The position numbers and the translations under genes were made by a program. Source: Lamellibrachia satsuma (taxonomy: Eukaryota > Annelida > Polychaeta > Sabellida > Siboglinidae). Taken from it: a DNA stretch of 64,000 nt. Below, piece by piece: positions 1-64,000 of the stretch. Positions within the stretch are counted from its first letter, which is position 1, and each line of letters starts with the position of its first letter. The stretch is from NCBI GenBank assembly GCA_033239005.1, contig BSQZ01000028.1:4206501-4270500 (forward strand). The letters are read 5' to 3'. The notes below the pieces were generated by a model that was given only the letters and a program-made list of their open reading frames with translations, did no database searches and was not told where the DNA came from.

Positions 1-120
1 TCACCCCTTTATATAATGAACCACGAGGTAGAACAAGACAGCAGAGTAAATGGCATATGCACAATGAGATGGCTACTAGAATGTTAATGACAATCTGTCA
101 TCTGCAACAAGAATGCATAC

Positions 121-3100
121 TTTGTCTCGAGCAGACTGTTTCTGCCATGGAGCGCGTCCTGTAGTTGAGACTTCAGGTCTTCGACCGTGTTACGGAACTG
201 GTCCTTCTGTTGTCCCATTACTTTGGTAAGCTAAAACCATTCAGCAGAACTGGTGAATACATACAGTGGACTTCACTTAATAGAATCACTTCAAGCCAGA
301 GAAATTTGACCATTTTAGAAAATTATTCAGTCCTAATCAATATATTTGATTCTACTAAATGGCTGATTCTATTATCAATGATTTTGTTAAGCGGAGTCGA
401 CTGTGTAGAGTTGGTATTAAAAATTAAAACAATAACAATCTCAGAAATTGTGCATTAAGATATTTGATCTATTACGAAACTGTATTCAGTTATTTGGTAT
501 GTTATGCAATATATGCATGTCACACAAAAAAAACATCTAATGTCAGTAACTACTAATATAACTATAACTATATAACCACTTTTATTCTAATATTTTGAAC
601 ATTCTACAATATTTTTACATTCCAATTCTATAGCATCAGCCAAGTATATAAGATTCACAATTTCATAAGTTGTATAAAAAATGAAGTAAACAGAACTTTC
701 TAATACCTCGTGAAGCCTTTCTTGCAATTCTGAATTCTCCATTTTTGTCATACGCAATTCTCTCTCCACATGTGACCTGAAAGATATAATGAAAGCGGAA
801 AGACGTGCACCAAAGGTGCCAGAATAAGTGACAGGACAACGTGTAACAAGATTATACAAGATTGCCATCCAGGGTTGTTTGATTTAAATCATTTGATTTA
901 AATCATTGATTTAAATCACTCCAAAAAAATCACTGATTTATTATTATTTTTTTTGACTTCCGATTTTTTAATCGCTGATTTATATGAATTTAACACAAAT
1001 AATTGTTTACAAGCATCGAGATCAACAAAGTTTTGTATGTTTTTTAATACAAAAGCACAAAGTGCGCACACTTGTGTAGCTGTATTGACACCAGATAGCC
1101 TGACAGTCAAATATGTTACGACATTGTATGTGTTTGAGCTATTCCCTTTCTGAATGCAGTGAAGCCACACAAACTTGTGTTCTTGAGGAAGTATCTTTTC
1201 AAGTCAGAAACCCTGAGTTAAAGTCCATTTAGAGTTTCTGCTAGTTGTTACCAATTCAGTATGTTGACTCAAGTAAGACAGTCTGGGCTACAATTGTTTA
1301 ATACTGTACCAGTTTGCAGTCTGGTTGGAGACCCTTAGAGTACACAGAGCCCTGGTCAGGTGCTAATCCACCCTTTCAGCAAACAATAATTAGCACTGCT
1401 ACAGCCTCAAACACACAGCATGCTTTCCTTTCCAAGACAGATTATGCAACTACAGGGGGTGAGGCCTTGTGGACATTGTCTAATGTCTTTATATAAGCAA
1501 AAATCATGTAACCTCTGTTAAGACAAGTACCCAAATTGATTTGAATAGAACACGTTTGAAAGAGTTTATAAATATAAACATCTATATAAATGTATATATA
1601 CCAGATAAAAAAAATCAAATAAATCCGATTTAAATCAAATGAATCCGATTTTTTTTTATAAAAAAATCATTATTTTTTTCAACCCTGTTGCCATCCAAAG
1701 CAAAAACCTCAGATGGCAAATGGATAAAGAAGCCATTGGCTTATCTCGAGTCCTTTCATCTGTCTATTTAAGTGTAGTATTTGTGTGAACTGCCCTTCAA
1801 ATATATTTGTCAACTTTGTTTTTAAACACTCACACAACTGGCATTTTTCGTTTTGTTCAACCTTAAAAGATCAAATGCCCCTTACGTTGCTAAGAAGTCA
1901 GTCTCTGCACCCCGTGATCCCGGGAAGCTTCCCACCCGTGTGGTGCTCATATGGGAAGTGATGGGTATCTCAAGGTCGGCCAGGGCACTGCGGACCGAGG
2001 TCACAGGGCGATAACCTCCAGTCGCATCATCGTACAACTGTCTCTGAAGTCGCTCTGTCTCCCGGCTCTGAGAATCGAGCTGTAAACTAAACACATAAAA
2101 CTGATATGTGAAATCTTCTTAACTGCCCATTTTTACATATTTTTTATTTAAAGCTGCCCCTGCAATTAGATTATTCACTCATCTCATTTCAGACTATCTA
2201 GCATCAACTAGGTCATGCTAGAAATAGTTTTTAATGCAAGTGGAGGAAAGATATAGACTGTTAGAGTAAATTAGATCAATGATGCTATTTGTAGTAATGT
2301 TAATGCAAAACAAAAGGCATAGTTTTGGGGCTATGCAAAAAACTAACCACATTAAAAAAAAATCCAGTATATCACACCAGTGGTTTACTTAGAATGTGTT
2401 CTAAAAGTGGGAGATTCCGGTCATTTCTCAGAATGACCGAAGGCTGACATGTTAACCAATAAGTGCACGTGCAGTTCTATGAAATTGGAGTAACCTAGAC
2501 TAAAATGACGTGTGAAGGGAGGCCGGTATACACAGAAGCAATGCAAAGTCTCAAACAAATGTGTTATTTGGCCAGAAAGAAGACTGGTTTAGTAAACAAA
2601 GGCCATAATATGTTACATAAGTTGTGTTTGGACGCAAACATGGCCAGATAACCACTAACGTGATATTCTTAATTGTAGTTGTTGGTTATGTTTTAGTAAC
2701 TCTTGTAGACGTATAGGCCAAAAACCATGACTTTTGTTTCATTTTAACTGTCGTAACATGCCCACCTAAGCTCGGAGATGGTTCTCTGTTCGGCTGAGAT
2801 GTCTGTGAGGGCAGATAGGGAGGTGGGAAGAGGGAGGCCATTCCCAAACTGAAACCACACAGAGTCATGAGTGCACACCATCGTCTAGTGTGAACTCAAC
2901 ACAATGGCAACCATTTACATTCTGTCAGCATTCTAACTCCAATCGACTGTTGCCATCTATCAGGTTACAAAATATACATACACCTAATGAAATCTGCCAG
3001 GTTTCATTGGAAATCTGCCTCTGGTGCAGATAGAGTATTGCCATCTACGACATAACAAAACATCATATACCATCAATCATATACATCCAATGAAACCCAA

Positions 3101-6100
3101 TAGGTGTTGCCAGAAACCTGCCCATCTATCTGCTTAGTGTGTACTGCAAGTATCAAAACTATGTGTGCCTTGGCTGCTATAAGTTATATATAAGCTGTCA
3201 TTCAATTTTTTTTGTGATGAATACAAGAAAATATGAAAAACCTAGCAACGTTGGTTAGGAAAATAAATTCATACCTCCCCTGAGGCCTGGCCCCCAGCAT
3301 AGCCACCATTTCCCAAAATGCCTAGGGAATCTGAAACATAAACATATAATTTTTTTAATTTCCTAAAATGTAAACAACACATGCCATCGTAATTATCTCA
3401 TAATTTATCAATCACAACTCGCTGATTTAAAGCTGCTTCATTTAGCAAGTCACTTACTTGGCTAGCACTGCCGGTGGCCATTTGGGCCATAGGTCACATG
3501 GCATCAGATTTGGCCAAGAAAAAAAGTCACCCATTTGCTGCAATTTGGACACCAGCATCTTAGTTGAAAAGCATGCAGACTACATGAGCATTTTTCTTGA
3601 TGCACATTAAAAAAATTGGTTAAAGCAATTTGTATTTGACTAAAAAAATTGGGGGTTTCAGCTTAAATGGCTAAACAGTTAAATGGTTCTTGATGTTAGA
3701 ATCTGTAGTGCATGAATAGCTTAAGTAATATGTGCAGTAGGTTTATTAAAAGAGTGCATACTTTTGTTAAAATCCTCAGAAGATAACTTGAACAGCCTTA
3801 TGGCCTAGTATATGGATGAGGCATTCTATCTCAGTTCAACCAAGCCTTTACTCAAAACGTGTACATGACTGTATACTTCAAGTATAGATACATTTGACCA
3901 CACAGGCCAAAGCACATTTAAAATGGCCATAGATCAAATAGTTTTTGAGCTATGGCCTTAAATAGGTTTTTGCCGGGACAGTCAGATTTAACAAAGATGT
4001 AACAGTAAAAGTAGACAAGAATGTGTTATTACAAGTTTTGATATGTTATTGTCAGGATGGTTTTTACCACGTGGTCGCAAAAACCTGCCAAATCTGCTTG
4101 ACAAACATGTAGACACTTACCACTGAGCATGTCGGTAGCTGCAACTAGTTTACTACCTTCAATCTCAAGCTGCTTGATCTGAGCTGCGAACTGCTGGCTG
4201 GACGTCTTTTTTGAATCCGTGTCACCAGCCGCAAACATCGTACCAGGTGACCTTGACGTGCTCTTTGTAGGCACTGGTAATAATAGTAATGTATTTTATT
4301 TTATATAGCGCCAGATCCAAGATCATTTGTAGAGCTTCACAGCATATTACAAATCAATAACATGGTCTAGAATTGCTAAATAAACAAATAAAGTAAATAT
4401 TACTATCATCACTTTAAAATAAATACACACACCACAATGTAGCTATATAATAACTAAATAAATCATAATTAGTAAATATAGGACAGGGTGAGCCAATGTA
4501 CCAAATCCTGTGTAAGAGTTGTGGTGCAGCCTACATAGGAGAGAGGCAGATTGTTTAAGACCAGTGTCACCAGACTAGATGAACAGATGTTGAGAATACA
4601 CCAAAAGAACAATAAATGAGAAGCAGAAATAAACGGTCACAGTCCACCACCAACAAGTCCACCTCACAGACCACACAACCGCCGAGAACAACTTGATAAA
4701 CTGGGAGGGGTAAACGTGGTAGACATGTGGTGAGTCCCATAGAAGTATATGGATATGTAAGACAAATGCAGCGATCAATCAAATTGAGGTGAACTACTCA
4801 CTTCCACAAGTATATATAATGACATAATTCTACCAGGATGTCATTAGTACTGACGAAGCCGTCTTGAGATGGTAAAAACTTCTACTGAGATAAAATCTTT
4901 TGGATATGTTAAAATAAATGCTTCAACGTTTATTTATGCACTTGCTATCTGTGGGAGATAGTTGATGTTTTGTTGGCATTACAAGTTTTGATTGGGTAAC
5001 AATTCGAACAGCAGCAATCCTGAATGTGTTTTTGTCACAATTAACCCCAGTCTCCCCCTACTGAAAGACAGAAATCAAAACTATAAAATTTTGTCAGCAA
5101 ACACATCCAAACTACAGCAACATACTCACACTTTTTAAAGATTCTAGTGGAAATTTTACTAAAAGCGAAATCAGAATTATCAAGTCTCAAGTCTTAAGTG
5201 GTTTACTCCAAACAGCCCAAACTTGGGCTAACGCAGGAGTTTGTGGTGGACTGTGCGCATGCGCTGTGGGTGGTACATTCGATTAAAAGACTAGTATCAT
5301 TAATGTTGCTGAAATGGTTTTATCTGAGTTTTATTTATTTTATGTATAGAATGTTTAACGAAAATTTTTAATAGGTTGGTTATGTGTACGGATACTGTCG
5401 CTGCCTTGCCACATGCACACATAGACAGTCTCCATTCCCACACCATGGATAAGTTTACGCTGAGCACTGTGTTTTAAAGGCAGTTTAGGTGAGGAGGTGT
5501 GGTGAAAGGGAGTTCCATAATAGCTTCTTGAAATGATTTTGGGTTTTTTATGTTGGTAATTTTTGGTGGAATCTTATTCCATATGCGAATGCCTCTGGGA
5601 TAAAATGAAAAGACCATTGCATTTATACGACACTTGGGGGCTATGTATTGTCCATGGGTTCGAGAGCGAGTTAGTAGGCGTGGAGGGGGGGGTGATCTCA
5701 ATAATGTTGTTTAGAATTTTGTAGAAGGTTGTGGCTTGTTTGATAATGCGCCTTCGTTCGAGGGTTGGCCATCCAAGGGCAGTAATTAGATCTGCTGGAT
5801 TTGTGTTCCGTCTGTAATCATTTTTAACAAATCTGGCAGCAGAGTGTTGCACTCTTTCAAGGCTTTTAACTTGTGAAAAGGTGTGGGGATTCCATATGGG
5901 TGAAGAGTACTCAAGTTTTGGCCGGATTAACATGTTGTAGGCTGTTTGTTTAATTTCGGGTTTACATGGGCCAAGAGTTCGTTTAATCATGCCTAAACAT
6001 TTTGAAGATTTTGAAGTTATGTCAGTGACGTGATTTGTCCAGGTTAGTTTGGAATCCAATTTTACTCCGAGGTATGAGTGGCTGGATACGGTGAATAATG

Positions 6101-6684
6101 GCTGGCCAGAAAGCGAGTACTTGTGTGTGCTGGGTTTACTTTTGTTTGTTACTGGAAGGTGGACGCATTTAGATACATTAAATTCCATTTGCCATTTATC
6201 TGACCATGTTTGGAGTTGGCTTAGGTCAGTTTGGAGAATTTCGTGGTCGGTTTTGGAAGAAATTTTACGATATATAATACTATCATCTGCAAAAAGGCGT
6301 ATAGAAGATTTGTGTAGTCTACAGTCTTTTGCTTTTGAATTAAGCTGACAATCATACTGCACATAGTCATAGGTTATACCAAGCCATGTTAATTTAATTG
6401 TCCAATAAGTAGTAGTAATACTAATATTAACAGAATTTTTTTTAGAATACAAGTTTCAATTCAGACAGTGCAGCGAGTCTGAGTGACAGTGTTTTTCAAC
6501 GAAAGTACTTTGATGTACAGCTTAAAATAACAAAGAACTTTAATTGACATTTTAAAAAGGAACACACTTTGCACTCTGAACATGGAATGAACACACAGTA
6601 ATTAGCTTGGCAGCTGCGTGAGCGGCGGTACGGTGACGCCGTAGCCGTGGCGTAGCCGTAGGCAGGATAAACAAACCTGGACAT
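121..6684 (-). CDS. Coiled-coil protein gene, 5' part (six coding exons, runs off the left edge)
   Basis: Six minus-strand exons join in frame through GT-AG introns: 6684-6677 (ATG at 6684), 4260-4121, 3330-3275, 2079-1886, 776-707 and 230-121, giving about 192 residues before the left edge (phase 2). The protein begins MSSTSRSPGTMF, has a Ser/Thr-rich start, a short helix (QIKQLEIEGSKL), a Gly-rich linker (GNGGYAGGQASGE), then increasingly coiled-coil sequence (SRETERLQRQLYDD, ENSELQERLHELTKVMGQQ, VEDLKSQLQDALHGRNSLLE). Phases agree at all five junctions, which supports the model strongly even though no exon is long. I do not recognise the family; a centrosomal, ciliary or cytoskeletal scaffold would fit the composition but this is inference. 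Exon 1 holds only eight coding bases and lies in a GC- and CpG-rich stretch. The introns carry several transposon remnants. Confidence 0.72.
846..1850 (-). repeat. CR1-like LINE 3'-end fragment, split by a hAT MITE
   Basis: The stretch 846-869 plus 1696-1850 matches the 3' end of the long CR1-like element at 20.6-24.7 kb. It has the same block reading (plus strand) aagattgccatcc, the aagccattggcttat motif, and the 3' end of the reverse transcriptase coding region near 1800-1845. The terminal (ATCTTGTTAA)-type tail is visible as aacaagattatacaag. It is a 5'-truncated insertion in an intron of the coiled-coil gene and was later interrupted by the element at 870-1687. Confidence 0.7.
870..1687. 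mobile_element. hAT-type non-autonomous DNA transposon (MITE) with 8-bp TSD
   Basis: The element starts CAGGGTTG and ends CAACCCTG, perfect 8-bp terminal inverted repeats, followed inward at both ends by runs related to GATTTAAATC. It is flanked by an exact 8-bp direct duplication, ttgccatc, at 862-869 and 1688-1695. Eight-base target duplications with CAGGG-type ends are the signature of the hAT superfamily. The 818-bp interior has no recognisable transposase, so it would depend on an enzyme in trans. Confidence 0.88.
4275..4345. repeat. Dispersed 'ttatatagcgcc' repeat fragment
   Basis: An AT-rich lead-in followed by ttatatagcgcc and gagcttcacagcat resembles a short dispersed repeat. A related block (cttatatagcacc) occurs near 54760. 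The family is not identified; the call rests on the shared motif only. Confidence 0.3.
4485..4935 (+). mobile_element. Penelope-like element remnant (GIY-YIG end)
   Basis: Plus-strand translation from about 4496 reads YQILCKSCGAAYIGERQ, the Cys-x2-Cys plus YIG signature of the GIY-YIG endonuclease at the C-terminus of Penelope-like retroelements. Later frames contain the downstream landmarks (a His, then AENNLINWE). The reading is broken by stops and frameshifts, so this is a dead 3' fragment. It lies in the first large intron of the coiled-coil gene. Confidence 0.6.
4850..4879 (+). ncRNA. Degenerate hammerhead-ribozyme-like motif of the Penelope remnant
   Basis: CTGACGA (4850-4856) matches the conserved CUGANGA core. 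It is followed by a six-pair stem, GCCGTC (4858-4863) with GATGGT (4868-4873), closed by the loop TTGA, and then AAAAAC where an active hammerhead has GAAAC. Penelope-like elements are known to carry hammerhead motifs. The G-to-A change in the second core strand should abolish cleavage. Confidence 0.45.
5474..6452 (-). pseudogene. LINE reverse transcriptase fragment (Jockey/CR1-like, C-terminal part)
   Basis: The minus frame contains the RT catalytic box FADDSIIYR, then WSDKWQMEFNVSKC, SYLGVKLD, RPKLEYSSPIWNPH, LERVQHSAARFVKNDY and LGWPTLERRR, the usual order of the palm end, thumb and C-terminal conserved region of non-LTR retrotransposons. A frameshift near 5700 is followed by the continuation GIRIWNKIPP. 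It lacks the endonuclease and the first half of the RT, so it is a 5'-truncated insertion. It lies in the first intron of the coiled-coil gene in the same orientation as that gene. Confidence 0.85.
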
Positions 6685-6900
6685 GTTCGCCAGCGAAAAG
6701 AGGTCGATGTCTGGACAAAGTTAATAATACACGCGATTGTGATTTTTAGGTTCACGCAAGTCGTGGGTTATATATATCGTTCAACAAACATTATACCGAC
6801 CATCTATTTCAGACGTATCAAAAGCTGTTTTTTCCGGCGCCACTTAGTTTGTTTTTGTTTGAACTACCGCCTAACGGGAGACGGAAATGATCAAAGCCGC
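6685..6900 (-). promoter_or_regulatory. Probable 5'UTR/promoter region of the coiled-coil gene
   Basis: The region flanking the start codon at 6684 is richer in G, C and CpG than the surrounding AT-rich DNA, as expected at an animal gene start. No TATA box or defined initiator can be assigned with confidence. Confidence 0.35.
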
Positions 6901-7289
6901 TTGCACAATTAATAACTGCCTTGGTCTTTTCAAAGGGCCACATTTCTGCACCGGCTTTAATACTAAGCAAAGCTTATATTTATTTAGCATACGTAAACAT
7001 GTGTATGAATAAAACAGTAACATGAACCTTTCGTACACCTATATGTTTTATTGTCAACGTTTTACGCGACCAACAATATTCCCAGCGTGTTGAAACGGGT
7101 CGATGTTGGTGGCGGGAATTAGCCACTGATAACAATGAAACTCACGTCTCATTAGACATTACTAGCTACGTTTATATATCAGTGGCTATTTATATACCTG
7201 TTTCTGATAGAGTGACTGCAATTGTGTGCGACCAGGGAATGTGTAACGGTAGACGGATAGAGCGTATGTCTATTAATGGGGCATTAATT
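6901..7289. other. No gene recognised
   Basis: AT-rich unique-looking sequence between the putative promoter and the LINE 3' end. Both strands lack a convincing coding region or RNA gene. Confidence 0.5.
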
Positions 7290-9830
7290 CATTCATTCAA
7301 TTCAATAACTTTATTCCGGAATATTACATCCATACAAAGACTAGACTATAACGACTAAAAACTATAAATATATAGCATATTTCTCCAGTGATGACACAGT
7401 GGTGATGTGTATAATGCATCACTATTCATAATATTTTGTAATGACACAAACATAATAATTATAACTAGCACTACAATTCTTCGGTTCATTGCACAACAAT
7501 CTAAACACATTATTGTATGCTACACATAATTTTCTAATTGATTCCGATTTATAATTATACCAAAACTGACATGTATATAATGAAGTACAGTATGATTTGA
7601 ACAGAGTACATTTTACATCTTCAGTACACATATAGGATTTTCTAATTAAGGCATTACCCTGAGCATAAATTCTCTTAGACCTCTATACTGCCTATAGCCA
7701 TATCATCATCTCTTATACTGCCTAGCCATATCATCATCTCTTATACTGCCTAGCCATATCACCATCATCACTGGGAACTTCAGTGAGAACATGTCCAAGA
7801 TATTTACATTTATTAACTCTTGTCAATATTTCATCATTTAATACAAAGTTTGGCATATGTATTACATATATCTTTGAACTTTTTGCAGCAAAACATCATA
7901 ACATTACTTTTGGTACTTTTGTATTTGATATCATATTCTAAACCATAATCTGAACAGACAGACAACAACATTGATAAACCCATGGATGAGGGAGCCAAGA
8001 GCACTAAATCATCAGCATACATCAAATGGTTAATTAATGCTGCAACTATTATGCATCCAGCATTTACATTATTTAATTTTTTACTGAGATCATCCATACA
8101 AAAAAGATACGGGGAGAGAATTCCTCCTGACATACACCATTAGTAACAGAAAAAGTGTCTGACATGATATACTTCCAGCGTACATAACTGTTTTGAGTAG
8201 TATACCAAAATACTAGAATTCTAACTATATACAAGGGTATGCCTCACTTTGTGAGTTTCTCAAATAGAACATAGTGATCTACTCGATCAAATGCTTTGGA
8301 TGCATCCAAAAAACATGAATATACAGTACTATTCAAACTACAGTATTTTAATACAGCCTCATTGAAGGCATATACAAATATCTGCACTGTGTTTAGCTTT
8401 GAAGCCAAACTGATTGCTACATGTAGTTAAGCTGTAAGCAATACGGTCATAAATTAACTTTTCAAAGACTTTGGACACAATACTAGCGAGAGCAATGTGT
8501 CTGTAGTTACTCTTACTATATAGGCTAGCACTTTTGCTTTTAACAATGGGCACAAATGCAACAAATATCATAGATTCAGGTAAAATACCATGGACAAATA
8601 AACTAGTAAAACGCATAGATAACAGTGGCATTATTATGTCACTGCAATGTTTAATTTGCTCCGCGTATTTACCATCCAAGCCACAACTCTTACTGTCTTT
8701 CAGATATTTTATGGCCTGGATAATCTCAGAGTGTGACACCTTTACGTCCATCTCATATTCAACATTAAAAAAAGATTATTTACATCTTTGTCTTTAATTA
8801 AACAATTAAATAAATCCTCATAGTGAGATTTCCAAATATTAACAATGTTGTGCGACTCAGTCACACCATCAATAACATTAGGAAGATACAAATTACTATT
8901 ATTCATCAGCTTGATTTCTTTCCAAAATATTTGGTAATTTTTACACAGTTTTTTGGCAAGCGATTCCTTCCTAAGTATATCCTCATTATTACTGATAAAC
9001 CTCATAGCTTTGTTTTTCATATCAAGAAACATACCTTGTCTAGGACTACCAGAATTTTTCCAAAGTATATAAGTCTCTCGAGACATACAAATCAGATGCA
9101 AATTCATTCCAACCTGGTCGGTTGAGATTGTTACCCTTGTATGGTTTGCGTATCTCTATAGTATTCTGACCACAGAGGTTATTGCACATATTATATCATC
9201 ATAGTATTTGTTTAAGGTTTCTTTATGCTTTACTTCAGTACAATTGCAGTCTTTACACCGTAAAACGTCAGTTGGTAACTCAACATTTCTCAGGCGTATT
9301 TCTGACTGATCTTCACTCAGAGCAGACCAATCAATTTTGTTTCCGATATTGGGGACTGCCCCATGATTAATGTCAGACGCCAACTGTAAATCAATATTAA
9401 CAGCGACCGGAATGTGGTCAGAGTGAACAGTACCATAATATAGTACACACATATTAGTTATAATATTGTTGCCGTCTTCTGTGGAGACTAAGTGGTCCAA
9501 CCATGAGTGACTGCCCCAGGCGTCACTTACATATGTATACGTTCCTTCTGTGGAGACTAAGTGGTCCAACCATGAGTGACTGCCCCAGGCGTCACTTACA
9601 TATGTATACGTTCCTTTTGTAGAGATTAAGTGGTCCGAACATGAGTGACTACCCTAGGCGTCACTTACATATGTATACGTTCCTTTTGTAGAGATTAAGT
9701 GGTCCAACCATGAGTGACTACCCCAGGCGTCACTTACATATGTATACGTTCCTTCTGTGGAGATTAAGTGGTCCAACCATGAGTGACTACCCCAGGTGTC
9801 ACATATGTATACGTCCCTTCTGGTAACTTA
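7290..9830 (-). pseudogene. Broken LINE (endonuclease C-terminus plus reverse transcriptase)
   Basis: Read on the minus strand from 9830 the order is endonuclease end (WLDHLVST then HSDHIPV, 9569-9400), linker, RT fingers (KSCGLDGKYAEQIKH, 8690), NYRHIALASIVSKVFEKL, NQFGFKAKHS, then MYADDLVLLAPSS (about 8020) and a thumb remnant ending near 7430. Several frameshifts and stops separate the blocks, so it is inactive. The 3' end shows AATAAA followed by an (ATTGAATGAATGAAT)-type tail near 7320-7290. Inside, near 7685-7765, a 28-bp unit (actgcctagccatatcatc...) is repeated about three times. The RT resembles that of the split LINE at 24.7-30.0 kb, so both are probably one clade. The clade name is uncertain. 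Confidence 0.85.
9476..9821 (-). repeat. 69-bp in-frame tandem repeat within the LINE endonuclease region (about 5 copies)
   Basis: Five head-to-tail copies of a 69-bp unit begin near 9476, 9545, 9614, 9683 and 9752. Each encodes 23 residues around SDAWGSHSWLDHLVST on the minus strand. Because 69 is a multiple of three the frame is kept through the array. The last copy is shortened by a few bases. A normal endonuclease has this segment once. Confidence 0.9.
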
Positions 9831-10479
9831 AGGCAACAAGTCAACTTATATTTGATAAATTATTTCTATTTTGTCAAGTTTCAGATTTCAAACGTGGCGT
9901 TTAGTTGTGTCAGTGCACAAACCATCTGCCGACTTATCACGTTCACCGCCAACTTCAGTCCCTACAAAAGAACACAGCGACTGAGTCCATTTTTACCGTC
10001 ATGGGCTTCTCATTACATCAGGGTCCCAGACATCGACCAGTAATTTGTACCCCTGACAGATCGACCTGTTGGAACAATGATTTTGCAGTTGCTGTGTTAA
10101 CTGTTAAACAACGAGATTGCGAGCTTGAATTTATGAGGTGTACACACAAGAACTTACCTTTAATTGGCTGTGGATCATCGTCGCTGGTCGGAAGGGTTAC
10201 GATAGGCATTTCCTGGAAACGCACATCAGCCAAGGCAGCAAGTGGATTCAAATACAAATGATTCAGCGCATGTCCGCGTCAGATAAACTGACAAATGCAC
10301 GCTTCAACAGGTCGATCTGTCAAGGAAGGGTGCCGTAGTACGCCTTGGCTGGCGAGGATGACTAAATCCCATTGATCTATTTCATCTTCTAAGTTGTTAG
10401 AAACATGTAAATGTAGCAACAGTGTGCAACAAAACCAAATGCACTGTAGCCAAATTCCTGTTCATTCGAAGGCCATTTC
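9822..10479. other. No gene recognised
   Basis: Short open stretches occur on both strands near 9905-10340 but none shows a known domain, and they overlap in antisense. I see no supported gene here. Confidence 0.45.
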
Positions 10480-10698
10480 AACGCCTCTGGGAAGCATTCA
10501 GCCACGCTGCAATTACTGCGCGAAGATTATTCGTTCACATATCCACCACTGTCTGTATTGCTAGGTACTCATTTATACAGCTGAGTGAACTGTGGCAACG
10601 TGGGGTGACCAAACTTGCCAAAGGTTCGAAGCGACCGCAGTGGAATTTAAAACCGGTTGAGAGTCGGGCATTCTAACCGGTACGCTATCGCGCTCCAG
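10480..10698 (-). mobile_element. tRNA-derived SINE (full head)
   Basis: On the minus strand from about 10698 there is a tRNA-like head: tagcgtaccggtt fits a polymerase III A box and gcttcgaacc, about 45 bases on, fits a B box. The body (gttcactcagctgtataaatgagtacc...) recurs in a second copy at 51680-51870, where the head is missing or degraded. This is the expected structure of a tRNA-derived SINE. The anticodon region is too diverged to name the parent tRNA. Confidence 0.65.
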
Positions 10699-11968
10699 TG
10701 TCCACACAGCTAATTTCTGTTATTCTTCTGAGACTTGTACATAAATTCTTGTTCCACGATTGATGAAAACGTGTATGTAGATTTAAAATGAAATATCCAT
10801 GGAATAATTATCTGTTATTACTCTTTTGTTCTCGGAATCTGAATACAAGTATGCTCACTTAAAAATAACTTCTGTAGCTTTTTGTCTAATATTTCCATAT
10901 TTATTGCATTGCAAAACTAATCATAGCCAAATGATCCTTTCATAGATATAATGTCAATGAACTTTTCGTTTTTCTTAGAGTTGTTCTCTCTGCATTTAAC
11001 TTTTCATCTTCGCTATAGTTGAGGTTAGATTTGCTCAGTAAGTAGCAGATAAAGGAAGTAAGTCAGGAATGTCTGCACAAGTCGTCTCGACACACTCCCA
11101 GAACCTACAAATACAAGTAAACCACATACAATCAGATCAGATATAGAGGAATCACTTCGGGCCAGAACAATTTGATTACATAAAGCCGCTAATTCCCTTA
11201 ATTAAGTTATTTTTATCAACTCATTTTGCCAAAAAATAAAATCTAGTATTGAATATAACATATGCTTGCTTCGTCGTTTGTACAGATTTGTTATTTAATT
11301 ACTTTGGTGAATTCATCAGGCAAACATTACATTATTTTTGACAGGGCCGGTCAAAACTCGATTATATACTATAACAATTGGCTAGTCACCCTAGGTTATA
11401 GCATAAACGATAGAGGCTAAGGCAGGGTTCTTTTTGTAAGCCAACATTTGGTTTATTATTCCTGACGAGTTCCCATGACATATCATGTGGTTGTGTGTAG
11501 GCATTTATATTGTAATTACTAACAAAATACGTAGGATGACATAAATTGGTAGTTTTGTAAGTGACACAATAATATTATGTCTATTTGTGTTACTAATTAA
11601 TAGGGATGTAAAAGAAAATTTTTTTAATTGCAGATATATCTTGTTTTATGACATGGCCGCAGGCATGAAACAAAATTTTAATGTGAAAATATTTTTAAAA
11701 TCGGCAAAGTACTTTTCGATATATATGATTTTTGAAGACATAAAATAAATCAGGTTATGTGCCTATTTCTTATACAGTAACAGTGAACCAGAAAATGGAC
11801 CCAAATTTGGGTCATGTTTAATTAAACCTATAATCAAAACAGTTATGTTCAATTGTTGTCAGTGAAATTTAGCACATTGATATATTTCTAGATAATCAAT
11901 ATGTCAAAACATAAACTTGTACCAATCTCAGTTGGCCTAATTTTGCATTTGTACCTCACTGAAGTTAG
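10699..11968. other. Intergenic, AT-rich, no gene recognised
   Basis: Frequent stops in all frames and high A+T. No RNA gene, transposon domain or tandem array is evident. Confidence 0.55.
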
Positions 11969-12765
11969 TTAGATCGGTACTTTCCAACTTTCACTCTTGA
12001 ACCATTCTTGAATATTGGTGTGACTATGGCTTGTTTCCAGTCTGGTGGACCTCTCCTGCGTTTGATGACTGTTTGAATATCCAATACATAGTCTTAACAA
12101 GATTATTGCTGCATTCTTCCAGTATCCATGGATGCAGACCGTCAGTGCCCAGTGCCTTGTTGAGATGGAGTTTCTTGCGAACCGTGTCTTCTGTGAATGG
12201 AATGTCAACCATGCATTCGTTTGTTCTCTTGTATAAACATGGGCTGGTGGACGTGTCGTCATCCACAAAAACTGACTTAAAACCGTCTCCCAGGACATCT
12301 GCTGCCTCATGGTCATTTTCTGTTAAAACGCCATCGTCTTTTTTAAGTTGGAGTGCTGTCACCTTTAACCTTCTGCTTGGATCTCAAATAAGCAGAACAC
12401 TTCTTTGGTTATTTCTTGAAATTGTTGAATAGTTTCTCTACGTCGATCTTATGTGCTTGTTTTATTTTAGCATTGGTCTTGTGTCTCTGTTTGATGTAGA
12501 CTTTGTAATCGCTGTCCATTCCTGTTCTCGTGTAGCGTTTGTACAACTCGTACTTCGTCTTTACTGTTCTTTACATTCTCTTGTTCCACCATGGTGGTTT
12601 GTTGTTCTTCTTGGGCTTCATGTTTCTGTGAGGGACATTATCTCTGACTGTCTTTGAAATCTTGTTCACGATCGCTACATACGTATGCTCGATAGATGGC
12701 CGCGCTGTCATTGTAGATGCGGAGGTCGATGTGATTCTATACGTATGATCGTCGTTAGATGGCAC
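11969..12765 (-). pseudogene. LINE fragment (linker and RT fingers)
   Basis: Minus-strand frames contain KPPWWNKRM (near 12580) typical of the region between endonuclease and RT, then TEDTVRKKLHLNKALGTDGLHPW (12185-12120) and WKQAIVTPIFKNGS (12050-12000), which match RT blocks 0-2 of L2/CR1/Jockey-type LINEs. Several frameshifts separate these. Palm and thumb are absent, so it is an internal fragment. Confidence 0.75.
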
Positions 12766-12924
12766 TTGTGGCGGCTTGTGTGTTTGTGTGATGCTGTAAA
12801 TCGGGGTAGGAATGGACCGCCCCGCAGTGTCGACAGGCGTACACTAGCATAGTGTGCCAGTATCTGCCACTGAGAAGGCGTCACCATACGTACGAATGTT
12901 AACTATGCGTGTGGGAACAAGAGT

Positions 12925-13008
12925 GAGTTATTGAGTGAGTGAGTGAGTGAGTGAGTGAGTGAGTGAGTGAGTGAGTGAGTGAGTGAGTGAGTGAGTGAGT
13001 GGGTGAGT
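12925..13008. repeat. (GAGT)n microsatellite
   Basis: About twenty near-perfect copies of the tetranucleotide gagt. Confidence 0.95.
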
Positions 13009-13406
13009 GATAGCCATCTTGTTTCAGGAGGTCACGACTAGATAGGGTGAGGAGCTAAGACTGTTTAATAAAGAATATGTTGCAAGAGTGAGTGTGGGAT
13101 ATACGAAATAATAGTTACTTTCTTTCACGAGTGAATGCGGGGCATAAGGAACAGCCATCTTGTTTTCTCAAGAGGTCACGACTAGATAGAGTGATGATCT
13201 AAGACTAACTACCTAATTATAAGGATTAGTCATCTTGTTTTAAGAGTGAATTACTGAATATACTTCAAAAGTTGGGACAAGAAAAATAGCCACCTTGTTT
13301 CAAGAGGTCACGACTAAATAGGGTGAGGAGCTAAGACTAACTATTTAATAAAGCATGTGTTTCAACAGTGTGGTAAACACGAAACAATAGCCATCTTGTT
13401 TCAAGT
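13009..13406. repeat. Degenerate long-period tandem repeat
   Basis: The block gccatcttgttt...caagaggtcacgactagatagggtgaggagctaagact recurs near 13013, 13150 and 13290, with a further partial near 13390. Copies have diverged and spacing varies. Confidence 0.7.
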
Positions 13407-13482
13407 TTCAATCAGTTGTTCAACATTTATCGTGTATACAGTGATAGTAATACATAGTGCAATGACGAAGGGTTCTTACAGG

Positions 13483-13840
13483 GATTTCTCCCGCGCCAGA
13501 GACCCCGAGCTTAGAGGTGTGTCCACCGCGCCAGACGCAAGACGCTCGAACGATGAGATGATGGACTTGGGGATCTCTCCTGCGCCAGAGACCCCGAGCT
13601 TAGAGGTGTGCCCACCGCGCCAGACGCCAGACGCTCGAACGATGAGATGATGGACTTGGGGATCTCTCCTGCGCCAGAGACCCCGAGCTTAGAGGTGTGC
13701 CCACCGCGCCAGACGCCAGACGCTCGAACGATGAAATGATGGACTTGGGGATCTCTCCTGCGCCAGAGGCCCCGAGCGTACGGGTGAGTAACTACCACGC
13801 CAGAGGCTCGATCGATGAAGTGATGATGATGATATATTAT
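13483..13840. repeat. 89-bp GC-rich minisatellite (4 copies)
   Basis: Units start at 13483, 13572, 13661 and 13750, an exact 89-bp period, with few differences among copies. The unit includes gcgccagagaccccgagc. Because 89 is not a multiple of three the long open frames across it are not evidence of a gene. A (TAA)n run follows at about 13855-13890. Confidence 0.93.
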
Positions 13841-13989
13841 CACTGTACACACTTGTAATAATAATAATAATAAAAAATAATAATAATTACGTTCTTAATG
13901 AAGCGATTAATAATGGCAAAATTGATGCGCATTGTCAGTGTGGTTACTGTTCGGGGCGACGATGCTACTCCGCTCGCACATGTTCTCGC

Positions 13990-15517
13990 ATTTCACCGCG
14001 CCGTTCAGCAGTCTCCAACGTTGTGAACAGTCTCCAACGTTGTGAACAGTCTCCAACGTTGTGAACAGCTGCGCTAACGCACGATCCAATTCGTAGTCGA
14101 GATGGCGCTTTACATTTTTGTCTGTTGGGACGAGGCACAAAGCCAAGTAACGCACCTGACTAGGGTGTTCGACACGGTACGCCTCACGCTCATTACGTAC
14201 CCGCTGCGTCAAACTGGTTAATGCATTACGCACAAATACCTGTTTCAGTGACTCGTCCAACTGTTTTAATGAATCCTCCATCCTGCGGAAGAGCGAAGAG
14301 AATCGATGACAACGAACACGCATCATCGGTCATTGAATAGTAGGAGACAATCAGTGACGCTGACGAACAAGAGGGGGCCGCCTCCGTAGAGATGATGTCG
14401 CCATCACTCACGTAGTCGAGCAAATCGTCGGTGTTAGTGTTGAGCTCGAAGAGGTCGTCATCACACACGTAGTCATCCGCCTCAGTGAAGAGTTCGATGA
14501 CGTCGTTGGTGAGGTCGCTGCCCGTTTCGGTGGTGAGGTCTATGATGTCGTTGGCGATGTCGCTGCCCGTCTGGACGGTGAGGTCAATGATGTCGTTGGC
14601 GATGTCGCTACCCGTCTGGACGGTGAGGTCAATGATGTCGTTGGCGATGTCGCTGCCCGTCTGGACGGTGAGGTCAATGATGTCGTTGGCGATGTCGCTG
14701 CCCGTCTGGAAGGTGAGGTCAATGATGTCGTTGGCGATGTCGCTGCCCGTCATGACGGTGAGGTCAATGATGTCGTTGGCGATGTCGCTGCCCGTCTGGA
14801 CGATGAGGTATATAATGTCGTTGGCGATGTCGCTGCCCGTATGGACGATGAGGTCAATGATGTCGTTGGCGATGTCGCTGCCCGTCTGGACGGTGAGGTC
14901 AATGATGTCGTTGGCGGCAGCAACAGTTTCCTGTAACGCCACGAACTGTACAACACCCCTAGAAACGGCTGCAACATACGCGTCATACATAGCTATGACC
15001 TCGGCTTCCCATTCCTACAGAGAAACGAACAGAAAAGAAATACAGTTATAGTTTACACCACATCCGCGTCTGTCACGTTGAAATTGGTAAAGGGATTGTT
15101 GTCGTATTTCTTGACCGTCACCCGTAGTGAGGAACCCCGCACTATGTCTAACGCGTCTCCCAGTACTGCGGTCCTTGGCCAAGCCACAGTACCCCTCTTT
15201 GAGGGAACATGCTCTATCAATGGCGTCTCACCGGTTCCCTCAAGATACGACTTCAAAGGTTTATCTTTGATTTTTTGATCAGTAGCTCGTACATGACGCC
15301 ACGCCTCGTTCCAACCTGGGCTCGTTCCATGCTATTAGTCGCAAATTTTGCAGCGGTTTTTATGTCGCCGTGGTATGTACATTTTTTGTACTCCTTCCAC
15401 GGATGTAAAGTGGCGACTCCAGGCGTGCAGTCTACAGGGATAACAATTCGACAAGGGGTAGTTTTCGACCCTAAGCCTAATAGCTCGCGGTTTACGTCCC
15501 ATGCTGTCGTCTGTTCG
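13990..15517 (-). CDS. NADAR-domain protein with tandem SUMO-interacting-motif-like repeats (possibly frameshifted)
   Basis: Exon 1 (15517-15059, acceptor ttag before CGA; ATG at 15502) shows a NADAR (DUF1768) fold: NYPLSNCYPC, FTSVE, then KCTYHGDIKTAAKF, GVMYELL, LKSYLEGTGETPLIE and VLGDALDIVR. NADAR enzymes cleave N-glycosidic bonds, of riboflavin intermediates in YbiA, and remove ADP-ribose from guanine in bacterial DarT-linked systems. Two breaks, both at A6 runs (15382-15387 and 15271-15276), must be bridged to read the whole domain. A 44-bp intron (GTGTAA...TGTAG) leads to exon 2 (15014-14412, 201 codons in one frame), which has about nine 15-residue units of the form SDIANDIIDLTVQTG, followed by acidic sequence and a GTGAGT donor. 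A third block (14282 to about 13990; EDSLKQLDESLKQVF, RVRNEREAYRVEH) follows a strong acceptor, but its frame does not match phase 0, so its membership is uncertain. Upstream exons are not identified. Confidence 0.6.
14009..14065 (-). repeat. 19-bp unit repeated three times
   Basis: Exact copies of cagtctccaacgttgtgaa at 14009-14027, 14028-14046 and 14047-14065. They lie in the third coding block of the NADAR gene. Since 19 is not a multiple of three, each added copy shifts the frame. Confidence 0.95.
14521..14925 (-). repeat. 45-bp coding tandem repeat encoding IIDLT units
   Basis: Nine near-identical 45-bp copies plus one diverged copy. Each encodes 15 residues. Seven of the nine contain exactly IIDLT, and the others read IIDLI and IIYLI; the diverged tenth reads VIELF. 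The frame is open through the array. Confidence 0.95.
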
Positions 15518-16700
15518 CTAATGTTTATGAGGCTTTTCAAAATTTACAGCGCTTTGAAGCATTATACATTTTTTCGTTATTCGTTATATAACGCAAGCAT
15601 TTCTCCCACATGTATCGGATTTTATCTACTGCAAGACATGCAGTTCATGTTTTCCTACCACTGTGTAGTTTTTTACTTTCCTTGCGTATGCAACTCTGAC
15701 GGCTGCAATCTAGTCCGTCGTTTTATCTCGCTGCGATTATGTTGCGCAATATCCTTTCTTTGTCGGGGTGTCTATATACGTCTTGCTTACAGCGACTTAA
15801 TTCAAACTGTCATTGCTCTCCGACGCCAACGATCGAAGGAAGAACTGAAGCAAACGGGGGTTATGCGTATGATGAGACCAATGCGGGTTATCGAGCAGGA
15901 CTCCCTGCACCCTTTCGATAGGCGGTAAGTTTGCATTCTGCCGTTGTCTGTCTCCATCCGCGGGGTTTCCGACAGTTCTCGCGGCCCGCCGTTGGACGCG
16001 GACGGATATCTTTCATGACATACGTATAGTGGGTCTAGCCCGCGCCTATCACCACCTAGGGGTATACGTGTGCTTCCCAGAAGAATTGAGAATTTAACAT
16101 ATGCTGTGGAAGGCGGCCCTGGACGACGTCTTCGAAATCTTTCCCACGAACATTTATTCAACATATAATAGTTTGATGGTGATAAATAATTATATCATTC
16201 TTATAGTGCTTGGTTAGTTATAAAAAAATAGTTATGTAAGATATACGTACGAACATTTATTCAATATCATGATTAATAATTATGTAATTCTTGCAGTGGT
16301 TGATTAGGCTATAATCATAAATGGTGTGTTATTTCCTTTAACGTCAGGCCCCTTCGTAATGGCCGCTCCGTAGATCCCACCGGATATGGCAATACAGGAT
16401 ATGACCCTAGGCAGGAAAAGGCAGTGACCATAGCTGACTGAATATATGACCTCAAATGATCGGATATGATGCTAGGCATGCTGGGAGGAAACGGAAGTAC
16501 CGCCATTACCGAAAGAATACAACTTTGAGACCCAGTTTCCCCTAAATTACTATTCACCAACCATGTGGATATGATCGATATGTTTGGCCTGTGCGCAAGA
16601 CAAAATTAAATTTGAATTACTACACTACCAGTAAATGCTCGAATGGCAAAACACTCAGCGCCGCCATTATTATACATTTAGGTGGTATGTGGAGATGTAC
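15518..16700. other. No firmly supported gene; possible upstream exons of the NADAR gene
   Basis: Minus-strand open stretches occur (for example 16164-15802) and one reading near 15960-15815 (NLPPIERVQGVLLDNPHW) looks protein-like. I cannot connect any of them by matching splice phases. The plus-strand frame at 15209-15928 is antisense to the NADAR exon and is not a gene. Confidence 0.35.
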
Positions 16701-18840
16701 AACATATTCCTGGCCCTCTGCCATGCCGACATGGCCATAGGGATGAATCATTCTTTCCATGCGGTTATTGTGACCTGGGAGTCTCATAGCAGCACAATGT
16801 CATCTGCTGTGACAAATGTAATGTTTGGTATCACAATTCGTCCATTGAATTAAGTTCTAATGATGATGGGCATTTCGAACACAGCAGCGTTAATTGGGCA
16901 TGTGCCAAATGTGTCACTCACAACTCGAATCAAACTACTACGATCCATTGTCAGGTCTGAACGCCTCTACTGTATCGATATCATCGACTGACTGGGCATT
17001 CAGCCCAGCTAGGATATGTAGTCTGAGGAATAGTAATGGCACACCCATCTCTAAGTCTACCAGCAACGTGTCTGCCCCAACAAATAGAACACGATCAGCC
17101 ACATAGGCTGGTTCATCAGATCGTCCTAACGGTGGTGACCAGTTCAATCTAGCCCCGAACAAACAAAAACAAATGTACAACAATTGGCGAACACCTGTTA
17201 TAAACTGCAACGGTTTTTTCAGCAAAAAGGCTGAACTAGTCTATTTAATTGAATCCACAGATACAGAACTTCTCGTTCTATCTAATACAAAACATGACCA
17301 ACCCATTCAAACGTCTGAGTTCCTCAACCAGCTACAGAGCCTTCCGTAAGGATCGTAAACGGAGGAGGGGGAAATGCCAAATATCCTGCAGTGGAGATCG
17401 ACCTGCAAACTGACTGCGACTTAATATGGGTCAAAATATCATTGACATCAACACACACTTTAAGCGAAAGCCTTTAGCAGTCCACCAGGCAGTAACAATC
17501 AGCCACTAGATAAACTACAAAAGGCTTTCAATAGCCTAGCACCCAAGCTCTCAACAATCGTACTTGGGGGGGGGCATAATTTGGGAAACCTGACAAGTAA
17601 CACCCGGCACCAGCAACAAAGTTCTCAATAACAAGGTCATTCAAATCCTGGAAGAAAACCATTTAACCCATCGTGATCCCACTCAAGAGGGAAAAATCCG
17701 ATATTTTCTGTACCAACGAGCCCTTTGTAGCTAGACAGTGCGATTCCATTCCAGGTATCTCAGATCACGAAATTATTCTTACTGACTCGAACAACAGACC
17801 ACCATTCACCAAAGAAACCATCAAAACAAATTAATCCACCTATGCTCTCATGTGAATTTTTTTACAAAGGCAGACTGGTACAAAAGGAAAGAATTGACAT
17901 AATCTTTCGGTTCTAAACATTCACAAGATCACATTAACAGGTCAATAAATGAAAACTGCAATGCGATTAAAACACACTACTCGTCAGTCACCAGTGAGTT
18001 CGTCCCAAGTAAGATGACATCCGTCCGAGGTATCACAACAAACTCTTCCCTAAACTAAATCACAGCGTCCGATTGTTTGCAAACCCATCTTTACAGGGGC
18101 GGACCAGTCAACCTTTCAATCAAATTCAAATGCATTTGAAGAATGGGGAAATGATTGGGCATGCACTTTAATGTTTCTAAGTGCAATACAATGAGAATCG
18201 CCAGAAGTTCCGAGTTCAAACACATTATCCAGAACCTATTGGCAGCCATATACTAGAACAGTTTGATAAAGGGAAACATCTTGGGGTGACGGTCACTGAC
18301 AAACTATCCTGATGAGCACGTCTTCAAAACTTGCAATAAAGCAAATGCTGCCTTGTCATTCTTATGGAAGAATTTAAAATCATGTCTCCAGATACTGAAA
18401 GAAAGAGCCTATGCCACTCTCGTTTGACATGTTCCAGAGTATGGCTGCACAGTTTTGGACTCACATTTAAAAAGAAACATTAAAGCATTCGAACCAATTC
18501 AGCGAACAGCTGTCCGTTTGGTTACAGGCGGCTACGATTACCAGAGTAGCGTCACAGACATGATCGAAGAAATAGGCTGGTCAGACCTCGAGGAGAGGAG
18601 GAACTTAAGATTAACATTAATGTATAAGGTCGTCCATGGTCACATTGCTATTCCTGCCAAAACATGTTAATACCTGCTGACAGACGCACACGCTCAAATC
18701 ACCCCTGTAATTCGCTCCTGATAACATGTGACTTTAATATACACATGGACATTGATACAGATGCTGAGAGGATTAGAATGTGACGTATCGGCTATGAATG
18801 TATGTATGCATGTATGTATGTATGTATGTATAGGTTAAGT
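16701..18840 (+). pseudogene. Jockey-like LINE with PHD finger, internally deleted
   Basis: Plus-strand reading: a PHD-type zinc finger at 16760-16912 (PCGYC, then ICCDKCNVWYH, then WACAKC; one expected Cys is Ser). Then comes an endonuclease start (PVINCNGFFSKKAELVYLIE, about 17190-17250), an endonuclease end (SDHEIILT, near 17765), and the RT C-terminal part (GKHLGVTVTDKLS, PEYGCTVLDSHLKRN, FEPIQRTAVRLVTGGYDY, to 18668). The RT fingers and palm, including the catalytic Asp pair, are missing, and many stops and shifts occur. A (TATG)n run near 18800-18835 looks like the 3' tail. The insertion separates the two minus-strand repeat-rich genes on either side. Confidence 0.8.
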
Positions 18841-18906
18841 AACTCAAATGTACATGTAACAAATAAATAACAGAGTAGTGTGGAAAATAAAATGATCACT
18901 AGGCGC

Positions 18907-19717
18907 CTAGGATGCCGTCACCATATAATCAAGAAAAGTAAAATCATAATAGAAGACGACGTCCTGTATAAAGGTCGCCCTATCTACACGTGCGCCAGAC
19001 ATGCCGGTCTTGCCGGTCTCGCCTGTCTTGCCGGTCTTGCCTGTCTTGCCGGTCTTGCCAGTCTTGCCTGACTTGCCGGTCTTGCCAGTCTTGCCTGTCT
19101 TGCCTGTCTTGCCTGTCTTGTTGGACTTGCCAGTCTTGCCTGTATTGCCTGTCTTGTTGGACTTGCCAGTCTTGCCTGTCTTGCCTGTCTTGCCAGTCTT
19201 GCCTGTCTTGCCTGTCTTGCCTGTCTTGCCGGTCTTGTTGGACTTGACGGACTTGCTCTTAAAGCGCTTCTTCAAGCGGCCCCAGAAGCGTCGTATCCGC
19301 TTAACGACGCCCGCCCCGCGCGCTGGTGTCTTGGGGCGGGTCGCCTCGACGTCCTCGTCCCCGTCATCGTCCGTGTCCTCCGTCGACGTCGTATCGGAGG
19401 AAGCTGGTGTAGCGTCAGACGATGCCGGGGGCATGCTGATCTTTTGGATCTCCGGCAGTAGTCGCCCCCCTGCTTCGACGTTCTCGGAATGCGGGACTGC
19501 GCCTCGTCTTCTCTTCTGCAACTACTGATGAGAACGCATTGGAAAGTGTTTGTAAGACGACTAAAATGTACACAACTGAGGCGTTTTTTTTATTAATTTA
19601 TCTACTGTAGTACTGCGCCCTGTGTGTGTATGTGCGAGTGCGTGCCTGCGTGTGCGTCTGCGTGCGTGTGTTTGTGTGCGCGAGCATGGGTGTGCGTGCG
19701 CGCGTTTCTGCGTGTGC

Positions 19718-19764
<47 letters not shown>

Positions 19765-20077
19765 TGTTGTCATACATTACGCTACTTTGTAAAATTAATA
19801 CCACTCCTTCTTTAAAAATTAAAGAAAATGAACTGATTCTGGTGAAGTCGATGATTATTCTGACATACAGGCAAGGAGACTGATCCTGTACCTAGTGTCT
19901 TATTTCAAGTAACTTTATTTCATAACCTCAGCTGTTTGTTCCTGTGATTTTATCTCCCACCACCTGTATATGAGCTACCTACCAGGTACCGCACCCACCA
20001 CCAGGCGGCTAGCAGTATTGCTGACACTGCAACGATCGTTCCAGCAATCAGCGCGAAACTGTCTATACGAGATCTCT
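18907..20077 (-). CDS. Single-pass membrane protein, 3' end: TM helix, basic/acidic tail, Lys-Thr-Gly repeat
   Basis: Exon 20077-19983 (acceptor cttgcag, donor GTAGGT) encodes a hydrophobic helix, [20 protein letters not shown] then WVRYL. It ends in phase 0 and joins exon 19521-18907 (acceptor cagtag), which begins [14 protein letters not shown]: a membrane helix followed at once by a basic stop-transfer, as in type I proteins. The tail then has a Ser/Thr-Asp/Glu stretch ([14 protein letters not shown]), a strongly basic segment ([20 protein letters not shown]) that could bind membrane lipid or nucleic acid, and about 80 residues of GKT repeats with scattered Ser/Asn, ending in a short hydrophobic C-terminus. 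Ectodomain exons are not visible; the TM exon needs a phase-1 exon upstream, where a CR1 LINE now lies. Family unknown. It could belong to the same transcription unit as the NADAR exons; nothing here proves it. Confidence 0.5.
19004..19245 (-). repeat. 9-bp coding repeat (Gly-Lys-Thr)n
   Basis: About 26 copies of a 9-bp unit (plus strand cttgccggt / cttgcctgt) encode GKT on the minus strand, interspersed with SNK and SGK variants. Confidence 0.93.
19615..19772. repeat. (TGCG)n-rich microsatellite
   Basis: Alternating tgtg/tgcg blocks ending in a pure (TGCG)n run. It lies in the intron between the TM exon and the repeat exon. The open frames across it (Thr-His-Ala-Arg) are artefacts. Confidence 0.95.
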
Positions 20078-20524
20078 CTGCAAGAAATAATACATTCGTC
20101 ACATTCCTCTCAGTTCCAGTGCATGTGCACTGCGTGTTCTTGTTAATGTATGCATGCACGTCACTCAGGCAATCGCAGGCGAAACACTAGCGTAGAAAGG
20201 TCGAACGCGCGTCGCGCACACCTCGAATAAAGTACAAATACATCGCATAGCTGTCAACATGGCTGCTTTCGGGCGTCAAACACCGCTTTTTCACGTTTCC
20301 TCGCGCATTCGTTCACCGCGAACGAGAAAGGCACATCAAAATGGAGACCCGTAAAACAACACGTCAAAACAAAACCCGCCAAAGAAAGACGCAAGTTTAG
20401 GGGATGAGATTGCCTTCCACGTTTTCAAGAGCAGTTCAGACCTATGACGTCAGAGGCTGTAGGCAATGGGGATCAATGGGATCAATATCATGCGGGAGTA
20501 AAAGAATAACAACTACATATGAAC

Positions 20525-20640
20525 ACCAGGCATGGGGTAATAGTAATATGTAATATACTTTTTTGTAATAGTAATAGATGACATGTTTTCAAAAATAATA
20601 GTAATAGATCGTAAAGTAATAGATAATAGTCTATTACTTT
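20525..20640. repeat. TAATAG-rich low-complexity block
   Basis: Repeated taatagtaatagat motifs. A similar block lies at 30445-30560. They may be shared ends of one repeat family or convergent low complexity. Confidence 0.5.
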
Positions 20641-23600
20641 TCTATTTAACAAGATTTAACAAGATTTGCCATCCAAGCCAAAGGCCCAGATGGCAAGTGG
20701 ACAAGGAAGCCATTGGCTTATCGAGAGTCCAACAATGTTCACCTACTTATAACCCGCCCTCCTGATATATGTGTCAACCTTGTTTTTAAACATATTCACG
20801 CTGCTAGCAGTTACACAATCTGTAGACAGTTTGTTCCATTCATTTATTGTCCTCTGTGAGAACGAGTGCTTCCTGATGTCCAATCTACATTGATCCTTTA
20901 CTAATTTTACCTCATGTCCTCTAGTTCTGCTATCCTTCTTGAGTGAGAAAAACATATTTCTATCAATATTTTCATACCCATTCAATATCTTAAAAACTTC
21001 AATCTGATCTCCTCTTAACCTCCTTGTCTCTAGAGTTGTTAAACCACATTCTTTCAGGCGTTCTTCATAACTAAGGTCTCTAAGTTCTGGAATCATTTTA
21101 GTTGCTCTCCTTTGTATGCGTTCAAGCGTATCTATATCCTTCTTACGATATGGTCTCCATGCTTGTATACAGTATTCTAAATGAGGTCTAACTATTGCTT
21201 TATATAGAGGTATAATTAACTTTTTTCCCTTGTATGTTATGTTTCTTCTAATCAATCCAAGAATTTGATTACCCTTTGAAGCTGCAATACCACACTGCTC
21301 TGAAACTTTCATATCAGCGCTTATTGTAACTCCTAAGTCCTTTTCTTTTACAGTAGTACCAAGAACAGTAGCTCCCATTTTATAGTTTACATTCAAGTTC
21401 CCATGTCCTGTATGTAGGCATTTACATTTCCCAAAATTGAACAGCATCTGCCATTTCTCAGACCATTTCACTAATCTGTTTAGATCGTTTTGTAAATGTT
21501 GTTTATCACCATCAGTATTAACCTTTCTAAACAGTTTTGTGTCGTCCGCAAATTTCAGTACGTTACTTGTTATACTCTCGTCCAAGTCACTGATATAAAT
21601 TAAGAATAATATAGGTCCTAATACTGATCCTTGAGGTACCCCACTCAAAACCGATTTCCAATTTGAAACTTCGCCATCTACTACAACTCGTTGTCTTCTG
21701 TCAGTCAGCCATTGTTCTATCCAGTCAGTTATGCTATCCCCGATACCATGGGCTTTTAATTTAAGTAGCAATCTTTGATGTGGCACTTTGTCAAAAGCTT
21801 TCTGAAAATCTAAGTAGATAATATCTACTGGCGATCCCTCGTCTATCCACTTAGTGATTTCTTCCAAAAAACATAACATATTTGTTAAGCATGACCTCGC
21901 TTTAAGGAATCCATGTTGAGATGAATTTAATAATTTATGCTTAACGAGGAAGTCCACCATATGGTCTTTAATTAACCTTTCTAATAATTTACAAATCACT
22001 GACGTTAAACTCACTGGTCTGTAATTCTCTGACTTATTTCTCGAACCCTTTTTAAATAATGGTATGATGTTTGCTTCTTTCCATTCAAACGGAACAACTC
22101 CCTCTTTTAATGACAAGTTGAATACTCTTGCAAGTGGTATACTGATTTGATCTACTGTTTCCATTAGTAATTTTGGAGGAATCCCATCCACTCCCGGTGA
22201 TTTGTTATCCTTCATTGCCTTTATTTTCCTAGCTACCAATTCTGGAGTTACAACTAACGGTCCTAAATAGTCAGATTTAGCCCCTGAAATTTAGCATCAG
22301 CAATTGGTAATGAACTAATATCTTCTTTTGTAAACACTGAACTGAAGTAACCATTTAGGTCTTCCGCCATTAAAAACCCCTGTGATATTATATTTCCAGC
22401 ACTGTCTTCTAGAGGTCCAACCTTGTCTTGTACGTTTTGTTTACTCCTGACATATGCATAAAAACTCTTGCTGTCAGTTTTTATGTTACATGCCAGTTTT
22501 TGCTCATAGCTTCTTTTAGATTGTCTGATTTCAGTTGTAGCTGCATTAAGTGCCTCTTTGTATTTTGCATAGTCTTCTTCCTTTCTGGTACGCCTATAAA
22601 CCCTCCACATAGTTTGTTTTAGCATTATTTTTCTAATTGCCTCTTTTGACAAGTGTTTCTTTCTACACCGTTTTCCTTGTTTTCGGAAGGAACAAATTTA
22701 TCAATGATACTCTCAATTTCATATTTTAGAATATTCCAACATTCAATAGCAGTCTTATTCATCAGCATGTTATTCCAATCTAGCTGTGCTAAGTATTTTC
22801 TCATATCTTTGTAGTTACCTTTGTGGAAGTTTCTCTTGTACGTTTTCTTATTTTTACTTTCTGATTTTACATTGATGTCAAAATGTATTTGATTATGGTC
22901 ACTATTACCCAATGGTTCAAATATTTTTACATTGTCCACTAATTCTTTTTGTGATGACAAAACTATATCTAATACATTTTCTCCCTGGTTGGTTCTAGTA
23001 CGTGCTGAGTAAGAAAGCTATCCTGGATTAAACATAGAAATTGTTGATCCTCAATCCCTGTGCTCTCTAGAGAATTCCATTGTATGTGTCCATGGTTAAA
23101 ATCTCCCATTATGATACATTCCCTTTACTAACTTCCTTTATAGCGTTTTTTATTTTTGTGTTGTCCTCTTCGTTTATGTTTGGACTTCGGTAAACTAATC
23201 CAATAGTTAATTTTGAATTTCCTGAAACAATTTTGCACCAAACAGCTTCATCGCAATCTGCTTCCCTTTCTAGTTTTATTTCATAAGCCTGAATAGATTC
23301 TTTAACATATAAAATAACTCCCCCGCCCCTTCTTCCTATTCGATCTTTCCTAAACATTACGTATCCTGTCAGTCCTAATTCAGCATCTGCTATATCTATG
23401 TTGGCCCATGATTCAGTTATACCAATTATGTGAGGGTCAATATCTTCTACCATAATGTTTAATTCGTTTTTCTTATTTACTATGCTCCTTGCATTTAAAC
23501 ATACGCATCTATAACCTTTTTCAGAGATGTTTTTCGGATGATTTGATATTGGTTTATCTGTGCTAGTGGCCTCTTGTTCTGCTTGAGACACCTCTAGGTA

Positions 23601-24715
23601 ACCCCCCTGCACTTCTAGTTTAAAGAATGTTTACTTCCAAAAATATTTGTCATTGTACCCAAGTCGCTATCTACTGCTGCTGAAAGTTTGTCCGCAAATA
23701 CTGCCGCCCCCTTTCCACTTAAATGAAGCCCATCCTTCATGTACATATCAGCCCTCCCAACAAAACTTCCCCATAAATCCACAAATCCAACTTCCTCTTC
23801 CCTACACAGCCTCTGGACTAACATGTTAATTGCCATCCCCCGACAATTTCGACATTTGTGACCCCTCCTGCCCATTACAGGTAAAATCCCTGACAGTATT
23901 ACCTGCTCAACCCGCGTCTGTTTTAGTGTTCTGACCAACTGCCTATATTTCCTAACTATGGCAGTTGTACCCTCCCTCTCTACGTTATTTGTCCCTACAT
24001 GTACTAAAACAGATCCACCCTTACCCGAGCCTACGATGTTTTTTACCCTCTCAGTTATCGCCTCTATTTTGGCTCCAGGCAAGCAGACCACCACATCATC
24101 TCCCTTGTTTAAGACTCTGTCGGTCTTCCTAACTATCGAATCCCCCACAAAAACCCTTGCTCTCTTCCTCACCCCCTCTATCACTGCTGCAGAATAACTC
24201 TTCCTTTCGATCCCCTCCATCACATTCTGTCCTGACCCCTTCCCTTCCGTCTCCCCCACTCCCTTCTCCTTCCCTCCTGTCTCCCCTACTCCCCTCTCCT
24301 TCACTCCGGTTGTTTTCCCTCCCGTCTCCCCCACTCCCTTCTCCTTCCCTCCTGTCTCCGCTACTCCCCTCTCCTTCACTCCGGTTGTCTTCCCTCCCGT
24401 CTCCCCCACTCCCTTCTCCTTCCCTCCTGTCTCCGCTACTCCCCTCTCCTTCACCCCGGTTGTCTTCCCTCCCGTCTCCCCCACTCCCTTCTCCTTCCCT
24501 CCTGTCTCCCCTACTCCCCTGTCCTTCACCCCGGTTGTCTTCCCTCCCGTTCCTTTCCTTCCAGTCTCCTTACGTCCTGTATCCCTATGACCTGTCACCT
24601 TCCCTCCTCTCAGCTTCCTCCCAGGCTGAGGTGAGCTCTCCCTAGCATCTCTTGTGTCTTTCCCCACTTTATCGTCTACTGTTCCCTCACCGGAACTACT
24701 GGCACAACTCCCCTA
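20641..24715 (-). mobile_element. CR1-like LINE, nearly full length, lightly frameshifted
   Basis: Read from 24715 downward: ORF1 (24667-23615), then ORF2 with the endonuclease (CLNARSIVNKKNELN, GITESW, RRGGGVILYV; 23612-22960), linker, and reverse transcriptase (22239-20743: KSPGVDGIPPKLL, NYRPVSLTSVICKLLE, YLDFQKAFDKVPH, GVPQGSVLGPILF, LKFADDTKLF, LEYCIQAWRPYRKKD). ORF2 is broken by single-base shifts near 23110, 22975 and 22250 but the 498-codon RT block is open. The 3' end has tandem copies of ATCTTGTTAA, as CR1 elements end in short repeats. Four other partial copies lie in this window. Confidence 0.92.
23615..24667 (-). CDS. CR1 ORF1 with SGNH/esterase domain and N-terminal repeats
   Basis: 350 codons without interruption. 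The N-terminal half is a Gly/Lys/Thr/Glu-rich tandem array with a 25-residue (75-bp) period, about four copies (GETGGKTTGVKERGV). The C-terminal half has the SGNH esterase blocks VFVGDSIVRK (nucleophile Ser), VLVHVGTNNV and MKDGLHLSGKG (Asp/His). An esterase in ORF1 is established for CR1-clade LINEs, where it is thought to aid membrane or RNP handling. There is no zinc knuckle. This ORF is intact although the partner ORF2 is broken. Confidence 0.85.
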   Translation of the reverse strand: MGKDTRDARESSPQPGRKLRGGKVTGHRDTGRKETGRKGTGGKTTGVKDRGVGETGGKEKGVGETGGKTTGVKERGVAETGGKEKGVGETGGKTTGVKERGVAETGGKEKGVGETGGKTTGVKERGVGETGGKEKGVGETEGKGSGQNVMEGIERKSYSAAVIEGVRKRARVFVGDSIVRKTDRVLNKGDDVVVCLPGAKIEAITERVKNIVGSGKGGSVLVHVGTNNVEREGTTAIVRKYRQLVRTLKQTRVEQVILSGILPVMGRRGHKCRNCRGMAINMLVQRLCREEEVGFVDLWGSFVGRADMYMKDGLHLSGKGAAVFADKLSAAVDSDLGTMTNIFGSKHSLN

Positions 24716-25470
24716 TTACATCTTCTGATGCAAATTTACAAAATATCAGCTTTGTTTGCATGTTATTCCAACTGCTAGTAATTGTAAACAATGTATAGAC
24801 AATGATCAGGGTGATATTACAGAAATGAGGCGTATATCAAGGGATCGGTATCATGCGTACCACTAAGATGGCTGAGGCCATTAGTGAGAATAGATCCCGT
24901 GACCTATGGTCTTAGGTACACCGTATAAAGGGCAGAAATAAATTCCTGCCTTCTAGTGTAGATGGTGTGGTGGGCGATGATGAAATAGCTCAACTTTTTT
25001 TCTGATAAATATAATCACCTCTACAACAGTGTGTCATACGATGTTGACGAAATGAATATTATAGGTGCGAAGATTAACATGCAGATCAAGGAACATGGTG
25101 TATATAATATATCAGTTGAGGATGTTATTGAAGGGTCCAGCGACTGAAGCTGGGTAAGTCGGATGGTGAAGAGGGTCTAAATTCTGATCATATCATACAC
25201 GGTCCGAGAATACTCTATGTGCTGTTAACATTAGTCTTTCATAGTACGTTGGTTCATGGGTATAGCCCTGACTTTGTGTTAGTGGGAACCGTGGTCCCTA
25301 TACCAAAGGACAAGAGTTAACATGTACATTAGAAAATTCTAGAGCTATTACTCTTAGTAACATTGTTGCCCAATTGTTTGATGTTATTATACTATCTAAG
25401 GAATAACGTGCGCTTGTAACATCGCATTTACAATATGGATTTAAATAAAATATGTCCACTACTCATTGCA
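24716..25470 (+). pseudogene. Split LINE, 5' part (endonuclease end to RT fingers)
   Basis: Plus-strand frames contain MRRISRDRYH, ENRSRDLWS, RIKGRNKFLPSSVDGVVGDDEIAQLFSD-type linker, GLNSDHIIHG, VGTVVPIPKDKS and, at 25427-25443, QYGFK, where the sequence is interrupted. Stops and shifts show it was already decaying. The rest of the same element resumes at 28752. Confidence 0.85.
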
Positions 25471-28400
25471 TCTGCTCTGAGGATAACAACCTTGTCGCGG
25501 TGGAGTAGCTTGTGTGCTTCAGTGATCCTGAGAGCTATGCCGGCTGGGATACGTGTATCCCTAGTAGGTTTAACCATGCCGGACTGGTCGAGGGTGAGAT
25601 TCCAGACTAAGAGTGATCCCTCGTCCTCCAGGTTGGGGGTTGGGCGGCAGGCTAACAACCTGCTCCCGTAAAAAACAACAGATGTTACAGAAACATGTAC
25701 AAGAAATCCAGCCTTTCTGATGGGTGATATTGGCGCTCGTTCTTCGACAGAGGATAGCATGAATGGTGATCGCCAAAGCCGTAAGGAAGCTAACACCAAG
25801 ATAGAGCCGTTAGTACATCCACGAAAACAGATCAAGGTTGCGTGTTGGAATGTGAGGACGATGAACGCAGATGGTAAAACTGAGCAAATTGTAGATGAAA
25901 TGAATAACTATGGCATAGACATACTGGGAATCAGCGAGAGTAGGTGGACTGGAATAGGAAAAGTCAGACTAGAAGGAGGGGAGACCGTGTTGTATTCTGG
26001 GGTAGAAACCAGACACGAGTTTGGTGTTGGGATAATAATATCTAAGAAGAACAGGAACACACTTCTCGAATGGCATCCAGTGAACGAACGAATTATTACT
26101 GCTAGATTCTTTTCAAAACACATAAAGATGACTGTAGTGCAATGCTACGCGCCCACAAACGATGCAAGTGATGTGGATAAGGAGCACTTCTACGAAGTTT
26201 TGCACGGCATAACAACAGCAGTACCGAAACATGACATGCTTGTGGTCCTAGGAGACATGAATGCAAAAATAGGAGCGGACAATAAAGGCTATGAAAACGT
26301 GATGGGAACAAACGGATGTGGAGAGATGAATGAAAATGGATTCCTATTCGCAGAGTTTTGTCAAACACAGAATCTTGTAATCGGTGGCAGTATATTTCCG
26401 CACAAGAGCATCCACAAGTTAACGTGGATGTCACCAAATGGAGTTACCAAGAACCAAATTGATCATATCACAATTGATAGAAGATTCAGAAGATCATTGA
26501 AAGACGTAAAAGTAAGGAGAGGAGCACAGGTAGGCAGTGATCACGAACTTGTAGTAGCTAATATCCAACTTAAGCTGTGTAGACAGTCGGTGGAGAAGGG
26601 CGGTGGAAAGCGGTATGATGTTGATAAGCTTCGAGTGTATGAAACTGCTCAAGAATTCAAGATTGCACTGAGTAATAGGTTCCAGGTGTTGGAACACACT
26701 GAAAGAGTAGAAGATTGTTGGTCAGGGGTGAAGGAAGCTATTTGTGGTGCTAGCGAAGAAGTTCTTGGATTCAGAACGCATGCACAACCGGGATGGATGA
26801 CAGGAAGAAGCCTGGAAAAAGTAAGCGAGCGGAAAGCAATCAAGGACAAAATCAACGCTACCAAGTCGGAAAGACTAAAGACAATACTAAAGAACAAGTA
26901 TATAGCCAAAGACAAAGAAGTTAAAAATAGTGTCCGTGCAGACAAAAGGACGTATATGGATGACCTTGCAAAACAAGCAGAGCATGCTGCAAACAGAGTT
27001 GAACAAAGAACGCTGTTTACACTGACCAAGAAAATAACTAATGAAAGCTGCAGAAAAAGTACACCGGTCAAGAACAAAGGTGGAGAAGTAATAACATCAG
27101 AAGCAGACCAGATAGAGAGATGGAGAGAACACTTCTCTGAGGTTCTGAACTCAGAGGCACCTGACGATCCTGTTGATGTTCCAAACAATGAATTATTCGA
27201 CATAGACATTGACACTAATCCGCCTAATATAAAAGAAATTGAAAAAAGTATAAAAGCGTTGGGAAACAGTAAATCACCAGGAGTTGATAACATACAGGCT
27301 GAAATGTTGAAAACACAGAGTAATATGGTAGCACGAAAACTTGAGGAAGTGTTCAAATTAATTTGGAAGAATGAAGAAATACCTGAAGAATGGCAGAAAG
27401 GAGTCATCATTAAATTGCCTAAAAAAGGTGACATGGAGAACTGTAATAACTGGAGAGGTGTTACGTTGTTGTCAGTTCCCAGCAAGGTGCTGGGAAGGGT
27501 GATTATAGTCAGGATAAGAGATGCGCTCGATAACAAACTGAGGAAAGAACAAGCAGGTTTCAGAAGGGGGAAAGGATGTATGCAGCAAATTTTCATATTA
27601 AGGAATATCATCGACCAGTGCCTCGAATGGAATAGCCCACTCTTCATCAACTATGTGGATTTTAGGAAAGCCTTTGATAGTATTCACAGAGAGAGTTTAT
27701 GGAGAATTATGAAATACTATGGAATTCCATCCAAAATTATCAATCTTGTGAAAATGTCTTACAAAAACTTCAGATGTGCAGTTGAGCATGGAGGCAAATT
27801 GTCAAAATGGTTTCCTGTGGTGTCGGGAGTGAGGCAAGGATGTGTGATGTCAGGGTTTTTGTTTGTATTGGTGATAGACCGGAAAACAACTAGAAGGAAA
27901 AGAGGAATTCAATGGGGATTAGATACGATGGAGGACCTAGATTTTGCAGACGATTTAGCACTGTTATCAACATCAAGAAGAAACTTACAGCAGAAGACAA
28001 ACGAGCTAGAAGTGCATGCAAAGAGAACTGGACTACACATAAACACAGCCAAAACGAAAGTGATGAAGATCAAGACTGATGATAACCAACCAATAGTAAT
28101 AGGCATAGACAATGTAGAGACTGTTGATAGTTTCACTTATCTAGGCTCAGTTATGGATGCAGACAAAGGTTCAACAGCAGATATAAGCGCACGCATAAAG
28201 AAAGCGAGAGCAGCCTATTATAAACTGAGGAAAGTGTGGGCATCAGGCCAATACAGAAGGAAAACGAAACTCAGAATCTACAAGAGCAATGTGATGTCAG
28301 TTCTACTATACGGAGCAGAATGCTGGAAGGTAAACCAAAATGATGGACAAAGGCTCAATACATTTCACAATAGATGTTTACGTCGAATTCTACATATATT

Positions 28401-28741
28401 CTGGCCAAAACAAATTTCAAACGAAAAACTGTATGAAGAGGTAGAAATAAGCAGGATAACAGACATCATCAAGGCTAGAAGATGGAGTTTTATTGGCCAT
28501 ATCCTTCGATTTGAAAATACAAATGACTGCCGTATAGTGATGAATTGGACACCTGTGGGAAAGAGAGCGATCGGAAGACCAAAAGAGACATGGCGGAGAA
28601 TGGCGGAAAAAGAACGAGATGGGTTTGGGTGGACATCATGGGCAGAGGCGGCACAGAGGGCGGCTGACAGGGCGGAATGGCGGACTTTTGTACATGCCCT
28701 ATGCGACACATGGCGCCCAAGGGATCCGTAAGCCGTAAGTA
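25471..28741 (+). mobile_element. RTE-like LINE (CFDP2-type endonuclease), nearly intact
   Basis: The insert has a 249-bp 5' leader, one long ORF and a very short 3' end (GTAAGCCGTAAGTA) before the duplicated target. Such short simple 3' tails suit RTE-type elements. Structure, orientation and clean target duplication indicate a comparatively recent insertion into an older LINE. Confidence 0.9.
25720..28731 (+). CDS. Endonuclease-reverse transcriptase polyprotein of the RTE-like LINE
   Basis: 1003 codons, no stop. Residues about 30-280 form an apurinic-type endonuclease: KVACWNVRTMN, GISESRWTG, VQCYAPTND, LGDMNAKIG, NQIDHITIDRR and GSDHELVVANI. RT follows at about 510-780: NSKSPGVDNIQAEML, NWRGVTLLSV, QAGFRRGKGC, YVDFRKAFDSIHR, SGVRQGCVMSGFLF, FADDLALLS. 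The C-terminal region (YGAECWKVN, RRILHIFWPKQISNEKLY, RWSFIGHILR) ends WRTFVHALCDTWRPRDP. Between the QGC block and FADD the text VIDRKTTRRKRG looks a few residues short of relatives, so activity is not certain. ATG at 25720 is the first in frame. The clade call RTE rests on the CFDP2-like endonuclease and short tail. Confidence 0.92.
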   Translation: MGDIGARSSTEDSMNGDRQSRKEANTKIEPLVHPRKQIKVACWNVRTMNADGKTEQIVDEMNNYGIDILGISESRWTGIGKVRLEGGETVLYSGVETRHEFGVGIIISKKNRNTLLEWHPVNERIITARFFSKHIKMTVVQCYAPTNDASDVDKEHFYEVLHGITTAVPKHDMLVVLGDMNAKIGADNKGYENVMGTNGCGEMNENGFLFAEFCQTQNLVIGGSIFPHKSIHKLTWMSPNGVTKNQIDHITIDRRFRRSLKDVKVRRGAQVGSDHELVVANIQLKLCRQSVEKGGGKRYDVDKLRVYETAQEFKIALSNRFQVLEHTERVEDCWSGVKEAICGASEEVLGFRTHAQPGWMTGRSLEKVSERKAIKDKINATKSERLKTILKNKYIAKDKEVKNSVRADKRTYMDDLAKQAEHAANRVEQRTLFTLTKKITNESCRKSTPVKNKGGEVITSEADQIERWREHFSEVLNSEAPDDPVDVPNNELFDIDIDTNPPNIKEIEKSIKALGNSKSPGVDNIQAEMLKTQSNMVARKLEEVFKLIWKNEEIPEEWQKGVIIKLPKKGDMENCNNWRGVTLLSVPSKVLGRVIIVRIRDALDNKLRKEQAGFRRGKGCMQQIFILRNIIDQCLEWNSPLFINYVDFRKAFDSIHRESLWRIMKYYGIPSKIINLVKMSYKNFRCAVEHGGKLSKWFPVVSGVRQGCVMSGFLFVLVIDRKTTRRKRGIQWGLDTMEDLDFADDLALLSTSRRNLQQKTNELEVHAKRTGLHINTAKTKVMKIKTDDNQPIVIGIDNVETVDSFTYLGSVMDADKGSTADISARIKKARAAYYKLRKVWASGQYRRKTKLRIYKSNVMSVLLYGAECWKVNQNDGQRLNTFHNRCLRRILHIFWPKQISNEKLYEEVEISRITDIIKARRWSFIGHILRFENTNDCRIVMNWTPVGKRAIGRPKETWRRMAEKERDGFGWTSWAEAAQRAADRAEWRTFVHALCDTWRPRDP

Positions 28742-28751
28742 ACTCATTGCA

Positions 28752-30015
28752 CAAGTTATGATGGAGACAATCAGTCACTACAACGCTAATGGTAGTAATG
28801 TGCATGCACTCATGTTAGATAACAGCAAAGCTTTGGACATAGTCAACTATTGTAAGCTTTTTAGAGTACTACTAAAGCGTCAGGTGTCACCTCTGGTGTT
28901 AAGATTGCTGCTGTATATGTACACTAAATAAACACTTCAAGTGAGATGGGGCTGTAGTATCTCGTCCCAGTTTACCGCCTGTAATGGAGTCAAGCAGGGA
29001 GCAATCTTCTCTCCTATTATTTTCTCTGTATATATGGATGGATTATTTGAAAAGTTAGAGAAGAGTGGTGTGGGATGTCACATGGGCAGCCACTATACGG
29101 ATTTATACGGATGGCATAGGATATGCAGATGACTTGACCCTGCTAACACCTACAAGGTCTGGACTCAAGGTATTAATCGAGATATGTGAACAATATGCAG
29201 ACGATTACTGTGTAAAGTTTAATAGTGCGAAGAGTGTGTATATTGTGTTTAGAGGTCGGAGTTGTAAAAAGATAACACAACATTTGTTTTTAATGGCACC
29301 GAGTTACAGTGTGTTTAGGATGCTGTACATCTGGGCCACCATGTATCCACTATTGGTAAGGATAGCCTAGTAGCCGAGTGCATTGCAAAATTCTGGAGAG
29401 GGTATAACATGTTCATGGGTGATTTTGGTCACATAAAGACTGCTGTAAAGTGCAAGTTATTCAAACAATACTGCTGCTCTTACTACGGAGCTCCACTATG
29501 GGATATGCAAAGTAAAATTGTTGGCAATGTATGTATCGGATGGCGCAAGGCACTCAGACAGTTGTGGGGACTGGCACCTCTTACACACGGCGATGTTGTC
29601 TTGATGTTATCTGATCGTGTGTCACTATTGGTCAGCCTAAAGCAAGGGTTCGTGAAGTTTATTCATAAGGCTCTAAACAACAAGTCGCCAGTGATAAGCA
29701 ATGCTGCTAAATTATCAATTCAAAATCCATGGTAGAATTGTAGTGGTAACTACTGTCATATACGTTATGAATACAACATGCATGAGAACGTGTTTGCTAG
29801 TGTTATTGGCCGCGTGTGGTAGGCGGGCATGTCCGACGAAAGGATATCTAATGTGAGTGTTTTAGCTGCCATGATAGAAATTAGAATCTTAAAACATGCG
29901 ATATTTTTAGCTATGATGATGTTAATGATGTCATTACTGAAATTACTGTATTTTAAATATCGTACAATTGCCATTTTTAATGTGCGAATAAATATTTTAT
30001 TTTTGAATGGTTGAG
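28752..30015 (+). pseudogene. Split LINE, 3' part (RT palm to 3'UTR)
   Basis: Continues the element interrupted at 25470: METISHYNANGSNVH, LDNSKALD, GVKQGAIFSPIIFSVYMDGL, then GYADDLTLLTPTRSGLKVL (29115-29170), NSAKSVYIVFRG and a tail block (CKLFKQYCCSYYGAPLWD, WRKALRQLWGL) to about 29735. The 3' non-coding end runs to an AATAAA near 29988. Frameshifts at 29080-29110 and elsewhere make it inactive. The RT resembles the minus-strand LINE at 7.3-9.8 kb. Confidence 0.85.
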
Positions 30016-32519
30016 CCGTTATTCAAACAACATGAAAAGACCAGTAGGCTGATAATTTGATGCACTCAGAAATGTCTGCTCAATGAAACAATGCAGGAGT
30101 AGCAAGATTATTTGTTGTTGAGATGCCCCTTTGGGGTGGCTATGGCTTCACACATTCCTAGCACACACAAAGGACATGGTTTCAGGTATGTGCAGGCAGG
30201 CAACACGTTATCTTAGTCTTAGAGCAGGAGCAGTTTTTTTTCAAATTGCCAATTGCCACATGGTAACATTGCCACACAGACCTTTTTTGTTCAAATTTTG
30301 ACAAATAATCTTACCTCAGGTCTTCAAAAGGTGTACAAATGTATGTTTAGCTAGTACTACAAAAACTGAGTTCATAGCATAGCCATAGGCAATTCTAGGG
30401 TTCACAGACCCATCAAAAATAGTTGACATTCAGCGATAGTCATAACTACCCAGTAATAGTAATAGATATCCTGGTAATAGTATTACATTATAATTAATTA
30501 ATGTAATAGTAATATAAACAGTAAGAAGTAATAGTAATAGATTGTCTGTAATAGAACCAATGCCTGATGAACACTTGCATTTCTAAATGGACAAAATGCT
30601 TTTATGATCATATATTATCACTTTATTTCGTCTTTTCGAATCGACTGCGAAGATTGACTTCACGCAATGTGTCATGTACATGTGTACATATTAGCGTATA
30701 TGGTGACGTCATTTTATCAACACAAGTTTTCGTCTTCTTCCGAATATGACATTAATCTCACCTAGTTCAGTAGTTGAGGACTGATAAGTGATACGTAGGT
30801 AGGCACGTCAAACGAATCCATTTGTAACCTTGTTGCCGTTTCGCATCTGCGCCAATTTTAAGTAGGTAATTTTTACCATTAAAAACGATATAAATTACAA
30901 ACATGTATATATTATTTAAAAGCTAATGAACTATTCTTTCACCACATGTTACCTTTTAAATAATAACTCGAGTAGTTTTTGCACACGGTCGCTTTGAAAT
31001 AGACAAAACAAACATGTTTGTTAACGCGCGTTGCCGCTGCCATGTTTATGCTAATGAAGCACGTCACACTTTGACCTAGTTAAGGCGGTAAAAGTGCGCG
31101 GGTTTAAAATATATTTGCATGTGAGAGCTCTATACTTACACTTACATTTACAAATAATGAGCATTTGTAAGGTTAGAGATAAGCCTTGTATAGTTTGCCC
31201 ATATCTAAACCCAGTTTTTATCTATTCTATTTTTTAATGTTAGTAGAGGGTGCAGATATAATATCGTTGGACAAAGAATGTTATACATCCACCACTCTGT
31301 GACTGAAAAATCGGCGTCTGCATAGCCGTAGGCCATGGGGGCATAGCTTCAAACATTGTTGTTTGTTTAATTTTTTTACTGTGACCTCTGAGGTTATTTA
31401 GATTAATGTGACAATTTTTTTGATATTTGATCATGGGAAAATACATTTGCCATACTGTAATGACTGCATGCGTGTGTCTGCTAGCGCACTTTAGCGCCAG
31501 CAATGTTAAAATGAATTAGGACTACCTTGTATTATCGCTCACCCGGAAGCGATTTGTAAAATACCTTTTGCCATGCATTACTTGTCCTTTAATGTGGAAT
31601 ACACTTGATATAGACTGCCGTTTGCAACACTTAATGTGATCATTAATAAGTTGATTTTATTAATATTTCCATGACAACATTTCATAAAAAATAAGTTAAT
31701 GAAAAATAATTGTGTTGGGGCCCTTGTGCACGTGCACTTCCAAAAAAAGAAGTTGGCCCTACAGTACTAGAAAAGGCTCCAGTAGCAATCATAGGCATGT
31801 ACACAACAATGTGTACTTATTGAGTTAGACATACAATCTCGTACAAATGTACCTCACTCCAAAACTGTTTATCGATGTTCAAGTTGATGAAACATAAGTG
31901 TCACAAATATGACCAATGGATATCACCAATTTAATGGTTTTAGAAAAACTCAGGTTAGAAGGTGAATTAGAAACAGTGGCCTGGCTTGAAAGTCAGCAAC
32001 GCCAGGAGGGAGTGACAAGCTAACGAGAAGAGCATCTCACTTTCGACTTTAGCAATGCCAGAACATGTTAAAATCCTTTAAAAAAACAGTAATTAATAAA
32101 TTGCTCTTAGACAGATACCTGGATGATGTTTCAAGATACATGAAAGCGACAAGGTGCAGACAATATATCACTTAGAATGGCTCAAGTATAGCTAAACATT
32201 GATTGAAATACATGTCAACTCAGTTAAAACGTAGCAATATAATTGGTTGTTTAAAATGACACATAAACGTTCGGAATCACAATTTTGGAGGATTTTCTTC
32301 ATATTTTAATGTAGCGTATGACAATGATGAAACGGTCGTCTACACGTACCAGTTACTGGAGGACCAAGCAAAAAAACGCCTGGAAGTTCTGACAGTTTAG
32401 AGATAACACATTGTATTTTTGTAAGTATGCCTTCAATATGAAACATGTTGCAGTTAAATATAAAATCAGTGACATACAACATAAATTATCTGTTCAGTTC
32501 AAGTTATGCATATTGGAAT
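30016..32519. other. Intergenic, no gene recognised
   Basis: AT-rich with stops in all frames. A TAATAG-rich block lies at 30445-30560. A short GC-richer patch occurs near 31020-31100. No RNA gene or coding domain is supported. Confidence 0.5.
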
Positions 32520-32985
32520 TTTTATGGTGGTAGTATTAACATATGAAACTATCCCCACATAATTGTGCTAGAATCAACACTTTTACATTTCTGAACTTCA
32601 TAAAGAGTGATCTTTACAGTGATACTACACATGAGGATCTTTAATAAATAAATAAAACATTCTTAAATATATGCATTTTGGAAATTGGCGTAAAATTTTC
32701 TTGACGGTGGCAACATCTAAATATTAACATCTTCCCATAGAACTAAGCTAGAGTCAAAATGTTTGCATTTGTGAACATTTTAAACAGTTACAATGATACT
32801 ACACTTGAAGGATATTTAATAACAGATGTTGTTAAAGTGATGGATTTTGGACATTTGCTTGAAATCGGCAGACACTTCTTGACGGTGGCGATTTTTAAAT
32901 ATTAATATCTTCCCCTAGAATTAAGGTAGAGTCAAAATGTTTGCATTTCTGAACTTCTGAAATAGTGGCCTTTGCGAAGATACTA
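32520..32985. repeat. About 179-bp tandem repeat (2.5 diverged copies)
   Basis: The blocks ttgacggtggc (32701 and 32879) and the preceding cccata.aactaagctagagtcaaaatg-type sequence recur with a spacing of about 178-179 bp. Confidence 0.75.
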
Positions 32986-33450
32986 CACGTGTGGGGTACA
33001 GAAAACCTCTGACATGTTTAATGTAGAGTGCTGCAGGGCCCGCATTCTCGAACGACTTAAAGAATCGTAACTCCAGTTTTTTGCAAATATGGCGGCGAAA
33101 CAGCGTAACTTTACTACGACATTTTCGTAAGTGCTATTCTCGAAACATCTAAGATACGAATTTGCGTAAATATGGGGTACATTTTTGCGTAAAGCTACGA
33201 CAGGTCGCGTCGCTTTTTCGTAAGTTCTGTGCCCTGTATTCAGACGGCGATTTCGCCGCAACCGAGTGTTACGGCGTCTTGAGGAAGTATTTGTGGGTCT
33301 CGGCGACATCCAGGTATGTACTTGCATCTTGCATCTGCCGTGTTTTGAAAGCGGCACCCAAGCCTTACCAATGGCAATGCAATGGGTGTTATAATACAAT
33401 TATGTAGGCAAGTTTAAATACACTTGAACCGCGATTTATATTACACAATT
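32986..33450. other. CpG-containing segment with repeated attctcgaa motifs; no gene recognised
   Basis: attctcgaa...cgtaa-type blocks recur at 33042 and 33132 around several cgtaa/ttacg words, suggesting a decayed DNA-transposon end. Open frames on both strands overlap and show no known domain. Confidence 0.3.
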
Positions 33451-33468
33451 CCTATATATTGATGGTGT

Positions 33469-35095
33469 ATGGCAAGTGTCTCAACTCCAGAATTGGTAGC
33501 TAAGAAAATAAAGGCAATGAAGGATAACAAATCACCGGGAGTGGATGGGATTCCTCCAAAATTATTAATGGAAACAGTAGAACAAATCAGTATACCACTT
33601 GCAAGAGTATTCAACTTGTCATTAAAAGAGGGAGTTGTTCCGTCTGAATAGAAAGAAGCAAACATCATACCATTATTTAAAAAGGGTTCGAGAAATAAGT
33701 CAGAAAATTACAGACCAGTGAGTTTAACGTCAGTGATTTGTAAATTATTAGAAAGGTTAATTAAAGACCATATGGTGGACTTCCTCGTTAAGCATAAATT
33801 ATTAAATTCATCTCAACATGGATTCCTTAAAGCGAGGTCATGCTTAACAAATATGTTATGTTTTTTGGAAGAAATCACTAAGTGGATAGACGTGGGATCG
33901 CCAGTAGATATTATCTACCTAGATTTTCAGAAAGCTTTTGACAAAGTGCCACATCAAAGATTACTACTTAAATTAAAAGCCCATGGTATCGGGGATAGCA
34001 TAACTGACTGGATAGAACAATGGCTGACTGACAGAAGACAACGAGTTGTAGTAGATGGAGAAGTTTCAAATTGGAAATCGGTTTTGAGTGGGGTACCTCA
34101 AGGATCAGTATTAGGACCTATATTATTCTTAATATATACCAATGACTTGGACGACAGTATAACAAGTAACGTACTGAAATTTGCGGACGACACAAAACTG
34201 TTTAGAAAGGTTAATACTGATGGTGATAAACAACATCTACAAAACGATCTAGACAGATTAGTGAAATGGTCTGAGAAACGGCAGATGCTGTTCAATTTTG
34301 GGAAATGTAAATGCCTACATACAGGACATGGGAACTTGAATGTAAACTATAAAATGGGAGATACTGTTCTGGGTACTACTGTAAAAGAAAAGGACTTAGG
34401 AGTTACAATAAGCGCTGATATGAAAGTTCCAGAGCAGTGTGGTATTGCAGCTTCAAAGGGTAATCAAATTCTTGGATTGATTAGAAGAAACAACATAGAA
34501 CGGAAAAAAGTTAATTATACCTCTTTATAAAGCAATAGTTAGATCTCATTTAGAATACTGTATACAAGCATAGAGACCATATCGTAAGAAGGATATAGAT
34601 ACGCTTGAACGCATACAAAGGAGAGCAACAAACATGATTCCAGAACTTAGAGACCTTAGTTATGAAGAACGCCTGAAAGAATGTGGTTTAACAACTCTAG
34701 AGACAAGGAGGTTAAGAGGAGATCAGATTGAAGTTTTTAAGATATTGAATGGGTATGAAAATATTGATAGAAATATGTTTTTTTCACTCAAGAAGGATAG
34801 CAGAACTAGAGGACATGAGGTAAAATTAGTAAAGGATCAATGTAGATTGGACATCAGGAAGCACTCGTTCTCACAGAGGGCAATAAATGAATGGAATAAA
34901 TTGTCTACAGATTGTGTAACTGCTAGTAGCGTGAATATGTTTAAAAATAAGGTTGACACATATCTCAGGAGGGCGGGTTATAAGTAGATGAACATTGTTG
35001 GACTCTCGATAAGCCAATGGCTTTCTTGTCCACTTGCCATCTGGGCCTTTGGCTTGGATGGCAAATCTTGTTAAATCTTGTTAAACTTCCCATCT
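33469..35095 (+). pseudogene. CR1-like LINE copy, 5'-truncated
   Basis: Nearly identical in translation to the RT of the 20.6-24.7 kb element, starting at the ELVARKIKAMKDNKSPGVDG block. It carries a stop at 33649 (TGG to TAG after VVPSE), a frameshift near 34490 after GLIRRNN, and another W-to-stop near 34575 (QA*RPYRKKD). The C-terminus is complete (KVDTYLRRAGYK, stop at 34985-34987) and the 3' end finishes with tandem ATCTTGTTAA-type repeats near 35065-35085. Confidence 0.93.
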
Positions 35096-35689
35096 CCCAC
35101 CTGTTTTGGGGACCAATCTCCCACCAAATTTGAGAGTCCACCTCCCATCATAATGATTTATTAATGCTACAAACACATTATATTTCGAGATCTTAGAACA
35201 ATTGACAATCGTGACGTAAATTATATAACATACAATCCTGTTGTATTATATACAAGTACATGCTATTGCTTCTGCCTGTCATCCCACCAAACCATTGCAA
35301 TGTGATGTGTATAACGAAAATTACATTTCTTTATGGTTACTCTAAAATGTGTATCCAGTTCGTAGAATGGCTGGTGTTTTGTTTATATTTACACTGATAA
35401 ACAATAGCTGTAAAAGGGTAACCATATTCCTAACATGTTGTATGCCTAAGTAAACCACACAGCTCAGAAGCAGAACATTTAATGTAATTGTAAAATTGCA
35501 TACAATACAATTGTTATGCACAGTACTGTATCATTTCAAACACGTGATTACTAATAAATACCAGTGTTGATAATCTGTGTAGTTCCATCCACCTACACAA
35601 TATCCCACGTCTTCTTCGAATGGACAAGAAAAACATTTGCAGACCAAACTTTGAATTAATAAGTGAGTAAAATATAGTGTTCATTGGCA
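35096..35689. other. Spacer between inverted CR1 copies, no gene
   Basis: About 600 bp of AT-rich sequence with no recognisable feature, lying between the facing 3' ends of two CR1 copies. Confidence 0.6.
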
Positions 35690-36920
35690 AGATTTAACAA
35701 GATTTGCCATCCAAGCCAAAGGCCCAGATGGCAAGTGGACAAGGAAGCCATTGGCTTATCGAGAGTCCAACAATGTTCATCTACTTATAACCCGCCCTCC
35801 TGAGATATGTGTCATCCTTGTTTTTAAACATATTCTCGCTGTTAGCAGTTACACAATCCGTATACAATTTGTTCCATTCATTTATTATCCTCTGTGAGAA
35901 CGAGTACTTCCTGATATCCAATATACACTGATACTTTACTAATTTTACCTCATGTCTTCTAGTTCTGCTACTTTTTTGAGTGAGAAAAACATATTTCTAT
36001 CAACATTTTTACACCCATTCAATATCTTAAAAACTTCAATCTGTCCTCTAGTTCTGCTATTTTTCTTGAGTGAGAAAAACGTATTTCTATCAATATTTTC
36101 ATACCCATTCAATATCTTAAAAACTTCAGCCTGATCTCCTCTTAATCTCCTTGTCTCTAGGGTTGTTAAACCACATTCTGTCAGGCGTTCTTCATAACTA
36201 AGGTATCTCCTGTGTATGCGTTCAAGCGTATCAATATCCTTCCTACGACACGGTCTCCACGCTTGTAGACAGTATTCTAAATTAGGTCTAACTACTGCTT
36301 TATACAGAGGTGTAATTAGTTTTGTTCTGTTTCTCCTAATCAACCCAAGAAATTTATTACCCTTTGAAGCTGCAATACTACACTGATCTGAAACTTTCAT
36401 ATCATCACTTATTGTTATTCCTAAGTTTTTTTACAGTACTACCTATAACAGTATCTCCCATATTATAGTTCATATCAAAGTTCCCGTGTCCTGTATGTAG
36501 GCATTTACTTTTCCCAAAATTTAATAACAGCTGCTAATATTTCAGACCACTTAATTTGTCTAAATCGTTTTGTAAATGTTGTTTATCGCCATCAGTGTTA
36601 ACCTTTCTAAACAAGTTTGTGTAATCCATGGAAATTGTTGGTCGTCACCTCCTGTATTCTCTAGATATTTCCATTGTATGTGTCCATGGTTAAAATCTCC
36701 CATCATGAACACTCCCCTTACGTCACTTCCTTTACTAATCCAATAGTTACTGTTGAATTTCCTGAAACTATCTTGCAGCTTCATCGCAATCTACTTCCCT
36801 TTCTAATTTTATTTCATAAGCCTGAATAGATTCTTTAATATATAAAATAACTCCCCCTCCCCTTCTTCCTATTGGATCTCTCCTAAACATTACGTATCCC
36901 ATCAGTCCTAATTCTGCATA
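35690..36920 (-). pseudogene. CR1-like LINE copy, degenerate and rearranged
   Basis: Same family in inverted orientation. The 3' tail and 3' end match at 35693-35820, then diverged RT C-terminus (GLIRRNRTKLITPLYKAVVRP, EYCLQAWRPCRRKDIDTLERI). A short internal duplication of FKILNG.ENIDRNMFFSLKK occurs at 35980-36110. At about 36620 the RT palm is joined directly to endonuclease sequence (GDFNHGHIQW), so an internal segment is deleted. It ends where a Gypsy LTR begins. Confidence 0.88.
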
Positions 36921-37056
36921 TGTTATTATAGTGTATTACACACGTTTTATTATTCCAATGAAAAACATGGCAGACTGCTCACAGCCAGGGAGCGGTCGCT
37001 CATCGCCTTGCCACAGGGAGCATGCATAAATGCCCATTGAACACCAATACACTACA
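36921..37056 (-). repeat. Gypsy 3' LTR (136 bp) with adjacent polypurine tract
   Basis: On the minus strand this block begins TGTAGTGTATT and ends ACACTATAATAACA, so it has TG...CA ends. Immediately upstream (minus strand, 37068-37057) lies GGAAGGGAGGAG, a polypurine tract, exactly where plus-strand priming is needed. The matching 5' LTR is missing. Confidence 0.75.
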
Positions 37057-37246
37057 CTCCTCCCTTCCAAATGTTACGTATCAAGAACATTTAAACAACC
37101 TGGTTCAGCTACTCCACATCTACAACATGACAACGCAGTCCCTGCATTCAACGTCCGTTATTTAGTCCATTACTAGCAATGTCATTTTAGTACAGGCTTA
37201 ACCAGGGTCTATGTCCTTAATTAAACTGGACATCGTTTTTCTACTG

Positions 37247-38134
37247 TCACAAATCCAGCTTCTCTGGAGACTTCCTGATTCTTGTGGACCTTCTCACAGA
37301 ATAGTCCACTGCCCTCGGTATCTGCACAGGAATTGCCGGTCTCACGGGATGGTTCACTGCCATCGGTGTCTGCACTGGAATTGGCGGCCTGTCTTCTTCT
37401 GCTTCGACTGCTGTTCCTGTCGATTCGTCAACCACTGGTACCTCCACTGCACTAGGTACCATGATGATGTCAGGGGCTCTGAGTTGGTCACTATGCCTCT
37501 GCCATACAGTAGCTTCTTCTACCAGCACCGCTTACGATCTGGTACCCTTCTTCTCTTGTATGGTACCAGGTACCCACTTTTGATCGTTGCGATAGTGTCT
37601 TACCGCTACTCTGTCTCCAACTTCAAATGCTCTGTGTTGCCCTCTCCTCTCCTCTACTGACGTGGCCTACTGATTCTCCACAGTCTTTCTGGTGTTGGGT
37701 CTTATGACATCTAGTCTTGTTCGCAGTCCTCGCCCCATCAGTAACATTGCCGGGGAATCACCAGTTGTGGCATGTGGAGCGTTTCTGTAGGCAAACAGAA
37801 ATTGGGCCAGGTGTCGTTTTATTGCACCCGAGTCGCCTCTCGCTGATCTCATGGCCTGTTTGAATGTCTGAACGAAGCGTTCCACCTGCCCGTTGGTCGC
37901 TGGGTGGTAGGGTGCAGAAAATGTGTGTCTGATGTTGTTTGCTTTCGTGGAGTTTCGGAAAACTTCGATTGTGAATTGACTTCCGTTGTCACTGTGAAAG
38001 TGTTTTGGTAGACCATACCTTGCAAACACATCTCGTAATAGTTCCACCATTTTCTCTGATGATGCCGAGACTGTCGGTAGTACCTCGGGCCATTTGTTGT
38101 GTGCGTCGACCGCTATTAAGAACATCCGTCCCAT
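37247..38134 (-). pseudogene. Gypsy integrase core and C-terminal tail (broken)
   Basis: Catalytic triad positions are visible: AVDAHNKWPEV (Asp), HSDNGSQFT (Asp) and NGQVERFVQTFK (Glu), between 38134 and 37670. A separate frame (37528-37247) encodes a Pro/Val-rich tail ending RRSTRIRKSPEKLDL. The zinc-binding N-terminus is disrupted upstream near 38200-38350. Confidence 0.88.
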
Positions 38135-38371
38135 AAACGGTCCAGCGTAATCTACATGAATACGCTGTCATGGTTTTGCAGGCCATTTCCACGGATGAAG
38201 TGGCACAGTAGGAGCTTCAAACTGGACTCTCTGGCATCCTTGACATTTCGTGGCCAGAGGCTCTATATCTTTATCTATCCCAGGCCACCAAACATAGCTA
38301 CATGTCAGCCCCTTCATTTTCACAACACCGGTGTGACCAACGTGTAACTCCTGGAGGATCTGGCTGCGTAA

Positions 38372-39817
38372 CTACGGTGGCACCAGGACACGTATTCCCC
38401 ACATGATGCATCCGTGGAATACACTCAGCTCATAGCGCTTGGCGAAGAATGGTTCAAGTCCCTCTGGACAGATCGTCGGCCATCCTTGCTGTGTCCTCTC
38501 AAGAACCTTTGACATGACGGGGTCCTTGCTGGACTCCGTCTTGATGGTCGCTGCCGTGACAGGTAGGGTTTCCACGTGGTCCATGTAGAATATATCCACC
38601 ACATCAGGAGATGTCTTCCCCGTTTTCAAGGGTAACCTCGAAAGTCCATCTGCTTTTGTATGTTTCAAAGAGCTTTTATAGACTATGTCATAGTCGTGTG
38701 CTGCTAGCTGTAGGGCATACCGTTGCAACCTTGCAGCTGTCATTGCTGGAATACTCTTCCCTGGATGAAAGATAGCTGTGAGGGGTTGGTGATCTGTCAC
38801 CAGCATGAATCGTCTTCCAAACAGGTACTGGTTGAACTTCCTAACTCCCCACACGAGTCCCAGTGCCTCTTTGTCTATCTGGCTGTAATTTCGTTCAGCC
38901 TTGTTTAAAGTTCGCGAGGCGAACGCGATTGGTTTCTCCAATCCATCTGGCATCTTATGACTGAGTACGGCGCCAAAACCATATCAGATGCGTCGCACGC
39001 TACTCTGATCGGCAAGTCCGGATCATAATGAATGAACGAGAACTTGTTCCGAAGTGATCAGACTCTTCACTTCATCAAACGCCTGTTCACACTCCTTCGA
39101 CCACATCCACTTTTGATCCTTCTCTAGCAACTGGTTTAGGGGATATAACACACTAGCCAAGTTGGGTAAAAACCTGTGGTAGTAATTCACCAGTCCAAGA
39201 AATCCTCTTAAACTACTGACATCTTGAGGGTGTGGTGCCTTCTGCACGGCCTCTATCTTGGCCTTTGTGTTGTGCAGACCATCGTGATCAATCTCATGGC
39301 CACAGTACTCAATCCGTTCCATGAAGAACCGGCACTTCTTCGCATTGATCCGCAAGTCCTTCTCTGCCAGCCTCCTTAGGACTGCCTCTGGGTTTTCCAG
39401 ATGTTCAGCATCAGACTTTCCTGTAACAATGATGTCATCTAGCATCACCTCCACGCCAGGGATTCCTTGTAGGGTCTACTCCATTGCCCTCTACCATATC
39501 GAGGGTGCTGTTTTAATCCCGAACGGCAGCCTATTATACTTAAACAGGCCCATGTGTGTGTTGATTGTGACGTATTTCTTTGGGTCCTCCTCTACCTCCA
39601 TCTGCAGATAAGCATTCTTGAGGTAAATTTTGCTAAATCTCTTGCCTCCGTCCATCTTGGCGAAAATATCTTCGATACGTGGTAACGGATATTTATCTTC
39701 CCGGAGCACTGGGTTGATTGTCACTTTATAGTCCCCACAGAGACGTACATCCTTTGTTTCTCGCTTTGCCACCGGTACCACTCCGGATGCCCACTGGCTA
39801 TACTCGACAGGGGACAT
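38372..39817 (-). pseudogene. Gypsy reverse transcriptase and RNase H (broken)
   Basis: RT blocks: SGVVPVAKRETKDVRLCGDY, YPLPRIEDIFAKMDGGKRFS, then YLKNAY where LDL.AY is usual, THMGLFKYNRLPFGIKTAP, and after a shift the catalytic box reads VMLDDIIVTG. GFLGLVNYYHRFLPNLA and EQAFDEVKSLI follow. RNase H is at 38953-38372 (AFASRTLNKAERNYSQIDKE, FMLVTDHQPLTAI). The altered first catalytic block and the frame breaks at about 39470 and 39000 make it inactive. Confidence 0.9.
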
Positions 39818-39860
39818 GATTCCCTCTTTTTTGGAGCCTTTCTAGCTCCTTCTCAAAGTA

Positions 39861-40945
39861 CTATTTGATCGCATATGGCACGATTCGTGGCTTGCAGAAC
39901 TTCGGTTGAACACCTTCCTCCACGGTGAGCTTTGCTTTCACACCTTTTAATGTCCCTAAACTTTCCATGCTTACCAACTTGTACTTGGCCAGCAGCCGCT
40001 GAACTTGCTTGTTGGCATCCTTCAGGGAAATATCCTTGCTAGTCCCGTCATATGACTTCAGGGAGTGGATCTCTCCCCAATCGAGCTTGATCTCCCAAAA
40101 CCAATCACGACCGAACAGCACTTGTCGACCGCCTTTGATAACGTATAAGTCCAGCTTCACCTTCTGCTTCTTGTGCTTGACCTGGACACGAAGCTTTCCT
40201 TCGGGGACAACCAACTCCCCTGTGTAGGTTCGGAGAGTTACTGATGTAGGCTGGAATTCATGTTTCTGGAACATTTCCTTGTACACATGGTGTGGGATTA
40301 CTGAATATGCCGACCCAGTATCGACCTCCATTTTAAGCGGTTGCCCGGCTATCCGCAGTGTCGTCCAAATCATGTCAGTTCTGCTTTTTGGTTTTGTTAA
40401 CTGGTGAACCGCATCTAGGGTGTGTAACCCATTGCTCCACTCGTTGTCATCACTACCATTGCTACTGTCACCTTTGGCAGCTGACATTTGGTTCACCTTT
40501 CTGCTTTTCTTGTAGTGTTTGTTTTTGTCAACAAACCGACACACGGCCCTGATGTGGCCCGGCTTCCCACATCCGTGGCAGATTTCGTCTCTGAAGCGAC
40601 AATCGCCCGACCTGTGCCCGCGGCCATTACATCTGTAGCATATGTAATTTCTTCTCGGTTCTCCGTCTCTCTGTCTCTTCTGACGTGGCTGCTGTTGAGA
40701 ATACAGCTTGTGGACAGATGCAGTAGCCTCTCCGTGTCTATTTTGCAGTTCGTCAGTGTCACGACTAGCTGTTTCGTCTATTTTCGCTGTTTCGATAGCA
40801 GTTTCCAGACTTAGGTTTTTGACTTTTACCAGCTTCTTCTGTGTTGACTCCGATCGTAGACCCAACACAAACTGGTCTCTCAGGGCTGGTCTGCCTACAT
40901 GTTCTCTCATCCACATCCTCAAAGCACCATCGTAGTATTTCCAAA
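39861..40945 (-). pseudogene. Gypsy gag C-terminus and aspartic protease (5'-truncated)
   Basis: An open frame of about 353 codons. It starts inside gag (ALRDQFVLGLRSESTQKKL), then two CCHC zinc knuckles (CYRCNGRGHRSGDC and CHGCGKPGHIRAVC), then a retropepsin-like domain with MEVDTGSAYSVIP as the active site and VLFGRDWFWEI as the second conserved block. It stops where the RT frame should continue. Confidence 0.9.
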
Positions 40946-40959
40946 CTGTCCGAAAACGA

Positions 40960-41190
40960 CCACATCCTGATCCAAAGACTGGAGTCGGTGAGTCGGGAGT
41001 GAGGCCATGACCACTCCAGCTTCCCGAGCCATATCAGTTGCAGCCAAATTCTTTGTGTGGGTCACGTGGCTATCGAGTATGAACACAACAATTTCCTCCT
41101 TCGTTGGTTTAACAAAATCTAAGAAATGTCACAGCTAAGTAACAAACCCCTCATTGGACATCCAGCCTTTGCCCCCGGAGGTCCAACATT
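40960..41190 (-). pseudogene. pogo/Tigger-type DDE transposase fragment
   Basis: Minus-strand reading gives GWMSNEGFVT, HFLDFVKPTKEE, VFILDSHVTHTKNLAATDMA, REAGVVMASLPTHRLQSLDQ and VVVFGQFG. This matches the middle of the DDE_1 domain (the second Asp in LD.H, and the LPTH..QSLD block) of pogo-like transposases. A stop interrupts it near 41125. The helix-turn-helix and C-terminal parts are absent. Confidence 0.8.
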
Positions 41191-43553
41191 TGTCAGTTCT
41201 ATGTTCGTCCTCTTCCGTTAATTTATGACCATTCGTACTAAATTTATGTAAACCCTCATAAATTCCAAGTCTTTGGTAGTCCAAAACAATGTAAATTTGC
41301 CTGTGACCAAATGTATTCAGTTACAAGTTCCCTCGATTGGACCACTTAGCAACTTCCTTTATTTGCATTATTATAATTGGTCCCTTGTCAAATATTACTT
41401 TCTGGTAATCAATAAACTGTGTTGGAATATTACACACATCTATTGATGGCATACCCTTGCGTGGGTCACTGGTCCAATTATGGCAACTGCGGTGGTCCAA
41501 TCGTGGAATTTCACGTGTTAAAAATGTTGCATTGTCATCACAAGCAGACGACATCCACTTTAAAATTCTTATTATCGCTACATACGTTGGGCTCCTATAC
41601 TCTTGATGGACACACATGTTTGCCTGTAAGTATAACCAAGGGTTCTGTACTGATAACTGATCACGGTCTGATTATTTTATCGGGGACATAGAAAACCTAC
41701 TTTCGGTGATAAATATTTAAAGAGTACTGCTATTTCTTCGAAACTTACCGTGTTATCCGAAATGCCAATGATGAATGACATAATCGATAGAGGATGCCAC
41801 GGTATACAGTAATATGGAATCAGCACTGGTCCGTTCGAGGAACTGGTGCAATCCCTGCAACTCTCCTCTATAGTGTAAAAAGTAATATAACGTATGTTTT
41901 TTTTTTATAAAACTGTGGATCACGACATCAAAGTTTGCTGTCGTGTGAACTAAGAACAGCGCACATTGACACTATCTTTAATCCGTGGATATTTTGATGT
42001 ACTTAGGGGCGAAGTCATATTGATTGCCGACTCGAGACGGTAGGTGCAAGGTTTCGTTACCTTAATATGTCTAAAGGAGTACACGGACACTGTGATTGAT
42101 ACCAGCTAACTATTCGATTGCCACATTATCTACAAAGCGTGACGTTTAAACGACGGTGATATGAAGCTAGCTTGCAATGAAGAAAATGTTCACATATTTG
42201 GCTGCTCGGTTGCATTGTTCACAGTTGCAATTCGACAGTCTCGTGTTTGTTGTTGAAGCTGACTGCCTGCATCGAGAACATCGTCACGTCTTTGGGACGG
42301 TCTAGAACTGAGCCTCATCTGGTGCATCTAACATTTCGCGAGACGTACGTACTTTTGTGACAACCTACACAGTTTGGTTTGTGCAACAAGGTAATGAACA
42401 TAACTGTTTACATGCTCCCTGGTATGCTCTCATTATCATCTCAGGTTTTCTCCAGTTGGACAGTAGTTACCATAAACTGGGGTAACTTTAGCTCCATGTG
42501 ATGACTTTGGCCTAGGACAAAACAAATAGTTATTATGACACCTGGGCCCTCAGCATGCGCTCCATTAAAAAATGGCAGCATTAGTGTCATGCAACATCAC
42601 TATGTTAACGATTCTGAGAATGTGGTCCTTATTAACGTGAATGTTCAGAGAGAATTACGACAGATAAATGCTTGAACATTTTAATAAAAATTCCGAATGG
42701 TGTGCAACTTGAACGTGGACAGCCCAGGCCACAGGGGCTGGACTAAACATTTATTGACAGTATAAGACTTAACAATGATAGCATCTAAGATTCCATGGAG
42801 TTGGAGACTAAATATAAATTTAGTATGGCATATTCCCACTTTTAGTACTTTGGGAAATTTAAGCTAGGGTGATTTTGGCCCATCTTAAATTGCAGGGAGA
42901 AGTTTGACTTTGTTTTAGAGGGACCAAATTCTCAGATTCCGTAGAAACGGATGCAACGTTATACAACTACCGCCATTTTGGTGAATGGAATGCATGCGGA
43001 GGTCCCATGTGTCATGACGGTTTGCTCCCTACTTTTTTCATATTATCATTGTAAATAATCAAATATTTATAACTAAGCAGACATTATGTAGGGTCCTAGA
43101 TTTAACATGTAGTTACTATGCAGTAGACATCATTCAATTGGTAGTCTCTTGGTCTTTGTGTTATCACCGAGGATACACGTTTTCCAGAGCGATCTTTTAA
43201 AAAATGGACCATGGTCACCCCAGTTTTCGGTACGTATGTTTGCGTGGTGAGTCAAAACCCTGGGAATGTTGAATATTATATTATATAGCAAAGTAGCTGT
43301 CATGACATCATGTTACCACTGCATGAATAAGTGAACTGACATTGTGTCGCATTTTTAATCGCACATGTCTAAATTTGCAATTGAAATACTGTAGTAAATG
43401 TGCCATGTTTGTTTACGTGCTTATTATTTGGTCAACACTGCGATCAGCTTAGCGTTACATAGCATAAATAACGAGCATTCTAATTGTCTCTGTGACACGT
43501 GTACATAAGCAATGACCTTGCTAGTAAATATACGATTTCTGGTATTTCAGATC
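41191..43553. other. Intergenic, no gene recognised
   Basis: AT-rich unique-looking DNA. Short overlapping open frames at 41321-41691 occur on both strands without known domains. Nothing else is supported. Confidence 0.5.
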
Positions 43554-44126
43554 TTAGGTCAAGGTCGTCAACCTTTCAGACAAAATACTTTTCAGTTGCC
43601 ATGCTATGCCTGTATGTGGATAGGGCGATGTCTTAGCTTTATTAAAAAAATATAAGGCCAAAGTTGTCTGCATAAATGTTGAGTGGTAACGCAACATTTT
43701 GCAAATTTCTCTACCCAGAATAGTGTAGCTTATACAAAGCTTACGTTTTTTTAATAACCAAACACTGCTACATTTTGTTTTTACAATTGTCTGTAAATAT
43801 TGATAATTTGTTAACTGCAATAATTTATTAACTTTTCCAGTTATTTGCCGATCTTTGCTGAGTTCAACCGGGTCATTTCCTGAGCGAAAAACATTGGTGC
43901 CATCAGCAAAAGGAGTAGAATTTAACAGTGATTATGTACTGCAGATATCATTTATATATAATATGAAGAGCTTAGGTCCTAAAATTGAGCCCTGTGCAAC
44001 TCCACGTTGTACCTTTAATAAATTATCAATATTTACATTGGTGGCCATTATAGGTAGCATTTCGTGGGCTGTGTGGAACATGTGTCCAATAATTTTCGTT
44101 ACATTTTCACAGCACATTATAAACAT
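43554..44126 (-). pseudogene. LINE reverse transcriptase fragment
   Basis: Minus-strand text VQRGVAQGSILGPKLFILYINDI (44030-43960) is the RT block before the catalytic box. After a shift it continues FADGTNVFRSGNDPVELS, where FADD has become FADG, and a degraded thumb follows to 43554. The rest of the element is absent. Confidence 0.8.
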
Positions 44127-44413
44127 TAATTAACAGATCTCGTGTGGGTTATACGTGAAAACGGCCTACCTCGTTTTTCGGAAGAAAAAACAAGCCGACA
44201 CCCCTCAATTTCGACCCTGTCTGGTGAGTAGTGACTGATTTTGAAATGTTGTTGCTTTCTCCAGAACAGCCACTGTGCTGGCATGCGGCGAAATAAGGGG
44301 TCAGGCGACAGCTACACGAGTTTGCAGCGGAAATCTTACAGACGAATGCAGTGCGTAAAATATGCAATTTAGCCGTCTTCAGTGATTTAATTTGCAAAGA
44401 ACTAACTGTATTC

Positions 44414-44455
44414 AGCCAGCCAGTCAGCCAGTCAGCCAGCCAGCCAGCCAGCAAA
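44414..44455. repeat. (CAGC)n / (CAGT)n microsatellite
   Basis: cagccagtcagccagccagc tetranucleotide run. Confidence 0.9.
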
Positions 44456-44639
44456 GTGGTAATGTTTGAAATGTCCGACCTTAGGCTTTGGCAGCGAGAT
44501 GTATGTTGCAGTGTGAAGACGTGTAGATATTTTGGTGGTGATATCCCGAAACACCAGTACTGCTGTAGGTGGGGTATTAATATTTGGCGAACCGACGTAG
44601 CTACTCCGGGTCAAAGGTGCCGCGGAGGCCGGTTCTGGG

Positions 44640-45510
44640 TCGGTCTCGATATCCATTTAGTCCGTTCATTTTGAAATATGTGGACATTGTCATTGCTTGG
44701 ACCTTGGTTTGCGGACGCCTCCTCTTCCAAGCGTAGGACGTTGCCGAAGTCGAGACGCCATCGCATGTCCATCACATATGTGCTTATTTGATGGCACCGA
44801 CACCGTTCATACAACTTAACGTTACTTATCCTCTGTGGCCAGTAAATCCTGGTGGATGAATGGAGCTGCATCCGGTGGAAGGCATCTAGTTTTTTCGTTT
44901 CCGACGCTGTCAGGCCCCACGCACCCGCATTGTCCAGTAACACTGGACGCACGAATGCATTGTCTTGTCTTATTACTGGCCAACACTCCTATGGAGTCAA
45001 ACGGTCAGGGTCCATTATATAAACGCAGTCGGGGTTGCTCGCTGACGTGTTGTCTTCGCAGCCAGAGACCACGTAGAACGGAAAGCGGTGACCGCAAGCA
45101 TTTTTTTGCATCCTCAGCGTGTCAGAGCAGGGATCCATGTTTCTTGGTCGTCCTACATTTTTCAGCAACACGGTCGGTTTCACGGCTGGTTATAGTACGC
45201 TCCGTTGTGTCGACGTTGACGTACATAAACCAGTCTCCCAGTGCTGCTGACGCGATCTCGTTGACCTTGTTCAGGTAGTCATGGTCAGTTGAGATGAAGT
45301 CGCTGTCGTCTACGTATATTGCCTCGCTGGGAAAGTTGTGGTCGGCTTGGAAGACATTAGCCGCAGTGTCCGTAGGGCTGTTTAGAGGTATACGATGAAG
45401 AATACCGGCGGCAGCGTGTCTCCTTGTGGAGTGCCGACTGTCGAGTGGTCCTGTTACTATAATTTAATAGTATACACAACTGTTGACTTGGCTGGCACCG
45501 CGGCAGTGTC
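44640..45510 (-). pseudogene. LINE fragment with a YVDD-type RT box
   Basis: Frames on the minus strand contain VGTPQGDTLPPVFFIVYL (45440-45380), EAIYVDDSDFIST (45325-45290), GDWFMYVNVD, TKKHGSLL, then VLLDNAGAWGLTASETKKLD, RIYWPQRISNVKLYERC and RWRLDFGNVLRLEEE (44940-44700). Order and motifs are those of RT palm to C-terminal region. YVDD in place of YADD is notable. Many frame breaks; clade unassigned. Confidence 0.75.
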
Positions 45511-46463
45511 AAACAGTTTTGGTTGAAGTACTTATATATTCTTTTGACTATGCGCAGTATGGTTGCTGGGTTGCGTAGCGAGGTCGGCTCTTAACAGGCG
45601 GAAAAGCCGATGTATAACACTCCTGACCTTCCTAGTGGACAGCTCACGAGCATCGCAATTTATCCAATACGGTGACGCGCGCGCGACGCAGCAAGTCGGA
45701 GACACGTGAAATGATTTTATAATTTGTTCATTGATCAAACAAAATGGATTTCACGGGGAGTGGGTTAGCTGCTGTTAGCCCCCCCAAAAATACTGTTTAT
45801 TTTCTGATCACATAAGTATGCTGACTTTGAACCAGTGCAGAGTGTGGCATTACAACGGTATATGTTGGTTGCAGCACTAAAGGGTAGAACATTTTCAGGG
45901 GTTAGTGTACAGATAAATGACATCAGTTTTGTGTAGTGCCGAACATCTGTCTCTTGAGATCATGCCTTAACTAAGAACTGATTGGTCTGATATAATTGCA
46001 GCCATAGAGTAATGATCACAAGCGTTTAAAACTCCATCCTCAACTAATGTAACCTATCGCTTATCAAGCTCGTTGGTGTCCAAATATGTAGTGTGTGATA
46101 GTTTGATTTTTAAAAAACTTCAAATCGCCAAAAGAATTGACTTTGGTCGTTAGAACTGGTAAATTACAGTAAGTACGGAGCCGACCTTTAACCTTCAGGC
46201 CACTGAACATGTCGGTTACGTGTCTTTTGCTAGAGAAAGGAGAGTCGATAACGTAAACAGTGAAACACGAGATTACACGAAGCGCGAAGTTCGTGAGTTG
46301 TCCATTTTCACTTTAATTGAAGTTTGGCTAAACATCAAATAATTTAATAGTTTGTCTGATGATTTCACCAAAACTACATAAACAAGTTGCACAAACAAAC
46401 TCGAATTGAGGAGGACCATTAATGACAGCCTTGAGAAAGTTGACTACATTCGTAATATCAACA
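45511..46463. other. Intergenic/3' flank of IGHMBP2, no further gene recognised
   Basis: Contains the 3' non-coding end expected for the minus-strand IGHMBP2 gene just below 46464. A CpG-rich patch lies near 45600-45710. No coding domain is evident. Confidence 0.45.
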
Positions 46464-49400
46464 TCATTTCTCTTTCTTTTTATGCCTCCGCTGTTCCTCC
46501 AGGCCGGTCAGTTTCTTGTCGAGCTTCCGTTGCAGATGTGCTCGCGTTCTGGCATCGGGCAACTTGCTGGGCACCCCACTGCCTGGGTGCAGAACTCCGT
46601 CCCTGCTGATGAGGGCACGGGCACGAGCCTTGGCCATATCCCCGCAGCCGTGCACCTCCGGGATGTGGTGCCTTAGGCAGTACCTGCGGGCACAGAATGG
46701 ACAGTTCTGTCCCAGCGTCGCGGTGCTCTCCTTGCAACAAGCGAACGCACAGGAGACATTCTCCTTCATCGCCGCCGCGATCAACACATCGAAGTCTTCC
46801 TCTGATTCCAGCTCCAATATTTTCTTCTTCTTCTGCTTCTTTGTGCTTTTTGATTTCTTCGCTTTCTCTGCGTGCACGATGCTGTCACTAGGTGGCGCCA
46901 TCTCCTGGCGGCAACGCAAGGTGTGCAATGTTCGGTTCGCGGCGGGGATCTGCTTGCTGCAGTTGTCGCAAGTAAACATCGAGTCACTATCTCTGATAGG
47001 ACCGGGTGGAGATTGGACAGTTGAAGTTACCAGAGATCGTGCTGCACATGTTGTAGGAGATTGTGCTGCGGATGTTTTTGTCGGACCGTCGCCAGAACTC
47101 TCCTCAGAGTCATCAGATGACTGTGTGGGACAAGTGACGCTGGTCGTTGACAGGCTGTCAGTGCTGTTAATGCTGGAGGTGTTAGGGGTTGACGTGTGGC
47201 AGACTGTCTTGTCCGACTTGCTCACTACAATCTGTCTCTCCAGTCCCTCGCCACGACTCAGGTGAACCAGACCCAGACGTTCTGCTATCTGCAAAACACA
47301 ACCATTTCACAGCCAGCCTTTGACCTAAATTCAGTGATAGTTTAATCCTAACTTTCAATATAATTTTCACAGTTCTCAACGTCAATGACAGCCTAATTGT
47401 CTGTGTTGCTCCACCATGTACATAACACTGTCCACACTACCCTCCGTGTATCACCATCCATGTACACGACCCTGTCCACACATTACCCTCCGTGTATCAC
47501 CATCCATATACACGACACTGTCCACACACTACCCTCTGTGTATCACCATCCATGTACACGACACTGTCCACACACTACCCTCCGTGTATCACCATCCATG
47601 TACACGACACTGTCCACACACTACCCTCTGTGTATCAACCATCCATGTACACGACACTGTCCACACACTACCCTCCGGGTATCACCATCCATGTACGCGA
47701 CACTGTCCACACACTACCCTCCGTGTATCACCATCCATGTACGCGACACTGTCCACACACTACCCTCCGTGTATCACCATCCATGTACACGACACTGTCC
47801 ACACACTACCCTCCGTGTATCACCATCCATGTAGACGACACTGTCCACACACTACCCTCCGTGTATCACCATCCATGTAGACGACACTGTCCACACACTA
47901 CCCTCCGTGTATCACCATCCATGTACACGACACTGTCCACACTACCCTCCGTGTATCACCATCCATGTAGACGACACTGTCCACACACTACCCTCCGTGT
48001 ATCACCATCCATGTAGACGACACTGTCCACACACTACCCTCTGTGTATCAACCTTCCATGTACACGACACTGTCCACACACTACCCTCCGTGTATCACCA
48101 TCCATGTACACGACACTGTCCACACACTACCCTCCGTGTATCAACCTTCCATGTACGCGACACTGTCCACACACTACCCTCCGTGTATCACCATCCATGT
48201 ACACGACACTGTCCACACACTACCCTCTGTGTATCAACCTTCCATGTACACGACACTGTCCACACACTACCCTCCGTGTATCACCATCCATGTACGCGAC
48301 ACTGTCCACACACTACCCTCCGTGTATCAACCTTCCATGTACGCGACACTGTCCACACACTACCCTCTGTGTATCACCATCTATGTATACGACACTGTCC
48401 ACACACTACCCTCCGTGTATCACCATCCATGTACACGACACTGTCCACACACTACCCTCCGTGTATCACCATCTATGTATACGACACTGTCCACACACTA
48501 CCCTCTGTGTATCAACCTTCCATGTACACGACACTGTCCACACACTACCCTCCGTGTATCACCATCCATGTACACGACACTGTCCACACACTACCCTCCG
48601 TGTATCAACCTTCCATGTACGCGACACTGTCCACACACTACCCTCCGTGTATCACCATCCATGTACACGACACTGTCCACACACTACCCTCTGTGTATCA
48701 ACCTTCCATGTACACGACACTGTCCACACACTACCCTCCGTGTATCACCATCCATGTACACGACACTGTCCACACACTACCCTCCGTGTATCAACCTTCC
48801 ATGTACGCGACACTGTCCACACACTACCCTCCGTGTATCACCATCCATGTACACGACACTGTCCACACACTACCCTCTGTGTATCAACCTTCCATGTACA
48901 CGACACTGTCCACACACTACCCTCCGTGTATCACCATCCATGTACGCGACACTGTCCACACACTACCCTCCGTGTATCAACCTTCCATGTACGCGACACT
49001 GTCCACACACTACCCTCTGTTTATCACCATCTATGTATACGACACTGTCCACACACTACCCTCCGTGTATCACCATCCATGTACACGACACTGTCCACAC
49101 ACTACCCTCCGTGTATCACCATCTATGTATACGACACTGTCCACACACTACCCTCTGTGTATCAACCTTCCATGTACACGACACTGTCCACACACTACCC
49201 TCCGTGTATCACCATCCATGTACACGACACTGTCCACACACTACCCTCCGTGTATCAACCTTCCATGTACGCGACACTGTCCACACACTACCCTCCGTGT
49301 ATCACCATCCATGTACACGACACTGTCCACACACTACCCTCTGTGTATCAACCTTCCATGTACACGACACTGTCCACACACTACCCTCCGTGTATCACCA

Positions 49401-52400
49401 TCCATGTACGCGACACTGTCCACACACTACCCTCCGTGTATCAACCTTCCATGTACGCGACACTGTCCACACACTACCCTCTGTGTATCACCATCTATGT
49501 ATACAACACTGTCCACACACTACCCTCCGTGTATCACCATCCATGTACACGACACTGTCCACACACTACCCTCCGTGTATCACCATCCATGTACGCGACA
49601 CTGTCCACACACTACCCTCTGTGTATCACCTTCCATGTACGCGACACTGTCCACACACTACCCTCCGTGTATCAACCTTCCATGTACGCGACACTGTCCA
49701 CACACTACCCTCTGTGTATCACCATCTATGTATACGACACTGTCCACACATTACCCTCCGTGTATCAACCTTCCATGTACGCGACACTGTCCACACACTA
49801 CCCTCCATGTATCACCATCCATATACACGACACTGTCCACACACTACCCTCCGTGTATCACCATCCATGTACACGACACTGTCCACACACTACCCTCCGT
49901 GTATCACCATCTATGTATACGACACTGTCCACACACTACCCTCCGTGTATCACCATCCATGTACGCGACACTGTCCACACACTACCCTCTGTGTATCACT
50001 ATCCATATACCCGACACTGTCCACACACTACCCTCCATGTATCACAATCCATGTATGCGACACTGTCCACACACTACCCTCCGTGTATCACCATCCATAT
50101 ACACGACACTATCCACACACTGCCCTCCGTGTATCACCGTCCTTGTTCGCGACACTGCTCTCTCCACACAGTTCACTCACCACAAATCTCTGCGTTGCCT
50201 TGCTGTCTGATATTGCATTATTGCTAAGATCTGTATTGTTACTTTCATCTAAGCAACTGCCATATTTACATTCACTGATCACTTCTGCAAGACAGCCCAA
50301 ACAGCTTTGATCATCTAATTCTGAAATAAATAAGTTGAAATAAATATTGGGAGTAGGGCTTTTTTGGTAGCTGCACCAATTCTTTGAAATTCACTCCGTA
50401 TTAATGTTGAAAGGAAACAAAGCATATTGATCCATTAGTTGAACTTTAGCATTGTATACCGATTTTGAGATTGCCAAGCCGTTTTGTGTGGATTAACTCA
50501 TCAACTCAGTTTTCCGAGGGTTTATGCATGATAGTTTTTTATTATAACATACTAATATTGTGATAATTCTGACCAAATGGGACGGCTCAGTGTATGAGTA
50601 CAGATATGCCGACCTGTAGGCATACAAATGTTGACACGTTTATTTTATGGGGTTCATTGTCCATAACGGCATTGGTCTCCCTCAGTTCACTGCCTGACCA
50701 CTGGTCAACGCACCAGTGAGTCAGTGACCCCAGTACTGACCTCGTGGACAAGGTAGCGGTCATGAGCATTGAGACTTGCAGGGAAGGCGTGTTCTGTGCG
50801 GGCAGTATCACTGTGGAAGTCTACCAAGGTCTGCTGCAGCTCCAACTCTCTCGCCGAAGGTTCCTCATTAGTTGGCTTCGCACTTGAAGAAGAAGAATGA
50901 TTTTATTTTACCCCAACAAATTCTAATAATGCATCCATGATAGATTATAATTTTACAAAACGAGAGTGTATAAAGCATATAAAAACACAGTACCTAGTCA
51001 GGTATATAACAAAACAAACTTAAGGAGACTCCACTAAGACTTTCATAGTCACTCTCGAGGAGCCAACTTATCAACTGAAATTAAGCTAAGCCAATTGCCA
51101 AACAAATTGTATTCTTCCCCCAAAAAATTAATTAACAAGTACAGAAGGCAGGAGAGTATGACAGACAAATACACAGCTGCCCAATGGTATACAAACTACA
51201 TTGCAGGAAGTACAGAACTGGGTGGGTTTATTAGGGTGCATGTCCCATACCTGACTGACTTGTGGGGCACTGGCCTTGTGATTGGGGCAGCTTTCTGTGT
51301 CGTCTTGTGAGGTTTTGCCGTTGTCTTGTCTGATTTGCTGCGAGACTGAGTCGGTTTATTCTTCTGTGAGCTCTCCATGTTGCGCAGTCGTTCAGGTCGC
51401 AGACAGTCGGTACTTAGCACGCCCTCTAGTGTTAAATATATGACAACGATATTGTTGATTCAATTTATCGAAAGGAGGATTGGCTAGAATAATTAGCCAC
51501 ATGTGACATTGAAATTGATCAATATCAATGGCACACCCACAACAACAATGTCACTGCAATGTAGGTAGAAATATTAACACTATATACAGGTAAAACGTAT
51601 GTTCTATTTCGCGCAGTATCCAGTCCTTAGGACCACTCAAAAAGTTTAACATTTCACCCCCTGGCAGCTAACATGAACTCAACTTCTCGGGGAAGCATTC
51701 AGTCATTTTACAATTACTGCAAGACTATTCGTTCACACATTTCCACCACTGTCTATAGCCAGGTACTCATTTGTACCGCTGAATGAACTGAGGCAACATG
51801 GGATAAGTGAAACTGCCCAAGCTTTGAAACGGTACAAGTGGTTTCAAATCCCAGTCCTTGCAATTGACAGATCACCATTCTACCCACTGTACATACATAC
51901 ATACACAGTATACATACACAGTATACATCACACCATTCTACCCACTGTACATACATACATACACAGTATACATACACAGTATACATCACACCATTCTACC
52001 CACTGTGCCCATCTATATGTCAGTATACATCACACCATTCTCACCTTGTATGTACTGTTCTGCTGAGCGGACGTCTGCATTCTCAGACAAGTACTCCACT
52101 AACGACTTCAAGAACTTGTTGTGACTCACGGTCTCACTGTCACATATCACCGCCAGGTGGCGCCGTGCTCGGGTGATGGCGACGTTTATTCTCCGCTCCA
52201 AGGCTAAGAAGCCAACCTCACCTACAGATGGTAGAATCATGTAAACCACACTGTAATATACGGTAAGGAATAAATCCATGCAATCACTTTAAAGAGGGAA
52301 TTATAATTTTTGTTGGAAGGCATGCACAATAATACCTAGTGTAACATTACCAGAGCGTATATATAACCAGTCAACTGCTAATGAAACCAGTTGCAGTTTG

Positions 52401-55400
52401 AGAAATATGCTGTCTAAAATTTAAATTGTTTTCAAACATAACTCTTAAATTCCATGCTGAGGTCGCTGGTGTGACAGTTTGGCTTAGGATATGTGTAGAT
52501 AAAAACACTTAATTTCTAACTTAATAATAATATGACCACGGACTGGATGCACGGCCACAAATAAAATAAGTCCATTTAGTAGTATACCTTTCTCGTTGGA
52601 CCGGACAAAGGAGATGACGACTGCCTCCTTCTCCCGGCCCTGGAAGCCATCCACAGACTTGATCTCCAACTTCGGGTATTTCTGGGACAGTCGCAACCGC
52701 AACAGCTCCACCTACAGGCAGGGCACACAATTAACATAGCATTATTTTATTGAAGTCAATAAATGATACCAGAATATTGGGTCTTACTGTTGATTATTAC
52801 GACTAAAATGTACTTGATAAGTATCAAGGTATTTGTACCTACAAAAGCCCGGGCAGTAGTTACCTGTAGGTTATATGGTGCAATGACAGCGATGTCCTGA
52901 GGCGACACTCCCGCACTGACCAGTCTGTCAACATGAGCTGTCACCAGGTCAGCCTCACCTATAGCAGTGAATCGTCACTCAATCAAAGACTCAAACGACA
53001 TGACTCAAATTATTCAAACCAAAATGACTCAATAACTATTTTAAATAAGTTTCGTAAAAACTCTACTATTGACGTTATATCCCAGCTCTATACAGTTTAG
53101 CACCAACCCACAGGATAATGTCACCAGTCTTACTTTGGGCTGTTCTGTCGGATTGTGTTTTGTAGCCAACTTTGCAGAAATTGTCACTTACTGGCTGTTT
53201 TCAAAACACCACTTCTTTAGTTCATATATTTAACCATAAATCTACCACAGTGCACCACTACTACATCAGCACTGCCCCATAACTTAAATAATGACCCCTC
53301 AAAAGGATGTGTCATCTTGTTGTGCATTCTCTGTTGCCACCTGGTGGTTGAATCACTCACTTAAGACTGGCATGCTGGGAAACCTTGAACAAGCTGAGTA
53401 TACCTTCGTTTCCTTTGGAAACTTCGTCTGGCAGCTGTAGCTCCCTCTGGTGGCATCCAGCAGTATCAATAAGCAGCAGCGCAGTGGCAGTATCCTCTGT
53501 GTCACTCACGCCATTCACGTCTCTGTCAGTACAATCAGTCCAATTTTCTATGTATTATTTTTATTTCATGCATTTTACAAAAAGCACACTGAGCTTTCAA
53601 GGAAACTGAGCTATATAAAAATTATTTTATTATTATTATTACACACAGAAAATTACGATACTGGTTACAAGGGAACTCACCTTAGCAGGTGCTTCGCAAC
53701 AGATTCATGTGCGACCAACTTGCCGTCATAGAGCTGGTCAGAAGACCATTGCATGATGAGGTCATTCATGCGATACTGGACAGTCAACATTCGCATGACC
53801 TTGTCCTTGTATAGGCAGAGCACCCTCTCCATGAGGGTAACAGCCAGGCCCTCTTTTGCTGCTCTGAAAGTAAACACTCCAATGTAAGGACCAGGGACCA
53901 AGGACCATAGTTAATCACGAGGACCCAAGACTCCCCATTTTAGCTGTTCTGTCCCTTTTCCAGCAGCCGTTTCATTGCTTCTGCTCTCTTTGCCCTCCTC
54001 CATCTGCACCCAGTGACCTGCCCTCCTCCATCTGCACCCAGTGACCTGCCCTCCTCCATCTGCACCCAGTGACCTGCCCTCCTCCATCAGCACCCAGTGA
54101 CCTGCCCTCCTCCATCAGCACCCAGTGACCTGCCCTCCTCCATCTGCACCCAGTGACCTGCCCTCCTCCATCTGCACCCAGTGACCTGCCCTCCTCCATC
54201 TGCACCCAGTGACCTGCCCTCCTCCATCTGCACCCAGTGACCTGCCCTCCTCCATCTGCACCCAGTGACCTGCCCTCCTCCATCTGCACCCAGTGACCTG
54301 CCCTCCTCCATCTGCACCTAGTGACCCGCCTTCCTCCATCTGCACCCAGTGACCTGCCCACGTCATCTGGCTTCCTACTGTTCTTCCCATTAAGCTGAAC
54401 TGCATTCTAATATCTTCCTTTCACCTGGAATTCTCTGCACCAGTTGTTATCCAAAACTTGCAACCTCTGTTATTTCAAAATAAAAAAGGTCCAACTTAGA
54501 GGATGGATTCAGCATAAAACACTGATGACTTTTAGACTAACTTGATGATTTGTCTATCCCTGCGACACTTACTTGCTTGAGATGATGGTAGGAGGGAGCT
54601 GGTTGTGATCTCCAGCCAGGATGCAGCGGGGCGCGTGAAGCAACGCCTGCCAACACGCAGCCTCCATTGCCTGGTGAACAATGGCAAATGTCTTCGTCAA
54701 TGATGATTATTATTATTAAAAGTGTCTTTTACAGTCACAACAATAATAATGATGATGTCTTATATAGCACCAGTATACACCTGGACAAGGACAAGGCACT
54801 CGTGGTGCTATGCTCCATTATAGTGTCCATCCTATATACAATTAGTGAGAGTCCACAATATACATTTACTCCGTGTGGGGTCTTTTACTTCCCCTGGTGC
54901 AGACACCAAGTACAAGGGACCAGACACAGGCAAAGTGGGGGGAATGAAATTGCCTAGGCGTCTATGGCACCCTGATTCTTTCAATTGACAGCTTGGCACC
55001 CTAACTACTGTTTTACTGAGTCCCAGCAGAAACTAAAGAATCCTGGAATAGACGGAGAGTGGGGGAAGGGGGGAGATCACCAAAGGGAAAATGGAAGGTT
55101 GTGGAAGGTGAAACAGAAATGTTAAGGAGGGTGAAGGGATGTTTAGAAAGGCTATAACAAATAGAGGGTGAAAGAGAAAGGCAGAGGAGGGACACATATG
55201 GGGAAGAGTTTATGGATTAAATAGCTTGGGATATGGCCTCCCTACCATGTGGTAAAGAAAGGACAGAAGACGAATCCTGGAGTTGCCACAATTCTCACCT
55301 GAGAGCATTCATCCACAATGACGATGTCAAAGTGATTTTCTTCCAGCTGTTTCAACGGTCCCTCGTCTGTCGCCCCAGTTAGCGTTGCCATGACAACGTC

Positions 55401-56447
55401 AGCACGCTTCAGAAGATCCCTGGTGGCAGCATCTTCCCGTTGCCTTAACTCTTTCCGTAGTGTCCTCATTTCTTCCCTGAGTCGCTGACGGGCCCCACCG
55501 TCTCTAGCCTTCTTTAGGGATGTCTAAGGAAGATACAGTGAGGTGTTTCTGATGTGTCGATGACTTCTATGCTATAAAGATATTTGTGGCAGTGTTTGTC
55601 TGTTCCCTTATGTCTCTGTTTTACATGCATGGGGCTAAAATTGTGTATGCGTGCCCAGGGGCCCAAGGTGCTGGTTCATAAAAGAAAAATTCCCTCGGGG
55701 GTGGAGATATTATGAAGGAACCTCAGAACAATACGAGTTTGTAATTATGTACAATAGTTAGATGTTTTATATGACTGTTCTGTGTTACGTGATATACTTC
55801 AAAGTTTATTTTACAACATAACGTACAAAAAACAAATATACAATATATCTTAATACTTTCAATATGTTATGTTGCATGGTTGTCACTTGGCTTAAAGCCG
55901 TCTTCCAGTGACACCATTTAAAATAATTATGCACTGCAGACATGAGGTGAATTAAACATAAAATTTGAAAACGACACATTCAGCTGCACTGATTGAACTG
56001 ATTTTGTCAGAATTTGTTTTTATATCATCTATGGACTGTGGCCTTCCTTAGCAGATGTTGTTCATAAGATAGCCCCAGAGATAGAAGCCTGGCAGTGATA
56101 GATCACATGACTGCGTAAAATTCATGAGTGTCTGCAGATTTTATTCATGACACTAACCCTGAAGTAAAATAATGATCTGTCCCCTACCATGCCTCACGTA
56201 ATATATTCGCCTGCTTCATAGAAATAGGACAACAAAAGATGTTTACCAGTGTCTTGTCCATATCTTTCCTCACGTCGGCCACTAGTTTCGCCTCGTCACT
56301 GCCCGCAAGTATTGCATCCAGCGAGTAACGTTGAATGCTGGCCAGCAATCGGGCAGGATGACCTAGTCTGATGACCTTTACCCTCTGACCTGCCAGCCGC
56401 TCCAGTAGATTGTCAACAGCAATGTTGGATGGTGCACACGCTAAGAT
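46464..56447 (-). CDS. IGHMBP2: IGHMBP2/SMUBP2 5'-to-3' RNA/DNA helicase, eleven 3' coding exons
   Basis: Exons in order: 56447-56247, 55523-55299, 54670-54573, 53863-53681, 53522-53404, 52958-52864, 52711-52588, 52221-52045, 51425-51251, 50882-50741 and 47288-46464. All junctions keep phase and total 2364 bases, 787 residues plus stop. The protein is an SF1 Upf1-like helicase acting on ribosome-associated RNA; the human gene underlies SMARD1. Visible motifs: [15 protein letters not shown] (Ia), VDECSQ (II), [11 protein letters not shown] (III), LTVQYRM (IV), [13 protein letters not shown] (V) and [10 protein letters not shown] (VI). An R3H domain follows, split by the last intron ([10 protein letters not shown] / [15 protein letters not shown]), then an AN1 zinc finger (CAFACC...[20 protein letters not shown]) and a basic C-terminus. 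Against the human protein of about 993 residues the first 240 or so, including Walker A, are missing here and must lie past 64000. Intron transposons do not touch any exon. Confidence 0.97.
47397..50160. repeat. 2.8-kb satellite of 46/47-bp units (about 59 copies) in the last IGHMBP2 intron
   Basis: Unit core catgtacacgacactgtcca followed by cacactaccctccgtgtatca. Units with caccatc are 46 bp, those with caaccttc are 47 bp. Variants (acac/acgc/tatac, ccg/ctg) recur in the same order, giving a higher-order period of about 650 bp (markers at 48365 and 49011). The whole array lies between the R3H-splitting splice sites. All three plus frames are open only because the unit lacks stop codons. Confidence 0.96.
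51680..51870 (-). mobile_element. SINE copy, head degraded
   Basis: Matches the body of the SINE at 10480-10698 in the same orientation (gggaagcattca, attcgttcacacat, ccaccactgtct, ggtactcattt, aactgaggcaac). It lies in an IGHMBP2 intron. Confidence 0.7.
51873..52035. repeat. 58-bp tandem repeat (about 2.8 copies)
   Basis: caccattctacccactg blocks start at 51873, 51931 and 51989; the interior is made of tacatacacagta words. It ends about ten bases before an IGHMBP2 exon boundary. Confidence 0.92.
53990..54352. repeat. 28-bp minisatellite (about 13 copies)
   Basis: Unit cctgccctcctccatctgca then cccagtga, nearly perfect, in the IGHMBP2 intron between the exons ending at 54573 and starting at 53863. 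The open frames across it are not genes. Confidence 0.95.
54735..54960. repeat. Dispersed repeat with cttatatagcacc motif
   Basis: Resembles the block at 4275-4345 (ttatatagcgcc) and continues with tcttttacttcccctggtgcag. It is probably a SINE-like or MITE-like dispersed repeat; family not assigned. Confidence 0.4.
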
Positions 56448-56574
56448 CTAAGTGAAGGGATTAAGACAAAACAAATTAATTGCAATTGTGAAGCCCAACT
56501 TTTACTAATTAAATGTGCTTCAACATAGCAGTTCTTGGAGTTAATATGTATATAGAGAGAAAAGGGTGACAACA

Positions 56575-56690
56575 TTGAAACAAGATTGCCATCCAAATCT
56601 TCAAGCTGCAGAAGGCTAGTGGACAAGGAAGTCAGTCTTTATCAAGTTTATCGAGAGTCCAACCATTTTTCATCACCTTATCAAACATCT
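56575..56690 (-). repeat. CR1-like LINE 3'-tail fragment
   Basis: acaagattgccatcc, then gtggacaaggaag and atcgagagtccaac match the 3' end of the other CR1 copies in the window. It is in an IGHMBP2 intron. Confidence 0.75.
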
Positions 56691-56904
56691 GTCAATTTAT
56701 CAAAAAGAAGCAATTATTCAATCTTAAAGGACTAACTATTGCTACAAATATCTCATAAAATAGAAATTTTATAGAACAACAAGCACATCTATTTTACACA
56801 TAAATTGATGCGTTTTGTCATGTATATGTCACTAAAATATGGATTCTTACTTCAGTTTTCAACTGATTGTTTGTCTGTGTGCATGGAATAATCATGCAGC
56901 ATTT

Positions 56905-57100
56905 CATGTAGCCTCATTCATTCAAGAAACCATTTCATGTAGCCTCATTCATTCATGAAACCATTTTATGTAGCCTCATTCATGCATGAAACCATTTCGT
57001 GTAGCCTCATTCATGCATGAAACCATTTCATGTAGCTTCATTCATGCATGAAACCATTTCATGTAGCCTCATTCATGCATAAAAACATTTCATTATGTAG
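56905..57100. repeat. 31-bp tandem repeat (about 6 copies)
   Basis: catgtagcctcattcatgca then tgaaaccattt repeats directly up to the BEL element. The BEL LTR begins within the last copy. Confidence 0.93.
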
Positions 57101-57103
57101 CCT

Positions 57104-57441
57104 TGTAAATGGTGTTATGACCTTCTGGGCTTTGGACTGCGGAACGTTGGATGGATGGGTGTCGCCATCTGGCGATTGTAACATTTATAATGCATGATCT
57201 TCTCCCTGCGCAGGAGACCCGGTGCAGTGGACGGACAGCCATTTATATTAGTCACCTTTTTGTTGCTGCGTAAAGTTATTGAATTAGAAAGGCCCAAGGA
57301 GTTTTACAGAGACTACTCATCCTGCGTTAACAGTTCTTCCATCTTCGAAATAAAGTCTTCAGTCCACTACACAAACTCCTGACTGGCTGATTGCCACGGG
57401 TTGGCTCAGATCGTTTATACAAGGAGCTGCCAGCGGTTACA
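57104..57441 (+). repeat. BEL 5' LTR (probable limits)
   Basis: Starts TGTAAATGGTG, identical to the start of the 3' copy at 63911. The end is placed at GGTTACA (57441) because TGTAA and TTACA form the expected short inverted ends; an aataaag signal lies near 57350. The right limit is inferred since the 3' LTR is not fully in view. Confidence 0.7.
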
Positions 57442-57504
57442 GTAAAACTCTGTGCTAATAATAGCCACCAGGCTAGTGATTGTTCATGGCTTGGTGTGCT
57501 TCAA

Positions 57505-57770
57505 TGTGCGTTGATGTGCTTTATTTGTACGCATACTATGTTTCACACATGGCTGTGATTGTTTGCGATTATGCGTTAATGTGCTTTATTTGTAAGCATA
57601 CTATGTTTCACACATGGCTGTGATTGTTTGCGATTATGCGTTGATGTGCTTTATTTGTAAGCATACTATGTTTCACACATGGTTGTGAATGTTTGCGATT
57701 ATGCGTTAATGTGCTTTATTTGTAAGCATACTATGTTTCACATATGGCTGTGAATGTTTGCGTCTATGAC
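57505..57770 (+). repeat. 66-bp tandem repeat in the BEL leader (about 4 copies)
   Basis: tgcgttaatgtgctttattt then gtaagcatactatgtttcac repeats four times between the LTR and gag. Confidence 0.92.
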
Positions 57771-57803
57771 ATAGATTGTTTCACTCTTGTGGCTTAAATT
57801 TGC

Positions 57804-59505
57804 ATGGCTTGCAAAATGACAGAGAAAATAATTTCTTCAAATCACCCTGATGATGAAAGCTCGCGAGAAAGAAAACTCACAGAAAAGGGTCTCACGTATC
57901 AAATTCAGCAGGCCGAAGTATCATTACAGCGATCCATGCCTTCGTGGAGGCGACAGGCGAATCACGTGGAACGACTGTTGTGTGATTCTGATGATATTGA
58001 CTGCATTCGGAAGGAACATGATAACCTTGATGTGCTCTTCAATTCGACTTGTAGCATGGCAGATGATTACGATCGTATGGTTTCGGAGGAAGTTAGAAAA
58101 GTAAAGATTGAAGTAATCGATGTCAATCATCAGAAACTTTAGACGCGCATTTCGGTGCGCATACAAGACGTTATGTTCGAAACCAAATCGAGTACTACTT
58201 CAATGAAAAGTCGCCAAGAGGGAAGTCGGACGTTGTGCACTTCCAAATCGTCACGCAAGTCTCCAACAGCAGCATAATGGCAGAGGCTGCTGCTGAAGCA
58301 GCCGCCTTGAAAGAAAAACTGAAATTTCTCGAAATAGAATCTCATCAGAGACACGAGTTAGAAAAAACTCAACACGAGTTAGAAAAAACTCAAACAATGA
58401 AAGAGATCAAAATGGCTGAAGCTCGCGTAGAAGCCATTTCAAAGTTCAAAGCGATGTCTAACCATCACGACACCCCATTTGACTTACCAGATGGGAAACA
58501 TGATCATCTGAAAGAGTTCATTTCTACTCAACCTTTGAATCCACAAAGTGATGAGTTCATTTCTCTGCGAACAGTACCTGAGACTATCAAATCGAACATT
58601 GTGAATACTCAGCTACCCCAACCGAACTCCAATGACAAACCCCATACACATCAAGGGACACTTTCTGATCAGCTTTTACTTAGCTGTTTGCCCGCCCCCG
58701 AGCCCGGTATCTTCTCGGGAGATCCACTTCACTATCCCAGCTGGAAGAGTGCCTTTCACGCATTGATTGAGGGTAGAGTATTTCTACCAAGTGAAAGGAT
58801 ACACCACCTCAAAAAATATCTGACTAGCACTGCGAAGGAAACAGTTGAAAGCTACTTTCTGTTGATGACCGATGATGCATACGAAGATGCGAAACGATTG
58901 TTGGATGAACGATTTGGCGATCTATTTGTGATTGCAAATGCATTTCGCGATAAGTTGGACAGGTGACCAAAGATAGCTTCTCGCGACGGAACTGCTACGC
59001 GCAAGTTTGCTTTCTGAAACAGTGTACGAATGCTATGGGGTACACGCATTGCCTCGACGTACTCAACGATGACCATGAGAACCGGAAGTTACTTGGTAAG
59101 CTTCCTGACTGGCTGGTAAACGGGTGGGCTCATTACGTCAATAAATGGAAAACCGGTAATGGTTGCTTTTTGCCTTTCGCAGAGTTTGCATCATTTGTGT
59201 CTCATGAAGCTGATATCGCCTGCGATCCCATCACTTCCTTACAATCACTGCGTGGAAGTGCTGATGCCAGCAAAACAAGAGAAGATCGGAAAAAATCTCA
59301 AGCATCAAGTTCTTTCTCTAAAGACGCAAATATTAAGACACTTGACAACGACACTCGCAGTAAATGTACCCTTTCTCAGGGAAATCACCCACTGGACAAT
59401 TGCAAAACATTTCTTGCGAAACCTCTACAACAAAGGAAGACATTTGCAATACACAAGGGTCTGTGTTGCGGGTGCATGAAACCAGGCCACTGTTCCAATG
59501 AATAA
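57804..59505 (+). pseudogene. BEL gag (broken), ending in a zinc knuckle
   Basis: Three blocks: 57804-58142; 58235-58966 with a long Ala/Glu/Lys coiled coil (AEAAALKEKLKFLEIES) and the Pao gag core PEPGIFSGDPLHYPSWKSAF; and after a shift 58963-59505 (LPDWLVNGWAHYVNKW, FAEFASFVSHEADIACDP) ending CCGCMKPGHCSNE. A stop at 58141 and a frameshift near 58965 break the reading. Confidence 0.88.
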
Positions 59506-59670
59506 AAAATGCGTAAGAGTTGTAAAACGTGTGTGAAACGACACCCTTTGTCTTTGCATGGTGACATCAGACGGGATGCACGTGAAATGATTACAACGAG
59601 TTGAAAATCGATAAGTACGCAGACCAGCATTTGTCATTGCAACAGCAGTAATTGTTGTAGGAAGAGCTCC

Positions 59671-60438
59671 ATGACCGTTCCTGTGTGGGTGTCGCACTCA
59701 GGTAGACCTGCCTACGAAAGACTTGTTTATGCACTGCTTGACACACAGTCTGACACTATTTCCATTCTAAACGATATGTGCGCTGCCTTGGGTGTTGACG
59801 GGACTCCAGTGCAACTCTCACTCTCGACGATGTCTGCTTCATATCAGATTATTCAGAGCAGTAGAATTAATAGTCTACACATTCGTGCGTACAATGGTGA
59901 CTCTACCATTGCAATCCCTCCGACATACACACGGGACATTATGCCCACAAATCGTGAACACATTCCGACACCTTCTGTGGCACAGAGGTGGCCTCACTTG
60001 CACAGCGTAACAAACAAACTTATACAGCTGAATGAATGTGAGGTGGGGCTTCTCATCGGATATGACTGCACTAATGCCCTAGTTCCCAGAGAGGTCATAC
60101 CTCCAGTTGATGGAGGATCTTATGCTCAGAGGACGGACCTTGGATGGGGAATTATAGGCGTGACCGATACAACACATGATGAAACTGGTGATATTGATAC
60201 GATCGGTGTAAGCCATAGGATCATGGTGCATCGCGTTCCCTCTTCAGTGTCTACATGTGACAACCAGGAAGTGATATTGTCATGTAAAACTATGATTAAG
60301 GAGGTTATTAACCCAATTCAAATGGCCAACATGATGGAATTGGACTTCAAAGACGAAAATACAGAACTGACCTCATTGTCCTGTGAAGATCAGATGTTCA
60401 TCGCTAAACTCAAGGGATGGGATCCACAAGGATGCTGA
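59671..60438 (+). pseudogene. BEL aspartic protease region
   Basis: 256 codons. LVYALLDTQSDTISIL carries the retropepsin Asp-Thr-(Gly/Gln)-Ser pattern with Gln in place of Gly. VGLLIGYDCTNALVPREVIP and AQRTDLGWGIIGV are conserved downstream blocks of Pao pol. It ends at a stop at 60438, and the RT-side sequence continues in another frame (MPLPFRDSSPCLPNNK). Confidence 0.85.
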
Positions 60439-60579
60439 TGGTCATTACGAAATGCCGTTGCCTTTTCGTGACTCAAGCCCATGTCTTCCGAACAATAAGG
60501 CTCCTGCATTTCACCGGTTGCAGCATCTAAAGAAGCGCCTGCAAAGAAACCCTAAGTATCACTCAGATTACACTGATTT

Positions 60580-61978
60580 CATGGAGAACATGATCCAGCG
60601 GGAATACGCAGAACATGATCCAGCGGGGATACGGAGAACATGTTCCAGCAGGGATACGGAAAACATGATCCAGCGGGGATACAGAGAACATGATCCAGCG
60701 AGGATACGGAGAACGTGATCCAGCGGGGATACGGAGAACATGATCCAGCGGGGATACAGAGAACATGATCCAGCGGGGATACGGAGAACATAATCCAGCG
60801 GGGATACGGAGAACATGATCCAGCGGGGATACGGAGAACATGATCCAGCAGGGATACGGAAAACATGATCCAGCGGGGATACGGAGAACATGATCCAGCG
60901 GGGATACGGAGAACATGATCCAGCGGGGATACGGAGAACATGATCCAGCGGGGATACGGAGAACGTGATCCAGCGGGGATACGGAGAACGTGATCCAGCG
61001 GGGATACGGAGAACATGATCCAGCGGGGATACGGAGAACATGATCCAGCGGGGATACGGAGAACATGATCCAGCGGGGATACGGAGAACATGATCCAGCG
61101 GGGATACGGAGAACATGATCCAGCGGGGATACGGAGAACGTGATCCAGCGGGGATACGGAGAACATGATCCAGCGGGGATACGGAGAACATGATCCAGCG
61201 GGGATACGGAGAACGTGATCCAGCGGGGATACGGAGAACATGATCCAGCGGGGATACGGAGAACATGATCCAGCGGGGATATGGAGAACATGATCCAGCG
61301 GGGATACGGAGAACATGATCCAGCGGGGATACGGAGAACATGATCCAGCGGGGATACGGAGAACATGATCCAGCAGGGATACGGAAAACATGATCCAGCG
61401 GGGATACGGAGAACATGATCCAGCGGGGATACGGAGAACGTGATCCAGCGGGGATACGGAGAACATGATCCAGCGGGGATACGGAGAACATGATCCAGCG
61501 GGGATACGGAGAACATGATCCAGCGGGGATACGGAGAACATGATCCAGCAGGGATACGGAAAACATGATCCAGCGGGGATACGGAGAACATGATCCAGCG
61601 GGGATACGGAGAACATGATCCAGCGGGGATACGGAGAACATGATCCAGCGGGGATACGGAGAACATGATCCAGCAGGGATACGGAGAACGTGATCCAGCG
61701 GGGATACGGAGAACATGATCCAGCGGGGATACGGAGAACATGATCCAGCGGGGATACGGAGAACGTGATCCAGCGGGGATACGGAGAACATGATCCAGCG
61801 GGGATACGGAGAACATGATCCAGCGGGGATACGGAGAACGTGATCCAGCGGGGATACGGAGAACATGATCCAGCGGGGATACAGAGAACATGATCCAGCA
61901 GGGATACGGAGAACGTGATCCAGCGGGGATACGGAGAACATGATCCAGTGGGGATACGGAGAACATGATCCAGCGCAG
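60580..61978 (+). repeat. 25-bp minisatellite (about 56 copies) inside BEL pol
   Basis: Unit gaacatgatccagcggggatacgga with a few point variants (gaacgtg, cagcaggg, aaaacatg). The left edge reads through the pol codons for MENMIQREYAE. The right edge returns to cagcgcagaaagagtacctg (ERVPDSNLNKDD). The array therefore grew from coding sequence at that point. It is open in all three minus frames only because the unit has no stop there. Confidence 0.97.
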
Positions 61979-62043
61979 AAAGAGTACCTGATTCCAATCT
62001 CAACAAGGATGATGATGACATATGGTACATTCCGCACCATGGT

Positions 62044-62510
62044 TTGTATCATAACAAGAAACCAGACAAGATTCGTGTCGTTTTCGACTGTAGTGCTACT
62101 TTCAAAAGTCAATCATTGAATCAACACTTGCTGCAAGGCCCAGACTTCACAAACACCTTGGTGGGAGTTTTGTGTCCATTTCGCAAAGAACCAATCGCAT
62201 TCATTTGTGATGTGGAACAAATATTTCACCAGTTCAAAGTTGACACGAAGCACCGTGACTTCTTACAGTTCTTATGGTGGGACGGAGGAGATTATGATGC
62301 CAGACCGACCGAATACAGAATGTGTGTCCACTTGTTTGGAGTGGTTTCATCCCCGGGCTGTGCTAATTTCGGTTTGAAGCAGGCAGCGAATGACAGTGCA
62401 TGAATTTGGAATTTGGAACAGATGCAGCAAACTTTATGCGAAGCAACTTCTATGTCAACGACGGGCTCAAGTATGTTCCTAGTGTAGATGGAATGATGGC
62501 CAGACAGCGT
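62044..62510 (+). pseudogene. BEL reverse transcriptase, N-terminal half only
   Basis: PDKIRVVFDCSATFKSQSLN, LLQGPDFTNTLVGVL, FICDVEQIFHQFKV, LQFLWWDGGDYDARP and VHLFGVVSSPGCANFGLK are the Pao RT blocks. A stop at 62401 precedes the catalytic motif, which reads YVND (62451-62462) in place of YVDD. At about 62508 the text jumps to the integrase side, so the RT thumb and RNase H are deleted. Confidence 0.9.
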
Positions 62511-62549
62511 AACAAATACCTAAAAGGGACTAGTTCACTCTACAGGCTC

Positions 62550-63825
62550 GACCCGTTTCTAGATGACCAAGGCATCATGCGTGTTGGTTAGAAGAGCTGC
62601 AAACAACCCATCCTTCAACCACCCTATGATCCTTCCTCGAAAACATCATATTACAAATCTGATCATTTGTCATTTCCACAAACGCGTCCAACATCAAGGT
62701 CGTGGCACGACAACTAACGAAATTAGGTCCAATGGATTTTGGATTGTCGAATGTAGTTCTGCAGTGGCGCATCACATTAAACAGTGCGTGTTGTGCCACA
62801 AATTGCGCAGTGGAGTATTGCATCAGAAGATGTCTGACTTGTCAGAAGATCGACTTGAACCCGCTCCACCCTTTACCTACTGTGGCGTGGACTTCTTTGG
62901 TCCATGGACAATCAAAGAAGGCAGGAAAGAACTGAAGAGATATGGTGTTCTGTTTACTTGTATGGGTTGCAGAGCTATTCATCTGGAAACCGTTAACACA
63001 ATGGAGACAGATTCATTCATTAGTGCACTTCGTAGGTTCCTGTCAATATGAGGACCTATACGCCAACTCCGATCAGATCAAGGCACTAACTTGGTAGGAG
63101 CAAAGAACGAGCTCGAACGAGCAATGTCTGAAATTGACGACACGCAAGTACAACAATTCCTATTGAAACAGGGGTGCGACTACTTCCGTTTTAACATGAA
63201 TGTCCCTTCAGCCAGCCACATGGACGGTTAGTGGGAGCGACATGTACGAACTGTACATAGTATTCTGTCGTCTCTTCTCGATGAAGCAGGTTTGCAACTG
63301 AATGACGAGTCACTCAGGACCTTGATGTGTGAAGCAGCAGCTATTGTCAATAGCCGCCCCTAACAGTTGATAGCCTATATGATGCGACATCACTTGAACC
63401 TTTCACTCCCAATCATCTTCTCACCTTGAAAAGGAAGGTAATCTTACTGCCACAAGGTGAATTCCTTCGAGCAGATGTCTATGCTCGCAGATGCTGGCGT
63501 CGAGTACAACACCTTGCGAATGCGTTCTGGACGCGTTGGAAAAAGGAATTCCTGCAAACTCTTCAACTGCAAAGAAAGTGGGTACAACACAAACGTGATC
63601 TACAAATCGGAGACATCGTCATTATCAATGACAGTAACTTACCTCGCAACCAATGGAAGCTTGCGAGAGTTGAGAAAATGTTTAGTAGCAAGGACAATAA
63701 AATACGATCCGTTCAGCTTGCCATAGCTGATCATTCGCTGGACGAAAAAGAGAAGCGAACCAGACCCATCTCGTTCCTCGAACGTCCCATTCACAAGTTG
63801 GTTCTGTTGCTGGAAAAGGAGTGAA
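62550..63825 (+). pseudogene. BEL integrase and C-terminal DUF5641 domain
   Basis: Zinc-binding region ICHFHKRVQHQGRGTT and CVLCHKLRS; catalytic acidic positions in YCGVDFFGPW, LRSDQGTNLVG and WERHVRTVHSIL. Stops fall at 63049 and just before WERHVR near 63230. The final frame 63426-63824 is the DUF5641 tail (RRCWRRVQHLANAFWTRWKKEF, IGDIVIINDSNLPRNQW). Confidence 0.9.
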
Positions 63826-63910
63826 GCAGTACAATCACTCAACCCTCTTTTATCCAAACTTTCGTATTGTCTTTAGACATATAAAATTTCAATGCCATTT
63901 TGGGGAGCCA

Positions 63911-64000
63911 TGTAAATGGTGTTATGACTTTCTGGGCTTTGGACTGTGGAATGTTGGATTGGGCGGTGTCGCCGTCTGGTGATTGTAACATTTATAATGT
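63911..64000 (+). repeat. BEL 3' LTR, first 90 bases
   Basis: Matches the 5' LTR start with several substitutions (gaccttctggg/gactttctggg, ggatggatgggtg/ggattgggcggtg), so the two LTRs have diverged since insertion. The window ends inside it. Confidence 0.9.

Follow-up and report, generated by a model that had tools for sequence, protein, structure and literature searches.

On the minus strand of a 64,000-nt stretch of the Lamellibrachia satsuma genome (the window, always meant at its full length), positions 13990-15517 had been read as a single gene, in which a NADAR domain is followed, across a short intron, by an array of repeats resembling SUMO-interacting motifs (SIMs). This raises the question whether one protein indeed combines these parts, or whether they have been brought together in some other way. 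Our analysis indicates that NADAR and SIM-like motifs travel together as separate genes of a mobile element and not as one host protein. The locus itself we interpret, with a probability of about 0.85, as the remains of a virus-like mobile DNA element, a copy that has decayed and undergone an internal deletion.

NADAR and SSB remains joined by a deletion

The search with a profile of this genome's own NADAR domains, applied to 1,514 frames of the window, placed three minus-strand pieces of the putative first exon in ranks 1-3. These are the piece containing part of LSN...SVEG (15338..15517; 23.6 bits, E 1.7e-6), the piece LKSYLEGTGETPLIEHVPSKRG (15191..15280; 10.5 bits, E 0.017, rank 2) and the piece starting with KCTYHGD (15256..15543; 9.7 bits, E 0.03, rank 3), each in a different frame; the next frame in the list has E 0.37. 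We regard this result, obtained on the separate pieces, as decisive for their NADAR ancestry. Taken singly, the pieces match no Pfam family at E up to 1. When they are joined with X at the breaks, PF08719 is the sole family at E up to 10 (15.0 bits, E 0.031), so the match predicted by the sequence-only reading is found, but below the cut-off of 35.1; the same string matches TIGR02464 with E 0.14. Scored with an HMM built from 11 NADARs of E. coli and phages, the joined string has 12.6 bits, a value reached by none of 20,000 shuffles (16,584 reported), while in a frameshift-tolerant scan with the same 11 NADARs the locus has 17.6 bits and lies below the window background (best elsewhere 23.8; 200 shuffles reach 24.8). 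Protein searches in a collection of 5.8 billion sequences yielded no match, the PDB none at E up to 10, the phage search one match only, with E 7, and the search of viral contigs none (a YbiA query gives one locus there).

The window copy of NADAR is spread over three frames, and parts of it are missing. The aligned copy retains the first Glu and has an alignable Trp, while Asp and Gly of DxxWG and GxN are lost; neither the full set of catalytic residues conserved in the PF08719 family nor an intact frame was found in this copy. The columns LG...R, initially aligned as NADAR, are in fact SSB sequence. On the opposite strand of the relic (15203-15928, plus) there is a 241-aa open frame with no Pfam match at E up to 0.1.

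The end of the putative exon has a different source. The last 34 residues of its third piece (residues 59-92 of 92) match the RPA-like single-stranded DNA-binding protein (SSB) that follows NADAR in the elements of this genome. With an HMM built from 13 SSB frames of these elements, the match has E 0.0037 among the 1,514 frames (the next one 0.92), and the score of the tail, 15.9 bits, is reached by none of 20,000 shuffles. The alignment extends to the last residue before the stop, as in SSB, and the segment 15053..15157 (minus strand) is thus the C-terminus of an SSB gene together with its stop codon. It follows that what was taken for exon 1 consists of a NADAR front and an SSB end: the NADAR ancestry assigned to it holds, the single domain does not.

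The comparison with close relatives explains how these remains became adjacent. A DNA search of the genome with 14917-15502 returned, besides the window itself, 19 pieces distributed over ten loci, of which all but C86 were fetched; eight of these nine are counted below as relatives, L065 being left out, as the SSB and array part is absent from the stretch fetched. Not all of them are independent: the sequences of L059 and L063 are alike, and two relatives share a contig at a distance of 8 kb. In all six relatives that have both parts, NADAR and SSB are separated by 362-669 bp, compared to 54 bp in the window, and therefore a deletion joined the two remains here, which speaks against one NADAR-SIM protein. 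The junction (15156..15157, minus strand) is seen in the blastn alignment with L062, where query positions 403-445 and 444-710 align to two sites separated by about 420 bp. NADAR is split over at least two open frames in all seven relatives that have NADAR matches, and as its position coincides in five of the seven, the split may reflect an old break that they share or, instead of decay, an intron. Six copies including the window (L060, L061 and L062 were left out, their frames being too short) yield pS 0.128 and pN 0.090 per site, which implies at most weak constraint.

Downstream of the locus there is an 89-bp minisatellite (13481..13777, plus strand), identified by the repeat finder and matched by blastn to L057, L058, L059, L061, L063 and L064. 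Its segment 13492-13535 is 82% identical over 44 bp to L034:2292-2335, beside a protease-like frame, a weak hint that both may belong to one element type.

The spacer and the array of 45-bp units

Between the SSB stop and the frame with the array lies a spacer (15015..15052, minus strand) with a pyrimidine tract and AG, and all eight aligned relatives have AG and a mostly pyrimidine tract here. The acceptor is strong, with 19 of 22 pyrimidines (nine sites with at least 19 occur on both strands outside six arrays), and an in-frame GT-AG of 44 or 47 nt is present; the in-frame donors are weak, and the best-looking one (GTAAAC, by eye) is out of frame. Of the 44-bp intron in matching phase that had been proposed, GT-AG and the acceptor are thus retained, but in seven of the eight close relatives the frame after AG starts with its own methionine, in another phase. 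Moreover, the SSB relic and its stop lie between NADAR and the array despite the in-frame GT-AG. From its position and sequence, the apparent intron reads as the spacer that follows SSB.

The open frame past the spacer (14229..15014, minus strand), known from the ORF list and codon use, lies at the position of gene C, the gene that follows SSB in the elements described below, and includes the array. According to Tandem Repeats Finder run on the window, the array covers 14490-14916 (45 bp, 9.5 copies, 92% matches), and by repeat finding and unit translation nine units are delimited at 14511..14915 (minus strand). They are translated into nine 15-residue units, as had been stated, although IIDLT is present in seven of the nine, the other two having IIDLI and IIYLI. 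The adjacent unit 10, TNDVIELFTEADDYV (14466..14510, minus strand), is diverged and reads VIELF; judging from its translation and from the units of the relatives, it is likely the counterpart of their last unit.

Three units are present in six of the eight relatives, and none in the other two. Among the six, the first unit has IIDLT in five cases and IIYLT in one, the second NINLx in five and IKDLI in one, and the last VIDLI in four and INDLV in two. The expected conservation of IIDLT is therefore observed for the first unit, while other units differ and two relatives have none. Past the spacer, five of the eight relatives read VIA(V/M)HDAYSAAV..., and the other three have variants of it. Given this common core, the nine units are most simply explained by expansion in the window copy.

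The pattern [VI][VI]DLT occurs seven times in the six-frame translation of the window, all within the array and nowhere else. A window unit has three Asp and no Lys or Arg per 15 residues, and the SIM pattern (a hydrophobic core beside acidic or Ser residues) is present in the units. The array itself exceeds chance. Since three of the six frames through the array are stop-free and frames in other arrays of the window reach 791 aa, the open frame is weak evidence. Unit-to-unit changes are silent in 5 cases and not silent in 11, with about 25% silent expected without selection, and units 9, 10 and 11, when compared, give the chosen frame no advantage over others. In codon score this frame ranks first of six ahead of the array (0.20), inside it (0.12) and past it (0.18); its lead inside the array is narrow, the runner-up having 0.11. 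Intact coding frames used as controls, which are the same frames as the training set, score 0.12-0.16, and for random stop-free frames of 180 bp the median is 0.07 and the 95th percentile 0.19. The structure of the array frame predicted without an alignment contains strands only, with mean pLDDT 47.9, and was given no weight.

A second open frame from the ORF list (MEDSLKQLDE..., 13907..14281, minus strand) is possibly a remainder of gene C or of gene D. Profiles of these two genes give no match to it; its resemblance to gene C, noticed by eye, was dropped, as the score is reached by 35 of 300 shuffles. At 14009-14068, within the frame past the array, there are 3.2 perfect copies of a 19-bp unit. 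The DNA pattern of an IIDLT pair had 0 matches in viral contigs, and IIDLT none in a literature search covering open-licence papers, where absence is a weak argument.

The NADAR element and SIM-like motifs of gene C

In the 735-Mb genome (279 contigs), PF08719 has at least 150 matches, all above the cut-off (150 scored of 573 candidates). Twenty loci were fetched along with this search, and among them L015-L022 match each other, flanks included, over 2.0-3.4 kb with 93.6-98.8% identity (longest pieces of the pairs shown). Twenty regions were also selected from the list of matches for distinct scores and frame lengths. Of the 16 loci examined (of 24), 15 have SSB behind NADAR in the same orientation, and two genes encoding acidic proteins, C and D, follow SSB in 14 of the 16 (of 24). 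The dispersed element is thus organised, on one strand, as NADAR, RPA-like SSB, acidic gene C and then gene D; as SSB follows NADAR in the loci examined, gene C does not have NADAR as its natural partner. The assignment of SSB to Rep_fac-A_C (PF08646) was obtained for three of three copies tested (E 2.9e-13, 1.4e-7 and 4.4e-9), and likeness to this RPA-like family is seen both in other copies and in the window relic.

The sixteenth locus, L035, is another gene, lacking the element layout. Together with L013 and L014 it belongs to contig C77, where two neighbouring non-element paralogs have open frames of 696 and 1,287 aa. In both, a long acidic part precedes NADAR (90 bits, the best among the genome matches listed), and by eye there is a basic tail rich in RG/RN; the longer paralog has tandem repeats. 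These paralogs are possibly host genes.

On the opposite strand of L034 there is a protease-like frame with a weak match to S273R (E 0.033) and another frame that we take to be capsid-like, with no Pfam match; a frame with the DTDS motif in L045, also with no Pfam match, is presumably polymerase-like. SSB, the copy number, this weak protease match and these presumed likenesses suggest the virus-like nature of the element. PF03175, considered as a Polinton mark, was dropped, as the genome search found it in a single place, on a contig with no listed NADAR match.

SIM-like motifs are found in 14 of 16 gene C frames of other elements, 25 matches in total, while shuffled gene C sequences have on average 3.4 matches (maximum 10 in 500 shuffles) in 3.1 frames. 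The examples are LVVITDDE, VIVVSSDD and LIIISDDE, with a hydrophobic core and Ser or Asp; of the gene D frames, one in 12 has such a motif. The pattern was widened by one letter (Met first) after a similar one had matched 13 of the 16 frames, the counts retain L048, one of the 16, which is unlike gene C, and four of the 25 matches (in L042 and L054) are in the C-terminal part with no acidic run. Moreover, the gene C frames are related copies, and hence the counts are not independent. Still, because gene C of other elements carries such motifs, the SIM-like reading of the array is retained as a fair lead, though as a lead only. The window array frame would be gene C by its position only, since the gene C and D profiles find neither this frame nor the second one in the window. 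By their sequence, the array and the gene C motifs may bind SUMO.

In distant elements where SSB precedes gene C, the first 20 codons of the latter are devoid of methionine (13 of 13 rows), and the gene C frame starts at YAG just past the SSB stop in 11 of 13. Splicing between SSB and gene C is therefore possible in these elements; the likeliest donor in three of the rows, chosen by eye, is a weak GTC.

Alternative explanations and known systems

The locus could be a functional host gene with an N-terminal NADAR and a C-terminal SIM array, interrupted by assembly errors. The in-frame GT-AG with its strong acceptor and the coding-like codon use on both sides of the array agree with such a gene, but its first exon would contain SSB remains, it would have arisen by a deletion relative to all six relatives with both parts, its NADAR would be devoid of Asp and Gly of DxxWG and GxN, and its phase at AG would differ from that in 7/8 relatives. 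The window contains an intact 3-kb LINE frame, which makes frequent assembly indels unlikely, and the existence of this host gene is very improbable. Nor does the array have to be coding: a noncoding minisatellite could have an open frame by chance, with an accidental likeness to SIM amplified by tandem duplication. The nine units are near-identical copies, so that IIDLT counts as one event, and the three open frames out of six, the 791-aa frames of other arrays, the ratio of 5 silent changes to 11 others, close to the 25% expected without selection, and units 9-11 all fit this explanation. It is nevertheless unlikely, given the codon use of the array frame, the recurrence of IIDLT in the first unit (5/6) and of VIDLI in the last one (4/6) in relatives, and the SIM-like motifs that other elements have in the gene occupying this position.

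Splicing of gene C to SSB is harder to dismiss; working elements would then make SSB with a SIM tail, and the window would keep the trace of a mini-intron. The absence of an early methionine (13/13) and the YAG start (11/13) in distant elements, as well as the conservation of AG and the pyrimidine tract among the window and its relatives, are in line with it, whereas seven of the eight close relatives have their own methionine, and no donor was found, the weak GTC being the likeliest in three rows. We consider such splicing possible, with the odds somewhat against it. Most likely, the apparent fusion is debris of a deletion, and the locus is a dead copy with an expanded array.

According to this interpretation of the locus as a dead element copy, the deletion fused the NADAR front to the SSB end, NADAR went out of frame and no longer has its complete active site, and a single SIM-like unit was multiplied, from three units as in the relatives to nine. 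In working elements, SSB and gene C may act together in DNA replication, the gene C protein may dock to SUMO or SUMO-modified host proteins via its motifs, and NADAR may cleave ADP-ribose, or glycosides related to it, off nucleic acid or signals. It is a tentative and rather unlikely extension that NADAR, SSB and a SUMO-binding acidic protein form a module meeting ADP-ribosylation and SUMO on replicating element DNA, with the varying number of SIMs tuning the choice of SUMO chains. The window copy itself would yield no working protein, and removal of ADP-ribose from guanine at poly-SUMO foci, earlier suggested for it, is very unlikely.

Mavericks/Polintons are large virus-like DNA elements present in many copies in animal genomes, marked by a protein-primed DNA polymerase B, an integrase, a capsid, a protease and terminal repeats. 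The NADAR element resembles them in being large, virus-like and multi-copy, but its protease-, capsid- and polymerase-like frames are no more than candidates for these hallmarks. Its NADAR belongs to the NADAR/YbiA superfamily (PF08719), judging from the window pieces, the at least 150 genomic places and the YbiA-type motifs; the window copy differs from the family in its three frames and lost residues. Eukaryotic mobile elements carrying NADAR have been described, namely Ectocarpus Gypsy and oyster Tx1 (ORF1); NADAR there is situated in Pol or ORF1 of retroelements, whereas here it is a separate gene beside an RPA-like SSB (PMC12477816). Viruses use NADAR as well: phages, large DNA viruses and RNA viruses have NADARs whose predicted substrates are derivatives or conjugates of ADP-ribose, and in the accessible text the SSB/SIM gene neighbourhood was not found (PMC9503650). 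RNF4-type multi-SIM proteins likewise have several short hydrophobic SIMs, and in RNF4 the core, spacing and acidic flanks are reported to matter for SUMO-chain binding (PMC3901395); the window units are near-identical tandem copies of putative SIMs. NADARs have been reported to act on guanine ADP-ribose (PMC11543638, PMC11125620), a nematode protein that has three NADAR domains is reported to be essential (PMC9303266), and what animal NADARs do physiologically is said to be unclear (PMC11125620). Among the literature matches listed, which cover open-licence papers and make absence a weak argument, titles and abstract beginnings contain no pairing of NADAR with SUMO, those on Polintons, Mavericks or adintoviruses do not mention NADAR, and the NADAR-SSB-SIM neighbourhood is not described.

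The genome thus has at least 150 NADAR places, many with open frames, tied to an SSB gene and a SIM-like gene in a mobile element. This hints that some animal NADARs may serve replication of elements or viruses, or counter-defence. It also calls for caution with apparent NADAR fusions in animal genomes, which can be debris of elements.

The window contains several further features. An apparently recent LINE has an intact 1,019-aa endonuclease/reverse transcriptase frame (25672-28731), and the LINE copies at 21632-23521 and at L036:1-1895, a NADAR element locus, are 99.3% identical, which indicates recent transposition. The frame at 46464-47306, with an AN1 zinc finger and a weak R3H match, is probably a host exon; we take it to be IGHMBP2-like. 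The open frame at 18907-19521 contains about 26 copies of a 9-bp unit, (GKT)n, and matches the collagen repeat model. Large minisatellites with long open frames are located at 47414-50157 (46 bp, 59 copies) and 60583-61975 (25 bp, 56 copies).
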